Assembly: GCA_015493505.1 (NCBI GenBank)
Contig: WGDA01000103.1
Span: forward strand, 1 to 50,942
Direction of reading: 5' to 3'
Source of the DNA: Pseudomonadota bacterium
Lineage (GTDB): Bacteria > Desulfobacterota > S145-22
Length of the DNA: 50,942 nt
Part shown: positions 1 through 50,942 of the stretch, piece after piece
Position numbering within the stretch: the stretch's first letter is position 1
How the letters are laid out: each line of letters opens with the position of its first letter
The notes under the pieces: generated by a model
What the model was told of the DNA's origin: nothing
The model's input: the letters and a program-made list of their open reading frames with translations, nothing else
Databases searched by the model: none
Position numbers and translations under genes: made by a program

Positions 1-225
1 CTCGACAAGAGCCTTTCCGCGAAAGGGGTTCAGATATATATCGGCACGGAGAGCAAGCTCGAGGACTTTCACGACTTGAGCCTGATTATGGCTTCATACA
101 CGAATGGTTCCTCAACCCTGGGGTCCTTAGGGGTTTTGGGGCCAACCCGGATGAATTATTCGAAGGTAATTCCCGTGGTGGACTATACCGCTGAGATTGT
201 CAGCGAGATATTACGACGGATGTGA
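1..225 (+). CDS. hrcA: Heat-inducible transcription repressor HrcA, C-terminal part (cut by window edge)
   Basis: Frame 1 is open from the first base to a TGA at 223-225 and encodes the last 74 residues of a longer protein. It carries the HrcA C-terminal signatures: a YIGTE segment, then a Gly-rich stretch leading into GVLGPTRMNY (the family GxxGPxRMxY motif) and a short helix. HrcA represses heat-shock operons by binding CIRCE operators, and GroEL helps it fold. It lies 16 bp upstream of grpE, the classic hrcA-grpE-dnaK order, so it is likely the first gene of this operon. Its DNA-binding domain and any CIRCE element would lie to the left of the window. Confidence 0.93.
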   Translation, partial: LDKSLSAKGVQIYIGTESKLEDFHDLSLIMASYTNGSSTLGSLGVLGPTRMNYSKVIPVVDYTAEIVSEILRRM

Positions 226-241
226 AAAGGAGAAGACAAGG

Positions 242-844
242 ATGAATAAGGAAGTCGAGGAAAAAAAAGAGAACGAAGCCATCAAGGTGGAGTTTTCTGA
301 CAAGGCAAAGAAACTGCGCGAGTTGAAAGGGAAAAAGGGCGAAGGGGGCGCGAAGGGAAAAGAAACCGAAAAACGGGAAAAAGACGAGAAGAAAAAGGAC
401 TGGGAAAAGGAATACAAGGAGTTGTACGAAAAGTATGTGCGCCTGCACGCCGAGTTCGACAACTTCAAAAAACGAATCACCAAAGACAAGGAAGAAGCCA
501 TACGGTTCGCCAATCAGACCCTGATTCAGGAGATTCTTCCTTTTGTGGACAACCTCGAACGCTCCCTGGAGCACGCTCATGAGGCGAAAAACATCGACGC
601 CCTGAAAGAAGGCATCGAAATGACCATCAGACACTTCCTCAAGGTTCTGGAGAAATATGGTCTGGAACCCATCAAGGCGGAAGGAGAGCCATTTGATCCA
701 AATATTCACGAGGCCATCATGCAGGTGGAAACGGACGAGGTGGAACCTGACAAAGTGGTCCAGGAACTGCAAAAGGGATACAAGCTTCACGGGCGCGTGA
801 TTCGTCCGGCAACCGTCACGGTTTCAAAAAAGAAAAATTCATAA
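242..844 (+). CDS. grpE: Nucleotide exchange factor GrpE
   Basis: This 200-residue protein releases ADP from DnaK in the cytoplasm. The first ~75 residues are very rich in Lys and Glu, as expected for the long GrpE coiled coil. The conserved core follows, including RLHAEFDNFKKRI, LPFVDNLERSLEH and the C-terminal beta domain with EPFDPNIHEAIM and KGYKLHGRVIRPATVTV. I chose ATG 242 because AAGGAGAAG lies 6-14 bases before it. An in-frame ATG at 197 would overlap hrcA and lacks a ribosome site. It lies between hrcA and dnaK and was probably co-transcribed with both. The charged N-terminal tail is longer than in many GrpE proteins. Confidence 0.96.
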   Translation: MNKEVEEKKENEAIKVEFSDKAKKLRELKGKKGEGGAKGKETEKREKDEKKKDWEKEYKELYEKYVRLHAEFDNFKKRITKDKEEAIRFANQTLIQEILPFVDNLERSLEHAHEAKNIDALKEGIEMTIRHFLKVLEKYGLEPIKAEGEPFDPNIHEAIMQVETDEVEPDKVVQELQKGYKLHGRVIRPATVTVSKKKNS

Positions 845-874
845 AAAAAACGAACTAATTAAAAGGAGGATAAC

Positions 875-2812
875 ATGGGAAAGGTAATAGGAATCGATTT
901 GGGAACCACAAACTCTTGCGTTGCCATCATGGAGGGTGGGGAAGCCAAGGTCTTGACCAACGCGGAAGGCGCGCGCACAACCCCATCCGTGGTGGCTTTC
1001 ACTGAAAAAGGGGAACGTCTCGTGGGGCAGGTGGCCAAACGTCAGGCCATCACGAACCCGGAGAACACTATTTTCGCCATCAAACGCCTGATCGGAAGGA
1101 AGTTCGAAGACCCGGAGGTCCAGAAGGACCTGGACATCCTGCCGTATAAAATCATCCGGGCGTCCAATGGGGACGCGTGGGTCAGCGTGCGTGGCAAGGA
1201 ATACAGCCCCCAGGAAATCTCCAGCATGATTTTGCAGAAGATGAAGCAGACAGCGGAAGATTACCTGGGAGAAAAGGTGACGGAAGCCATCATTACCGTC
1301 CCCGCCTATTTCAATGACAGCCAGCGTCAGGCTACGAAGGACGCCGGAAAGATTGCGGGTCTTGAGGTAAAAAGAATCATCAACGAACCCACGGCGGCAT
1401 CGCTCGCCTATGGACTGGACAAGAAGAAGGACGAGAAGATCGCGGTTTTCGACCTGGGTGGTGGAACCTTCGATATCTCGATCCTCGAAATCGGCGACGG
1501 CGTCTTCGAGGTTAAATCCACCAATGGCGACACCCATCTCGGTGGCGAGGATTTCGACCTGCGCATCATGGATTATCTCGCCGACGAGTTCAAGAAAGAC
1601 CAGGGTATCGACCTCAGAAACGACCGCATGGCCCTGCAGCGGTTGAAAGAGGCGGCGGAAAAAGCCAAGGTAGAACTTTCGAGCACCATGGAAACGGACA
1701 TCAACCTCCCGTTCATCACGGCGGACGCCAGCGGCCCGAAGCACCTGAACATCAAGCTGACGCGGGCGAAGCTGGAGAAGCTGGTGGAAGACCTGATTGA
1801 AAAGGTCGAGGAGCCGTGCCGCATCGCCCTGAAAGACGCGGGCCTGACGCCCCAGGATATCAACGAGGTCATCCTGGTGGGCGGTATGACCCGAATGCCG
1901 CGGGTGCAGCAGAAGGTCAAGGAAATCTTCGGCAAGGAACCCAACAAGAGCGTCAACCCGGATGAAGTGGTCGCCATCGGCGCGGCCATCCAGGCCGGAG
2001 TCCTGACCGGGGATGTCAAAGACGTGCTGCTTTTGGATGTTACCCCGCTTTCTCTCGGGATTGAAACACTGGGTGGCGTGATGACCAAGCTCATCGAGAA
2101 AAACACCACCATCCCGACCCGGAAAAGCCAGATTTTCTCCACGGCCGCGGACAACCAGACGGCCGTCACCATCCACGTGCTTCAGGGTGAGCGCGAAATG
2201 GCTCGGGACAACAAGACCCTGGGACGGTTCGAGCTGGTCGGCATTCCACCGGCACCCAGAGGGGTCCCGCAGATCGAGGTGACCTTCGACATCGACGCGA
2301 ACGGCATCGTCCATGTCTCCGCGAAAGACCTGGCGACCGGAAAGGAACAGTCCATCAAGATCACGGCTTCCAGCGGCTTGTCCAAGGAAGAGGTGGAAAA
2401 GATGATTCGCGACGCTGAGATGCACGCGGAGGAAGACCGGAAAAAGAAGGAGCTGATCGAGGCAAGGAACCAGCTCGACAGCCTGATCTACACAACGGAA
2501 AAGACCCTGAACGAGAACAAGGACACGCTCGACGAAGCTTCCAAATCCAACCTCGAGGCGGCCATCGAAAAGGCCAAAAAAGCAATGGAAACAGACAATG
2601 CCGAAGAGATTAAGAATGCCACTCAGGAACTGAGCAACGCCTCGCACAAACTCGCCGAGGCCATGTACGCCAAGGCGTCCCAGCAGCAGGCTGGCCAGCA
2701 GGGTGCCGGAACCGGTGGCGCGGCTGGTACCGGAGCGGGCCAGGCGGGCGCGTCCGGTTCTTCAGGCGACGGAGACGACGTCGTGGACGCGGATTTCGAG
2801 GAAGTGAAATAA
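875..2812 (+). CDS. dnaK: Molecular chaperone DnaK (Hsp70)
   Basis: A 645-residue Hsp70, the usual length. The ATPase domain opens with [12 protein letters not shown] and contains the FDLGGGTFD phosphate loop and [14 protein letters not shown]. The substrate-binding domain starts after the linker [16 protein letters not shown] helical lid follows, then a Gly/Ala/Gln-rich tail and the acidic end [12 protein letters not shown] typical of bacterial DnaK. The ATG follows a strong ribosome site, AAAGGAGGATAAC, the same 13 bases used by enolase at 8643-8655. DnaK folds client proteins with GrpE and a DnaJ. No full-length dnaJ follows here; the next gene is convergent. A strong terminator ends the unit. 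Confidence 0.98.
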
Positions 2813-2840
2813 CGCTAAACCTGAAAGCATCGCGCATATA

Positions 2841-2876
2841 AAAAGGGGAGAGGTCTGTACCTCTCCCCTTTTTTGT
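2841..2876. terminator. Bidirectional intrinsic terminator between dnaK and the CBS-ACT gene
   Basis: A perfect hairpin has arms at 2841-2854 (AAAAGGGGAGAGGT) and 2859-2872 with a CTGT loop. It has a T run on the plus side and an A run on the other side. It can therefore stop dnaK transcripts on the plus strand and transcripts of the CBS-ACT gene arriving on the minus strand. Confidence 0.92.
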
Positions 2877-2920
2877 ATCTCTTGACTATTCCGGGCCCGC
2901 GGCCAGGAAAGTCTGAAAAT

Positions 2921-3571
2921 TTAAATGGGTTCTTCAAATCGAGATTTTACGGGAATCCCGATATCCATCAGGTCTTCCACAATTTCCGAAGCGTTTTCCT
3001 GATCAATCTTGATGTAAATGGTACTCTTCCCGCCTGCCGGCGTCTTCCGGTTCGTGACGATACTGAGGATGTTGGCACCGTGTTTCGAGATGATATGCGT
3101 GACGTTCGCCAGGGCGCCGGGCTTGTCTTCCAGGGACATTATCAGTTTGGAGCCCCGCACGTTCCCGCCCATGATTTCGATAAAGGCCTCAAAAAGGTCG
3201 GATTCCGTGATAATCCCCACGACCTTCCCTTCCTCCAAAACGGGCAATGACGCAATTTTATATTTTCTCATAAGTTTTGCGGCCACCTCGATGGGAGTAT
3301 CCGGCGTAACCGTGAGGGGATGTTTGGTCATGACCTCTGAAACAATCATCCGGGAAAGGATATAGTTCAATTCGTGAATCGACAGCTTCGACAGGTCCGG
3401 CGGGGCCGCCTCCATGATGTCACTCTTACTGACAATTCCAACAAGCCGATCGCCGTCAAGGACCGGAAGCCGCCGGATGTTGTGCTCCTCCATAATCTTT
3501 TTGGCGTCGTAGATATTGGTGTACTTCGTGACGGTCAACGGTTCTTTCGTCATAAAAACTGAAACATTCAT
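2921..3571 (-). CDS. CBS-pair and ACT domain protein (AcuB-like)
   Basis: A 216-residue protein with two CBS domains: residues ~1-60 with MTKEPLTV and RLPVLDGDRLVGIVSKSDI, and ~75-130 with MTKHPLTV and SLPVLEEGKVVGIITESDL. A C-terminal ACT-like domain follows (~140-205, EDKPGALANVTHIISKHGANI). CBS pairs bind adenine nucleotides and ACT domains bind amino acids or small ligands, so this is probably a cytoplasmic energy or metabolite sensor. The layout matches AcuB-type proteins, but no acetoin genes are nearby. It has its own promoter candidate (3611-3638) and converges on dnaK. The target is unknown. Confidence 0.85.
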   Translation of the reverse strand: MNVSVFMTKEPLTVTKYTNIYDAKKIMEEHNIRRLPVLDGDRLVGIVSKSDIMEAAPPDLSKLSIHELNYILSRMIVSEVMTKHPLTVTPDTPIEVAAKLMRKYKIASLPVLEEGKVVGIITESDLFEAFIEIMGGNVRGSKLIMSLEDKPGALANVTHIISKHGANILSIVTNRKTPAGGKSTIYIKIDQENASEIVEDLMDIGIPVKSRFEEPI

Positions 3572-3610
3572 CTCGCGCCCCCTCGCTTGAGTTTGCCCCC
3601 TTCACACGTC

Positions 3611-3638
3611 AGTTTACTACAGCCCGGGAACTTGTCAA
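3611..3638 (-). promoter_or_regulatory. Sigma-70-type promoter for the CBS-ACT gene
   Basis: On the minus strand TTGACA (3633-3638) is followed after 16 bp by TAAACT (3611-3616). Predicted transcription start is near 3604, about 33 bases before the ATG. The -35 is perfect and the -10 matches 4 of 6 positions. The -35 lies just past the stop codon of the matrixin gene. Confidence 0.55.
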
Positions 3639-3643
3639 TCAAA

Positions 3644-4435
3644 TCAGGCGGGATGGCCTCCACGGCGCCTGTAAAAAAATCGGCGAAAGCCCAGAGCCAG
3701 CATGAGCAGGAATATCCACAGGAAATTGATATCACCACTTCCGGGGGGAGGGCTGGTAGGAGAAATCGTCCCGCACCCGCTGCCACCTCCACCACCGCCC
3801 GTGTCTTCAGAAGGATTAATGGCATAGATGGCTTCGAGTCCCGCTTTATCATCCGGCTCAAGGGTCCTCTTTTTCGTTTCACCATAATCCATGTACCCAT
3901 ACATGGTCTCTTCGCTGTCCTCTTTGGCGTAGAGGTCGTCAAGCCCACAGAGATGCCCCACCTCATGGGTCATGGCGTTCTGAATATCCATCTTGTCGGG
4001 CGCGCCGTCCGTCGCCCAGTGGTAGAAGGTGTTCAGAACGATATCCACATCCTTTATCCTTCCGTCATCGGATGAATAGAAGATATAAGCCTGGCCAATC
4101 ACATCAGGCCCTGAAACATGTTTTCCCATTATGACACAGTTTTCCCCGTCATACGCGGGTTCTGTGCTGTCGGTTGGGCCCACGTAAGCAAAGGTTATGG
4201 AGGCGTTTTTTACCGCCTGCCAAGCGGCAAAGGCGTTTTTCACCGCCTGCTGAAACTGCCCCGCGGGAACAGTAGTCGTCTTCATGTTAATTTTGAAAGA
4301 AACGGGAAAATCATCGCGGCTCCAGTGAAGGACATTTCCGTTCTCATCATGCTCCAGCTTATAGGCGTGGCCAAACGGCGCCAGGGTAAAAAAGAAACCG
4401 GCCATCAAGAGGAAAATCCAAAGAAAACGCTTCAT
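3644..4435 (-). CDS. Secreted matrixin-like zinc metalloprotease with C-terminal membrane/sorting tail
   Basis: A 263-residue protein with an N-terminal signal peptide (hydrophobic residues ~5-20). The metzincin zinc site is HEVGHLCGLDD at 157-167 (HExxHxxGxxD, Asp as third ligand), followed by a candidate Met-turn at MYGYMDYG (~178-185). Such enzymes cleave proteins outside the cytoplasm. After residue 210 there is a Gly-run linker, a lone Cys (C221), a Pro/Ser segment, one hydrophobic helix (~237-250) and an Arg-rich end. This tripartite tail resembles CTERM-type sorting signals. Its ATG overlaps the stop of the upstream exported-protein gene by 4 bp (ATGA), so the two are translationally coupled. 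Confidence 0.85.
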   Translation of the reverse strand: MKRFLWIFLLMAGFFFTLAPFGHAYKLEHDENGNVLHWSRDDFPVSFKINMKTTTVPAGQFQQAVKNAFAAWQAVKNASITFAYVGPTDSTEPAYDGENCVIMGKHVSGPDVIGQAYIFYSSDDGRIKDVDIVLNTFYHWATDGAPDKMDIQNAMTHEVGHLCGLDDLYAKEDSEETMYGYMDYGETKKRTLEPDDKAGLEAIYAINPSEDTGGGGGGSGCGTISPTSPPPGSGDINFLWIFLLMLALGFRRFFYRRRGGHPA

Positions 4436-5004
4436 GGCCTGTTCCCCCGCAGTGCGCGAATATGTTGGATAAAGGCCTGTAACGGAACGCCCTGATTGTT
4501 ACCGGCCGTCTCTCTCAATGACTTTATCAGGGTTCCGGGCCGCGTGGACAACAGGGCCTCTGGAACCACGACCTCGCCTTCCGGCGACGTGACGACGAAA
4601 AAGACCCCATCCATATCATCGAGCACCTGATAACCGGTCATGCCTTCCACAAGAAAGAGGATTCCTTTTTGGCCTTTTGGCAGGCGCACCCCGTGAGATA
4701 CCCGCAGCCCGATTTTTCCCACGACCCCGCCATCATACTCCACCGTGATTTCCCGGCTGGAAACCTGTCCGGCCAAAACCCTTTCCACTCGAAGGCGCGC
4801 CCGGGTCTTAATCACCTTGTTTTCCCAATAGCAGGTCTTCTGAACAGGAACCGCCATCACGATGGTATCGGCGTTGGCTGCCAGCGTCGTCAGAGGTACC
4901 GCCCGGACCGCTCCGGGAAACACCCACGACAGAAAAAAGAGCACTCCCGCGACAACCATCCAGCGGTTTTTATGGATTGTGCGAATCCTTTGAAATCGCC
5001 CCAT
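4432..5004 (-). CDS. Exported protein of unknown function, paired with the matrixin
   Basis: A 190-residue protein with a basic N-terminus, a hydrophobic segment (~16-34) and a likely signal peptidase site after AVRA. The mature part looks beta-rich, with two nearby segments of alternating hydrophobic residues (ITVEYDGGVVGKIGLRV, GILFLVEG), and has a single Cys. I do not recognise a named family. The ribosome site GGAGGAGAG precedes the ATG. The gene is 4-bp coupled to the matrixin, so it is plausibly a partner, inhibitor or propeptide-like factor of the protease; that role is inferred from position alone. Confidence 0.7.
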   Translation of the reverse strand: MGRFQRIRTIHKNRWMVVAGVLFFLSWVFPGAVRAVPLTTLAANADTIVMAVPVQKTCYWENKVIKTRARLRVERVLAGQVSSREITVEYDGGVVGKIGLRVSHGVRLPKGQKGILFLVEGMTGYQVLDDMDGVFFVVTSPEGEVVVPEALLSTRPGTLIKSLRETAGNNQGVPLQAFIQHIRALRGNRP

Positions 5005-5017
5005 TCTCTCCTCCGAA

Positions 5018-5635
5018 TCAGTCCTGCGCGGCCGCTTTCAACCTCCCAACAATCATCTCTCCCATGACCACCACGTCCTCCAGCTCGAGATAGTGATCGA
5101 TCGAGGCGTCAAAAAGCATCTTTCCCGCCGCTGGAAATTCCTCGTCTCCCTTCCACAGGACGAGGGTTACGGGAATCCTGGGAAATATCTGAAACGTGTA
5201 GGCGGCGTCTCCCAGCAGGGCCGGCACCCCCTGGTGCGCCTCCGCCGCCTTTTTAAAAGCCTCCAGATCCTCGCCAAAGGCCTGGAGAAACGGCAGGATT
5301 ACCCGTCTCCGGAACACGCCGGCGTAAGAAAGACCCCCCGGGATTTCCCCATAAGTGATGAATTTCTTGACGTTGGGAAACCCGTCAGCAAGAAGGATAT
5401 AGTGTAACATCACCCCCTTGGAGACAAGGGAGATCACGGATTCATCGGGAGACCGAAAGTCACAGGTTTCCGGATCGATATAGTAGGTCTTCCCGAAAAA
5501 GGGGAGTTCGATCCCCTTTTCGGGAGAGTAGGCAAAACCGCCGTTTCCCGCCTGCCGGGGCAGGTCTGCCCCTTTGAGTTTTTCGCAGGCGATTTCGACC
5601 GCCTGCCGATATCCTTCCTGTTTAGGAAGTCCCAT
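5018..5635 (-). CDS. DUF3786 family protein
   Basis: A 205-residue soluble protein. Features matching the DUF3786 family as I know it are a central GVMLHYILLADG helix, the segment FITYGEIPGGLSYAGVFRRRVI and a C-terminal MLFDASIDHYLELEDVVVMGEMI. The family is common in anaerobes (sulfate reducers, acetogens, methanogens), and its biochemical role is not established. A good ribosome site (AAAGGAGAA) lies before the ATG. It lies 20 bp downstream of rpe and 13 bp upstream of the exported-protein gene, so it is in the same minus-strand unit. Confidence 0.75.
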   Translation of the reverse strand: MGLPKQEGYRQAVEIACEKLKGADLPRQAGNGGFAYSPEKGIELPFFGKTYYIDPETCDFRSPDESVISLVSKGVMLHYILLADGFPNVKKFITYGEIPGGLSYAGVFRRRVILPFLQAFGEDLEAFKKAAEAHQGVPALLGDAAYTFQIFPRIPVTLVLWKGDEEFPAAGKMLFDASIDHYLELEDVVVMGEMIVGRLKAAAQD

Positions 5636-5655
5636 GCCCTTTCTCCTTTAACCGT

Positions 5656-6321
5656 TCAGACAGACAAGGCGTGCGCGAGGCTCACCTCTTCTTTTAACTT
5701 TTCGATTGTCGCGTGATAATCCGGGGCCTTGAAGATTCCGGAGCCGACCACAAACCGGGTTGCTCCGGCCCGGGCGACTTCCCGGATATTGGCCACCTTC
5801 ACGCCCCCGTCCACCTCGAGGACGATCTCACGGCCACTCTCATTGATCTTCTCCCGAATCTTCCGAACCTTGCGCAAGACTTCGGGGATCATCTTCTGCC
5901 CTCCGAACCCGGGGTTCACCGTCATCACCAGAATCACGTCAATAAAGGGGATTACCGGGTAAATCATCTCCGCGGGGGTTGCCGGGTTCAGGGAGACACC
6001 CGCCCTGGCACCCGCGTCACGGATGTCCGTCAAGAGCTTGTGCAGATGGCGGGTGGCCTCCACGTGCACGGTAATCACTTCGCATCCGACCTCGGAAAAC
6101 GCTGCCACGTATCGCTCGGGCGTTTCAACCATCAGGTGCGCGTCCATCGGGCGCGAGACCTTTCCGAGGGATCGAATCACCGGAGGGCCAAACGTCAGGT
6201 TCGGCACGAAATGGCCGTCCATCACGTCCAGGTGAATCCGGTCGGTGCCCGCCGCGATCACCGCGCTGACCTCTTCCCGTAACCTGGAAAAATCCGCTGA
6301 GAGAATCGATGCCGAGATCAT
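5656..6321 (-). CDS. rpe: Ribulose-phosphate 3-epimerase
   Basis: A 221-residue TIM-barrel enzyme that interconverts ribulose-5-phosphate and xylulose-5-phosphate in the pentose phosphate pathway. Visible motifs are SASILSADFSRL at the N-terminus, IHLDVMDGHFVPNLTFGP with the catalytic Asp and metal His, MDAHLMVE, MTVNPGFGGQ and EVDGGV with the second catalytic Asp. I chose ATG 6321 because the homology begins there and GAGGAG precedes it. A longer open frame to 6438 only mirrors the overlapping rsmB end. The start overlaps the rsmB stop by 4 bp. Confidence 0.96.
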   Translation of the reverse strand: MISASILSADFSRLREEVSAVIAAGTDRIHLDVMDGHFVPNLTFGPPVIRSLGKVSRPMDAHLMVETPERYVAAFSEVGCEVITVHVEATRHLHKLLTDIRDAGARAGVSLNPATPAEMIYPVIPFIDVILVMTVNPGFGGQKMIPEVLRKVRKIREKINESGREIVLEVDGGVKVANIREVARAGATRFVVGSGIFKAPDYHATIEKLKEEVSLAHALSV

Positions 6322-7667
6322 GCCGTTCTCCTCAGGCGCGCGCAGAAAAACCCATCCATCCCACCCCGGTGGGGAAAAGACCGAAACATCCCGTTTTCTA
6401 CGTACGCCTCGCCTTCCGGGGCAAGAAACAAAGCGCAATTTTCTGCCTCAAACTCCCTGTGATGGGCCAGAAACCTCGATATCATCTCTTCTCCCTCTTC
6501 CCGTTCCAGGCTGCAGGTGCTGTAAATTATCGCGCCCCCTCTCTTCACAAGGGGAGCGGCGGCCGACAGAAGCTGCCACTGAATCTCCACCAGGCGTCCG
6601 ATATCCCCTTCCTCCAAGCGCCATTTCCTCTCCGGGTGCCGCCTCAGCACCCCCGTATTGGAACAAGGCGCGTCCAGCAAGACTTTATCAAAAATAGGGT
6701 GTTTTGCAAGGGGTGGCCTCTCGGCCCTCGCGGCCACAGTGAACGGGGGGGTAAATCCCAGCCGGACCGCCCCGGCACCTAACTGCCGCAGCTTCCTGGC
6801 AATGGGATCGAAACATATTAGGCGCGTATCTCCTTCGGAAAGCTCCAGAAGCTCCAGGGCCTTCACACCTATGCCCGCGCAGGCGTCCAGAATCCACTCG
6901 CCGGGGCGTGGAGCGACGATCTCTCCCACGAGCTGGGATGCCTCGTCCTGGATGGTTACGAGCCCCTTCTCCAGCCAGTCACTGCCGAAGACCGCCGATA
7001 GAGGGGTCACGGAAAGGCCCTGACCGGCGATTTTGGTGGGAATGACCCGCGCTTCCTGAAACGCGGGCAGTCTCCGGGCTTCAGTGAGCAGGGTGTCCCG
7101 CGTGGTTTTGTGTTGATTGACACGCAGGGTTGCGGGAGGTGGCTGGTTGTTGGCAAGACACAGGGCCTCCGCCTCGGTGTATCCATAGGCGTCGACCCAT
7201 CGCCTGACAAGCCAGAGGGGGTGAGACACCCGAAGGGACAGCGCCTCCGCCGAACGCTCCCCGGGAAGCTGCTGCAGCAAGGTTTCCCCATTTTCAGCGA
7301 GCTGGCGGAGAATCGCGTTGACAAACCCTCCCCCGCCCGCTCCTCTCCGGGATTTGGCAAGGGCGACCGCCGTGGAAACGGCCGCGTGTGGCGGAATCTT
7401 CGAAAGGAAGAGAATCTGGTAGGCCCCCAACCTCAACAGGTTCAACGTGAAAGGGTCGATCTTTTCAATGGGGCGGCGTGAAGCCTGGCGAATCGCCCAG
7501 TCCAGCGTCAAGCGCCATCGCTGCACGCCATACACGAGATCCACCAGCAGGCGGCGATCCCTTTGCTGAAAGCGAGCCATGGCGGCCGCCAGAAGCGGCG
7601 CCGCGAAGGCGTGATTCCGTTCTATCTTAAGGAGGATGTTTAAGGCCGCGCGACGAACCGTTTTCAC
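6318..7667 (-). CDS. rsmB: 16S rRNA (cytosine-967-C5)-methyltransferase RsmB
   Basis: A 449-residue enzyme with an N-terminal NusB-like RNA-binding domain (~1-135) and a C-terminal Rossmann methyltransferase domain. Motifs include DACAGIGVKALELLE for SAM binding, DAPCSNTGVLRRHPE (PC catalytic motif) and IIYSTCSLEREEGE carrying the nucleophilic Cys. It methylates C967 of 16S rRNA in the cytoplasm. It starts with GTG at 7665-7667, overlapping the htpX stop (GTGA), and its end overlaps rpe. Translational coupling across htpX-rsmB-rpe is therefore likely. Length is normal for the family. Confidence 0.95.
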   Translation of the reverse strand: MKTVRRAALNILLKIERNHAFAAPLLAAAMARFQQRDRRLLVDLVYGVQRWRLTLDWAIRQASRRPIEKIDPFTLNLLRLGAYQILFLSKIPPHAAVSTAVALAKSRRGAGGGGFVNAILRQLAENGETLLQQLPGERSAEALSLRVSHPLWLVRRWVDAYGYTEAEALCLANNQPPPATLRVNQHKTTRDTLLTEARRLPAFQEARVIPTKIAGQGLSVTPLSAVFGSDWLEKGLVTIQDEASQLVGEIVAPRPGEWILDACAGIGVKALELLELSEGDTRLICFDPIARKLRQLGAGAVRLGFTPPFTVAARAERPPLAKHPIFDKVLLDAPCSNTGVLRRHPERKWRLEEGDIGRLVEIQWQLLSAAAPLVKRGGAIIYSTCSLEREEGEEMISRFLAHHREFEAENCALFLAPEGEAYVENGMFRSFPHRGGMDGFFCARLRRTA

Positions 7668-8509
7668 ATGGTCATCCCCTCGAGACGGCGGACACGCTCC
7701 TCGATGGGGGGATGGGTCTGGAACAGGCCGGCAATGCCCCCGCTCTTCAGGGGGTTGACGATAAACATGTGCGAGGTGCTGGGGTTGACCGACTGGAAAG
7801 GAATACGCTTGGCGTAGGCATCCAGTTTCTTCAGCGCGTTGGCGAGATACCGTGGGTTTCCTGAAATTCTCGCGCCGCCTTCATCCGCCAGATACTCCCG
7901 GGATCTGGAAATGGCCATCTGGATCAGCAGGGCGGCCAGTGAGGCGACAATGCTCACAATCAGGACCACAAATATGTTTCCGCCCCCTTCGTCATCATCC
8001 CCGAACCCGCCGAAGATGGCGCCAAACCGCGCCATGGAGGCGAGGAAAGAGATGGCCCCCGCGAAGGTGGCGGCGATGGTGCCAATCAGGATATCCCGAT
8101 GCTTGATATGCGTCAGCTCGTGGCCCAGCACCCCGGAAAGTTCCTCCATGGTAAGAAGGTTCAGGGCGCCCGTCGTGACGGCAACCGCCGCATGGGACGG
8201 GTTTCGGCCAGTCGCGAAGGCGTTGGGAGAATCGTTTGGAATGATGTACACCTTCGGCATGGGCAGCTCCGCCCGCTGGGCGAGCCCACGGACCAGGTTG
8301 TAGAGCTCTGGCGCGTCCGCCTCTGTGACGGGCTGGGCCTTGTACATGGACAGAACCAGCTTGTCGCTGTACCAGTAGGAAAAGAAGTTCATGCCAGCCG
8401 CGATAATAAAGGCCACCAGGGCCCCAGTGCGGCCTCCAAACAGGCTCCCCAGCCACACAAAAAGAATGGTCAGCACGGCCATCAGGAAAAACGTTTTGGC
8501 CTGATTCAT
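7664..8509 (-). CDS. htpX: Membrane zinc protease HtpX
   Basis: A 281-residue M48-family protease of the inner membrane that degrades misfolded membrane proteins. It has two N-terminal membrane helices (~5-40), the zinc motif HELTHIKHRD, two further hydrophobic segments either side of a Gly/Asp-rich loop (GGFGDDDEGGGN), and the downstream Glu ligand region EYLADEGGARI. The ATG follows GGAGGC. It leads the minus-strand unit and diverges from enolase. The shared intergenic region holds a perfect 19-bp palindrome that could regulate both genes. Confidence 0.95.
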   Translation of the reverse strand: MNQAKTFFLMAVLTILFVWLGSLFGGRTGALVAFIIAAGMNFFSYWYSDKLVLSMYKAQPVTEADAPELYNLVRGLAQRAELPMPKVYIIPNDSPNAFATGRNPSHAAVAVTTGALNLLTMEELSGVLGHELTHIKHRDILIGTIAATFAGAISFLASMARFGAIFGGFGDDDEGGGNIFVVLIVSIVASLAALLIQMAISRSREYLADEGGARISGNPRYLANALKKLDAYAKRIPFQSVNPSTSHMFIVNPLKSGGIAGLFQTHPPIEERVRRLEGMTM

Positions 8510-8556
8510 AAAATTGCCTCCGGAAAAGTTTCACGCTTTTTGTGTGTTATAAGGTA

Positions 8557-8575
8557 ACAATCACCTGGTGATTGT
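8557..8575. promoter_or_regulatory. Perfect 19-bp palindrome between htpX and eno (candidate operator)
   Basis: The arms are ACAATCACC and GGTGATTGT with a single central T. It lies directly upstream of the -35 of the enolase promoter candidate, and in the upstream region of divergent htpX. No T run follows, so it does not look like a terminator. The shape and position suggest a dimeric repressor or activator site; the regulator is unknown. Confidence 0.6.
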
Positions 8576-8580
8576 CAAGA

Positions 8581-8609
8581 TTGACAAGTCTTCACGTATT
8601 TAATAAAGT
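8581..8609 (+). promoter_or_regulatory. Sigma-70-type promoter for enolase
   Basis: TTGACA (8581-8586), 17 bp, TAAAGT (8604-8609). The predicted start near 8616 gives a ~40-base leader. That leader shows no riboswitch fold. The palindrome at 8557-8575 ends 5 bp before the -35. Confidence 0.6.
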
Positions 8610-8655
8610 AACTTCATCAATCTGCAATCACTCAAACCTTATAAAGGAGGATAAC

Positions 8656-9930
8656 GTGAAAGTTACCATATCAGCCATTCGTTCCATGGAAATTCTTGAT
8701 TCCCGCGGGAATCCTACCGTTCGCGTGTTCGTGGAGCTCAGTGACGGAACCACGGCGGTGTCATCCGTGCCATCCGGCGCAAGCACCGGCGAGAACGAGG
8801 CCCTCGAGCTCCGTGACGGGGATCCCAAACGTTACGGGGGGAAAGGCGTCCTCAAGGCGGTCGCCAACGTGAACGAAAAGCTGGGACCGGCCCTTATCGG
8901 GATGGACGCCACCCAGCAGGCCCTGATTGACCAGCGGATGCTCGAGCTGGACGGCACTCAGAACAAATCGAACCTTGGCGCTAACGCCATCCTCGGAATC
9001 TCCATGGCGGTCGCGCGGGCGGCGGCGGCATCCGCGAACGTTCCCCTCTACCAGTACCTGGGCGGAGCGGGGGCCAGGCGGCTGCCGGTTCCCTGCATGA
9101 ACATCCTCAACGGTGGAGAACACGCGGACAACAACGTGGATTTCCAGGAATTCATGGCGGTGCCGCTGGGCGCCCCTTCTTTCCGGGAAGGGCTGCGTTA
9201 CGTGGCGGAAACGTTTCACGTCCTCAAGGGTATCCTGAAAGACCGGGGACTCTCGACAGGCGTGGGGGACGAAGGGGGCTTCGCGCCCAACCTCGACAGT
9301 AACGAAGACGCCATCGAGACCATCATCCAGGCGATAGAAAAGGCGGGATACCGCCCGGGCATCGACATCGCCATCGCCCTGGACAGCGCCGCCACATCAT
9401 TCTCGAGCGATGGCAAGGCACCCTACGACCTGAAGTGGTCCGGTGCCGGAACCAAGTCAAGCGAAGACCTGATCGCACTGGCCGAGGAATGGGTCTCCAG
9501 ATATCCCATCGTCCTCTGGGAGGATCCCCTCGCGGAAGAGGACTGGGAGGGATTCAGGAAATTCACCGACAAGTTAGGCGATAAAATCGAGGTGGTGGGC
9601 GATGACATCTTCGTGACCAACACCCGCTACATCAGCCGGGGCATCGAGGAGGGTACGGCCAATTCTTCCCTCATCAAGCTGAACCAGATCGGCACGGTAA
9701 CGGAAACAATCGAGGCGGTGCGGATGTGCCGTGACGCGGGCTGGCGTTACTTCATTTCACACCGCTCGGGCGAAACGGAAGACCCCTTTCTGGCGGACTT
9801 CGCCGTGGCCATGGATGGGGGACATCTCAAGTCCGGTTCCGCCAGCCGCAGTGAGCGCATCGCAAAATACAACCGGCTTCTGGAAATCGAACAGGAGCTC
9901 GGCAAATCCGCGCTTTATTACTGGAAGTAA
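8656..9930 (+). CDS. eno: Enolase (phosphopyruvate hydratase)
   Basis: A 424-residue glycolytic enzyme that converts 2-phosphoglycerate to phosphoenolpyruvate with two Mg2+. Motifs include [26 protein letters not shown] (mobile loop), [22 protein letters not shown], metal ligands in [19 protein letters not shown] and GDDIFVTN, the catalytic Lys in LIKLNQIGT, and [10 protein letters not shown] with [16 protein letters not shown] chose GTG 8656 because homology starts there and AAAGGAGGATAAC lies just before it. The upstream in-frame ATG at 8572 falls in the promoter region. Enolase is a classic fluoride-inhibited enzyme, and the next element downstream is a fluoride riboswitch. Confidence 0.97.
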
Positions 9931-9983
9931 AGGGGAGGTCAAATATACGCCTGACGCGTGGCTGAAAATTTCACGAAAATACA

Positions 9984-10077
9984 GGTGATGAGGCTCACGT
10001 TTAACCGCTGATTAAAGCTGATAGCCTCTGCGGTGAAATCCCCGGGAAGAGGGGGTTCGGACGTGGAGGCTTTTTTT
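9984..10077 (+). promoter_or_regulatory. Fluoride riboswitch (crcB motif) with terminator platform, upstream of the MutS-like pair
   Basis: The RNA begins GGUGAUGAGGCUCAC and continues through UUUAACC to AGCUGAUAGCCUCU, matching the fluoride aptamer layout. P1 is GAGGCU (9990-9995) with AGCCUC (10023-10028). The pseudoknot is GUG (9985-9987) with CAC (9996-9998). P2 is GCU (10007-10009) with AGC (10016-10018), followed by the conserved UGAU. The 3' P1 strand is also the 5' arm of the terminator at 10023-10071, so aptamer and terminator exclude each other. This predicts read-through when fluoride is bound. The P2 stem is short, which lowers certainty slightly. Confidence 0.85.
10023..10077 (+). 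terminator. Riboswitch-controlled intrinsic terminator between eno and the MutS-like genes
   Basis: The outer stem pairs AGCCUCUGCG (10023-10032) with CGUGGAGGCU (10062-10071) over 10 bp, including two G-U pairs. An inner stem pairs AAUCCCC (10037-10043) with GGGGGUU (10051-10057). Seven T residues (10071-10077) follow. It may also be the conditional end of the enolase transcript. Confidence 0.88.
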
Positions 10078-10156
10078 CGCGGCAAAGGGGCTATTGCAAG
10101 GAAGAAGGCAAGTGGTAGGGGTGAGCGGCCGCTCGCCCGTACAGGAAAAGGAAGGT

Positions 10157-11683
10157 ATGGCGTTTCAAAGCATTCTGTTTAACACACTCAGGGATGTCAA
10201 AGGCGTGGACCGGCAGGCGCCGTGTTTCACCGACCTGAATCTGGACCAGGTGATTGAGGCCATCACGACTCCCTACCGGGACGATGTCCTGACCTCCTAT
10301 TTCTACATCCCTCTTCGCGACTTGGAGACCCTCCATTACCGGCAGGAGGTCATGCGTGACCTGGAGAATGATTCCCTGATGAAGGCAATCAAGGGATTCG
10401 CCGACGGGATGGAACGGGTGCGCAGATACCTGGCCATGGCGGAAAAGCTCGAGTACGACGCCCACAAAAAAGGGTGGTTCCTGGAGGCCGCCCTCCTCTA
10501 CTGTGAAACCCTGTCCTCTCAGGCCCGGCTCTTCTCAACCCTGAACCTGACATCCCGCGGGCTGTCATCCTTTCGCGACTATGTCACGGAATACGTCCGA
10601 TCCGAGGACTTCCTGCGCCTCTTAGAGGACGCGAAAGAGACCAAAAAGGGCCTGTCCGAGCTGACTTACTGCGTCATCGTCCAGAGCGGCAAGTTCAAGG
10701 TCAAGCGGTATGAAGGAGAGAGTGATTATAGCATCGAGGTGGAAAAGACCTTCGAGAAATTCAAACAGGGCACGGGAAAGGATTACACGGTCAAGCTGCC
10801 GGAGCGAATGGGGCTCAACCACATCGAGGCAAAGATCCTTGAATTTGTGACCAAGCTTTTTCCAGAACCCTTTGTCGCCCTGGACCGGTTTTACGAGATT
10901 CACCGGCACTTCCCGGACAGCGTGATTCAAACCTTCGGCCGGGAGATCCGGTTCTACATCGCCTATCTGGACTTTATCGCGGATTTTAAGCGTCAGGGGT
11001 TGCCTTTCTGCCTCCCGAAGGTGACCCTCACGAGCAAAGAGGATTTCGCGCGGGATAGCTTTGACCTGGCGCTGGCCCACGCTCTCCGGCACACGGACGC
11101 GACCATCGTTACCAACGATTTTTCCCTGAAAGACCCGGAGCGCATTATTGTCGTCACCGGTCCCAATCAGGGGGGGAAAACCACCTTTGCCCGGATGTTC
11201 GGACAACTGCATTATCTGGCCAGCCTGGGCTGCCCCGTGCCCGGTCGACAGGCGCGCCTTTTTCTGCCGGATCAGATCCTGACCCATTTCGAGCGGGAGG
11301 AGGATATCCGTAACCTGCGTGGTAAATTCGAGGATGACCTGTTCCGGATGTACGACATCCTCCAGGTGGCGACTCCGGATAGCCTGGTCGTGGTCAATGA
11401 AATTTTCGCCTCCACGGCACTGAAGGACGCCCTGTACCTGAGCCGGAAGATTCTTGAGCATCTGATGGCCCTGGATGTCTTGTGCGCATGGGTCACGTTC
11501 ATCGACGAACTCTCTTCCCTGAGTGAAAAGACCGTCAGCATGGTTGCCACCGTGGTTCCGGAAGACCCCACACGGCGCACCTTCAAGGTCGTCAGAAAAA
11601 GGGCCGACGGCCTGGCCTATGCCCTCTCGCTGGCCAAAAAACACAGCCTGACCTATCAGGACATCAAGGAGCGGGTCTCATGA
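10157..11683 (+). CDS. MutS-like ATPase A (fluoride-riboswitch operon)
   Basis: A 508-residue protein with a helical core (~1-300) and a C-terminal MutS-type ABC ATPase domain. Walker A is GPNQGGKTT at 335-343, unlike the canonical MutS GPNMxGKST. The Walker B end reads VVVNEIF, with N414-E415 where MutS has Asp-Glu. There is no N-terminal mismatch-binding domain (no Phe-x-Glu) and no Smr nuclease domain, so classical mismatch repair is unlikely. I chose ATG 10157 over the TTG at 10094 because the upstream residues look like leader, with an AGGA-type ribosome site before the ATG. It overlaps ATPase B by 4 bp. MutS-like genes are a known fluoride-riboswitch neighbour; the function is undetermined. 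Confidence 0.85.
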   Translation: MAFQSILFNTLRDVKGVDRQAPCFTDLNLDQVIEAITTPYRDDVLTSYFYIPLRDLETLHYRQEVMRDLENDSLMKAIKGFADGMERVRRYLAMAEKLEYDAHKKGWFLEAALLYCETLSSQARLFSTLNLTSRGLSSFRDYVTEYVRSEDFLRLLEDAKETKKGLSELTYCVIVQSGKFKVKRYEGESDYSIEVEKTFEKFKQGTGKDYTVKLPERMGLNHIEAKILEFVTKLFPEPFVALDRFYEIHRHFPDSVIQTFGREIRFYIAYLDFIADFKRQGLPFCLPKVTLTSKEDFARDSFDLALAHALRHTDATIVTNDFSLKDPERIIVVTGPNQGGKTTFARMFGQLHYLASLGCPVPGRQARLFLPDQILTHFEREEDIRNLRGKFEDDLFRMYDILQVATPDSLVVVNEIFASTALKDALYLSRKILEHLMALDVLCAWVTFIDELSSLSEKTVSMVATVVPEDPTRRTFKVVRKRADGLAYALSLAKKHSLTYQDIKERVS

Positions 11684-13242
11684 TGAAGGTTCACCTCATG
11701 TTTGCCGACCGGGATTTCAACCCGGAAGAGGCTCTGCCTTTCAACGCGAACGACCTGATTCAAGACCTTGAGCTAACCCCCATCCTCGCCGCCATGGCTG
11801 ATGAGGATGAATTCCTTCTAAAAATCGCGCGTCAGGCCCTGCTGGCAAGCCTGACGGACCTCGACCGCATCCGTTACCGGCAGGAGATTCTCTCGGACTG
11901 CATGGCACACCCGGAGGTGGTGAAACAGCTTTACCAGGTCCCCATGGAATTTCTGAAGAGGAAGCGCAGCCAGTGGCTGTGGATTTCGACCCGGCACGCC
12001 AACCCCAGCTCCATTCTCAGCAGCGCGGTGCACATGCTGGAGGCGTCCCTCGACCTGCTCAAAACCCTGAGGCAGATCGCGGACCAGCACCGGTCCAGCT
12101 TCAGGTCACTGGGGTTTCAAAACCTGTTTAAGACATTTCAAAAAGAGCTCGACGATGATTACCTCGCCCTGGTCGCCCGGCATATCAAACAGCTTCGCTT
12201 CCCGGACGGCGCCCTAATCAGCGCGCGCCTGGGCCCCGGAAACGAGGGGACAGAGTACCTTCTCCGCAAACCCAACAACACGGACAAACCCTGGCTGAAG
12301 CGTGTCTTCGCGAAAAAATCACCGGTGTATTCCTTTTCACTACATCCACGCGACGAACACGGCGCGCAGGCGCTTGGAGAGCTGAGAGACCGGGGGATCG
12401 CGCGCGCCGCCAGTGCCGTCGCCCGGGCCGCGGATCATATCGAAAGTTTTTTCAACGCCCTTCGGACGGAGCTGGCTTTTTATCTCGGGTGCCTGAACCT
12501 GAAAGACCGGCTCTCCGGACTGGACTCCCCTGTTTCCATCCCCGAGCCGGCGTCCGCCGAGGAAAGGCGATTTTCATGCCGCGAACTGTATGACGCCTCA
12601 CTGACGCTGACGATGAATCAGCGTGTCGTCGCGAACGACATCTCGGCCGATGGGAAAGAGCTCATCATCATTACCGGACCCAACCAGGGGGGGAAAACCA
12701 CCTTCCTCCGGAGCGTTGGACAGGCACACCTGATGGCCCAGTGCGGAATGTTTGTCCCCGCCCGCGCCTTCACCGCCAATCTGTTCACGGCACTCTTTAC
12801 CCACTTCAAGCGGGAGGAAGACAAAACCATGGAAAGCGGGAAATTCGGGGAGGAGCTGAAACGCATGAGCGCCATCGTGGATCACATCACGCCTCACACC
12901 CTCATCCTCCTCAACGAGTCCTTTGCCGCCACAAATGAGCGGGAAGGGTCCGAGGTCGCCCGACAGATTGTCACCGCCCTGACGGAAAAACGGGTCAAGG
13001 TCTTCTTCGTCACGCACCTCTACGAGTTCGCCAACAGCTTTTACCAAAAAGGTTCCGAAAACGCCTGCTTCCTGCGCGCGGAACGGCTCCCGGACCAGCG
13101 ACGCACCTTCAAAATCAAGGAAGGGAAACCGCTTGAAACAAGCTTCGGCGTGGACCTGTACCGCAAGGTCTTTAAAAACGAACCGGAAGGCATGGACGCG
13201 TCCACGCGACAGCACATGGAAAAGGGGAAAACAGCCTTATGA
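11680..13242 (+). CDS. MutS-like ATPase B (fluoride-riboswitch operon)
   Basis: A 520-residue paralogue of the preceding protein, with the same layout of helical core and C-terminal MutS-type ATPase. Walker A is GPNQGGKTT from residue 333, and the Walker B region LILLNESFAAT has N412-E413. The downstream VKVFFVTHLYEFAN resembles the H-loop region of ABC-type ATPases, with a Thr-His pair. ATPase A has no His at the matching place (LCAWVTFIDEL), so a heterodimer with unequal active sites is plausible. Translation is coupled to gene A (ATGATGA overlap, AAGGAG upstream) and its end overlaps the next gene by 4 bp. Confidence 0.85.
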   Translation: MMKVHLMFADRDFNPEEALPFNANDLIQDLELTPILAAMADEDEFLLKIARQALLASLTDLDRIRYRQEILSDCMAHPEVVKQLYQVPMEFLKRKRSQWLWISTRHANPSSILSSAVHMLEASLDLLKTLRQIADQHRSSFRSLGFQNLFKTFQKELDDDYLALVARHIKQLRFPDGALISARLGPGNEGTEYLLRKPNNTDKPWLKRVFAKKSPVYSFSLHPRDEHGAQALGELRDRGIARAASAVARAADHIESFFNALRTELAFYLGCLNLKDRLSGLDSPVSIPEPASAEERRFSCRELYDASLTLTMNQRVVANDISADGKELIIITGPNQGGKTTFLRSVGQAHLMAQCGMFVPARAFTANLFTALFTHFKREEDKTMESGKFGEELKRMSAIVDHITPHTLILLNESFAATNEREGSEVARQIVTALTEKRVKVFFVTHLYEFANSFYQKGSENACFLRAERLPDQRRTFKIKEGKPLETSFGVDLYRKVFKNEPEGMDASTRQHMEKGKTAL

Positions 13243-13967
13243 ACCGGCAAAGCCAACGAAACCATGGGCGGGGCGGAAAGCCTCGTTTAATCCCGTTTCT
13301 GGTAATGCTCACCCTGGTGTGGGCCCTCCCCGCCTACCCAGCCCCGGCCGCGAAAACCGGGGTGGCCCCCGTGGAAGGAGGCATTCCCATCCCCCCCGCC
13401 ATGCGGGCGCACCCCTCGAAATTCTTCCCAATCCACGACAAGGACGATTCCCTGACTATCCTGAAACACCACGGGTTTTACATCTTTGACGATCTCGATC
13501 ACCATCACAAACGCGTCCGAGAGGAAACGGGCATGCACCCAAAATACACCAAACCCGAGATCAACATCCCGCGTCGCTGTTTCTGGGTCGCCTATCATTT
13601 CTGGCGCAACCGCCACGCCCTGCAGGCGTTTTTGCCTCCAAAACTCATGCGATCGCTTTTCGACATGGAGGTGGTGGCCAAGGATGACGAAATGGGAGGC
13701 ATCCTGGTTCTGATGGATTTGAAAACGGGAAAGTTTTACCTCGGCTTTGGCATTTTCACCCTGAGAAAGGGTTTCAAAACGGATAACCAGTTGGCGGAGC
13801 GAAGGGTTTTTCGGGATTACGTGGCGGTGAAAGAGATCACACCAGCCCAGGTCAAGGTGCTTGGAGAAGCGGCGCAGTGGGTTTTCCCGAGGAAAAGCCG
13901 GCTAAAACAGATTTACTGGAACCCGATTGGCAAGAAACTTCTCGACAAACGAAACGGAAAACTCTAA
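13239..13967 (+). CDS. Exported protein of unknown function, third gene of the fluoride-riboswitch operon
   Basis: A 242-residue protein with a basic N-terminus and a signal-peptide-like hydrophobic stretch (~17-33) ending in Ala/Pro-rich sequence. The mature part has a His-rich DDLDHHHKRV (~86-95), several aromatic residues (FWVAYHFWRN), and a likely beta region with GKFYLGFGIF. I recognise no family. Its ATG overlaps the stop of MutS-like ATPase B by 4 bp, so it is in the same operon and would follow the same fluoride control. The coupling of an exported protein to cytosolic ATPases is unexplained. No convincing terminator follows in the 51 bp before the convergent gene. Confidence 0.75.
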   Translation: MNRQSQRNHGRGGKPRLIPFLVMLTLVWALPAYPAPAAKTGVAPVEGGIPIPPAMRAHPSKFFPIHDKDDSLTILKHHGFYIFDDLDHHHKRVREETGMHPKYTKPEINIPRRCFWVAYHFWRNRHALQAFLPPKLMRSLFDMEVVAKDDEMGGILVLMDLKTGKFYLGFGIFTLRKGFKTDNQLAERRVFRDYVAVKEITPAQVKVLGEAAQWVFPRKSRLKQIYWNPIGKKLLDKRNGKL

Positions 13968-14018
13968 CGCCCATTCAGGGAGAGCGGTAATCCTTGATTC
14001 TTGAGAACCGTTCTGGGG

Positions 14019-14360
14019 TCAGGGCCTCTGACTTGGCGCCTTTTTCACGCGCCGTTTCGTCCTGACCGGGGGAAGAGGTTTCCGGCATTTGGCGCACACG
14101 GCGGCGTCCGCCGGATTCAGGGACATGCAGTGGGGACAGTAACGGAAGCTTTCCCTTTTCTTGTCAATTCCCTTGGTAATCAGGACCAGGCCACCGATGG
14201 CCACGATGATCCCGAGGGCGTAAAGGGGAAGAAAAGCCGCCGTCTGCTTCCAGAAGTGGACATCCAGCCGGACGATCCCGACGCCCAGGAAGGCGATCGC
14301 CGCGCCGATAATCCAGTATTTCTTCTGCCCCCGGATATAATCCTGCTCAGGCTCAGGCAT
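14019..14360 (-). CDS. Small two-helix membrane protein with C-terminal zinc ribbon
   Basis: A 113-residue protein. Two hydrophobic helices (~17-34 and ~44-64) are followed by a CPHC-x10-CAKC zinc ribbon (~75-92) and a Lys/Arg-rich tail. It lies 9 bp downstream of the sodium-pump beta subunit gene and was probably co-transcribed with it. It is not a known subunit of the decarboxylase and I do not recognise its family. A structural or assembly role for the pump is possible but is inferred from position only. Confidence 0.75.
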   Translation of the reverse strand: MPEPEQDYIRGQKKYWIIGAAIAFLGVGIVRLDVHFWKQTAAFLPLYALGIIVAIGGLVLITKGIDKKRESFRYCPHCMSLNPADAAVCAKCRKPLPPVRTKRRVKKAPSQRP

Positions 14361-14369
14361 TTGAAAGCC

Positions 14370-15584
14370 CTAATGCAGCGGCCCGTACGAGATATAACAC
14401 GAACAAATGATGGCCGTGGTAATCACCCCGGCCACCGAGGGACCGATGCAGTGGGGGAGGATCATCGCCTCGGGCTCCACCTCCATGGCGCATTTCTGGG
14501 CCACCTTGGCCGTGGTCGGAATACACGACACGGCCGCGATCCCAATCAGCGGGTTGATGGCCTTCCTGCTCAGCCACATGACGAAAAGCCCGCCCAGCAG
14601 ACCGCCGATGGCGGAGAGAATGAGGGCCACCATGCCGAGGAACATGACGAGGAAGACTGATTTGGAAAAGATGGTATCGACGCTCAACAGGGCCCCCAGG
14701 GTAAATCCCAGGAAGACCGTCGATCCGCTCAGGATGACATCGTTCAGGAAGGTCTGGAACCGCTTCAGGGCGGCCGTCTCCTTGACCCCCACCCCGAAGA
14801 AAAAGCTCGCGATCAGGGGAGCCGCCACCGGGAACAACAGGCAGAGGATAATCCCCGCAACGACGGCGAACGCGAATTTCTGGGCCGGCGAAATCACCGG
14901 TAGTTCCTGTTCTTCCATGGTAATTCCCCGCATGGATCGGGGAATCATCATCTTGATGATATACGGGTAAACGGCATAGGCCACGCTGAGGTAGACATAC
15001 GCCACCACCGTGATGGGAACGAACAACTCCTTCGCCAGCATCAGGGAGGCGTACAGCACGATGGGGCCATCCGCCCCGCCCACGGAGGCGATAGCCGCCG
15101 CCTCCTTGAACGGAAACCCAAACGCCACGGCGATGGGAAGGGTAAAAATGGTCCCCAGCTCCGCCATGACGGCAAGGAAGAAACTCAGCATGGGGCGAGC
15201 GATCAGGAAATCCACATCGGTAATCACGCCGATCCCCATGAACACCAGGCAGGCAATCAGGCCATTCGTAAAGGTAAAGGTGTAGATGGGCTGCAGGAAA
15301 TAGACCTGCAACGCCTGCATCAGCTCCCCCACCTTGCTGGTCAGGGGGCTTAAAAAGAGGTTTCCAACCCCTCCCGCCCCGGGAAGAACCAGCATCCCGG
15401 CATTGACCATGCACATGGCAAATCCCATGGGAACCATCAGAAGGGGATCCAGCACCTCTTTGTATCCCAGGTAAAGGAGGAATCCCCCCAGAAAAATCAG
15501 GAAGATTCTTCCAAAAGCCATCGTTCCGGATACCATAAAAAACGTGTGGAGCCCCGGAAAGAGGCCCACGAGTTGATCCATCAT
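14370..15584 (-). CDS. mmdB: Sodium-pumping acyl-CoA decarboxylase, beta subunit (MmdB/OadB/GcdB family)
   Basis: A 404-residue integral membrane protein with about nine to eleven hydrophobic segments. It decarboxylates carboxybiotin and exports Na+. Family signatures are GIGVITDVDFLIARP, with the membrane Asp needed for Na+ coupling, ASVGGADGPIVLYAS, and a polar membrane segment near AAVSCIPTTAKVAQK. The ATG pair at 15579-15584 follows a Gly-rich, rather distant ribosome site. Its partners are the carboxyltransferase, biotin protein and mini-subunit encoded upstream in the same operon. The protein is slightly longer than typical because of the loop around RSMRGITMEEQEL. Confidence 0.93.
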   Translation of the reverse strand: MMDQLVGLFPGLHTFFMVSGTMAFGRIFLIFLGGFLLYLGYKEVLDPLLMVPMGFAMCMVNAGMLVLPGAGGVGNLFLSPLTSKVGELMQALQVYFLQPIYTFTFTNGLIACLVFMGIGVITDVDFLIARPMLSFFLAVMAELGTIFTLPIAVAFGFPFKEAAAIASVGGADGPIVLYASLMLAKELFVPITVVAYVYLSVAYAVYPYIIKMMIPRSMRGITMEEQELPVISPAQKFAFAVVAGIILCLLFPVAAPLIASFFFGVGVKETAALKRFQTFLNDVILSGSTVFLGFTLGALLSVDTIFSKSVFLVMFLGMVALILSAIGGLLGGLFVMWLSRKAINPLIGIAAVSCIPTTAKVAQKCAMEVEPEAMILPHCIGPSVAGVITTAIICSCYISYGPLH

Positions 15585-15608
15585 AGTGAACCGCCCCTTA
15601 TTTTTATG

Positions 15609-15722
15609 TCACATGCTGATAATTTTGCGGATGCCCAGAACCATGACACCCACAAACATGGCCACCACGAATGTCACGGCATAAATTCCCAAGGCAAGTT
15701 TGAACGCTTCCACCCAGTTCAT
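15609..15722 (-). CDS. 37-residue single-helix membrane subunit of the sodium pump (mini OadG/MmdD-like)
   Basis: A small gene between the biotin protein and the beta subunit, with ATG at 15720-15722 and TGA at 15609-15611. The product starts MNWVEAFKLALGIYAV, continues with a hydrophobic helix (~8-31) and ends in basic RKIISM. OadG/MmdD subunits have one N-terminal helix followed by a long soluble domain that binds the alpha subunit; here only the helix is present. The spacing (4 bp after the biotin gene stop) fits an operon member. It could also be compared with the small MmdE subunit. Expression is unproven. Confidence 0.72.
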   Translation of the reverse strand: MNWVEAFKLALGIYAVTFVVAMFVGVMVLGIRKIISM

Positions 15723-15725
15723 GTG

Positions 15726-15941
15726 CTACTCCACGACGGCGAGCAGGGAGTTCCGATCCACCGTGTCTCCCACCTTCACCTCGACAGATTTCACCACCCC
15801 GTCGATAGGCGTGCGGACGGGAATCTTCATCTTCATGGATTCCAGGACCAGAAGGACATCTTTCGCTTTCACCGTATCACCGGGTTTGACCTTGACTTCC
15901 AGAATCTTTGACAACATTTTCGCCTTTATCTCTTTCGCCAT
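15726..15941 (-). CDS. mmdC: Biotin carrier protein of the sodium-pumping decarboxylase
   Basis: A 71-residue biotinyl domain with no Ala/Pro-rich linker. The biotin-accepting lysine lies in LESMKMKIPV, where Ser replaces the more usual Ala of AMKM. The GVVKSVEVKVGDTVD hairpin completes the fold. It shuttles CO2 from the carboxyltransferase to the membrane beta subunit. I chose ATG 15941 because GGAG lies 7 bases upstream; a GTG two codons earlier overlaps that site. It starts 12 bp after the carboxyltransferase stop. Confidence 0.92.
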   Translation of the reverse strand: MAKEIKAKMLSKILEVKVKPGDTVKAKDVLLVLESMKMKIPVRTPIDGVVKSVEVKVGDTVDRNSLLAVVE

Positions 15942-15953
15942 TTCCACTCTCCT

Positions 15954-17495
15954 TTACAATGGGATATTTCCGTGTTTCTTTTCAGGTCGCGTCACCTGTT
16001 TCTCCAGAACGGAATCCAGGGCCTTGAAAAGCTCCATTCTCGTCTGCGCGGGGACAATCACCTGATCCACCAGCCCGTAGGAGGCGGAGAGATAGGGGCC
16101 CCCGAATTTTTTCATGTACGCCTCCTTCAGTTCCTCGAGACGCTTTTCCGGATCTTCCGCCGCCGCGATCTCCTTGCGGAAAATAATCGCTACCGCGCCT
16201 TCCGCCCCCATGACCGCGATATCCGCGCAGGGATAGGCCAGGACGCGGTCATAAGCCATGTCCCGGCTGCAAAGGGCGATGTACGCGCCCCCATAGGCCT
16301 TGCGCATGATCAGGACAATTTTCGGAACCGTCGCCTCTGAATAGGCGTAAAGAATTTTCGCCCCGTGCCGGATGATGCCGTCAAACTCCTGCGTGGACCC
16401 CGGCAGGTAACCCGGTGTGTCAATCAGGTTAATGAGCGGTATGTTGAAACAGTCGCAAAAACGGACGAACCTCGCGATCTTGTCCGAGGCGTTGATATCC
16501 AAAACCCCCGCCATAAACTCCGGCTGGTTGGCCACGATTCCCACCACATGGCCATACAGGCGTGCCAGCCCCACGACCACGTTCATGGCGTACTCTTCGT
16601 GGACTTCCATGAAGCTTCCCCGGTCAAAAACCCGGTCTATCACCTCATGGACATCGTAAGACTCCTCCGGGTCAAGAGGGATCAGACTGTTGATTTCCTC
16701 GTCCGGAGACAGCTCCTGATCGGGCTCCCGATATGGGGGATCCTCATAGGTATTCGAAGGCAGGTACGAAAGAAGCCGCCGTACCGCTTCAAAACATTCT
16801 TTCTCGCTGTCGTGCGCGAAATGGGCGACCCCGCTGACCTGCGCGTGGACATCCGCCCCGCCCAGCTCTTCGTGGCCAATCTCCTCTCCCGCGACCCGTT
16901 TAATCACATCCGGCCCCGTGATGTACATCCGGGAGACCCCGCGCACCATGAAGACGAAATCGGACAGGCCGGAGGAATAGACCGCCCCACCCGCGGAAGG
17001 CCCCAGGATCAGGGAAAACTGCGGAATCACCCCGGAGGCCAGGGAGTTGCGGCGGAAGATCATCCCGTATCCATTCAGGGAAAGAATGCCCTCCTGGATG
17101 CGTGCCCCACCCGAGTCGTTCATCTGAATCAGGGGACAGCCATTTTCCATCGCCAAATCCTGGATACGCACAATCTTCTGGGCGTGCATCTCGCCCAAAG
17201 ACCCTCCCAGGGAGGTAAAATCCTGAGAGAAGAGAAACACCTTTCTCCCGTTGATCCGGCCATACCCCGTGATGACGGCATCGCCCGGTGTGCGCTTTTT
17301 GTCCATCCCGAAATCCGTCACCCGGGAAGTCACAAACGGGTTAATCTCGCAGAAGGAATCTTTGTCCAGCAGCAGGTCGATCCTTTCCCACGCCGTCAAT
17401 TTTCCCTTTTTGTGCTGCGAGCCAGCCCGCTTTTCCGCATCTTTCTCCCGGATGGCGCGTTTGCGTTCTTCCAGTTCTTTAATGAGCTTTTCCAT
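15954..17495 (-). CDS. mmdA: Acyl-CoA carboxyltransferase, alpha subunit of a Na+-pumping decarboxylase (MmdA-like)
   Basis: A 513-residue crotonase-fold carboxyltransferase with two homologous halves. Visible signatures are GGSLGEMHAQKI, MNDSGGARIQEG, LGPSAGGAVYSSGLSDFVFMV with the first oxyanion hole, DTPGYLPGSTQEFDGIIRHGAKI, and KAYGGAYIALCSRDM with the second. It transfers CO2 from an acyl-CoA, most likely (S)-methylmalonyl-CoA, to biotin. No oxaloacetate-type alpha subunit is present, which argues against oxaloacetate decarboxylase; glutaconyl-CoA remains possible. I chose ATG 17495 because GGAGGAATT precedes it; the longer open frame runs into the promoter at 17514-17542. Confidence 0.92.
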   Translation of the reverse strand: MEKLIKELEERKRAIREKDAEKRAGSQHKKGKLTAWERIDLLLDKDSFCEINPFVTSRVTDFGMDKKRTPGDAVITGYGRINGRKVFLFSQDFTSLGGSLGEMHAQKIVRIQDLAMENGCPLIQMNDSGGARIQEGILSLNGYGMIFRRNSLASGVIPQFSLILGPSAGGAVYSSGLSDFVFMVRGVSRMYITGPDVIKRVAGEEIGHEELGGADVHAQVSGVAHFAHDSEKECFEAVRRLLSYLPSNTYEDPPYREPDQELSPDEEINSLIPLDPEESYDVHEVIDRVFDRGSFMEVHEEYAMNVVVGLARLYGHVVGIVANQPEFMAGVLDINASDKIARFVRFCDCFNIPLINLIDTPGYLPGSTQEFDGIIRHGAKILYAYSEATVPKIVLIMRKAYGGAYIALCSRDMAYDRVLAYPCADIAVMGAEGAVAIIFRKEIAAAEDPEKRLEELKEAYMKKFGGPYLSASYGLVDQVIVPAQTRMELFKALDSVLEKQVTRPEKKHGNIPL

Positions 17496-17513
17496 GCCAA
17501 TTCCTCCGCTGCG

Positions 17514-17542
17514 TTTATATGAGGAAATCCCCGTGATGTCAA
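17514..17542 (-). promoter_or_regulatory. Strong sigma-70-type promoter of the decarboxylase operon
   Basis: On the minus strand TTGACA (17537-17542), 17 bp, TATAAA (17514-17519). The predicted start near 17507 leaves a leader of about 12 bases that is mostly the ribosome site. This is one of the two best promoter matches in the window. Confidence 0.8.
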
Positions 17543-17623
17543 GATGAAACAGCAAATTCTCTTTCTTCACGGACTTTCACGACCCATGAGAACAGGAATA
17601 TTTCCCTTTACGCGAAGCATGCC

Positions 17624-17651
17624 TTGAACTTTTACGTCGACCTGATATAAA
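17624..17651 (+). promoter_or_regulatory. Promoter of the J-domain/amrS/HTH/glgC unit
   Basis: TTGAAC (17624-17629), 16 bp, TATAAA (17646-17651). The predicted start is near 17658, 10 bases before the ATG at 17668, so the leader is very short. It diverges from the decarboxylase promoter. Confidence 0.68.
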
Positions 17652-17667
17652 ATGTGAAAAGAGTAAG

Positions 17668-17988
17668 ATGAGCAATCGAAAAAATGACCTGATGCGGGCC
17701 GTGATGCTACTGGAGTTGACGCCGCCTTTTTCGATCCTTGACATCAAGAATGCCTACAAAAAACTGGCAAAAGACCTGCACCCCGACCGGAACCCATCGG
17801 GAAAAGAACGGAAAACAAACATGGAAACCGTAAACTGGGCGTATCAGACCCTTTTAAAACACGTAGAACAGGTCAGGATTCCACTTCCCCTTCTCATCTC
17901 CTCCGCCAAGACCGAGGAAGAACGCCTGAAGGAACGTTTTTTCTACGACTGGGTTCCTCCCGACCGGAGAAAGGAAGACAAGGCATGA
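17668..17988 (+). CDS. Small stand-alone J-domain protein
   Basis: A 106-residue protein whose first ~70 residues form a J domain: ILDIKNAYKKLAKDLHPDRNP, with the HPD tripeptide that stimulates DnaK ATPase, then METVNWAYQTLL. There is no Gly/Phe region, zinc-finger domain or DnaJ substrate domain. A short C-terminal extension ends in basic residues. It is the first gene behind a promoter and overlaps amrS by 4 bp (ATGA). It is not the general DnaJ partner; a dedicated role recruiting DnaK to some client is inferred. Confidence 0.85.
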   Translation: MSNRKNDLMRAVMLLELTPPFSILDIKNAYKKLAKDLHPDRNPSGKERKTNMETVNWAYQTLLKHVEQVRIPLPLLISSAKTEEERLKERFFYDWVPPDRRKEDKA

Positions 17989-19001
17989 AAGAAGCCCTCC
18001 TCTGGCAACACCTTTCCGAAGAATCCGTTCAGTGTACCCTGTGCGCGCACCGATGCGTCATCAAGCCGGGGAAAAGAGGGATTTGCCGGGTTCGGGAAAA
18101 CCGGGGGGGCACGCTGTTTACACTCACGTATGAAAAACTCATTGCCGCCCATGTGGACCCTATTGAGAAGAAACCTCTTTTCCACTTCCTGCCGGGGTCT
18201 CTTTCCTATTCCATCGCGACACCCGGATGTAACCTGACGTGCTGGCACTGTCAGAACGCGAGCATTTCACAGATGCCCGTGGACCGTGGAAGGATCGAGG
18301 GGGAAGCCGTCTCTCCCCGGCAAATTGTTGAATTCGCGCGAAGCCAGGGGTGTGAAAGCATCAGCTACACATACACCGAGCCGACGATCTATTTCGAATA
18401 CGCCTATGAAACGGCGCGGATTGCCAATGAGAGCGGGTTGCGAAACATTTTCGTCTCCAATGGTTACATGACCCCAGAGGCCATCGACATGATCGCCCCT
18501 GTCCTGGACGGTGCCAACATCGACCTCAAGGCGTATTCGGAAGACTTTTACAAGAAAATCTGCGGGGGACACCTCGAACCGGTTAAGCGCGCCATTGCCG
18601 CCCTGTTCGAAAAGGGCGTGTGGGTGGAAGTGACCACGCTGATTATCCCCGGTTACAACGACGACCCGGCACAATGGGAGAAAATCGCCGATTTTCTGAG
18701 CACTATTGACCGGGGAATTCCCTGGCATATTTCCGCCTTTTATCCCACCTATCACCTGACGGACGCGCTGCCCACACCCGCGCGCCTGTTGTCACAGGCA
18801 CGGGCGATCGGTTTGACAAAGGGGCTCAAATTTGTCTATACCGGAAATATACCCGGAGACGAGGGAGAAAACACGTATTGCCCCGGGTGTGGCAAGCGGC
18901 TGATTCACCGGGTTGGATTCAACGTTGTCGAAAATCTCATCGAAAATGAGGCATGTCCGTTCTGCCACACGGCCCTCGAAGGCAGGTGGAAAGCATGGTA
19001 A
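17985..19001 (+). CDS. amrS: AmmeMemoRadiSam system radical SAM enzyme AmrS
   Basis: A 338-residue radical SAM protein. The [4Fe-4S] motif is CNLTCWHCQN (CxxxCxxC) at ~84-93. An N-terminal Cys cluster (CTLCAHRC, GICRVREN) and a C-terminal zinc-ribbon-like CPGCGKR/CPFCHTA pair match the family. AmrS is related to pyruvate-formate-lyase-activating enzymes; its partners AmmeMemoRadiSam A and B are not in this window, and the in vivo reaction is not settled. Its start overlaps the J-domain gene and its end overlaps the HTH gene by 7 bp. Confidence 0.93.
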   Translation: MKEALLWQHLSEESVQCTLCAHRCVIKPGKRGICRVRENRGGTLFTLTYEKLIAAHVDPIEKKPLFHFLPGSLSYSIATPGCNLTCWHCQNASISQMPVDRGRIEGEAVSPRQIVEFARSQGCESISYTYTEPTIYFEYAYETARIANESGLRNIFVSNGYMTPEAIDMIAPVLDGANIDLKAYSEDFYKKICGGHLEPVKRAIAALFEKGVWVEVTTLIIPGYNDDPAQWEKIADFLSTIDRGIPWHISAFYPTYHLTDALPTPARLLSQARAIGLTKGLKFVYTGNIPGDEGENTYCPGCGKRLIHRVGFNVVENLIENEACPFCHTALEGRWKAW

Positions 19002-19294
19002 AAAAGGGAAAAAACACATCGAAAATACCGGACGTGGAACCTGTTTCGGGGCAGGATATCAGAACCCAACGGGAGGCCATGGGCATCAGCCTTGAAGAAA
19101 TCAAGGAAAAGACGAAAATAGGGAAGTTCACCCTGCGCCTGATTGAAGAAGACGCCTACTCCTCACTCCCAGCACCCGTTTACCTGAAAAGCTTCGTCAA
19201 ACAGATCGCCGCCATCATCGGATTGGACCCCCAGAAAACGGCGGAGGGATATCTCGCCCTGATGGAATCCTCCCAGAAGGGGAAAAAACAGTAA
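18995..19294 (+). CDS. RodZ-like helix-turn-helix protein, cytoplasmic domain only
   Basis: A 99-residue protein with an Xre-type helix-turn-helix: [33 protein letters not shown], then [22 protein letters not shown]. This pattern matches the HTH_25 domain at the N-terminus of RodZ. RodZ normally continues into a membrane helix and periplasmic domain; here the protein stops after a Lys-rich tail. I chose ATG 18995, which overlaps the amrS stop by 7 bp, over an ORF start deeper inside amrS. It may be a soluble regulator or a partial RodZ-type adaptor. Confidence 0.82.
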
Positions 19295-19310
19295 CCCACA
19301 GGATGCCTGA

Positions 19311-20543
19311 ATGATAAAAAAACACACGCTGGCCGTCGTTCTCGCGGGAGGGGTCGGCTCTCGCCTGTTCCCCTTAACAAAAGACCGGGCAAAGCCTGCG
19401 GTCCCTTTCGGCGGCAAATACCGTATCATCGATTTTACACTGAGCAACTGCATCAATTCCGGTCTGCGAAAAATCATTGTCCTCACACAGTATAAATCCT
19501 CTTCTCTCATTCGCCACCTGAGGGACGGGTGGACAATCCTGAACCCGGAGCTGGGCGAGTATATCCTGAATATCCCCCCACAGATGCGCATCAGCACCGA
19601 CTGGTATCTCGGCACCGCCGACGCCTTGTATCAGAATCTCTATTTCATTGAGTCGGCCGCGCCCAAATATACCCTCATCCTGTCAGGCGACCACGTTTAC
19701 AAAATGGATTATTCCAAACTACTCTGGTTTCACCGGAGAAAGGGAGCCCAATTGACGGTCGCTGGAAAGGTCATCCCCATACGGGACGCCCATCACTTTG
19801 GGGTCATGCATGTGGATGAAAACATGCGGATTATCAATTTCCACGAAAAGCCGGAAAATCCGGAACCCATCCCGGATCACCCGGATATGGCCCTTATCTC
19901 CATGGGTATCTACGTTTTCAATACCGACTTTCTCGTGGACATCCTGAAAAAGGACGCCAAAGACCCTCACTCCACGCACGATTTTGGGAAGGATATCATC
20001 CCCTCCCTCATCCACAGGCACCGGGTTTTTTCCTATCCCTTTGGCGGGACTCGGAAGAAATCTCGGCTTCCGGATGACACCTACTGGCGGGACGTGGGGA
20101 CCCTCGACGCCTACTGGGAAGCCAACATGGACCTGGCCTCCGTGACACCGAAATTCGATCTCTATGACCCGGACTGGCCCTTCAGAACCTACCAGGGACA
20201 GTTTCCGCCCGCCAAGTCTGTGTATGACAACGTTTCAGGTGGGCGGGTAGGTGCCGCGCTGGATTCGCTCGTCTGCGGCGGCGTGATCATCAGTGGGGGG
20301 CGGGTTATCCGCTCCATCCTTTCCCCGGGCGTCCGGATTCACAGCTACGCGGAGGTAATTGAATCCGTTCTTCTGGACGGGATCGATGTGGGGCGGCGGG
20401 CCAGGATCCGGCGCGCGATTGTCGACAAGGAAGTCAAGATCCCCAGAGGGGCAGAGATTGGCTTTGACCTGGAAGAAGACGCCAAGCGCTTCACGGTGAC
20501 CCAGGGGGGAATCGTGGTGGTTCCGCGCGGAACGAAGCTGTAA
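19311..20543 (+). CDS. glgC: Glucose-1-phosphate adenylyltransferase (ADP-glucose pyrophosphorylase)
   Basis: A 410-residue enzyme that makes ADP-glucose for glycogen. The nucleotidyltransferase domain starts with [33 protein letters not shown] and includes [11 protein letters not shown], followed by the FHEKPENP region and a [15 protein letters not shown] motif. A C-terminal left-handed beta-helix part (~300-400) follows. It starts 16 bp after the HTH gene, so it is likely in the same transcript. No glycogen synthase or branching enzyme lies in the window. Length is typical. Confidence 0.94.
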
Positions 20544-20564
20544 ACCCCCACAGAAAAAGGGCAC

Positions 20565-20602
20565 AAACAAAAAAAGGCGGTTACCGGCATGCCGGCTCCG
20601 CC
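20565..20602 (-). terminator. Intrinsic terminator of the trx-tlpA unit
   Basis: The outer arms are GGCGG (20576-20580) and CCGCC (20598-20602), enclosing a CCGGCATGCCGG palindrome (20584-20595). On the minus strand it is followed by a T run (plus-strand A run 20565-20575). On the plus strand, T-rich sequence follows less directly, so it may act weakly for glgC as well. Confidence 0.85.
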
Positions 20603-20626
20603 CTCTTTCCTGATTTTTAAAAAATC

Positions 20627-21175
20627 TTACTTTTCCTTTAAGAGTGCCTTGAGCTCCGTTTCGATCTCGTTGCCGATTTCCTCATTGAAACCAATTCGAT
20701 GCAGCCGGATATGCCCCTGTTTGTCCAGCAAAAACATACTGGGGATGCTTCGCACACCGTATGCCCTCGCCACGTCCATGGTACCCAACAGAACAGGGTA
20801 ATCGACATTGAATTCGCTGACAAAGGACTTGAGGTCTTCCATGTCTTTCCGGTCAAAACTGACTCCCAAAGCCACAAATCCCTGCTTTTTGTATTTGTCG
20901 TACAGCGTTACGAGATGGGGCACCGCCCGGCGGCAGGGGGGGCACTTGATTGACCAGAAATCAACCAAGACCACCTTTCCACGATAATCCTTCAGGGATT
21001 TCGTCCCTCCATTCAGGGCGTCGAGAGTAAAGTTCGGGGCCACGGCCTGTGACGCCTTGGACGGTTTTTTCGATCCACAAAACGCGGGGATCGCCTGCCA
21101 CGCGAACACCATCGCCAGCACGCCGGCGACGATTAGGAGAGACCGTGTCCATTTTTTTTCTTCTCGTCCCTTCAT
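20627..21175 (-). CDS. TlpA-like thiol-disulfide oxidoreductase, membrane anchored or exported
   Basis: A 182-residue protein with an N-terminal membrane or signal segment (~12-33, followed by a Cys). The thioredoxin fold is of the AhpC-TSA/TlpA type: APNFTLDALNG, VVLVDFWSIKCPPCRRAVPHL with CPPC active site, GVSFDR, and the cis-Pro loop GVRSIPSMFLLD. It likely reduces disulfides outside the cytoplasm. Its ATG overlaps the thioredoxin stop by 4 bp, so it is made together with thioredoxin. Confidence 0.88.
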   Translation of the reverse strand: MKGREEKKWTRSLLIVAGVLAMVFAWQAIPAFCGSKKPSKASQAVAPNFTLDALNGGTKSLKDYRGKVVLVDFWSIKCPPCRRAVPHLVTLYDKYKKQGFVALGVSFDRKDMEDLKSFVSEFNVDYPVLLGTMDVARAYGVRSIPSMFLLDKQGHIRLHRIGFNEEIGNEIETELKALLKEK

Positions 21176-21501
21176 GATAAAACCTTATCTATCATGGATT
21201 TTAGATGGGCTTTGGGAACCACCCCAACCACCTGATCCGCCACTTTTCCGCCTTTAAAAAGAATCACGGTTGGAATTCCCCGGATCCCGTACTGTCCCGG
21301 CGTCGCGGGGCTTTCATCCACGTTCATCTTTGCGACTTTGATCTTCCCCTTGTATTCTTCCGCCAGCTCTTCAATCACCGGGCCAAGGATATTGCACGGG
21401 GCGCACCAGGGAGCCCAGAAATCGACCAGTGTCGGCACATCCGATTCCAGCACCTCTGTCTGGAAATTGGTGTCATTAACATGCAAAAGGCTATCTGACA
21501 T
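21172..21501 (-). CDS. trxA: Thioredoxin
   Basis: A 109-residue thioredoxin with VDFWAPWCAPCNILGPVIEELA; the active site is WCAPC rather than the usual WCGPC, which tends to shift redox potential. The cis-Pro loop GIRGIPTVILFKGGK and end GVVPKAHLKSMI are normal. ATG 21501 follows GGAGGG by about 7 bases; a GTG two codons upstream overlaps this site. It leads a two-gene unit with tlpA. No thioredoxin reductase is nearby. A TTGACA lies upstream at 21590-21595 but lacks a good -10. Confidence 0.93.
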   Translation of the reverse strand: MSDSLLHVNDTNFQTEVLESDVPTLVDFWAPWCAPCNILGPVIEELAEEYKGKIKVAKMNVDESPATPGQYGIRGIPTVILFKGGKVADQVVGVVPKAHLKSMIDKVLS

Positions 21502-21616
21502 TTTCACCCTCCTTTTGGTATTTTTAGACGATTCACGTGATTCTCGCTTTTTCGTTCCGTACCGCCTACTTATCGAATACCTGTATCCTTGTCAAGGTTT
21601 TAATCAAACTTGCTTG

Positions 21617-22579
21617 CTATCTGTCTCTCTGCACGATAAAATCCGCAAGGCTTTCGAGTGCCTCCTTTTCAGGAGATTCCGGATAAACGGCGAGGCACGC
21701 CTTCGCCCTTTGGACATGCTCTTTCGCGAGGTGAAGGGATTTTTCCAGCCCCTGATACCGGTCAATCACCATCCGAACCTCTTCGAAATCTCCGTCCGTT
21801 ATCCTTTCGGACAACACCACGTCCCGAACCCTGTTTTTCTCCTCCTTCGTTGCCTGCTGAAAGGCGAAAATCAGGGGAAGGGTTACCTTTCCCTCACGCA
21901 GATCGGTTCCGACTGTCTTCCCCAGGGCCTCATTGGTCGCGGTATAATCAAGGCAGTCATCCACCAGTTGGAAGGCAATTCCCACATTCAAGCCATACGC
22001 TTCCAAAGCGGATTCCCGATCTTCCGGCGCGTTACCCAAAACCGCGCCAATCCTGCTTGCCGCGGAGATCAAAACAGCCGTCTTGCTCGTGATGAGGTCC
22101 AGGTATTCTTCCTGCGTGATGCCAAGGTCCGCCGTCTTCACAAGCTCCAGGATCTCTCCTTCGGCCAGCCGGGTGGTCGCCTCCGCCAGAATGTTCAACA
22201 CCCGCAAATCTCCATCGTCCACCATCAGAAAAAAAGACTTTGAAAAGAGAAAGTCGCCAACCAGCACGCTGGCCTCGCTTCCCCAGAGCGTGTTGGCGGC
22301 CGGGTTGCCGCGGCGGATGTCCGCGTTGTCAATCACGTCATCATGGAGGAGCGTGGCGGTGTGAATAAATTCGACGATGCTTGCCATGCGGATCGCCCGC
22401 TCGCCCTGATACCCGTTCAGCCGCGAACTGAGCAGGAGAATAGCCGGGCGAATGCGTTTGCCGCCACTGCTCAGAATGTGTTTTCCAATTTTGGCAATCA
22501 GATGAACCCGTGACGCAAGATACTCCTGAAAGCTTACCTCGACTGCCTTTAAATCTTCGTCAACGATCGTCAGATCCAT
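21617..22579 (-). CDS. Polyprenyl diphosphate synthase (octaprenyl/heptaprenyl type)
   Basis: A 320-residue all-helical trans-prenyltransferase that extends farnesyl or geranylgeranyl diphosphate into long chains for quinones. The two Asp-rich motifs are LLHDDVIDNADIRRG (first) and LVDDCLDYT (second), with GGKRIRPAILLL near the N-terminus. I chose ATG 22579: an apparent TTG start at 22615 lies inside the promoter -35 box. With the -10 only 7 bases before the ATG, the mRNA is predicted to be leaderless. Product length cannot be set from sequence alone. Confidence 0.92.
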   Translation of the reverse strand: MDLTIVDEDLKAVEVSFQEYLASRVHLIAKIGKHILSSGGKRIRPAILLLSSRLNGYQGERAIRMASIVEFIHTATLLHDDVIDNADIRRGNPAANTLWGSEASVLVGDFLFSKSFFLMVDDGDLRVLNILAEATTRLAEGEILELVKTADLGITQEEYLDLITSKTAVLISAASRIGAVLGNAPEDRESALEAYGLNVGIAFQLVDDCLDYTATNEALGKTVGTDLREGKVTLPLIFAFQQATKEEKNRVRDVVLSERITDGDFEEVRMVIDRYQGLEKSLHLAKEHVQRAKACLAVYPESPEKEALESLADFIVQRDR

Positions 22580-22586
22580 GTTTTCA

Positions 22587-22615
22587 TTTATATCGGATTT
22601 GTGAATTGTTGTCAA
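22587..22615 (-). promoter_or_regulatory. Promoter giving a leaderless polyprenyl synthase mRNA
   Basis: On the minus strand TTGACA (22610-22615), 17 bp, TATAAA (22587-22592). Initiation 6-8 bases downstream would fall at 22578-22581, at or next to the ATG at 22579. No ribosome-binding site precedes this ATG. Confidence 0.75.
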
Positions 22616-22680
22616 AAGACTTCTGAAGCGCGAGGGCGGTGGGAGGGGCCGGTTTGTGTGTGTTCCTTGAAATCAGGTCG

Positions 22681-24381
22681 TCACGCGGTCTCTGAAGAAG
22701 TAATCTGTTCCAATTCACCCCAGAGTTCTTCCACGTTAAACGGTTTCCTCAAATAGGTAATCCGCCTGCCCCGATCCGACAGCTTAGGGGCCTGCGTGAA
22801 GGCGATCACGGGAGGAGGTGTTGGGTTCTCAAACAGCAGGCGTTCGATAAATTTTCCATAAAACGCGTCATCTTTCAGGTTCAAAACCAAAACATCCGTG
22901 TCGCGCGACAGCATGTCGAGGAATACATCTTTGCTGAATGGCAACCTCTTGTAAGGCACACCGCGGATCCCGAGGATTACTTCCAAGGGGCTAATCCCCT
23001 CGCAGTCATCAATAATGAAAAAGCGCCGTTGCTTGATACGGGAAAGTGTGTCCTGTTTCCACCTGTCCTCATGAAAAATTCCAAGGGACTGTTCAAAAAG
23101 CTTTACCTGCGAGACAACTGTTTCACAAAGCTCGCTTATATTCCTGAATCCAATAGCTTCAAAAAATTCCGCCTGAATCACATCAGGAATAAAAGCGTCT
23201 CCCCCGTTCCCTATCCCTAACAATTTGCTGAAGATATCCGCGTAAAAAACAAGGGGGACCAATTTCGGGGCGAAGGAGCTGGCGCTCTTTTTGGCAAGCG
23301 CGGGCGTGTGGTGGAAACGGATACCATCCCGAACCAATGGAGGAAGATTCCAGTGCCGTGCCAGCCAATACCCCACGTCCGCGTGCGTCAGACCCAACAA
23401 TTTTCTCTCTTCATGAAAAAGAGAGTGGTGCTCACGTCCCGATTCCGCGAGGACTTCCTGATACCGCTCCGTGAAGTAGTTCCGGAAAACCGTTTTCCCG
23501 ATATCGTGCAGCAATCCAACCACAAAGAGCTCTTCGGGATTCTGATAGCCCATGCGCATTCCCAGCGCGCGCGCCGCGACCCCGCACGCGATGTTGTGGC
23601 GCCAGAAATCCAACTCCTCCTGGTTTTCACGGCCTTTCCCTCCAATAATATTGGAAAAAATAGAGTACCCCAGGACAAGGTTTTTGACCTCATTAAACCC
23701 CAGAATCACAACCGCGTGCGAGATGGTTGTCACCTGTTGTTTCAGGCCATAAAAACTTGAATTGGTAATTTTCAAAACCTTCGCGGTCAAAGAAGGCTCG
23801 CTCGTGATGATTTTTGCCAGGTCTTTCGCGCCAGCCCCGGCATCGTCAACAAGCCGCAGAATTTTTCTCACCACGTCAGGGAGCGGGGGAAGGTCCTCAA
23901 TTCCTTTAATGACCACTTTGACCACATCCGGATCCAGATGGTCCTCCGTGTCATCCTCCTGCAGCACATACCGTTCATCAGGTTCTGTTTCTTCTTTTGG
24001 CATTACAAGCGGCCGTGCCGGAAAGATTCCGTGAAGGGCGGATCGTGCCTTTTCCATCCGCCATGGATAAACTATCACGTGGTCCACGAATAGGGACTGG
24101 ATCGCTTGCTTCCCTCTTCGTATCTCTTTCTCCGCAATGAGAAGCAACACAATCAGGTTTTTCAGCTTTTTTTTGATTCGCTTCGAAAATTCGATTCCGG
24201 ATACGCCAGGCAGGCTCTCTTCAAGAATCATCCCCTGATAAGGATACTTTGCCAGCAGGGACACCGCCTGTATGTGATCTTCCGCGTGATCAATCACCAC
24301 ATCGTAACCGAGAAAAACCTTCCTGATCTCCTCCAAAATCGTCACGCGCGGCGTCAGCACGAGAAGCTTAGTGGCCTCCAT
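22681..24381 (-). CDS. HDOD-domain signalling protein flanked by two degenerate receiver domains
   Basis: A 566-residue protein. Residues ~1-120 form a receiver-like fold, but the phosphoacceptor Asp is replaced by Glu (E54 in MILEESLPGVSG). Residues ~155-370 form an HDOD domain (LPPLPDVVRKILRLV, ITSEPSLTAKVLKITNSSFYGL, VVGLLHDIGKTVF). Residues ~455-566 look like a second receiver, with an IIDD pair, a Thr and a Lys (YLRKPF), but Asn where the phosphoacceptor should be (VLVLNLKDD). HDOD proteins act in signalling, often tied to cyclic nucleotides or stress. It follows xerD in the long minus-strand unit. Confidence 0.85.
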   Translation of the reverse strand: MEATKLLVLTPRVTILEEIRKVFLGYDVVIDHAEDHIQAVSLLAKYPYQGMILEESLPGVSGIEFSKRIKKKLKNLIVLLLIAEKEIRRGKQAIQSLFVDHVIVYPWRMEKARSALHGIFPARPLVMPKEETEPDERYVLQEDDTEDHLDPDVVKVVIKGIEDLPPLPDVVRKILRLVDDAGAGAKDLAKIITSEPSLTAKVLKITNSSFYGLKQQVTTISHAVVILGFNEVKNLVLGYSIFSNIIGGKGRENQEELDFWRHNIACGVAARALGMRMGYQNPEELFVVGLLHDIGKTVFRNYFTERYQEVLAESGREHHSLFHEERKLLGLTHADVGYWLARHWNLPPLVRDGIRFHHTPALAKKSASSFAPKLVPLVFYADIFSKLLGIGNGGDAFIPDVIQAEFFEAIGFRNISELCETVVSQVKLFEQSLGIFHEDRWKQDTLSRIKQRRFFIIDDCEGISPLEVILGIRGVPYKRLPFSKDVFLDMLSRDTDVLVLNLKDDAFYGKFIERLLFENPTPPPVIAFTQAPKLSDRGRRITYLRKPFNVEELWGELEQITSSETA

Positions 24382-24400
24382 AAAAATTCCCCTTCTCTTT

Positions 24401-25345
24401 TTACCCCCTTGGGTGAAAGGCTTTATGAATCCTGATGAGATGCTCCTTCGTCAGATGCGTATAGATCTGGGTGGTGGAGATGTCCGCGTGCCCGAGCATC
24501 ATCTGGACGGAGCGCAAATCCGCCCCGCGCTCCAGCAGATGGGTAGCGAAACAGTGCCGTAACGTATGAGGGCTGACCTTTTCCCGGAGGTTTCCCTTTG
24601 ACGCGTACTGCTTGATCAGCTTCCATACGCTCTGCCTGGAAAGCGGTTTGCCCAGGCGGGAAAGAAAGACTTCGTCCCGCTCCGAAGAGCCACGGATTTT
24701 TTTCCTGACGTCTTCACAATAGGTTTTAAGCCACGCAAGCGCCTGGCTTCCAATGGGAATCAGGCGTTCCTTGCTTCCCTTCCCAAAGACACGAATAAAC
24801 CCCTCGTCCCAGAAGACCCCCTGAAGCTGGAGGGAAATTAGCTCTGAAACGCGAATCCCCGTAGCGTAGAGAACCTCCAGGATCGCCCGATCCCGAATTC
24901 CCTTCGGCGTCTTGATGTCCGGTTGATTCAGCATCTTTTCCACTTCATCCAGCGAAATCACGTGGGGAAGAGACTGGCGCAACTGGGGGGTGCGGATCTC
25001 TTCCGTGGGGTCTCCCTGCAGGTCCTCTTTTTGTGAAAGGTAGCGAAAGAACCCACGTATGGCCGAGAGTTTCCGGTTGATGGTCCGCTGCTTCATCCCC
25101 CGCTTCTTGAGGTCTTTCAGGAACCCCAGGACGACGTACATGTCCGCCTCGGCCACCTCCATCCCGCCATGCCTCTGGAAATAGCTGAAGAACTGTCGGA
25201 GATCCCGCTGATATCCCGAGACTGTGTGACGGGAAAATCCTTTTTCCATCATGAGGACCTGGCCGTACCGTAACAGCTCACGGTCAAACGTGTGGGCGGG
25301 GGGGGTGTGCCGCGCGCCCCCTGTGTTTTTCTCCCCCACTTCCAT
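24401..25345 (-). CDS. xerD: Tyrosine recombinase XerD-like
   Basis: A 314-residue site-specific recombinase with a SAM-like N-terminal core-binding domain (~20-110) and a catalytic domain. Catalytic residues visible are Arg in GIRVSEL, Lys in GKGSKERLIP, HTLRH, the second His in GHADIST, and the nucleophilic Tyr in IYTHL. It likely resolves chromosome dimers at dif together with a XerC elsewhere. There is no phage or integron context. I chose ATG 25345, which shares one base with the upstream stop (TGATG), rather than the TTG one codon earlier. Confidence 0.9.
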   Translation of the reverse strand: MEVGEKNTGGARHTPPAHTFDRELLRYGQVLMMEKGFSRHTVSGYQRDLRQFFSYFQRHGGMEVAEADMYVVLGFLKDLKKRGMKQRTINRKLSAIRGFFRYLSQKEDLQGDPTEEIRTPQLRQSLPHVISLDEVEKMLNQPDIKTPKGIRDRAILEVLYATGIRVSELISLQLQGVFWDEGFIRVFGKGSKERLIPIGSQALAWLKTYCEDVRKKIRGSSERDEVFLSRLGKPLSRQSVWKLIKQYASKGNLREKVSPHTLRHCFATHLLERGADLRSVQMMLGHADISTTQIYTHLTKEHLIRIHKAFHPRG

Positions 25346-25836
25346 CAATCAAGGTCGATAATGTCCACGTTCGACGCCTCCAGCCGGTCAAGGTCCAGAC
25401 ACACCACGGTTGATCGATTCGTGAGATACCCGCAGACCTCTCCAGGATTCACGCACAGGCACCCTCTTTCCATGTAAACCTTCAACTCGTGGGTATGTCC
25501 ATAAAGAATCAGGTCGAAATCTCCCGACCCGGCCAGGGAAGAACGAAGCGGGTTGATATGGTCGGCGAAAACCCGCTTTCCCCCCAGTTTTAGGGAAAGG
25601 GCTCCCGGCTTGATGCGGCCCTCCGAGGCCTTCAGCAACCCCTGAGTCTCCCCGTCATTGTTCCCGAACACCCCAATCCAGTCCACGCCGAGCCGTTTCA
25701 GGGGATTCAGGGAAAAAGGCGCGCAATAGTCCCCCAGGTGAATCACCAGGTCTACCCCAGCCTCGTTCAGGGCGTCCACCGCCTTTTCAATCAGAGGAAG
25801 CCTGTCATGCGTATCCGACAAAACACCAATCCGCAT
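25345..25836 (-). CDS. YfcE-type metallophosphoesterase
   Basis: A 163-residue calcineurin-fold phosphodiesterase with the complete metal set: GVLSDTHD, VIHLGDY, VFGNNDGE, a central His (FADHINPL) and ILYGHTHELKV. Proteins of this group hydrolyse small phosphodiesters in vitro; the natural substrate is uncertain. The ATG follows GGAGGGG. It lies between dut (11 bp) and xerD (1-bp overlap). Confidence 0.92.
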   Translation of the reverse strand: MRIGVLSDTHDRLPLIEKAVDALNEAGVDLVIHLGDYCAPFSLNPLKRLGVDWIGVFGNNDGETQGLLKASEGRIKPGALSLKLGGKRVFADHINPLRSSLAGSGDFDLILYGHTHELKVYMERGCLCVNPGEVCGYLTNRSTVVCLDLDRLEASNVDIIDLD

Positions 25837-25847
25837 AAACCCCTCCT

Positions 25848-26288
25848 TTACCGTCCGGAATGGCCAAACCCGCCCTCTCCGCGGGGGGTCTGATCAATCT
25901 CCTCCAGAACAAAAAACTCAACCGGCAGAACCTTAGAGAAGACAAGTTGGGCGATGCGGTCGCCGTCCCGGATCCATGCCTCTTCCTGTCCCAGATTAAC
26001 CAGCAAAACCTTGACCTCGCCCCGATAATCCGCATCGATGGTACCGGGGGCATTCAGCAGGGTAACCCCCGTCCGCCAGGCCCACCCGCTGCGGGGGCGC
26101 AGTTGCGCTTCAAACCCTTCCGGGATGGCCAGCGCGAATCCCGTTGGAATCAGGGCTCGCTGCCCCGGCTTCAGACAGATATCCCCCGCAAGGCACGCCT
26201 GCACATCCCACCCTGCCGCGCCTTCCGTCGCCCGTGTTGGTATCCTCTTTCGCGCGGCAGCCGTCAGGGGATAAAACCCTATCTCCAT
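25848..26288 (-). CDS. dut: Deoxyuridine 5'-triphosphate nucleotidohydrolase (dUTPase)
   Basis: A 146-residue trimeric dUTPase that keeps uracil out of DNA. All five motifs are visible: AAGWDVQA (I, with Trp in place of the common Tyr/Phe), RPRSGWA (II), LNAPGTIDADYRGEV (III, catalytic Asp), GDRIAQLVF (IV) and RGEGGFGHSG (V). The ribosome site before the ATG is weak, so the exact start is less certain. It lies between the M16 protease and the metallophosphoesterase, as in many deltaproteobacterial pnp clusters. Confidence 0.94.
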   Translation of the reverse strand: MEIGFYPLTAAARKRIPTRATEGAAGWDVQACLAGDICLKPGQRALIPTGFALAIPEGFEAQLRPRSGWAWRTGVTLLNAPGTIDADYRGEVKVLLVNLGQEEAWIRDGDRIAQLVFSKVLPVEFFVLEEIDQTPRGEGGFGHSGR

Positions 26289-26325
26289 GTGGACTCACGA
26301 CCTGCTGGAAACATCTGGCTCTCCT

Positions 26326-27564
26326 TCAACCCGGGGGGCCCAGGGATGTCATGCAGAACTCGTCAGGCCGGACATACTTCTCCGCCACCCTTTCCACGTC
26401 TTCCTCCGTGATGGCGTCGACCTGCGCCACGACCTTTTCAATCGGGATCGAGGTTCCAAAATAGATTTCATCCGTCGCCAGCTTATTCATGCGGCTGTTG
26501 GTCCCTTCCAGGCTCAGCAGGAGGTTCCCCTTCATCTGTTCCTTGATCTCTTTCAGGTCCTTGGAGGGAATACCCTCTTGCCGCACGCGCGTAATCTCCC
26601 TGGTGACCACATCCAGAATCTCATCGAAGTGATCCTTCTGCGCGGACCACGCCACCGTGAAGTTCCCTTCGCTCCTGAAAAAATTGGCGTAACTGTAAAT
26701 AGAATAGACCAGCCCCCGTTTTTCCCGCACTTCCTGAAATAGCCGCGAGCTCATGCCGCCTCCCAGATACGTGCTGATGGCATAAAGGGGGTAACGCTCC
26801 TGGTCCGTTCTTGCACACCCCTTCCCGCCCCAGCAGACGTGCAACTGCTCAAGCTCTCGAGGATGGTGATGAATCCCTGTATGGGTATCGGCGGGAATCG
26901 GAGCTAAAACATTATTGTCGGTAAATTCATTGGAGCCAAAATATCGGGCTCCGAGAGATATAATTTCCTCAGGGTCGATATTCCCAGCCACTGACAAGAT
27001 AACGCGGGAACCCATATAGTGTTGCCGGAAATATGCCACGATATCCTCGCGGGCAAAGCTTCCGACCGTCTCCATGGTTCCCGATATGGGGGCTCCAAGA
27101 GCATGACTGCCCCAGAGATCCTGGTAGAAAAGCTCATGCACGTATTCGTCCGGCGTGTCCTGAATCATGCGGATTTCCTGAAGAATGACCTGCCGTTCCC
27201 GCTCCACGTCATCCGGATCGAACCGTGAATTGAAGAATATATCCGAGAGGATATCAAATCCCTTTTCCACATGGGATTTTAACACCTTCGTATAAAAACA
27301 GGTGTACTCCCGCCCCGTAAAGGCGTTGATAACCCCTCCAATCCGGTCAATCTCCTTGGCGATTTCCAAGGCGTTTCTCTTCGACGTTCCCTTGAAGAGC
27401 ATGTGCTCGATGAAATGTGTCAGGCCGTTCTCTTCAGGAGACTCGTCCCGGGAACCCGTGCACACCCACAGGCCAACACAAACAGATGGAACCTCTTTAA
27501 GAGGTTCCATGAGAAGCCGTATCTGGTTATCCAGGATAACCTTTCGCGTGTTCGTGGCCGGCAC
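26326..27564 (-). CDS. M16-family zinc peptidase
   Basis: A 412-residue pitrilysin-type peptidase with the inverted zinc motif HFIEHMLFKGT (HxxEH) at ~52-62 and the distal Glu region near EREYTCFYTKV and VERERQVILQEI. The second half is the catalytically silent homologous domain. It resembles the mitochondrial-processing-peptidase-like protein encoded after pnp in many bacteria. It begins with GTG at 27562-27564, one base after the pnp stop, so translation is probably coupled. The substrate is unknown. Confidence 0.92.
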   Translation of the reverse strand: MPATNTRKVILDNQIRLLMEPLKEVPSVCVGLWVCTGSRDESPEENGLTHFIEHMLFKGTSKRNALEIAKEIDRIGGVINAFTGREYTCFYTKVLKSHVEKGFDILSDIFFNSRFDPDDVERERQVILQEIRMIQDTPDEYVHELFYQDLWGSHALGAPISGTMETVGSFAREDIVAYFRQHYMGSRVILSVAGNIDPEEIISLGARYFGSNEFTDNNVLAPIPADTHTGIHHHPRELEQLHVCWGGKGCARTDQERYPLYAISTYLGGGMSSRLFQEVREKRGLVYSIYSYANFFRSEGNFTVAWSAQKDHFDEILDVVTREITRVRQEGIPSKDLKEIKEQMKGNLLLSLEGTNSRMNKLATDEIYFGTSIPIEKVVAQVDAITEEDVERVAEKYVRPDEFCMTSLGPPG

Positions 27565-27565
27565 G

Positions 27566-29665
27566 TTAATGTTTCTGCCCCCCCTTGAGCTCCTTCAAGG
27601 CCGCCTTCCGGCTCAGCTTTATTTTCCCGTCGCGGTCGATATCGATTACCTTCACGGGAATGACATCCCCCTCCTTGATGTAGCTGAAGATGTCGCGGAT
27701 CCGTTCTTCCGCAAGCTGAGAAATATGCACCAGCCCGTCCGTACCGGGCAGAATTTCGACAAAGGCGCCAAAGTTGACAACCTTCCGCACCTTTCCTTCG
27801 TAGATCTTGCCAATCTCCGCCTCCTGGGTGAGTTCCTTCACGATTCTGATGGCCTCGTCCGCCTGCGCGGCATCCGTGGAAACAATCTTGACGATCCCGT
27901 TGTCTTCGATGTCAATCTTGACGCCGGTCTTTTCGATGATGCCACGGATCACCTTCCCGCCCGGACCAATGACATCCCTGATCTTGTCGGGGTTGATTTC
28001 CAGGGTGGTAATACGCGGCGCGTGTTTGGAGAGGGACTCTCGGGGCTTGTCCAGCGTCATCCGCATAATGTTCAGGATGTGGCGCCGCCCCTCTTTCGCC
28101 TGATACAGGGCCTTCTTCAGAATCTCCTCATCGATACCGGAGATCTTGATATCCATCTGCAGGGCAGTTATTCCATCATAGTCTCCCGTGACCTTGAAGT
28201 CCATGTCACCGGAATGGTCCTCATCCCCCATGATGTCCGACAGGATCACCGTTTTATCCTCTTCCTTGACCAGGCCCATGGCTACTCCCGCGATGGGCTT
28301 GCTGATGGGCACGCCGGCGTCCATCAGGGAAAGGCTCGTCCCGCAGACGGTCGCCATGGAAGATGAGCCGTTGGATTCGAGGATCTCCGAGACGACCCGG
28401 ATGGTATAGGGAAACTTTTCCTCGTCGGGAATCACCGGTTTCAGCGCGCGTTCCGCCAGGGCGCCATGGCCGATTTCCCGGCGGCTGGGCGGACGCAGGG
28501 GTTTCGCCTCTCCCACGCAGTAGGGAGGGAAATTATAGTGCAGCAGAAAGGATTTGTAGCCTTCCTCGCTGATAGTATCAATTTTCTGCTCGTCTTCCGA
28601 GGTGCCAAAGGTGGTTACCACCAGGGCCTGGGTCTCCCCCCGGGTAAACACGGCGGACCCATGGGTTCTCGGAAGGAGCCCGACTTCACAGTGGATGGGG
28701 CGGATCTCGTCAAACGCCCTCCCGTCGATACGGCGCCCCTCCTTGATGATGAGTCCTCGCAGGATCTCCCTCTCGAGGTCTTCGAAACACTTTCCGAATG
28801 AGGGTTTGAAGGCCTCAAACTCCTCCGGGATGGCCTCAAGGAGTTCGCTATAAATCTCTTTCATCCGAAGCTGGCGTTCCTTCTTAACCGGTATCAGCAG
28901 GGCCTCGCGCACCAGCCCGTTGGCCTTCTCCCGCACCCAGGACAAAAACCCTTCGTCTATTTCTTCCTGCTCGAAGGGGCGTTTTTCCACTTCGAGGTTC
29001 CTCGCGATCTTTTCCTGAATGTCGATGAGGGGCTGAAGCGCCCGATGGCCAAACAGGATGGCGGCAACCATGTCGTCTTCCGACACGAAATTCGACCCGG
29101 CCTCCACCATCAGAACCGCTTCCCGGCTCCCGGCGACTGTCAGGTTGATGTCGCTTTCAGCAAGCTGAGATTCAGTGGGATACGCGATCAGTTCTCCATT
29201 CACGCGCCCCACGCGCGCGGCGGCGATGGGGCCATTGAAGGGAATGTCCGATGTCACGAGAGCGGCCGACGCCCCGATAATCCCCATCACGGAAGGGTCG
29301 TTTTCCTGATCGAAGGAAAGGACCGTGGCGATAACCTGCGTTTCATTCTTGTACCCATCCGGAAAAAGAGGGCGGATTGGGCGATCGATCAAGCGCGAAA
29401 TCAGGGTCTCCCGCTCTGAAGGCTTCCCTTCCCGCTTAAAAAACCCTCCCGGTATCTTCCCCGCCGCGAAGGTCATCTCCTGATAGTTGACTGTCAAAGG
29501 AAAAAAATCCAGCCCTTCCCTCTTCGTGCGCTCCGAGACCGCGGTCACCAGAACAACCGTATCCCCGTGTGTCACCACCACCGCACCATCCGCCTGTCTC
29601 GCGAACCTTCCCGTTTCTATGGTAAAAGGCCGTCCTCCCACCATTGTCGTTTCTTTAATTTCCAT
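27566..29665 (-). CDS. pnp: Polyribonucleotide nucleotidyltransferase (PNPase)
   Basis: A 699-residue phosphorolytic 3'-5' exoribonuclease of the RNA degradosome. It contains two RNase PH domains (~1-210 and ~300-540, with IPGGFFKREGKPSERE and GDEDHSGDMDFKV), a KH domain (GPGGKVIRGIIEKTGVKIDIED) and an S1 domain (GKIYEGKVRKVVNFGAFVEI, DGLVHISQL). The C-terminus ends soon after S1 without a long acidic tail. AAGGAGAAG precedes the ATG. It is adjacent to rpsO, the usual order. Confidence 0.97.
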   Translation of the reverse strand: MEIKETTMVGGRPFTIETGRFARQADGAVVVTHGDTVVLVTAVSERTKREGLDFFPLTVNYQEMTFAAGKIPGGFFKREGKPSERETLISRLIDRPIRPLFPDGYKNETQVIATVLSFDQENDPSVMGIIGASAALVTSDIPFNGPIAAARVGRVNGELIAYPTESQLAESDINLTVAGSREAVLMVEAGSNFVSEDDMVAAILFGHRALQPLIDIQEKIARNLEVEKRPFEQEEIDEGFLSWVREKANGLVREALLIPVKKERQLRMKEIYSELLEAIPEEFEAFKPSFGKCFEDLEREILRGLIIKEGRRIDGRAFDEIRPIHCEVGLLPRTHGSAVFTRGETQALVVTTFGTSEDEQKIDTISEEGYKSFLLHYNFPPYCVGEAKPLRPPSRREIGHGALAERALKPVIPDEEKFPYTIRVVSEILESNGSSSMATVCGTSLSLMDAGVPISKPIAGVAMGLVKEEDKTVILSDIMGDEDHSGDMDFKVTGDYDGITALQMDIKISGIDEEILKKALYQAKEGRRHILNIMRMTLDKPRESLSKHAPRITTLEINPDKIRDVIGPGGKVIRGIIEKTGVKIDIEDNGIVKIVSTDAAQADEAIRIVKELTQEAEIGKIYEGKVRKVVNFGAFVEILPGTDGLVHISQLAEERIRDIFSYIKEGDVIPVKVIDIDRDGKIKLSRKAALKELKGGQKH

Positions 29666-29745
29666 TGATTCTACTTCTCCTTCTACGGCAGTTCCATAAA
29701 ACAGACCATTTTACGAATCTATCGTCTTGTAACAAGTTTACAGGG

Positions 29746-30015
29746 TTATCTTCTCAGGCCCAGTTCGGCGATCAACTTCCGATACCGCTCCACGTCCTTG
29801 CGCTTCAGGTAATCCAAAAGCCGCCTGCGCTGGCCTACCAGTTTCAGGAGGCCCCGCCTTGAATGAAAGTCCTTCTTATGCACCTTGAAATGCTCGGTAA
29901 GATAATTAATCCGTTCGGTCAAAAGGGCCACCTGTACCTCGGGAGACCCCGTATCGGAATCATGGACCCGAAACTTTTGTATGATTTCTCCTTTTCTTTC
30001 CGCTGTCAGAACCAT
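29746..30015 (-). CDS. rpsO: 30S ribosomal protein S15
   Basis: An 89-residue ribosomal protein that binds 16S rRNA in the central domain. It shows the standard [40 protein letters not shown] pattern (given here as the stretch from about residue 17 to 56) and an RRRLLDYLK segment. GGAGGAAG lies before the ATG. It sits between truB and pnp. The 80 bp between rpsO and pnp show no clear terminator, so the two are probably co-transcribed. Confidence 0.97.
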
Positions 30016-30044
30016 TTAACTTCCTCCTTTTCTAAATCGCCTCA

Positions 30045-31001
30045 TTAAGGCACAAACACCTTTTCAAGTTCATAGATGACGGGGGAGAGGTCCCGTTTTT
30101 CATTCCCCTTATCCCCTTCTCCGGCAAACCGGCTCCTTACGATGGCCACCAGATGTCCATCTCTCGAAACTATTTTAATCGGTTCTTTGATTTTTATCAA
30201 TGGCAAGTCATAACGCTTGACATCCATCCAGGTAATCGCCTTTCCGTTCACCACGGAACGGACCACTTCATCCGGCACCACGATTTCTTCCCAGGACGCC
30301 AAGACCTGCCGGTTTGTCAAGACCTTTTCCCAACGCTGTTGTTCACTCATGTTGGCAAGGTCATCCAAGTCTACGGCGTCTTTCAAATGGAACCGGCCGC
30401 TTCGAACCCTGCACAGGCTCGACAAAACGGCCCCGCATCCGATCTCCCGCCCCACATCGTGGGCCAGGACCCGGATATAGGTCCCTTTCGAGCACGACAC
30501 GAAAAACTTCAGGCGCGGCCCCTCGATACCCCGCAGCAGAAACTCATGCACCACAACCCGCTTCGTCTCACGTTCGATCTCCTGCCCCTTGCGCGCCATC
30601 TTATAAAGGGGAACCCCCTTTACCTTTCGTGCCGAAAACATGGGGGGGATCTGTTCGATAACCCCCACATACTTCTGAAATATTTTCTCCACGTCGGCAG
30701 CGTCGAGTTCCGGCGGGGCCTTCTCGGAGATTATCTCGCCGGAGGAATCCATGGTGTTCGTCTCGACGCCCAGCGTCATTTCACCTTCATAGCTTTTGAT
30801 ATCATTTTCGAAATAGGGGATCAGCCGGGTTCCCTGGTTGATGGCGATGGGGAGCACCCCCGTGGCAAACGGGTCCAACGTGCCGATATACCCGGCCTTC
30901 CTGACTCTCAGCAACCGCTTGATACGCCCCAAAGCCTGATTTGATATCATCCCTTCAGGCTTGTTCAGGATGAGAAATCCTCCCCGTTTCGTCTCTTTCA
31001 T
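30045..31001 (-). CDS. truB: tRNA pseudouridine-55 synthase TruB
   Basis: A 318-residue enzyme that makes pseudouridine 55 in the T-loop of tRNAs. The catalytic Asp lies in GYIGTLDPFATGVLPIA. LNKPEGMISNQAL at the N-terminus and KGTYIRVLAHDVGREIGCGA in the middle are family signatures. A C-terminal PUA-like part (~235-300) has extra length. Its ATG overlaps the nrnA stop by 4 bp. A 29-bp gap separates it from rpsO. Confidence 0.96.
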   Translation of the reverse strand: MKETKRGGFLILNKPEGMISNQALGRIKRLLRVRKAGYIGTLDPFATGVLPIAINQGTRLIPYFENDIKSYEGEMTLGVETNTMDSSGEIISEKAPPELDAADVEKIFQKYVGVIEQIPPMFSARKVKGVPLYKMARKGQEIERETKRVVVHEFLLRGIEGPRLKFFVSCSKGTYIRVLAHDVGREIGCGAVLSSLCRVRSGRFHLKDAVDLDDLANMSEQQRWEKVLTNRQVLASWEEIVVPDEVVRSVVNGKAITWMDVKRYDLPLIKIKEPIKIVSRDGHLVAIVRSRFAGEGDKGNEKRDLSPVIYELEKVFVP

Positions 31002-31963
31002 AAACCGCTTCCCTGGATCATTTCACAAACCTTTCGGAGCACGTGTTCCCTGACCACGTCAAATTCACCTTCAATTAGGCATCCCGCCGCGTTCCGGTGC
31101 CCGCCTCCCCCAAAGGACCGAGCCACGAGTGAAACATCCGCGTCCCCCTTCGACCTGAGGCTGACGCGATACTGATTCTCATCCTTCTCCCGGAAGAAGA
31201 CACTCACGAGAACTCCGTCGATCTCCCTGGGGTAGTTGACAAACCCTTCCACGATACTGGGGGACACTCCATTTCCGTTAAACATGTCCCGGCTGACAAA
31301 AAAGTCCGCTACCCTGCCATCGCACCCCACGTGAAGGGTCCGAAGGGCCTTCCCCAGGACCTGAAAGCGCTCCAGCGGGTAGCTTTCACACGCCCTCTCC
31401 GCGATTTCGCCAGGACTGACCCCCAAACTCACGATTTCCGCCGCGATCTGGAGGGACCGCCGGGTAGTGTTCCGGTACCGAAACCCGCCCGTGTCTGTCA
31501 GGATTGCCGTGTAAACACACTCTCCCATCTCTCGGCTGACCGGAATTCCCAGCTCCCCGATGATGGCATAAACCAGCTCCCCCGTCGCGGCGCTTTCTTC
31601 CACGAGGTTAAAAGTGCCGAAACGATCGTTGCTGAGATGATGATCGATGTTCAAAATCGGCACGGACGCCCGGTCGATTTGCGAAACAATCTCACCCGCT
31701 CGGCTCAGTTCGCTACAGTCGAGCGCCACCAGGCAATCCGGGTTGAAATCCGCAGGCACCTCCCGGAGAACCTGCTGGGATCCGGGGAGGAACCTGTACA
31801 CGGGCGGCACGGAATCCGTCAGGCACACGCAGGCCTCTTTCCCCAGCGCCCGTAGGGCGTGATACATGGCCAGCGAGGAACCCACCGCGTCCCCATCCGG
31901 CTCCACGTGCGTGGTCACCACAAAACGCTGCCGCCTTCGGATTTCCTCACACAGGCGTTTCAT
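30998..31963 (-). CDS. nrnA: DHH-family nanoRNase/pAp phosphatase (NrnA-like)
   Basis: A 321-residue phosphodiesterase that degrades very short RNAs and 3'-phosphoadenosine-5'-phosphate. The DHH motifs are visible: THVEPDGDAVGSS, VALDCSELSRAG, NIDHHLSND and ILTDTGGFRY. The DHHA1 domain ends in SFGGGGHRNAAGC. It overlaps rbfA and truB by 4 bp on either side, the typical position in a deltaproteobacterial or Firmicutes nusA-infB cluster. Confidence 0.93.
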   Translation of the reverse strand: MKRLCEEIRRRQRFVVTTHVEPDGDAVGSSLAMYHALRALGKEACVCLTDSVPPVYRFLPGSQQVLREVPADFNPDCLVALDCSELSRAGEIVSQIDRASVPILNIDHHLSNDRFGTFNLVEESAATGELVYAIIGELGIPVSREMGECVYTAILTDTGGFRYRNTTRRSLQIAAEIVSLGVSPGEIAERACESYPLERFQVLGKALRTLHVGCDGRVADFFVSRDMFNGNGVSPSIVEGFVNYPREIDGVLVSVFFREKDENQYRVSLRSKGDADVSLVARSFGGGGHRNAAGCLIEGEFDVVREHVLRKVCEMIQGSGL

Positions 31964-32316
31964 AAGGGCTCCACCTCTGTTTTCACCTTTTCCAGAAGAT
32001 GTTGAATCCGGTCCATCTCCTCAAATGTATCGTCATGAATGAATTCTATCTGTGGGGTTGTTTTCAGGACGACGGTGCGTCCCAGTTCCCTTCGTATGTA
32101 TCCCTTCGCGCTGTTCAGGCCCCTCAGGGTCTGGTGCCAGTCCTGAAATTCATCCAGAACGGTGAAATAGATTCGCGCGATCTTCAGGTCCGTCGTCATG
32201 CGGACATGCGTAATGGTGCAAAAAGAAACCCGCGGGTCCTTAACCTTTTTCAGCAGCAGTTGAGACACGACCTCGCGGATCCTGTCTCCCACCCGAATGG
32301 TTCTCTGTCCCTTCAT
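31960..32316 (-). CDS. rbfA: Ribosome-binding factor A
   Basis: A 118-residue KH-type protein needed for late 30S maturation. Key segments are RVGDRIREVVSQLLLKKVKDPRV at the N-terminus (residues ~6-28), KIARIYFTVL, and the C-terminal LGRTVVLKTTPQIEFIHDD. GAGGCG lies close before the ATG. It sits 4 bp from ylxP and overlaps nrnA by 4 bp. Confidence 0.95.
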   Translation of the reverse strand: MKGQRTIRVGDRIREVVSQLLLKKVKDPRVSFCTITHVRMTTDLKIARIYFTVLDEFQDWHQTLRGLNSAKGYIRRELGRTVVLKTTPQIEFIHDDTFEEMDRIQHLLEKVKTEVEPL

Positions 32317-32320
32317 CGCC

Positions 32321-32623
32321 TCAAACCCGTTGTCCTTTTTCGATAATCACGCCGGTCTCCACCTGGGTCACCTGGGCCAGGTGAAGGGATTCCACGTAAT
32401 CGGCCACCTGTCGGAGGATACGCTCCACCACGTTCCGGCTGGGGCCCACCACACAGTAGCCAAGGCGCGCGCGCTGCCACAGGTCCTGCATATCTACCTC
32501 TGATATGGAAACGGGAAACCGGTGCCGCGTCCTATCCATGATTCGCACGATAATCCTTCTTTTCCCTTTCAGGGATTCCACACCATCCATAAAGAGGTCC
32601 ATCATGCCATACCCGATAACCAT
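32321..32623 (-). CDS. ylxP: YlxP/DUF503 family protein
   Basis: A 100-residue protein matching DUF503: MDLFMDGVESLKGKRRIIVRI at ~9-29, then a beta-alpha-beta pattern with FPVSISEVD and VTQVETGVIIEKG. The family is almost always located between infB and rbfA and is thought to act in ribosome assembly, but its molecular role is unsettled. It lies 12 bp after infB and 4 bp before rbfA. Confidence 0.9.
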   Translation of the reverse strand: MVIGYGMMDLFMDGVESLKGKRRIIVRIMDRTRHRFPVSISEVDMQDLWQRARLGYCVVGPSRNVVERILRQVADYVESLHLAQVTQVETGVIIEKGQRV

Positions 32624-32635
32624 GCCGGCGCCCCG

Positions 32636-35368
32636 TTACAGCTCTGCCGCGGTTTCTTCCACAATATAGGCTTCGATGATATCTCCAACCTTGATATCAT
32701 TGAAATTCTCAATCCCCAAGCCACATTCGTAGCCGGCCTGAACACTTTTTACATCATCCTTAAAACGTTTAAGAGAGGCAATTCTCCCATCGTAGATTAC
32801 CACATTGTCCCTGAGGAGGTGCACATTGGCATTTCGGGGGATCTCTCCGTCCACCACGTAGCACCCAGCCACAACCCCGACTTTCGGAACCGAGAACGTG
32901 GCGCGGACTTCCGCCCGGCCGAGTACTTTTTCTTCCCGTTTCGGCGCCAGCATCCCCGTCAGGGCCTTGGTCACGTCATCGATGATATCGTAGATGATGG
33001 AATAGACACGGATTTCAATGCCCTCCTTTTTGGCGAGGGCTCGGGCCTTGGGCTCCGGCCGGACGTTGAATCCGATGACAATCGCGCCGGAAGCGATTGC
33101 GAGGTTGATATCCGACTCACTGATACCACCAACGGCCTCGTGCACCACATTGACACGAACCTCCTCGTTCCCCAGCTTGCCGAGGGCCTCGCACACCGCC
33201 TTCAGGCTGCCCATGACGTCCGCCTTTACAATGACATTCAGCTCATGGACCTCGCCATCCTTAATCTTGTTGAAAAGATCATCCAGCGAAACGGATGCCT
33301 GGGCCTCCGCCTTTTCCTCGAGGAGTTTGGTCTTCCGGTAAGAGGATATCTGCTTGGCTTCCTTCTCGTTTTTCACCACATAGAGGGTCTCACCCACTTC
33401 AGGGATTTCCGAAAATCCTGTAACCAGTACGGGAAAAGAGGGACCCGCTGATTTGACCTGTTTGCCCTTGTCGTTCGTCAGGGTGCGAACCTTTCCATAA
33501 CTGGCCCCGACCACAAAGGAATCCCCCTTCTTGAGTGTTCCTCGCTTCACGATCACGGTCGCCGTGATGCCCCGGCTCTTGTCCATGCCTGATTCGAGCA
33601 CAACCGCGCGGGCCTTCTGTTTGGGGTTCCCCTTCAGGTCCATCATCTCAGCCTGGAGGAGAATCGCCTCCAACAGCTCGTCGATCCCCTGCCGGGTCTT
33701 GGCGGATACCTCCACCATAAGGGTATCGCCCCCCAGATTCTCCGGCACGAGGCCGTGCTCCATCAGGGCCTGTTTCACCTTCTCCGGCTGAGCTTGGGGT
33801 TTGTCAATCTTGTTGATGGCGACAATAATCGGCACGCCCGCCGCCTTGGCGTGATTGATCGCCTCGACCGTCTGTGGCATCACGCCATCGTCCGCCGCCA
33901 CCACGAGGATGACGATGTCGGTCACCTGGGCGCCTCGCGCCCGCATCTCGGTAAAGGCCTCGTGCCCCGGGGTATCGATGAAAATGATTCTGTTGTCTTC
34001 GCTCCCCAGGGTAACTTCATAGGCACCGATGTGCTGGGTAATCCCGCCGGCCTCCTCATCCACCACGTGCGTCTTGCGAATCGCGTCGAGAAGCAGCGTT
34101 TTCCCATGGTCCACGTGGCCCATTACGGTGACAACGGGCGGCCTGGGAACCAAGTCTTCTTCCCGTTCTTCTTCATCGTAGAGGGCGCTTTCAATATCCT
34201 TGGAGGCATCTTCAACCGTATAAGAAAATTCCGAAGCGATAAGGGCAGCCGTGTCCGCGTCCACAGTCTCATTGACGGTCGCCTGGATTCCCAGCTCCAT
34301 CAGCTTGCTCATCACCTCTTCCAGCTTGACACCCATCCGTTTGGAAAGTTCCCCCACGGAGACCTTCCCAAGGATTCTGATGACGCGCTTGATTTCCTTG
34401 GCGGGCGCGGTGGTCACCGTTTCCCTCTTCGCCCCTTTTCGTTCCTTCTTATGCTTTCTCGAAGCCCGATGGACATCATCACCCTGTCCCTTGGCCCCCG
34501 CGAGATATTCGTTCAGTTCCTTTCGAAGATCCCGTTCCACCCATTTTCTACGGGATTTCGGGCGCTTTTTGGGGGGCGTCTTCTCTTCTATCTTACCGCC
34601 CTTTTCTTCCTTCTTCCCGCCTCCCAGGGTCAGCGGTTTCACCACCTCACCCGTCGGCTTGGCTGCCGCCTGAGCGGCCGGCCGCGTGGCGGCCTTCTTC
34701 TCTTCCTTTTTCTCCTTCGCGAGGATGTCCGTCAGGTCCACGAAGCCCGTTACCCGCGCCTCGTCGATCTTCTTCTTTTTCTTCTTCTTGGGCTTTGCCT
34801 CTTCCTTTTCAGCCGCCTTCGCCTTTTCCTCCGGGACCTCCGTAGGGGTTACCTCCTCGGGTTTCGCCTCTTCTTCGGGCTGAGGAGCCTCTTCAGCGGG
34901 TGTTTCTGGCGTCACGGCTTCGGCTTTCTTCTCGGGTTCTGGTTCAGGCCTTGCCTCTTCCTTTTCGGCCACCACTTCCGCCTCTTTGGACGGAGCGCTC
35001 TCGACAGCCTTTTCGGGAACCGCCTTCTCATCCGCGGCTACCTCCTGGGGTGCCGCCTCTTTCCCAGCCGTTTCCTCCTTGGCAGCGGGCTTCTCTTCAA
35101 CAGAGGGTTTTTCCTCTTCGGGCTTGGGTTTGGCGACCTTCCGGACCCGCCTGCGAATCACGTTTCTCTTGATCCGTTTTTCTATGACCTTCACCCCTGA
35201 AGCTGGAGATTCTTCCGAGGCCTTGACCTCTTTTTCTGACTTTTGAAGGTGCTCATCAACCTCTTCCTTCGTAAGCTTAAAGCCCAAGCGCTTCAGCTCC
35301 GCCATGCGTTCCTTTTCACTCAAGCCTTTCTTACGAGCCAACTCCAGAAAGTCATCCAGTTTGCTCAT
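32636..35368 (-). CDS. infB: Translation initiation factor IF-2
   Basis: A 910-residue GTPase that places initiator tRNA on the 30S subunit. The N-terminal ~280 residues are a Glu/Lys/Ala/Pro-rich linker; the first 40 residues ([16 protein letters not shown]) are an unusual start, not the common IF2N sequence. A conserved IF2_N domain lies at ~345-395. The G domain has GHVDHGKT (followed by Leu where Ser/Thr is usual), DTPGHEAF and NKIDKP. Domains II, III and the fMet-tRNA-binding C-terminal domain follow. AAGGAG precedes the ATG, which lies 17 bp inside ylxR. Confidence 0.96.
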
Positions 35369-35687
35369 TTAAAACTCCTTCTTCGGATCTTTTCCCGCCA
35401 ACAGAGGCGAAGTTTTCCAAACGCCTCCCAAGCTCCTGCCACAACTCCTCCGTCATCACCCCATGCTTCGAAGGCGGAATCTTCAAGGTGCGCGCAAGCG
35501 CCTTTTTCTTCCTGGCCTGTTCCAGGCACGACCTCTCAGCGCAGAGGTATGCGCCTCGTCCCGGCATCCTTTGCCGGGCATCCAGAAGTATCCTGCCATC
35601 CGGCGTGGCCACAAAGCGCACAAGGGAATATTTTCCCCGCTTGCTCCTGCACCCGACACAAGTTCGAATGGGCTGATTACGCGTCAT
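35352..35687 (-). CDS. ylxR: YlxR/DUF448 RNA-binding protein
   Basis: A 111-residue protein. The YlxR signature RTCVGCRSKRGKYSLVRFV and GRGAYLCAERSC are present. The second half is a basic tail. The family is encoded between nusA and infB in many bacteria and is proposed to bind nucleic acid; an effect on RNase P has been reported in some bacteria. It overlaps nusA by 11 bp and infB by 17 bp, so translation of all three is interlocked. Confidence 0.92.
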   Translation of the reverse strand: MTRNQPIRTCVGCRSKRGKYSLVRFVATPDGRILLDARQRMPGRGAYLCAERSCLEQARKKKALARTLKIPPSKHGVMTEELWQELGRRLENFASVGGKRSEEGVLNEQTG

Positions 35688-37167
35688 GCTCCCCCTCTGT
35701 TACCTTCCGGGCGGCCTCGATCAGCGCGCGCGCCTTCTTTTCTCCCACTCCGGGGAGTTCCATCAGCTTCTCGACAGACACGGCAGCAAGCTCTTCCGCA
35801 GACGCGATTCCCGCCTTCTCCAGCTCGTCCTGCAGTTTGGGGCCAATGCCCGGCACATCTTTCAGTGATTTCCCCCCGGATCCCTGCCGGGGTTCTCCTT
35901 CATCTTCCTCATTCACGGGCGCTTCCGCCCCACGAACCGCGGCCCGCGCCCTCTCGTGAATCCACCGGGCCTTTTCCTCCTCCAGCCCCTCGATATCCAA
36001 AAGCTCCTCGATGTCCGCGTCCGCGATGACCTCGAGGCTGGTAAACCCTTCGTTGTACAACATCCTGGCGAGCACCTCTCCAATCTCCAGCTTCTCCATG
36101 AATTCCGCCACCGCCTTCTGGAAGATCTCCTCCAGTTCCGTTTCGCTTCGGATATCGATACGCCATTCCGTCAACTTGGAGGCAAGCCTCACGTTCTGCC
36201 CCCGCTTGCCAATGGCCAGGGACAACTGGTCGTCATCCACGATGACCTCGATGGAGCGGTTTTCCTCATCGATAAAGACCTTCGAAATCTTGGCGGGCGC
36301 CAGGGCGCTGCAAATAAAGGTGGTATAATCGGGTGTCCACGGGATGATATCAATCCGTTCCCCCCGAAGCTCCTGCACGATGTTCTGAACCCGTGATCCC
36401 CGAACCCCCACACAGGACCCCACGGGATCGATATGGGGATCCTTCGTGTAAACCGCGATCTTGGCCCGCTGACCCGGGTCCCGGACGGCGTTGATTATCT
36501 TGACGTCGCCGGAGGCAATCTCAGGAACCTCCAGCTCAAAAAGCCGGATGAGAAACCCGGGGTGGGTCCTGGAAAGGATAATCTGAGGTCCCCGCGTTTC
36601 CTTCCTGACATCGATAATCAGGGCGCGAACCCGCTCGCCCCGCCGGAAGGTCTCGTTGGGAATCTGCTCGCTGACCGGCAGCAGGGCCTCCGTTTTCCCC
36701 AGGTTCACCAGGAGATGGCCGCCCCGCTCCACCCGCTGCACCGTTCCACTGACCAGATCTCCCTTCCGGTCTTTGTACTGGTCGTAGATGCTTTCGTGCT
36801 CGGCGTCGCGAATCTTCTGCATGATGACCTGTTTGGCGGTCTGCGCGGCGATTCGCCCCAGATCACTGGTATCCACCTTGATTCCGATGCTGTCGCCCAC
36901 CTCGCTCTCTTCGTCCAGCTCCCGACGTGCCTCTTCCAGCGAAATCTCCGTGTTAGGGTCTTCCACGTCTTCCACGACCGTGCGGAACTGAAAGACCTCG
37001 ACCTCGCCCGTCTCCGGGTTGAACTGGGCCTCCAGGTCCAGGTCCTGTCCCAGCTTCTTCCTGACCGCCGTCAGAATCGCCGTTTCGATGGCATCAACGA
37101 TGACTTCCCGGGATATCCCCTTTTCCCGTTGTACCTGTTCAATCACGTAATCCAGTGATGGCGCCAT
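35677..37167 (-). CDS. nusA: Transcription termination/antitermination factor NusA
   Basis: A 496-residue RNA polymerase-binding factor. An N-terminal domain (~1-130) is followed by an S1 domain (~135-200, GDLVSGTVQRVERGGHLL), two KH domains (~205-345, with GVRGSRVQNIV and IGKRGQNVRLASKL), and a C-terminal region with a helix-hairpin-helix (VPGIGPKLQDELEKAG, LPGVGEKKARALIE). I chose ATG 37167 because GGGAGGAAA lies before it. NusA affects intrinsic terminators and could modulate the two riboswitch terminators in this window. Confidence 0.96.
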   Translation of the reverse strand: MAPSLDYVIEQVQREKGISREVIVDAIETAILTAVRKKLGQDLDLEAQFNPETGEVEVFQFRTVVEDVEDPNTEISLEEARRELDEESEVGDSIGIKVDTSDLGRIAAQTAKQVIMQKIRDAEHESIYDQYKDRKGDLVSGTVQRVERGGHLLVNLGKTEALLPVSEQIPNETFRRGERVRALIIDVRKETRGPQIILSRTHPGFLIRLFELEVPEIASGDVKIINAVRDPGQRAKIAVYTKDPHIDPVGSCVGVRGSRVQNIVQELRGERIDIIPWTPDYTTFICSALAPAKISKVFIDEENRSIEVIVDDDQLSLAIGKRGQNVRLASKLTEWRIDIRSETELEEIFQKAVAEFMEKLEIGEVLARMLYNEGFTSLEVIADADIEELLDIEGLEEEKARWIHERARAAVRGAEAPVNEEDEGEPRQGSGGKSLKDVPGIGPKLQDELEKAGIASAEELAAVSVEKLMELPGVGEKKARALIEAARKVTEGEHDA

Positions 37168-37240
37168 GCCTAATTTTCCTCCCTGCAAGGATTGGCGGCC
37201 TCACAAAAGGGCGCCGCCTTGATATTTCTTTTCCTGACAC

Positions 37241-37699
37241 TCATTTCCATTCAAACTCTAAATTCGCCTTCTTAATGTCTTCAAAGGGGACCGCGATTTC
37301 TTTGCCGTTCTCTTGCACCCTTATCACGCCTTCCTGCTCCCCTTTGAGAATCCCCCTGAACACCCGGTGCCCATCGATTTCACGCCTGGTCTTTATCTTG
37401 ACTTTCTTGCCCTGGAAACGCCTGTAGTCTTCAATCCGTTTCAAGGGGCGCTCCAGACCCGGAGAGGAAACCTCCAGCGTGTAGGGCTGATCGGCAAAGC
37501 AGTCTTCCACGTCCAGACGCGGGTCGAGCTGATGGCTGAACGTGGCGCAATCATTGATGGTCACGCCTCCCTCCTTGTCGATGGTGACGCGAAGGATCCA
37601 GCCCCGGTTTCCCGGAATGAACGCCACATCCACGATTTCATACCCCAGCCAGTCTCCCAGCTCCCGGCAAATTTCCTCGACAATCTTAAGGTCTTCCAT
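37241..37699 (-). CDS. rimP: Ribosome maturation factor RimP
   Basis: A 152-residue protein required for 30S assembly. It shows the LGYEIVDVAFIPGNRGWILRV core, TINDCATFSHQLDP, YTLEVSSPGLERPLK and a C-terminal SH3-like domain ending EDIKKANLEFEW. I chose ATG 37699 because GAGG lies 6 bases before it; an ATG five codons earlier has no ribosome site. A perfect hairpin lies just upstream (37718-37742). It opens the nusA-infB operon. Confidence 0.94.
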   Translation of the reverse strand: MEDLKIVEEICRELGDWLGYEIVDVAFIPGNRGWILRVTIDKEGGVTINDCATFSHQLDPRLDVEDCFADQPYTLEVSSPGLERPLKRIEDYRRFQGKKVKIKTRREIDGHRVFRGILKGEQEGVIRVQENGKEIAVPFEDIKKANLEFEWK

Positions 37700-37717
37700 C
37701 GCTGCCTCATTCAAATA

Positions 37718-37742
37718 GAAAGCGGGCTTAATGCCCGCTTTC
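37718..37742 (-). promoter_or_regulatory. Perfect 10-bp hairpin immediately upstream of rimP
   Basis: GAAAGCGGGC (37718-37727) and GCCCGCTTTC (37733-37742) pair fully around TTAAT. On the minus strand only TATTT follows, so it is a weak terminator for the dynamin gene at best. It lies 18 bases before the chosen rimP ATG, so it may be an attenuator, an mRNA stability hairpin or a processing site. The AT-rich stretch 37750-37795 upstream could hold a rimP promoter, but I could not fix one. Confidence 0.6.
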
Positions 37743-37815
37743 CAAGCGAACCATAAATTTTACGCAAGTTAACATAAATTTTTAATGAAATCAAGCCCCC
37801 CCTTTTCCGCCACCG

Positions 37816-39597
37816 TTACAGCCCCTGAGAGACCTCTTTGAGAAGGGCGTTCACAGAATCGCTCATGCCTTCCACCTCTTCGAGGCGTTTCGCGAGCTCC
37901 TCTTCGCGTTTCTTGACCTCTTCGGTGTTCACCTTCTTCATATCCATTGCCCGTTTCAGCGCCTCTTCGATCGAGGCGGCCGTGGCGTCGATCTTCTGGT
38001 TCAGGTCGTACCGGAACTGCATGAAACTCTCCCGGATCCGCATGGTAAAATCCGCCTTGACCCGCCCACAGTTGGCGTCAATACGGTCGGGAAGCTTCTT
38101 CAGGATTTTCTTCAGGGCGTAATTCCGGGAAAATCCCTTGGGCAGCACGGAACGGGAGAAGAAATCGATTGCGCCCTCCAGGTCGAAAAACTTGGGGCGG
38201 TCCCCCATCAGATAGTAGAACCGGCTGTCCTCCTTGATGGCTTCCTCTCCGCTCACCCGTTCCAGCTGGATTCCGAAAAGCTTGGCGGACGCCTCCAGGA
38301 GGCTGTCGATAATCTCGTTCGCCTTGTCCGAAAATTTCCTGGAAATCCTGGAATACTCCTTGTTCAGTTCCTCTTCCATCCGGGTAATCCAGTCATCAAA
38401 GGCCCGGACAATCCCATCGTTCAGGGTTTTCTCCAGGGTTTCCACGTACTCCTTGATATCCAGGTCCTTCTTCACCTCGGCCGTCTTCTTCAACTCCTCC
38501 AGCAGCGCGGGAAGCTGCCGGTCCTTCAGCTCGCGAACCTCGTAATCCACCCGGTCGATCAGGCGCTTCGCCTCCGCCTCGAAGAAGTACCCGTTGTCCC
38601 GCTTCTCCGCCTGGATGTTTTCCAACTGCTTCTTGAACAACGCGATCTTTTCTTCCAGGTCCTTCAGCGGGGTGGCGATCGCCTTCAATTCGATTTTCAG
38701 TGAGACAATCTCATCTCCCAGCAGCTTCTGGGTCCCCTTGAGGATGGACGTGAGGAAAACCTTCCCCTTCTCCTTCATCAGAAAATCATTCAAAGTCTTT
38801 TCGAATTCCGGCAGGAAGCTCTCCCTGAGGAGCGCCTCATCCCCCTTTGTCTTCCCCAGGAGTGCCTTCTTGGCGGAAAGGGGATAAATGACCACGGAAT
38901 CCCGACCCAGGGCCTCCTCGATCACCTGCTTGGAAAAGGCCATGGACTCCTCGCGTTCCGCCTCGTCGAGATAATCCACCTTATTCTGGATGAAAAAGAT
39001 TTTTTCGACAAACTTTCGAATATCCCTCAGGAACGCCAGCTCCGCCTCGCTGATGGGGGGGTCCCCCGCCAGCAGGAAGAGGGCCGCGTCCACGTGGGGC
39101 AAAAAGTCATACGTCATCTCCGTATTGTTGGAGAAAATGGACCCCACCCCGGGCGTGTCGATGATATGAACCCCCTGTTTCAGGTAATCGGAGGGGTAGG
39201 AGATCTCGACCCGGTCGACCTGTTTCACGTTCTTCGGATTCCCCTTTTCCGTCACGTACTCCGCCAGACCGTCACGGGAAATCTCCCTGCGCGTGCCATC
39301 CTTGAAAATGACCTCTATTTTCTGCTGGTCCCCATACTTGAGAACCGTCACGATGGAGGTTAGCGGAACGATGGCCGTGGGAAGCAGGGTATCCCCGATC
39401 AGGCTGTTGATAAAGGTGCTCTTTCCCCGTTTGAACTGTCCCAACACCACCAGGTAGAAACGGTTGTCCACAAGTTTCTGCCGGATCTGCCCCAGCGAAG
39501 ACGACAACGTCGGGTTGTGGGCGTCCGCGGCATAATCCACGATACGATCCAACACTTCACTCGCCTTTCGGTGATAAGCGCTATACACGTCTAACAT
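37816..39597 (-). CDS. Dynamin-like GTPase (fluoride-riboswitch controlled)
   Basis: A 593-residue dynamin-family protein. The G domain has G1 GQFKRGKST (53-61), a G2 Thr in PLTSIVT (~78-84), G3 DTPGVGS (147-153) and G4 NKVD (205-208). Residues ~290-590 are mostly long amphipathic, Glu/Lys-rich helices, as in bacterial dynamin stalks. I see no clear transmembrane paddle. Bacterial dynamins remodel or protect membranes. I chose ATG 39597 since GGAGGG precedes it; the TTG at 39630 lies in the leader. It is a single-gene unit with its own promoter, fluoride aptamer and terminator. The link between fluoride and a dynamin is, to my knowledge, not an established one. Confidence 0.9.
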   Translation of the reverse strand: MLDVYSAYHRKASEVLDRIVDYAADAHNPTLSSSLGQIRQKLVDNRFYLVVLGQFKRGKSTFINSLIGDTLLPTAIVPLTSIVTVLKYGDQQKIEVIFKDGTRREISRDGLAEYVTEKGNPKNVKQVDRVEISYPSDYLKQGVHIIDTPGVGSIFSNNTEMTYDFLPHVDAALFLLAGDPPISEAELAFLRDIRKFVEKIFFIQNKVDYLDEAEREESMAFSKQVIEEALGRDSVVIYPLSAKKALLGKTKGDEALLRESFLPEFEKTLNDFLMKEKGKVFLTSILKGTQKLLGDEIVSLKIELKAIATPLKDLEEKIALFKKQLENIQAEKRDNGYFFEAEAKRLIDRVDYEVRELKDRQLPALLEELKKTAEVKKDLDIKEYVETLEKTLNDGIVRAFDDWITRMEEELNKEYSRISRKFSDKANEIIDSLLEASAKLFGIQLERVSGEEAIKEDSRFYYLMGDRPKFFDLEGAIDFFSRSVLPKGFSRNYALKKILKKLPDRIDANCGRVKADFTMRIRESFMQFRYDLNQKIDATAASIEEALKRAMDMKKVNTEEVKKREEELAKRLEEVEGMSDSVNALLKEVSQGL

Positions 39598-39643
39598 GAC
39601 TTTCCCTCCTGACAGTCCTATTTTTTTCAAGGCGAGGTTTTAG

Positions 39644-39673
39644 AAAAAAACCCCACCCGGCGGTTGGATGGGG
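39644..39673 (-). terminator. Riboswitch terminator before the dynamin-like gene
   Basis: On the minus strand CCCCAUCC (39673-39666) pairs with GGGUGGGG (39658-39651) across an AACCGCC loop, followed by seven U residues (plus-strand A run 39644-39650). The gene's ribosome site and ATG lie 47 bases further on. Confidence 0.92.
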
Positions 39674-39753
39674 CAGGATTCACAGACCCCTACCCCTCAA
39701 AGGGTAGAAGTCATCAGCCCACAGGGGCATTCTGGCAGACTTCATTGCCTGTG
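39644..39753 (-). promoter_or_regulatory. Fluoride riboswitch (crcB motif) with antiterminator and terminator, upstream of the dynamin-like gene
   Basis: On the minus strand: GGCAAUGAAGUCUGCC, then AGAAUGCCC CUGU GGGCUGAUGACUUCU. Pseudoknot GGCA (39749-39746) with UGCC (39737-39734). P1 GAAGUC (39743-39738) with GACUUC (39712-39707). P2 GCCC (39728-39725) with GGGC (39720-39717), followed by the conserved UGAUG. Three competing hairpins follow. GACUUCUACCC (39712-39702) can pair with GGGUAGGGGUC. GGGGUAGG (39696-39689) can pair with CCUGCCCC (39677-39670). The terminator at 39651-39673 uses CCCC of the latter. Fluoride-stabilised P1 frees GGGGUAGG to break the terminator, so the switch should be ON with fluoride. 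Confidence 0.93.
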
Positions 39754-39758
39754 GCTTT

Positions 39759-39786
39759 AATATAAATAAAACTTTTAAAAAGTCAA
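39759..39786 (-). promoter_or_regulatory. Promoter of the riboswitch-dynamin transcript
   Basis: On the minus strand TTGACT (39781-39786), 16 bp, TATATT (39759-39764). Predicted start near 39752, exactly where the aptamer sequence begins. This agreement supports both calls. Confidence 0.75.
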
Positions 39787-39850
39787 CAGATTAAAAATTT
39801 CCCTGCTTCCGCTTAGCGCGTCTCCGGCTATCTTCCAAGAAGGAAAGCGG

Positions 39851-42800
39851 TCAGACGCTCCGATTTGCGACCGGCAACCGCCCATTCAGCCAGCGGTAAA
39901 GCACAGCCATGCGCGCCGTCCACGCCAGGTCCTTGGAGCTAACGCCTTCCTTCAGGGTTACGGAACGGGCGATGAGGGTCTCCGCGTCGAGTTCGGCGCG
40001 CGCGTCCGCGTCTTCGTAAACCAGGACATCTCCCGATTCCCGAAGCGTGGCGCGTTTCCCGTCATACAGGCCCTCCATGACGCCGGGTTCCGGAAAATAC
40101 ACGCCCCTGCCAGAGGCTTCGAGGCTTTCCCGGCTCAGGTGAACCTTGGCCTTGTCGCGATAGGGAGCCCCGCTGGAAGGGCAGAAGGTCTCACAGTTGC
40201 CGCAGGCGTTACAGAAATCGGCGATGTTGACGACCTGGTAGGGCTGGGTAATGGCCTCCCACCCCACAGTCTCCGCCGACACGCCGTTTCCGTCCCGGAC
40301 CGCGCGTTGAAGGGGAAACCGGACCGGCGAAACGCTGAGGGCCACATTGGCCCGATTGGGGCAGACGGTCACACAGATATTGCAGAGCAGATCGCACTGG
40401 AGGCAGCGGGCCGCTTCACGCCGGGCGTCTTCTTCAGGCAGCGTCCCCACATAAGGCGTGAAATCCAGGCGTTCCCCAGGTTCCCGCGTGATCGGCTCCG
40501 GCCCAAACGCGCGGCGCGCCCGCCGGATGAAAAGCTCACGAAGGTCAGGGGACCGGTCATCTTCCGGCGTGAGGGCTTCGGGAAACGAAAGCCCGGACTT
40601 CCTCATGATGGCCTCCGCCACGCGCCTGCCGTCCCCAATGGCCTCCACGATGGAGGAGGCGCCACGCACCGCGTCTCCGCCCGCGTAAACCCCTTCCGCC
40701 TGGGTCTCCAGCGTCTCGGGGTTCACCTCCAGGGCCCCGTCAGGCAGGAAATCAAGTCGGATCCGCTGACCGATGGCGGTAATCACCGTATCGACCTCCA
40801 GCGTGAATTCCGCCCCTTCCACCCGCTCGGGCCGACGGCGTCCGCTGGCGTCCTTCTCCCCCAGCCTCATCCGGTCACACTGGAGGGCGGTAACCCGCCC
40901 TTCCCGCGTCAACACCCGAATCGGCTGCGTCAGCTCCCGCAGGGAAATCCCTTCCTCCAGGGCCTCCCTCAGCTCATCGGGATCGCAGGGCATCTCCCGG
41001 CGCGTGCGTCGATAGACGATGGTCACCTCGCCCGACTCACGCAAAAACCGTTTCGCGGCACGGGCCACGTCGATGGCCGCGTTCCCGCCACCGACCACCA
41101 CGACCCGTCGCCCCAGCGCCGGCTTCTCACCGCGGCGAACCGCGCTGAGAAAGGACAACTGATCCAGTACCCCGTCGGCCTCTTCGCCGGGAATCCCCAG
41201 CGTCAGGCTCTCCTGGGCGCCCACGGCAATTATGACGAAATCCTTCGTCCGCCGCAATTCCTCGAAGGTTTCCCTGCCGACGGCGGATTCGGTATGAAGC
41301 CGGACACCGAGAGACAGAATGGCATGAATATCCTTTTCCAGGCTCGCTTTGTCGAGGCGAAAGGCGGGAATGGCGTCGGCAACCATGCCGCCCGGAAAAG
41401 CCTTGCTCTCATAAATATCCACCTCGAACCCCGCCAGCGCCAGGAAATAGGCGCAGGACAATCCCGTCGGGCCGGCCCCGATCACCCCCACCCGGCGGCC
41501 GTTGGCGGGCAACGCCGCGGGGAGGTCCCGTTCATCCCGCCTCTGGGCGACAAACCGCTTGATCTCGCGAATCAGCACCGGGGCGTCGTAGTTCACCCGG
41601 GTACACTGAAACTGGCACAGATGAGTGCAGACCATGCCCTGAACGGCGGGGAAGGGGTTGGTCGCCAGGATGGTACGGAAGGCCTTTTCATCCTCCCCCC
41701 GGGCGGTGAAATCGAGATACCGCGGGATGTCCTGATCCGCCGCGCAGGCATCCACGCAGGGCGCCGCGGCGCAATCGAAAAGAGGCAGGGGGCGTGAGGT
41801 CTTGACGCCCCTGTACGGGAAACGCTGCTTGGCGTAACGCCCACTCTCCACCACACGTTTCGCGTAGGCCTTGAGGACGCGCAGGGCGGCTTCTCGCGGG
41901 TCGTCAGTGTCCGTCCGGGAGAGAGGCAGGGCCTCCAGGGAGGGAATCTCCCGCGCGGACATCTCGTTTCCGAGAATCTCCAGATACTGCGACAACCGAC
42001 CATACCCCCCGGGTTTCAGGATGTCGGAAGACATGGTCACGGGCCGAAGCCCACACGCCAGGGTGTCGACGATATTGAAGCAGTCCACCCCGCCCGCGAA
42101 TGAGATGTCCAGGTGTCCGTCAAAGGCCTCCTGAAGCCGGGCGGCGAGGTTGATGCTGATGGGATGCAGGGCCCGGCCGCTCATGTAGACGGTGGGTTCC
42201 CCGTCCGGGAGGTTCTGCTCGATATTCTCTGTCTCCAGGGTATTGGTCAGCTTCAGGCTGAACCGGACGCCGCGCGCCTCGGCCGACTTCAGGAGAGAGG
42301 CGATGAGATCGAGGGCGTCCTCGTATTTGAGATCGTGTTCGAACGCCGCGTCCGGCACTCGGGTGGCGTACCCCAGCCGGTCATTCAGAATCTCCCGCAG
42401 GCGATCGGGGCCCAGGAGGGTCGGGTTGAACTTGATGGTCGTGTGCAGCCCCCGCTCTTCGATGAAGTACCGGCCAATCTTCTCCACCTCGTCGGGGGGA
42501 CATCCGTGCATGGTGGAAACAGTCAGGTTGTCCGAGAGGCGGGTGGGAATCTCGAGCTGACGCACCCGTGGATAGATGGGCGCCACACGGGCGATTTTCT
42601 CTTCCAGCTCGGCGGTGCAGTCCGCCATGCGGTCCAGAAACCGTTGCACCTTCGGGCTCCGAATCCCCTCCAGGTTGTAACCGGCGCTCATGTTGAAGAT
42701 GAAGCCGGGCTCCGCGCTCTCCCACTGAAATTTGTCCCGGAGGATGTAGAGGAGGATGAAGGCGTTGAGATACTGATCAAAGGATTGGTCGAGACGGAGC

Positions 42801-43144
42801 TCCTGCGACCACTCGCAGTTGTATCCTTCGTCCGTCATGTCGATGCAGGGCTTGGTCACCTCCAGCTCGTCGAGCACCTGGATGGTCTTCAGCTCGATGT
42901 AACGGGCACCGCACAGGTAGGCGGAGATGATATTCTGCGCCAGTTGCGTGTGGGGCCCCGCCGCCACGCCGAGAGGGGTCTCCAGCAATTTTCCGAAACG
43001 GCGCATGCGGAAGGGGTCCGTGGCCTTTGGGGTAAAAAAGAGCTCCTCGGGGATTCCGAAGATTTCACGCCGCTCTTCCAGGTCCCTCAAAACCCACTGG
43101 AGCAGTGTTTCAATATCGGCACACACAAATTCATCAGGTCTCAT
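39851..43144 (-). CDS. ygfK: YgfK: putative Fe-S/flavin oxidoreductase of the selenium-dependent purine catabolic cluster
   Basis: A 1097-residue fusion. Residues ~1-440 resemble a dihydroorotate-dehydrogenase-like TIM barrel (GVAAGPHTQLAQN, STMHGCPPDEVEKIG). Cys clusters at ~455-510 (CVDACAADQD, CTHLCQFQC) lead into a GltD-like part with an FAD site (GVIGAGPTGLSCAYF, ~550) and a pyridine-nucleotide site (VVVVGGGNAAIDVARAA, ~680). The C-terminal ~170 residues hold [4Fe-4S] motifs (CDLLCNICVTVCPNR, CNACGNCETFCP). It is annotated in E. coli as a putative selenate reductase subunit but is genetically linked to xanthine/urate catabolism. Likely moves electrons for the Xdh enzyme. ATG 43144 preferred over an upstream GTG. 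Confidence 0.93.
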   Translation of the reverse strand: MRPDEFVCADIETLLQWVLRDLEERREIFGIPEELFFTPKATDPFRMRRFGKLLETPLGVAAGPHTQLAQNIISAYLCGARYIELKTIQVLDELEVTKPCIDMTDEGYNCEWSQELRLDQSFDQYLNAFILLYILRDKFQWESAEPGFIFNMSAGYNLEGIRSPKVQRFLDRMADCTAELEEKIARVAPIYPRVRQLEIPTRLSDNLTVSTMHGCPPDEVEKIGRYFIEERGLHTTIKFNPTLLGPDRLREILNDRLGYATRVPDAAFEHDLKYEDALDLIASLLKSAEARGVRFSLKLTNTLETENIEQNLPDGEPTVYMSGRALHPISINLAARLQEAFDGHLDISFAGGVDCFNIVDTLACGLRPVTMSSDILKPGGYGRLSQYLEILGNEMSAREIPSLEALPLSRTDTDDPREAALRVLKAYAKRVVESGRYAKQRFPYRGVKTSRPLPLFDCAAAPCVDACAADQDIPRYLDFTARGEDEKAFRTILATNPFPAVQGMVCTHLCQFQCTRVNYDAPVLIREIKRFVAQRRDERDLPAALPANGRRVGVIGAGPTGLSCAYFLALAGFEVDIYESKAFPGGMVADAIPAFRLDKASLEKDIHAILSLGVRLHTESAVGRETFEELRRTKDFVIIAVGAQESLTLGIPGEEADGVLDQLSFLSAVRRGEKPALGRRVVVVGGGNAAIDVARAAKRFLRESGEVTIVYRRTRREMPCDPDELREALEEGISLRELTQPIRVLTREGRVTALQCDRMRLGEKDASGRRRPERVEGAEFTLEVDTVITAIGQRIRLDFLPDGALEVNPETLETQAEGVYAGGDAVRGASSIVEAIGDGRRVAEAIMRKSGLSFPEALTPEDDRSPDLRELFIRRARRAFGPEPITREPGERLDFTPYVGTLPEEDARREAARCLQCDLLCNICVTVCPNRANVALSVSPVRFPLQRAVRDGNGVSAETVGWEAITQPYQVVNIADFCNACGNCETFCPSSGAPYRDKAKVHLSRESLEASGRGVYFPEPGVMEGLYDGKRATLRESGDVLVYEDADARAELDAETLIARSVTLKEGVSSKDLAWTARMAVLYRWLNGRLPVANRSV

Positions 43145-43164
43145 GGTCACTCTCGCTGTTTTTG

Positions 43165-43209
43165 GTTTGTTTCGTTTGTCTGGTTCATTCCGTTTATCTC
43201 GTTTTTCTC
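43165..43209. repeat. Five degenerate 9-bp tandem repeats in the ygfK leader
   Basis: Units GTTTGTTTC, GTTTGTCTG, GTTCATTCC, GTTTATCTC and GTTTTTCTC run back to back. On the minus strand they form a purine/A-rich leader (GAGAAAAAC-type units) just upstream of the ygfK start. The function is unknown. A 12-base piece recurs before ygeY. Confidence 0.65.
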
Positions 43210-43225
43210 AGTTTTAAGTGGTTAA

Positions 43226-43276
43226 GTTATTAAGTGTTAAGATTTACTTAAAACCTAAAACTTAAAACTTAATAAC
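43226..43276. repeat. AT-rich inverted repeat with 16-bp arms between ssnA and ygfK
   Basis: GTTATTAAGTGTTAAG (43226-43241) is the reverse complement of CTTAAAACTTAATAAC (43261-43276) except at one base, with a 19-base spacer. It is not followed by a clear T run. The base composition is far more AT-rich than the flanking genes. Confidence 0.7.
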
Positions 43277-43290
43277 TCCTCATGCCTTTC

Positions 43291-43374
43291 ACCCCAGTGA
43301 AATCCGCCCCTGGTAGGATTTTCCGAACCTACAGGGTAAACTTCGGCTGACCGCTTTGCGGTATTTCACGGGGT
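43291..43374. repeat. 84-bp structured palindromic element (REP/MITE-like) downstream of ssnA
   Basis: The ends ACCCCAGTGAAATCCGC (43291-43307) and GCGGTATTTCACGGGGT (43358-43374) are near-perfect inverted copies. Inside, CCCTGGTAGG (43308-43317) pairs with CCTACAGGG (43328-43336) with one bulge, and CCGCTTTGCGG (43351-43361) forms an alternative small hairpin. This looks like a dispersed chromosomal palindrome rather than a simple terminator. No second copy was seen in this window. Confidence 0.6.
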
Positions 43375-43380
43375 AAACCT

Positions 43381-44670
43381 TTAACCGTTCACCCTTAACT
43401 TATCCCACAACCGCCGGGCCTGCTGCCGGGCAAAGGCAAGAACCTCCCCCTCGTCCACCGTGGTCACCCGGCCCTCTTCCACGATGACCCGTCCCTGGGC
43501 GATGACCGTCGCCACATGACCGGACTCCAGGCCATAGACGAAATGCCCGGGGAAGTTTTCGGGTGTCACGTCCGTGGGGGAATCGTAGTCAAGGATAACG
43601 AGGTTGTTGTCCCCATCGCCCTGTGCCCCCATGCCGTGCACAAACGTGTGAACGGCACGGAAACGCCGGTAGAGCTGGTCGGGGGAAATCCCCTCGGTCC
43701 CCTGACCAATCAGGTAAGCGGCCTTGGCGCTTCGCAGCATGTCGCTGTGCATGCCGTCCGTCCCGAGCATGACACGCTCGCCCAACTCCCGATAATTGGC
43801 ACCCCCCACGTTGTTGTTCAGGTTGCTCTCCGTGTTCTGAACCACCCAGGCGGGAGACTGCCGGACAAGGGCCTTTTCCTCCTCGCTCAGGTGAATGCAG
43901 TGGGCAAGAATGGTGTGGGGGCTGTCCAGGGCGCCCGCATCGGAAAGGCGTTGCACCACCCGTTTCCCGTAGGTTTCCAGGCAATGTTCCTGATCGGCCG
44001 CGTCCTCCGCCACGTGGATATGGATCCCCGTGCCGTGTTTGGCCGCCAGGTCCACCGCCGCCTTCAGCAGGCCGTCATCCACGGTAAACGAGGCGTGCAG
44101 CCCCACGTGCCCCTTCCGTCCGGAGGAGAGATAGGCGTCCGTCTCCGCCAGGCCCGCCTTTCTGGGGCCATCCCCGTCCCGGCAGGAAATCTCATAGCAG
44201 AGAAGGTGCGCCAGCCCCACCTTTTCAAAGGATCGGGCGATGGTTTCAAGAGCCCCGTCAATGGCGAAGGGGGAGGCATGGTGATCAATGCAAAAGGTCA
44301 CGCCATGCTTGGCCATGTGAACGGCCGCCGTTAGGGCGCTGGCCTCGATCATGTCCCGATCGAGACGCTTGTCCAGCCGCCACCAGATGTATTCGAGGAC
44401 CTCGACGAAATTCGTGGGGATTTTGGGGGGGGCGGGCATCCCCCGCGCGAGGGTGGAATAGATATGATGGTGCCCGCAGGCGAAGGATTTCGTCACGAGC
44501 CGCCCCCGACAGTCGATCACCCGGTCGCCGGGCTGCAGGCTGTCCGCGCCGGGAAGGGTGTCAGGGAAGGTCAGTTCCCCGGCAGGCCCCGGCGTGACGG
44601 CCAGGATTCCTTCCCGGATTTCCAATGTTTCGGCGTCGAGATACCGGGCGTCTTTCAGATAAAGGGTCAT
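43381..44670 (-). CDS. ssnA: Putative aminohydrolase SsnA
   Basis: A 429-residue amidohydrolase-superfamily enzyme. Metal and catalytic residues are visible in FACGHHHIYS, HIHVAE, LAHCIHLSEEE and GTDGMHSDM, and VVQNTESNLNNNVG is characteristic. SsnA resembles guanine/8-oxoguanine deaminases and is part of the YgfK-Xdh-YgeW purine catabolic set. I chose ATG 44670, which overlaps the 2Fe-2S gene stop (ATGA) and follows AAAGGAGAC. Substrate in this organism is inferred, not shown. Downstream lies the palindrome-rich gap before ygfK. Confidence 0.93.
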   Translation of the reverse strand: MTLYLKDARYLDAETLEIREGILAVTPGPAGELTFPDTLPGADSLQPGDRVIDCRGRLVTKSFACGHHHIYSTLARGMPAPPKIPTNFVEVLEYIWWRLDKRLDRDMIEASALTAAVHMAKHGVTFCIDHHASPFAIDGALETIARSFEKVGLAHLLCYEISCRDGDGPRKAGLAETDAYLSSGRKGHVGLHASFTVDDGLLKAAVDLAAKHGTGIHIHVAEDAADQEHCLETYGKRVVQRLSDAGALDSPHTILAHCIHLSEEEKALVRQSPAWVVQNTESNLNNNVGGANYRELGERVMLGTDGMHSDMLRSAKAAYLIGQGTEGISPDQLYRRFRAVHTFVHGMGAQGDGDNNLVILDYDSPTDVTPENFPGHFVYGLESGHVATVIAQGRVIVEEGRVTTVDEGEVLAFARQQARRLWDKLRVNG

Positions 44671-45176
44671 ACGGTGTCTCCTTTCGACAGGGTTCGCGCG
44701 ACAAACCCCGTGTCTCGCATCTTCCGCGCCGCCAGTTCCACGGCGTCCACGATCTGCTGATAGCCGGTGCATCGGCAAAGGTTCCCGCTCAGGGCCTTCC
44801 GGATGGCCTCACGGGTCGGGTTCAGGTTTTTCGACAGGAGGGCGTAAGACGTCAGAATCATTCCAGGTGTGCAGAACCCGCACTGGATCGCGCCCGCCTC
44901 CACGAAGGCCTCCTGGATGGGGTGCAGGCGGCCGTCTTCCGCCTCCACGCCTTCGATGGTCAGGATTTCCCGCCCGAGAACCGCCTCGACTTTCAGCCGG
45001 CACGACCGTCGGGGCGCGCCGTCCACGATGACCGTGCAGGCGCCACACACGCCTTCCTCGCATCCGTTCTTGGTGCCGGTCAGGCCGAGTCTTGCCCGCA
45101 GGTAGCGAAGCAGAGACATCTCTTCATCCGCCTTGGCAACCTGGTAGCGCCGCCTGTTTATGATAATCTCGCCCAC
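44667..45176 (-). CDS. 2Fe-2S subunit of a xanthine-dehydrogenase-family hydroxylase
   Basis: A 169-residue protein with two [2Fe-2S] sites: plant-type CEEGVCGACTVIVDG with a following Cys, and CGFCTPGM with CRCTGY. It carries electrons from the molybdenum centre. It starts with GTG at 45174-45176, one base after the stop of the Mo subunit, with GGAGGA 8 bases upstream; the longer open frame overlaps the Mo gene. In E. coli XdhD this domain is fused to the Mo subunit; here it is separate. Confidence 0.92.
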   Translation of the reverse strand: MGEIIINRRRYQVAKADEEMSLLRYLRARLGLTGTKNGCEEGVCGACTVIVDGAPRRSCRLKVEAVLGREILTIEGVEAEDGRLHPIQEAFVEAGAIQCGFCTPGMILTSYALLSKNLNPTREAIRKALSGNLCRCTGYQQIVDAVELAARKMRDTGFVARTLSKGDTV

Positions 45177-45177
45177 G

Positions 45178-47442
45178 TCACGCGTCCTCCTTTTCAATCC
45201 GGATGGGCAGGCGGTCCATCCGCCTTCCCGTGGCGTGATACACCGCGTTGGCGATGGCCGGCGCGATAATCTCCAGGGCGGGCTCACCGATCCCCTTGGC
45301 GCCGGAGGGCGAGGTGGGATCGGGGTTTTCGATAATGAGGGCTGTCATCTCCGGCAGGTCCATCGCCTTGGGAATCCTGTACTTCCGAAAGCTGGCGTTT
45401 CTGATAACGCCCCCCTCGGTCTCCACCTTCTCCATCAGCGCCATCCCCATCCCCTGGGCGATGCCGCCGTAGATCTGTCCCAGGAGCATGGGCCGGTTCA
45501 CCGCCTTCCCGATATCGTGGGCGGCCACCACGTTGAGGAGCCGGACGCGGCCCGTTTTCAGGTTCACCGACACCTCGACCGCCTGGCAACTGTACACATA
45601 GGTGAAATAGGCATCCCCCTGCCCCGTCTCCTCGTCCCACGTGACGGCCGGAGCCCTGAACCCGGCAAAGCTGTAGGGATAGACCCGCTTCAGGAAGAGT
45701 TGGCGCATGGCCTCATCCCACGAGAGCCTCTGGTCATCGGCCTCCCCAAGGATCGCGTCATCCTGAAAGCGGACCTTTTCAGGCGCGCAACCCAGCGTGT
45801 CCGCCAGGGCCTCCGCGATTATCTTTTTCAGCTTTTTCGCCGCCAGAACCACCGCGCCGCACCCCATCAGGGTGCCCCGGCTGGCGACCGTGGGGCCTCC
45901 GTCCGGGATGGAGGACGTGGAAGGCTGGCGATAGGTAATCCTCCCCCGGTCCACCCCGAGGTGTTCCTGGAGGGTCAGGATCATGGCCGATTCGGCCCCC
46001 TGCCCGTTTTCGTGGATGCCCACCTCCAGCAGGATGGAACCGTCGAACTGGCAGTTGATCACGGCGGAGCAGAAGTCCATCCCTTCCGCCCCCAGGCTGG
46101 CGCCCCGGTAGCAGATGGCCAGGCCGACACCGTAGAGATTTTCAGGGTCTCCCTTTCCGCGGGAACTCCGGGCGCGTTTCTCCTCGTAGCCGATCTTTTC
46201 AGCCACCGTGTCCATGACCTCCCGGATGCTCACGGTGTGATTGTTCAAAAGCTGCCCCGTGATGGTTTCCGCTCCCTGGGTCACCATGTTGATACGCCGG
46301 ATCTCCAGGGGCGACAGGCCCGTTTTCTCCGCCGCCATGTCCATCAGTTGCTCCACGGCAAAATTGACCTGCGGAGACCCGAAGCCCCTGAAGGCCCCGG
46401 TAAAGACGTTGTTGGTCGCCACGCCATACACATCGGCGTGGACGTGTTCCACCCGGTACGGACCACAGCACTGAACGGCCGACCGCCAGGTGACCCACGG
46501 GGTCGTGGAACAGTAGGCTCCGGCATCGGCAATGATGCGTGCCTCAACCGCCTGGACACGGCCATCCCGATTCAGTCCCATTCGGTAATGCAGGACATAG
46601 GGATGCCGCTTGTAGCTCTCCCGCATGGACCACTGGCGGGCATAGGTCAGCTTCACGGGACGGTCGCACAGGCGGGCCGCCAGCGCCGCCCGGGCGCAGA
46701 CAACGGCGGCGGTGTCGTCCTTTCCGCCGAACCCGCCCCCCACTGGGACGGTGCGAATCTCCACCCGCGCAAGGGGCTCTCCCAAAATGGCCGCCACGAA
46801 CCGGCGGGTGGTAAAGGGGTGCTGCATGCTGCCATAGACTTCCATGACGCCGTCCGGGCGGGGAACGCAGACGGCGGACTCGGGTTCCAGGTAGGCGTGC
46901 TCAACGAACGAGGTCCGAAAGGTATGGTCGATCACGATGTCACACGCCGCCAACGCGCTCCGGGCGTCCCCCCGGCGAATCTTGTGATGGTTCACGATAT
47001 TGTTTTTTGTTCCCGGACGAATCACGGGGGCATCCGGGCGAAAGGCTTCTTCCGGGTCGATCAGGGGAGGCAGAGGATCCGCCGAAATCCTGACCTGTCG
47101 GGCCGCCTCGAGGGCCGCCTCCCGCGTCTCGGCCACGACGAGCGCCACCACGTCTCCGTGTGACAGAATCCTGTCCTCGGCCAGCATGGGGTAATCTCGC
47201 TCTATCTGCCCGAACCGGACGGCCCCTGGAATATCCGCCGCGGTGATGACCTTCAGGACCCCGTCCTGGCGCGCGGCTTCCCGCGTGTCCACGGACAGGT
47301 TTTCCGCGTGCACGAAATCCGAATAGACGGGAACACAATGGGCCATTCGGGGAAAGGTATGGTCATCCGCGTACCGGGCCCGGCCCGTGACCTTGATCAC
47401 CGCGTCGTTCCGGTACGCTGATTCCCTTTTACCTGTCGTCAT
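45178..47442 (-). CDS. xdhD: Molybdenum hydroxylase large subunit (XdhD-type, split form)
   Basis: A 754-residue Mo-cofactor subunit of the xanthine dehydrogenase family. It has the N-terminal a/b hammerhead (KVTGRARYADD), the cofactor loop VGGGFGGKDD (~233), AFRGFGSPQ with the family Arg, and the catalytic Glu in KGIGEPA (near residue 720). Within the YgfK cluster such enzymes hydroxylate purines, probably with a labile selenium. It lacks a fused 2Fe-2S domain and no FAD-binding XdhB/YgfM gene lies in the window. The ribosome site before ATG 47442 (AAGGGG) is modest. Confidence 0.9.
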   Translation of the reverse strand: MTTGKRESAYRNDAVIKVTGRARYADDHTFPRMAHCVPVYSDFVHAENLSVDTREAARQDGVLKVITAADIPGAVRFGQIERDYPMLAEDRILSHGDVVALVVAETREAALEAARQVRISADPLPPLIDPEEAFRPDAPVIRPGTKNNIVNHHKIRRGDARSALAACDIVIDHTFRTSFVEHAYLEPESAVCVPRPDGVMEVYGSMQHPFTTRRFVAAILGEPLARVEIRTVPVGGGFGGKDDTAAVVCARAALAARLCDRPVKLTYARQWSMRESYKRHPYVLHYRMGLNRDGRVQAVEARIIADAGAYCSTTPWVTWRSAVQCCGPYRVEHVHADVYGVATNNVFTGAFRGFGSPQVNFAVEQLMDMAAEKTGLSPLEIRRINMVTQGAETITGQLLNNHTVSIREVMDTVAEKIGYEEKRARSSRGKGDPENLYGVGLAICYRGASLGAEGMDFCSAVINCQFDGSILLEVGIHENGQGAESAMILTLQEHLGVDRGRITYRQPSTSSIPDGGPTVASRGTLMGCGAVVLAAKKLKKIIAEALADTLGCAPEKVRFQDDAILGEADDQRLSWDEAMRQLFLKRVYPYSFAGFRAPAVTWDEETGQGDAYFTYVYSCQAVEVSVNLKTGRVRLLNVVAAHDIGKAVNRPMLLGQIYGGIAQGMGMALMEKVETEGGVIRNASFRKYRIPKAMDLPEMTALIIENPDPTSPSGAKGIGEPALEIIAPAIANAVYHATGRRMDRLPIRIEKEDA

Positions 47443-47468
47443 GCCCCTTGACTCCGTCTCGCCTTCTC

Positions 47469-48665
47469 TTACCGGACCCTCGGCGACGCCTGCGCGAGCA
47501 GCTCAGCGAGGGTGTCGGCGGGATCCCGCATCCGGGCGAGAAAGATCATCGCCGCGATGATGTAGGGCTTGTAACTGGCCTCTTTATAAAGCTGGCGCCG
47601 GTAACGGTCAAAGACGGTCGCCGCCACTTCACCCCGCTCGCAACTGACACCGCTGATGTCCGCGGGGAGGCAGTGCATGTAGAGGGCGGCGCCATTGTGG
47701 GTCTTTGCCATCAGGTCTTCCGTGCATTCCCAGTCCTGATGCTCCGCGTTCTGGGCCAGCAGCTCTTTCTCCAAGGCCTCGATACCGTCCCAGTCTCCCT
47801 TCGCATAGAGCTCCGTCCGTTTTTCCATGGCGGCGAAGGGTGCCCAGCTCTTGGGATAAACGATGTCGGCGTCTTCGAAAGCCTCGGCCATGTCGTTCGT
47901 TCGGCTGAACCGGCCGCCGGTTTCCTCGGCGTTCCGCTCCGCGACCTCGATGACCTCGGGCATGACCTCATATCCCTCCGGGTGCGCCAGGACCACGTCC
48001 ATGCCGAAACGCGTCATCAGGCCGATGACCCCCTGGGGAACTGACAGCGGTTTCCCGTAAGACGGGGAATAGGCCCAGCTCATTACAATCTTTCTACCGG
48101 CCAGGTTCTCCGCGCCCCCGAAATAGTTTATCAGATGCAGCATATCCGCCATGCTCTGTGTGGGGTGGTCGATGTCACACTGGAGGTTAACCAGGGTAGG
48201 GCGCTGTTCCAGAACCCCCTCGTCGTATCCCGCCTGCACGGACTGGGCGACCTCCCGCATGTAGGCGTTGCCCTTTCCGATGAACATGTCATCGCGGATC
48301 CCGATGACGTCAGCCATGAAGGAAATCATGTTGGCGGTCTCCCGCACCGTTTCGCCGTGCGCCACCTGGGATTTCTTCTCATCCAGATCCTGTACCTCGA
48401 GGCCCAGGAGGTTGGCGGCACTGGCAAAGCTGAAGCGCGTGCGGGTGGACTGGTCCCGGAACAGGGAGATGGCCAGGCCGCTGTCGAAAATGCGGCTCGA
48501 GATGTTGCGCTGGCGCAATCCCCTCAGGATATCCGCTACCATGAACGTGGCGTAAAGCTCGTCTTCCGTCTTTTCCCACGTCAGGAGAAAATCTTGAAGG
48601 TACATTCCCCGATAATCCAGTCGGCTTAAGTCTTGAATCAGTTGGGTGATACTCGTCTTGTCCAT
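47469..48665 (-). CDS. ygeW: Knotted carbamoyltransferase YgeW
   Basis: A 398-residue protein of the aspartate/ornithine carbamoyltransferase superfamily. The carbamoyl-phosphate loop is DQSTRTRFSF and the second site is DIDHPTQSMADML. The long insertions fit the YgeW group. It is proposed to act with YqeA and YgeY to recover ATP from carbamoyl groups during purine-ring breakdown. AGAGGATA precedes the ATG. It lies 26 bp upstream of xdhD and 20 bp after yqeA, in one operon. Confidence 0.95.
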   Translation of the reverse strand: MDKTSITQLIQDLSRLDYRGMYLQDFLLTWEKTEDELYATFMVADILRGLRQRNISSRIFDSGLAISLFRDQSTRTRFSFASAANLLGLEVQDLDEKKSQVAHGETVRETANMISFMADVIGIRDDMFIGKGNAYMREVAQSVQAGYDEGVLEQRPTLVNLQCDIDHPTQSMADMLHLINYFGGAENLAGRKIVMSWAYSPSYGKPLSVPQGVIGLMTRFGMDVVLAHPEGYEVMPEVIEVAERNAEETGGRFSRTNDMAEAFEDADIVYPKSWAPFAAMEKRTELYAKGDWDGIEALEKELLAQNAEHQDWECTEDLMAKTHNGAALYMHCLPADISGVSCERGEVAATVFDRYRRQLYKEASYKPYIIAAMIFLARMRDPADTLAELLAQASPRVR

Positions 48666-48685
48666 TTTTTATCCTCTCTTGCGTG

Positions 48686-49636
48686 TTACGGGACGATATG
48701 CGTTCCCTTGGTTCCCGCCACGGCATCCTTGATATTTTCGGGGCTGGTGATGATGACCTCTCTGCCCCCGTTTCTGAGAAACTCGATGGCGGCCTTAATC
48801 TTTGGTGCCATGCTGCCCGGCGCGAAGTGCCCTTCCTTGAGGTATCCCTCGATCTCTGAGAGCGTGACCCGGTCCAGCGGCTTTTCCATGGGGGTCCCGA
48901 AGTTCAGGGAGACATGAGGCACGGAGGTGGAAATAAGCAGCACACCCGCGTCCAGGTCTCTCGCCAGGAGGCTGGATGCCAGGTCCTTGTCAATCACCGC
49001 GTCCACGCCCTTGAACCCGTTACCGTCCCGGACCACGGGGATACCCCCGCCCCCTACCGCCACTACGTTGAACCCGTCCTTCAGCAAGGCGATAATGGCA
49101 TCCTTCTCGATGATACGGCGTGGTTTCGGCGAAGGCACCATCCGGCGCCAGCCCCGGTCGGCATCCTTTTTCAGGACCCAGTCCGGATAGTGACGCTTCA
49201 GCTCCGGGACCTGATCGTCCGTGTAAAACTTGCCGATCGGCTTGCTGGGGTCCGAAAAACTCGGGTCGTCCTTGTCCACCTCGACCTGCGTCACGACCGT
49301 GACCGTTTCTCCGGGAAGGTTCCGTCTCCTCAGTTCGTTGTCCAGCGCCTGCTGGATCTGGTAGCCGAGGGCGCCCTGCGTGTCCGCGACGCAACTGACG
49401 AGCGGGACGATGTGCATACCGGCCACGTCCCGGGCAATTTCGGAGCGCAACATGATAAAACCGACCTGAGGCCCGTTTCCATGGGTAATCACAACCTGGT
49501 AACCATGCCCAATAATATCTGCAACATATTCAATCGTCTCGCAGATCGCCTGGTACTGGTCCTCCACCGTGCAGAGGTCCTGTCGCTTGATCAGGGAGTT
49601 GCCCCCGATGGCCACCACCATCAGTTTTTCGTCCAT
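48686..49636 (-). CDS. yqeA: Carbamate kinase YqeA
   Basis: A 316-residue amino-acid-kinase-fold enzyme that makes ATP from carbamoyl phosphate and ADP. Signatures are VAIGGNSLI, THGNGPQVGFIML, GGGGIPVVRDG and DKDLASSLLARDLDAGVLLIST. GGGAGGACAC precedes the ATG. Working downstream of YgeW, it would allow substrate-level ATP formation during anaerobic purine breakdown. It is positioned between ygeY and ygeW. Confidence 0.95.
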   Translation of the reverse strand: MDEKLMVVAIGGNSLIKRQDLCTVEDQYQAICETIEYVADIIGHGYQVVITHGNGPQVGFIMLRSEIARDVAGMHIVPLVSCVADTQGALGYQIQQALDNELRRRNLPGETVTVVTQVEVDKDDPSFSDPSKPIGKFYTDDQVPELKRHYPDWVLKKDADRGWRRMVPSPKPRRIIEKDAIIALLKDGFNVVAVGGGGIPVVRDGNGFKGVDAVIDKDLASSLLARDLDAGVLLISTSVPHVSLNFGTPMEKPLDRVTLSEIEGYLKEGHFAPGSMAPKIKAAIEFLRNGGREVIITSPENIKDAVAGTKGTHIVP

Positions 49637-49677
49637 GTGTCCTCCCTTATTGGCTTGACACCCTTCACAACCATTCC

Positions 49678-50892
49678 TTATCCGCCTATTTTCTCAAGAT
49701 ACAGCCCCGGAAAGGCGGCATAAAAAGCGGCGCAACGCACCAGATCGGCCTTCCACGTCTTTTCGTTAGGCGCGTGCGCTTCCTTCTCCTTCCCCGGCCC
49801 AAAGCCGATGCAGGGGATTCCGAACATCCCCATGATGGCCACGCCATTGGTGGAAAAGGTCCATTTGTCCACGCGGGGCTCAGCCTTGAACAGGGCCTGG
49901 TATGTCGCCACCGCGGACTGGGTTACGATGTGGTCCTCGGGAAGCACCCACGCGGGGAAATAGCTCTCGGTTGGATAGATCAGCCCCGTGTAGGAGGGCC
50001 TTTCATAGGAATACATGGAAACCTCCGCCTTGGCCGCCCTGGCCGCCGGAAGCTCGGCAATCTGTCCAAGGGCCAGTTCCTTGTCCTCCCCGGCGGTAAG
50101 GCGTCGGTCGATGGAGATGGCGCAACTGTCCGCCACGGCGCAGCGGGAAGGGGAAGTATAAAAAATCTCCGAAACCGTCAGGGACCCTTTCCCCAGAAAA
50201 TCATCCGTTTTCAGGCGCTTGTGAAGCTCCTCAAGCTCGCCCAGGATGTGCCCCATCTTAAAGATGGCGTTGTCTCCACGTTCAGGGGCGGATCCATGCG
50301 CGCTGACCCCCTTCACATCCACCCGGATCTCCATGCGGCCCCGCTGCCCACGGTAAATGCCGCCATCCGTGGGCTCCGTGGAAACGACGAATTCCGGCTT
50401 CAGGCCGGATTCCCGAATGATGTACTGCCACGGCAATCCGTCGCAGTCCTCTTCCTGGACAGAGCCCACCATGACAAGGGTATAGTCACCCTCGAGGCCC
50501 AGGTCCTTGATAATCTTTCCGGCATAAACCATGGAGGCCATGCCGCCTTCCTGGTCACTGGCGCCCCGGCCGCCAATACACTCATCGTCCTCGAAGCCTT
50601 CGTAGGGATCGAACTCCCAGTTGTCCGGGTTGCCTACCCCGACCGTGTCGATATGGGCGTCCATGGCAATCAGGTGCTGCCCGTTGCCGATATAACCGAG
50701 GACATTCCCCATGGGATCAATATCGACCCGGTCAAACCCGACCTTTTCCATTTCCTGTTTGATACGCTGGATGACCTTTTCTTCCTGGCAACTTTCGCTT
50801 GGGATACGGATCATGTCCCGCAGAAACTTTGTCATGTCCGGTTCGTATCGCTTCGCCAGTTCGTTAATCTTTGTAAAATCCGGTGTGCTCAT
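49678..50892 (-). CDS. ygeY: YgeY: M20-family selenium-metabolism-linked hydrolase
   Basis: A 404-residue di-zinc hydrolase. Metal ligands are visible in [30 protein letters not shown] with the catalytic Glu, STEPTDGG, and [10 protein letters not shown]. Such enzymes cleave amide bonds of small N-substituted amino acids; in this cluster YgeY probably acts on a purine-derived intermediate with YgeX, which is not in the window. Two ATGs are adjacent; I chose 50892, 5 bases after GGAGG, rather than 50895, which is only 2 bases away. It is the first cluster gene seen before the window ends. Confidence 0.93.
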
Positions 50893-50942
50893 CATAACCT
50901 CCTCTTGCATGTCTGTCACGCGTGATTCGTTTGTCTGAATTA
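50893..50942 (-). other. Leader of ygeY with a 12-base motif shared with the ygfK leader
   Basis: The last 50 bases hold the ygeY ribosome site and TTCGTTTGTCTG (50926-50937, plus strand), identical to 43171-43182 before ygfK. No gene start is visible further upstream before the edge. Confidence 0.4.

Follow-up and report, generated by a model that had tools for sequence, protein, structure and literature searches.

A fluoride riboswitch with a predicted antitermination switch precedes a dynamin-like GTPase gene, a pairing that recurs across a bacterial phylum

Introduction

Fluoride (crcB) riboswitches, which constitute the Rfam family RF01734, reveal the genes that a cell wants as the concentration of fluoride rises. 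Fluoride enters the cell as HF and acidifies the interior, and over-production of enolase is an accepted answer to the inhibition of that enzyme by fluoride (PMC11139923). Genes for enolase, MutS-like proteins, CrcB and Na+/H+ antiporters are found behind this riboswitch family, often beside the dynamin gene described below; most of these regulon members are enzymes or transporters whose connection to fluoride is established or has been suggested, whereas the dynamin has none as yet.

Bacterial dynamins mostly have no known trigger. The two solved members that most closely resemble the protein considered here are the bacterial dynamin-like protein BDLP from Nostoc (PDB entries 2j68 and 2j69) and, as the next-best match, mycobacterial IniA (6j72). 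To our knowledge, BDLP is not under fluoride control, and we know of no riboswitch for IniA. IniA is a dynamin-like protein made under stress, as the protein described here probably is, but its inducers are anti-tuberculosis drugs; it mediates membrane fission (PMC6715688). Another bacterial dynamin, DynA, has a role in membrane surveillance (PMC8844932).

Here we analyze a stretch of 50,942 nucleotides, referred to as the window, in which a fluoride riboswitch precedes a dynamin-like gene. The leader resembles other members of RF01734 in its pseudoknot, P1, inner stem, UGAUG and UAC elements, and in its terminator-based control with a predicted ON response. It differs from them in its target, in that dynamins are absent from the fluoride-riboswitch gene lists of Weinberg 2010 (PMC2864571) and of a 2024 review (PMC11139923). 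It also differs in its design, because the family to which the window belongs adds an antiterminator and an anti-antiterminator, where other members have a terminator that overlaps P1 directly. No relevant paper joining the fluoride riboswitch or crcB with a dynamin was found in the searchable literature, although an earlier mention is possible. Thus, the riboswitch and the dynamin each belong to known families, and it is their regular pairing, as read from genome sequences, that appears to be new.

Results

The aptamer

When the whole window was compared with all Rfam families using cmscan, the single match above threshold was RF01734, on the minus strand at 39758-39698 (full model, positions 1-64; 44.7 bits against a cut-off of 34; E 3.1e-9). 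Pairing, together with an alignment of 28 dynamin leaders, places the pseudoknot arms at 39749-39746 (GGCA) and 39737-39734 (UGCC), and the P1 arms at 39743-39738 (GAAGUC) and 39712-39707 (GACUUC), all on the minus strand. P1 encloses an inner stem, identified by pairing, between 39728-39725 (GCCC) and 39720-39717 (GGGC), which is followed by the UGAUG core at 39716-39712. A preliminary description of this DNA had assigned the leader to the fluoride motif from these same elements; each of its pairings proved to be where it had been drawn, and the covariance-model match bears out the assignment.

In the 28 leaders, all cells (100%) of P1 and the pseudoknot are paired, and 18 of them are changed on both sides. 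None of 500 shuffles reached as high a value, and the pairing was lost when one partner was slid along the alignment. The pair types in the pseudoknot are GC/AU/UA and CG/UA/UG. The U directly after P1 (U39706), which forms the linchpin, is invariant (28/28), and in UGAUG the G is replaced by A in a few leaders.

The expression platform

Upstream of the aptamer lies a sigma-70-like promoter with 10 of 12 matches, namely TTGACT at 39786-39781 and TATATT at 39764-39759 on the minus strand, separated by 16 nucleotides; matches of this quality are no rarer in shuffled sequences, but TTGAC is invariant in 5/5 relatives. Downstream, three helices compete. The first is an anti-antiterminator, GACUUCUACCCU (39712-39701) with GGGGUAGGGGUC (39696-39685), a hairpin of 12 bp that consumes the entire 3' strand of P1 together with the next U; the exclusion between this hairpin and the aptamer is therefore complete. 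An equivalent of 9-12 bp is present in all 5 members of the family, with helices found in each sequence separately. The second is the antiterminator, GGGGUAGG (39696-39689) with CCUGCCCC (39677-39670), also identified by pairing in individual sequences. In two relatives (G004 and G002) it reads GGGGUAGA/UCUACCCC, a compensatory change, and its last pair is G-C in 3 family members and A-U in 2, i.e., a double change. The third is an intrinsic terminator, CCCCAUCC (39673-39666) with GGGUGGGG (39658-39651), ending in a U run at 39650-39644; a terminator scan selected GCCCCAUCC/GGGUGGGGU and the U run. All three helices are on the minus strand, and the mutually exclusive chain that they form is kept in 5/5 family members. 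Helices were sought per sequence, and a MAFFT alignment of the five sequences placed one leader one base off in the antiterminator.

The energetics of the platform were assessed by folding. Of 200 shuffles of its 71 nucleotides, 199 folded less well (z -3.2), and the free fold consists of the anti-antiterminator and the terminator (-35 kcal/mol). When the 3' strand of P1 and the next U are blocked, and the RNA extends through the 5' arm of the terminator but ends before the 3' arm, the antiterminator forms. With the same positions blocked, the complete platform still folds into the terminator (-25.1 kcal/mol), and the antiterminator fold (-24.3) is obtained only with UAC blocked. Once the terminator is complete, then, little energy separates the two states, and so an ON response should be kinetic, arising during transcription.

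From this architecture we infer both the binding of fluoride and the direction of the switch. Without fluoride, the 3' strand of P1 would pair with GGGGUAGGGGUC, the terminator would form, and transcription would stop before the dynamin gene. With Mg-bound fluoride, the aptamer would instead retain the 3' strand of P1 and the following U; GGGGUAGG would then be free to capture CCUGCCCC, leaving the terminator without its 5' arm, and the dynamin would be made. The preliminary description had predicted the same outcome, ON with fluoride, and the architecture supports that direction. The promoter, antiterminator, terminator and U run that it listed were all located by scan or pairing, and the anti-antiterminator is likewise present, but its extent had to be corrected to the 12-bp hairpin that uses the whole 3' strand of P1.

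A script predicted a terminator ahead of the start codon in 27 of 28 dynamin leaders; the automatic classifier of terminators mis-called two of the relatives (G005 and G002), for which helices found per sequence were used. In distant clades the 5' arm of the terminator is the 3' strand of P1 itself, a simple and direct design, to which the family of the window and some other groups have added the antiterminator stage. Both designs predict an ON response.

The controlled gene

A distance of 100 nt separates the end of the aptamer from the ATG of a minus-strand gene (37816-39597), which has a ribosome-binding site, AGGAGG, at 39605-39610 on the same strand. The gene encodes a protein of 593 residues of the BDLP/IniA class. 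Pfam reports Dynamin_N (PF00350, E 3.3e-26), among solved proteins the sequence is closest to Nostoc BDLP (2j68, E 5e-25) and then to mycobacterial IniA, and the GTPase motifs G1 (GQFKRGKS), G3 (DTPG) and G4 (NKVD) are intact. An AlphaFold model (pLDDT 73.9, pTM 0.61) was submitted to Foldseek, which returned BDLP (2j69, E 2e-21, TMq 0.76) and IniA as the best matches, with a fold of long helical neck and trunk; since the RMSD is large (6-13 A), this match is one of topology rather than of exact conformation. Identity to BDLP over the structural alignment is 19%. Pfam, PDB, Foldseek and motifs thus agree on a dynamin-family GTPase, as had been proposed at the outset.

The likely paddle region, residues 447-476, has pLDDT values below 50, and the protein is without a strong hydrophobic stretch; such stretches are clearer in distant homologues than in the window protein. 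A membrane function is inferred from homology. In one related locus (L017, genome G003) the dynamin reading frame is interrupted toward its end by a single in-frame stop.

Linkage of riboswitch and dynamin across the phylum

The linkage was surveyed in 395 genomes of the phylum, searches by order and by class having reached only the six genomes of the window's family. Within that family, the dynamin is found in 4 other members, and in each of them a fluoride riboswitch stands in front of it. Across the sample, a protein search gave 85 dynamin matches in 79 genomes, and RF01734 gave matches in 158 genomes. Joining the protein list with the RF01734 list, and adding cmscan of fetched loci, we found a fluoride riboswitch on the same strand within about 250 nt of 64 of the 85 dynamins, in 62 genomes from 25 families and in homologues with as little as 27% identity. 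Eight further dynamins have a riboswitch on the same strand ~0.6-3 kb upstream. Given few riboswitches and thousands of genes per genome, we estimate the chance expectation at well under 1%. Conversely, of 150 riboswitch matches listed, 47 sit directly before such a dynamin, and at the best 30 riboswitch loci, where some targets were assigned by eye, dynamins lead the list of targets (11, versus 5 Na+/H+ exchangers and 2 CrcB). The leader is therefore conserved both within the family and across the phylum; the preliminary description had regarded dynamins as non-standard members of fluoride regulons, and in this phylum they are among the commonest.

The linkage is clustered on a protein tree of 56 dynamins (3 changes, a value that none of 500 shuffles matched or undercut), a quick tree with long branches that was used for clustering only. 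Unlinked copies fall mostly in clades of their own, and one genome (G370) has both a linked and an unlinked paralogue. About a quarter of the homologues are without a nearby riboswitch, including the whole clades G254/G295/G370 copy 2/G108/G076 and G342/G324/G177/G380; the dynamin family thus also works without the riboswitch. In a second group, that of G395 (58 genomes), two dynamins were found, neither with a riboswitch directly in front; the one in G395 shares its strand with an enolase gene and a riboswitch ~8 kb upstream.

Taken together, these data make it very probable that a transcriptional fluoride riboswitch turns this dynamin gene on, and that, in this phylum, the dynamin regularly belongs to the fluoride regulon.

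Neighboring genes and the wider fluoride regulon

In related genomes, the genes adjoining the dynamin are fluoride-linked. They encode enolase, a MutS-like pair, a universal stress protein, a CPA antiporter, CrcB and phosphoglycerate mutase (named by eye, with Pfam for a subset). Back-to-back fluoride riboswitches also occur, with the dynamin behind one of them and a different gene behind the other (CrcB in L028, an antiporter in L034; also L031, L032, L035, L036, L038 and L040), and a 4.2-Mb genome (G277, locus L108) has 11 fluoride riboswitch matches, several of them in one island.

The genome of the window contains four fluoride riboswitches in all, including that of the dynamin. The second, on the plus strand of the window at 9975-10037, scores 32.5 bits, marginally below the curated threshold; it lies between an enolase gene (8641-9930) and two genes for MutS-domain-V ATPases on the plus strand (10133-13242), and an alternative partner for the 3' strand of its P1, AGCCTC (10023-10028), is available in GAGGCT (10066-10071), ahead of a T run. 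The third and fourth (loci L001/L006 and L003/L005, contig C153) precede a gene for a membrane subunit of a complex-I-like, formate-hydrogenlyase-type hydrogenase, and one for a prenyltransferase toroid protein of 289 residues. Proteins resembling the prenyltransferase alpha-alpha toroid are encoded repeatedly in such contexts, either downstream of a fluoride riboswitch or immediately following the dynamin (L052, L058, L109, L110, L005).

CrcB is absent from this genome and from the other two genomes of its genus (G004 and G005), even though fluoride riboswitches occur in them, and is present in sister genera. The two CLC proteins of the window genome were considered as fluoride exporters and set aside; both carry a GREGP/GQEGP motif, which we take to be of the ordinary chloride type rather than the fluoride type, and the test is a weak one.

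Discussion

Dozens of distantly related bacteria in the phylum share the pairing of riboswitch and dynamin, which suggests that they make the dynamin as part of their defense against fluoride. If dynamins are indeed among the commonest targets phylum-wide, membrane remodeling would be a part of fluoride defense that the published accounts examined do not mention. Bacterial dynamins would also gain a defined chemical inducer, making their function directly testable with fluoride.

As to what the protein does, we tentatively put membrane maintenance first, a reading whose chances we place a little short of even: the dynamin may reshape or seal the membrane as incoming HF lowers the internal pH. 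It is given this place because dynamins of the IniA and DynA type act on membranes under stress, and because HF acidifies the cell. A stronger claim, which we regard as unlikely though worth stating, is that the dynamin is a dedicated fluoride-resistance protein providing an envelope defense against HF that is separate from export; in the genus of the window, a regulon of the dynamin, the MutS-like pair, the prenyltransferase-fold protein and the hydrogenase would then work without the usual exporter.

We consider it equally unlikely that the same switch serves to replace a poisoned enzyme, i.e., that more dynamin is made because its GTPase is inhibited by fluoride in the form of metal fluoride bound with GDP, in the manner of enolase and pyrophosphatase. 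Metal fluorides with GDP mimic the transition state of GTPases, the GTPase motifs of this protein are intact, and dynamin and enolase are repeatedly found in one cluster. However, such poisoning would affect many essential GTPases to the same degree, and none besides the dynamin turned up behind these riboswitches at the loci examined; nor is there any sign that the dynamin is needed when fluoride is absent.

Whichever of these functions applies, control of the dynamin itself is the reading that we favor. The genes rimP, nusA and infB lie downstream of the dynamin on the same strand, and the terminator scan gave no terminator-like site on that strand between the dynamin and rimP, so the riboswitch might mainly control rimP-nusA-infB by read-through, with the dynamin as a passenger. 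This is very improbable, in that related loci keep riboswitch and dynamin without adjoining rimP, nusA or infB. More generally, the related loci examined have neither these three genes nor the window's upstream oxidoreductase gene next to the dynamin, and it follows that the leader travels with the dynamin and not with the region. A chance or decayed leader that no longer senses fluoride is just as improbable, given that all core nucleotides are kept, the score is above the cut-off, aptamer and platform both show compensatory changes, and the arrangement is common to 64 of 85 homologues.

Upstream of the leader, at 39851-47442 on the minus strand, the window also holds a cluster resembling a molybdenum hydroxylase pathway, whose members include a pyridine nucleotide-disulphide oxidoreductase of 1099 residues with iron-sulphur domains, an amidohydrolase-like protein and xanthine-dehydrogenase-like subunits.
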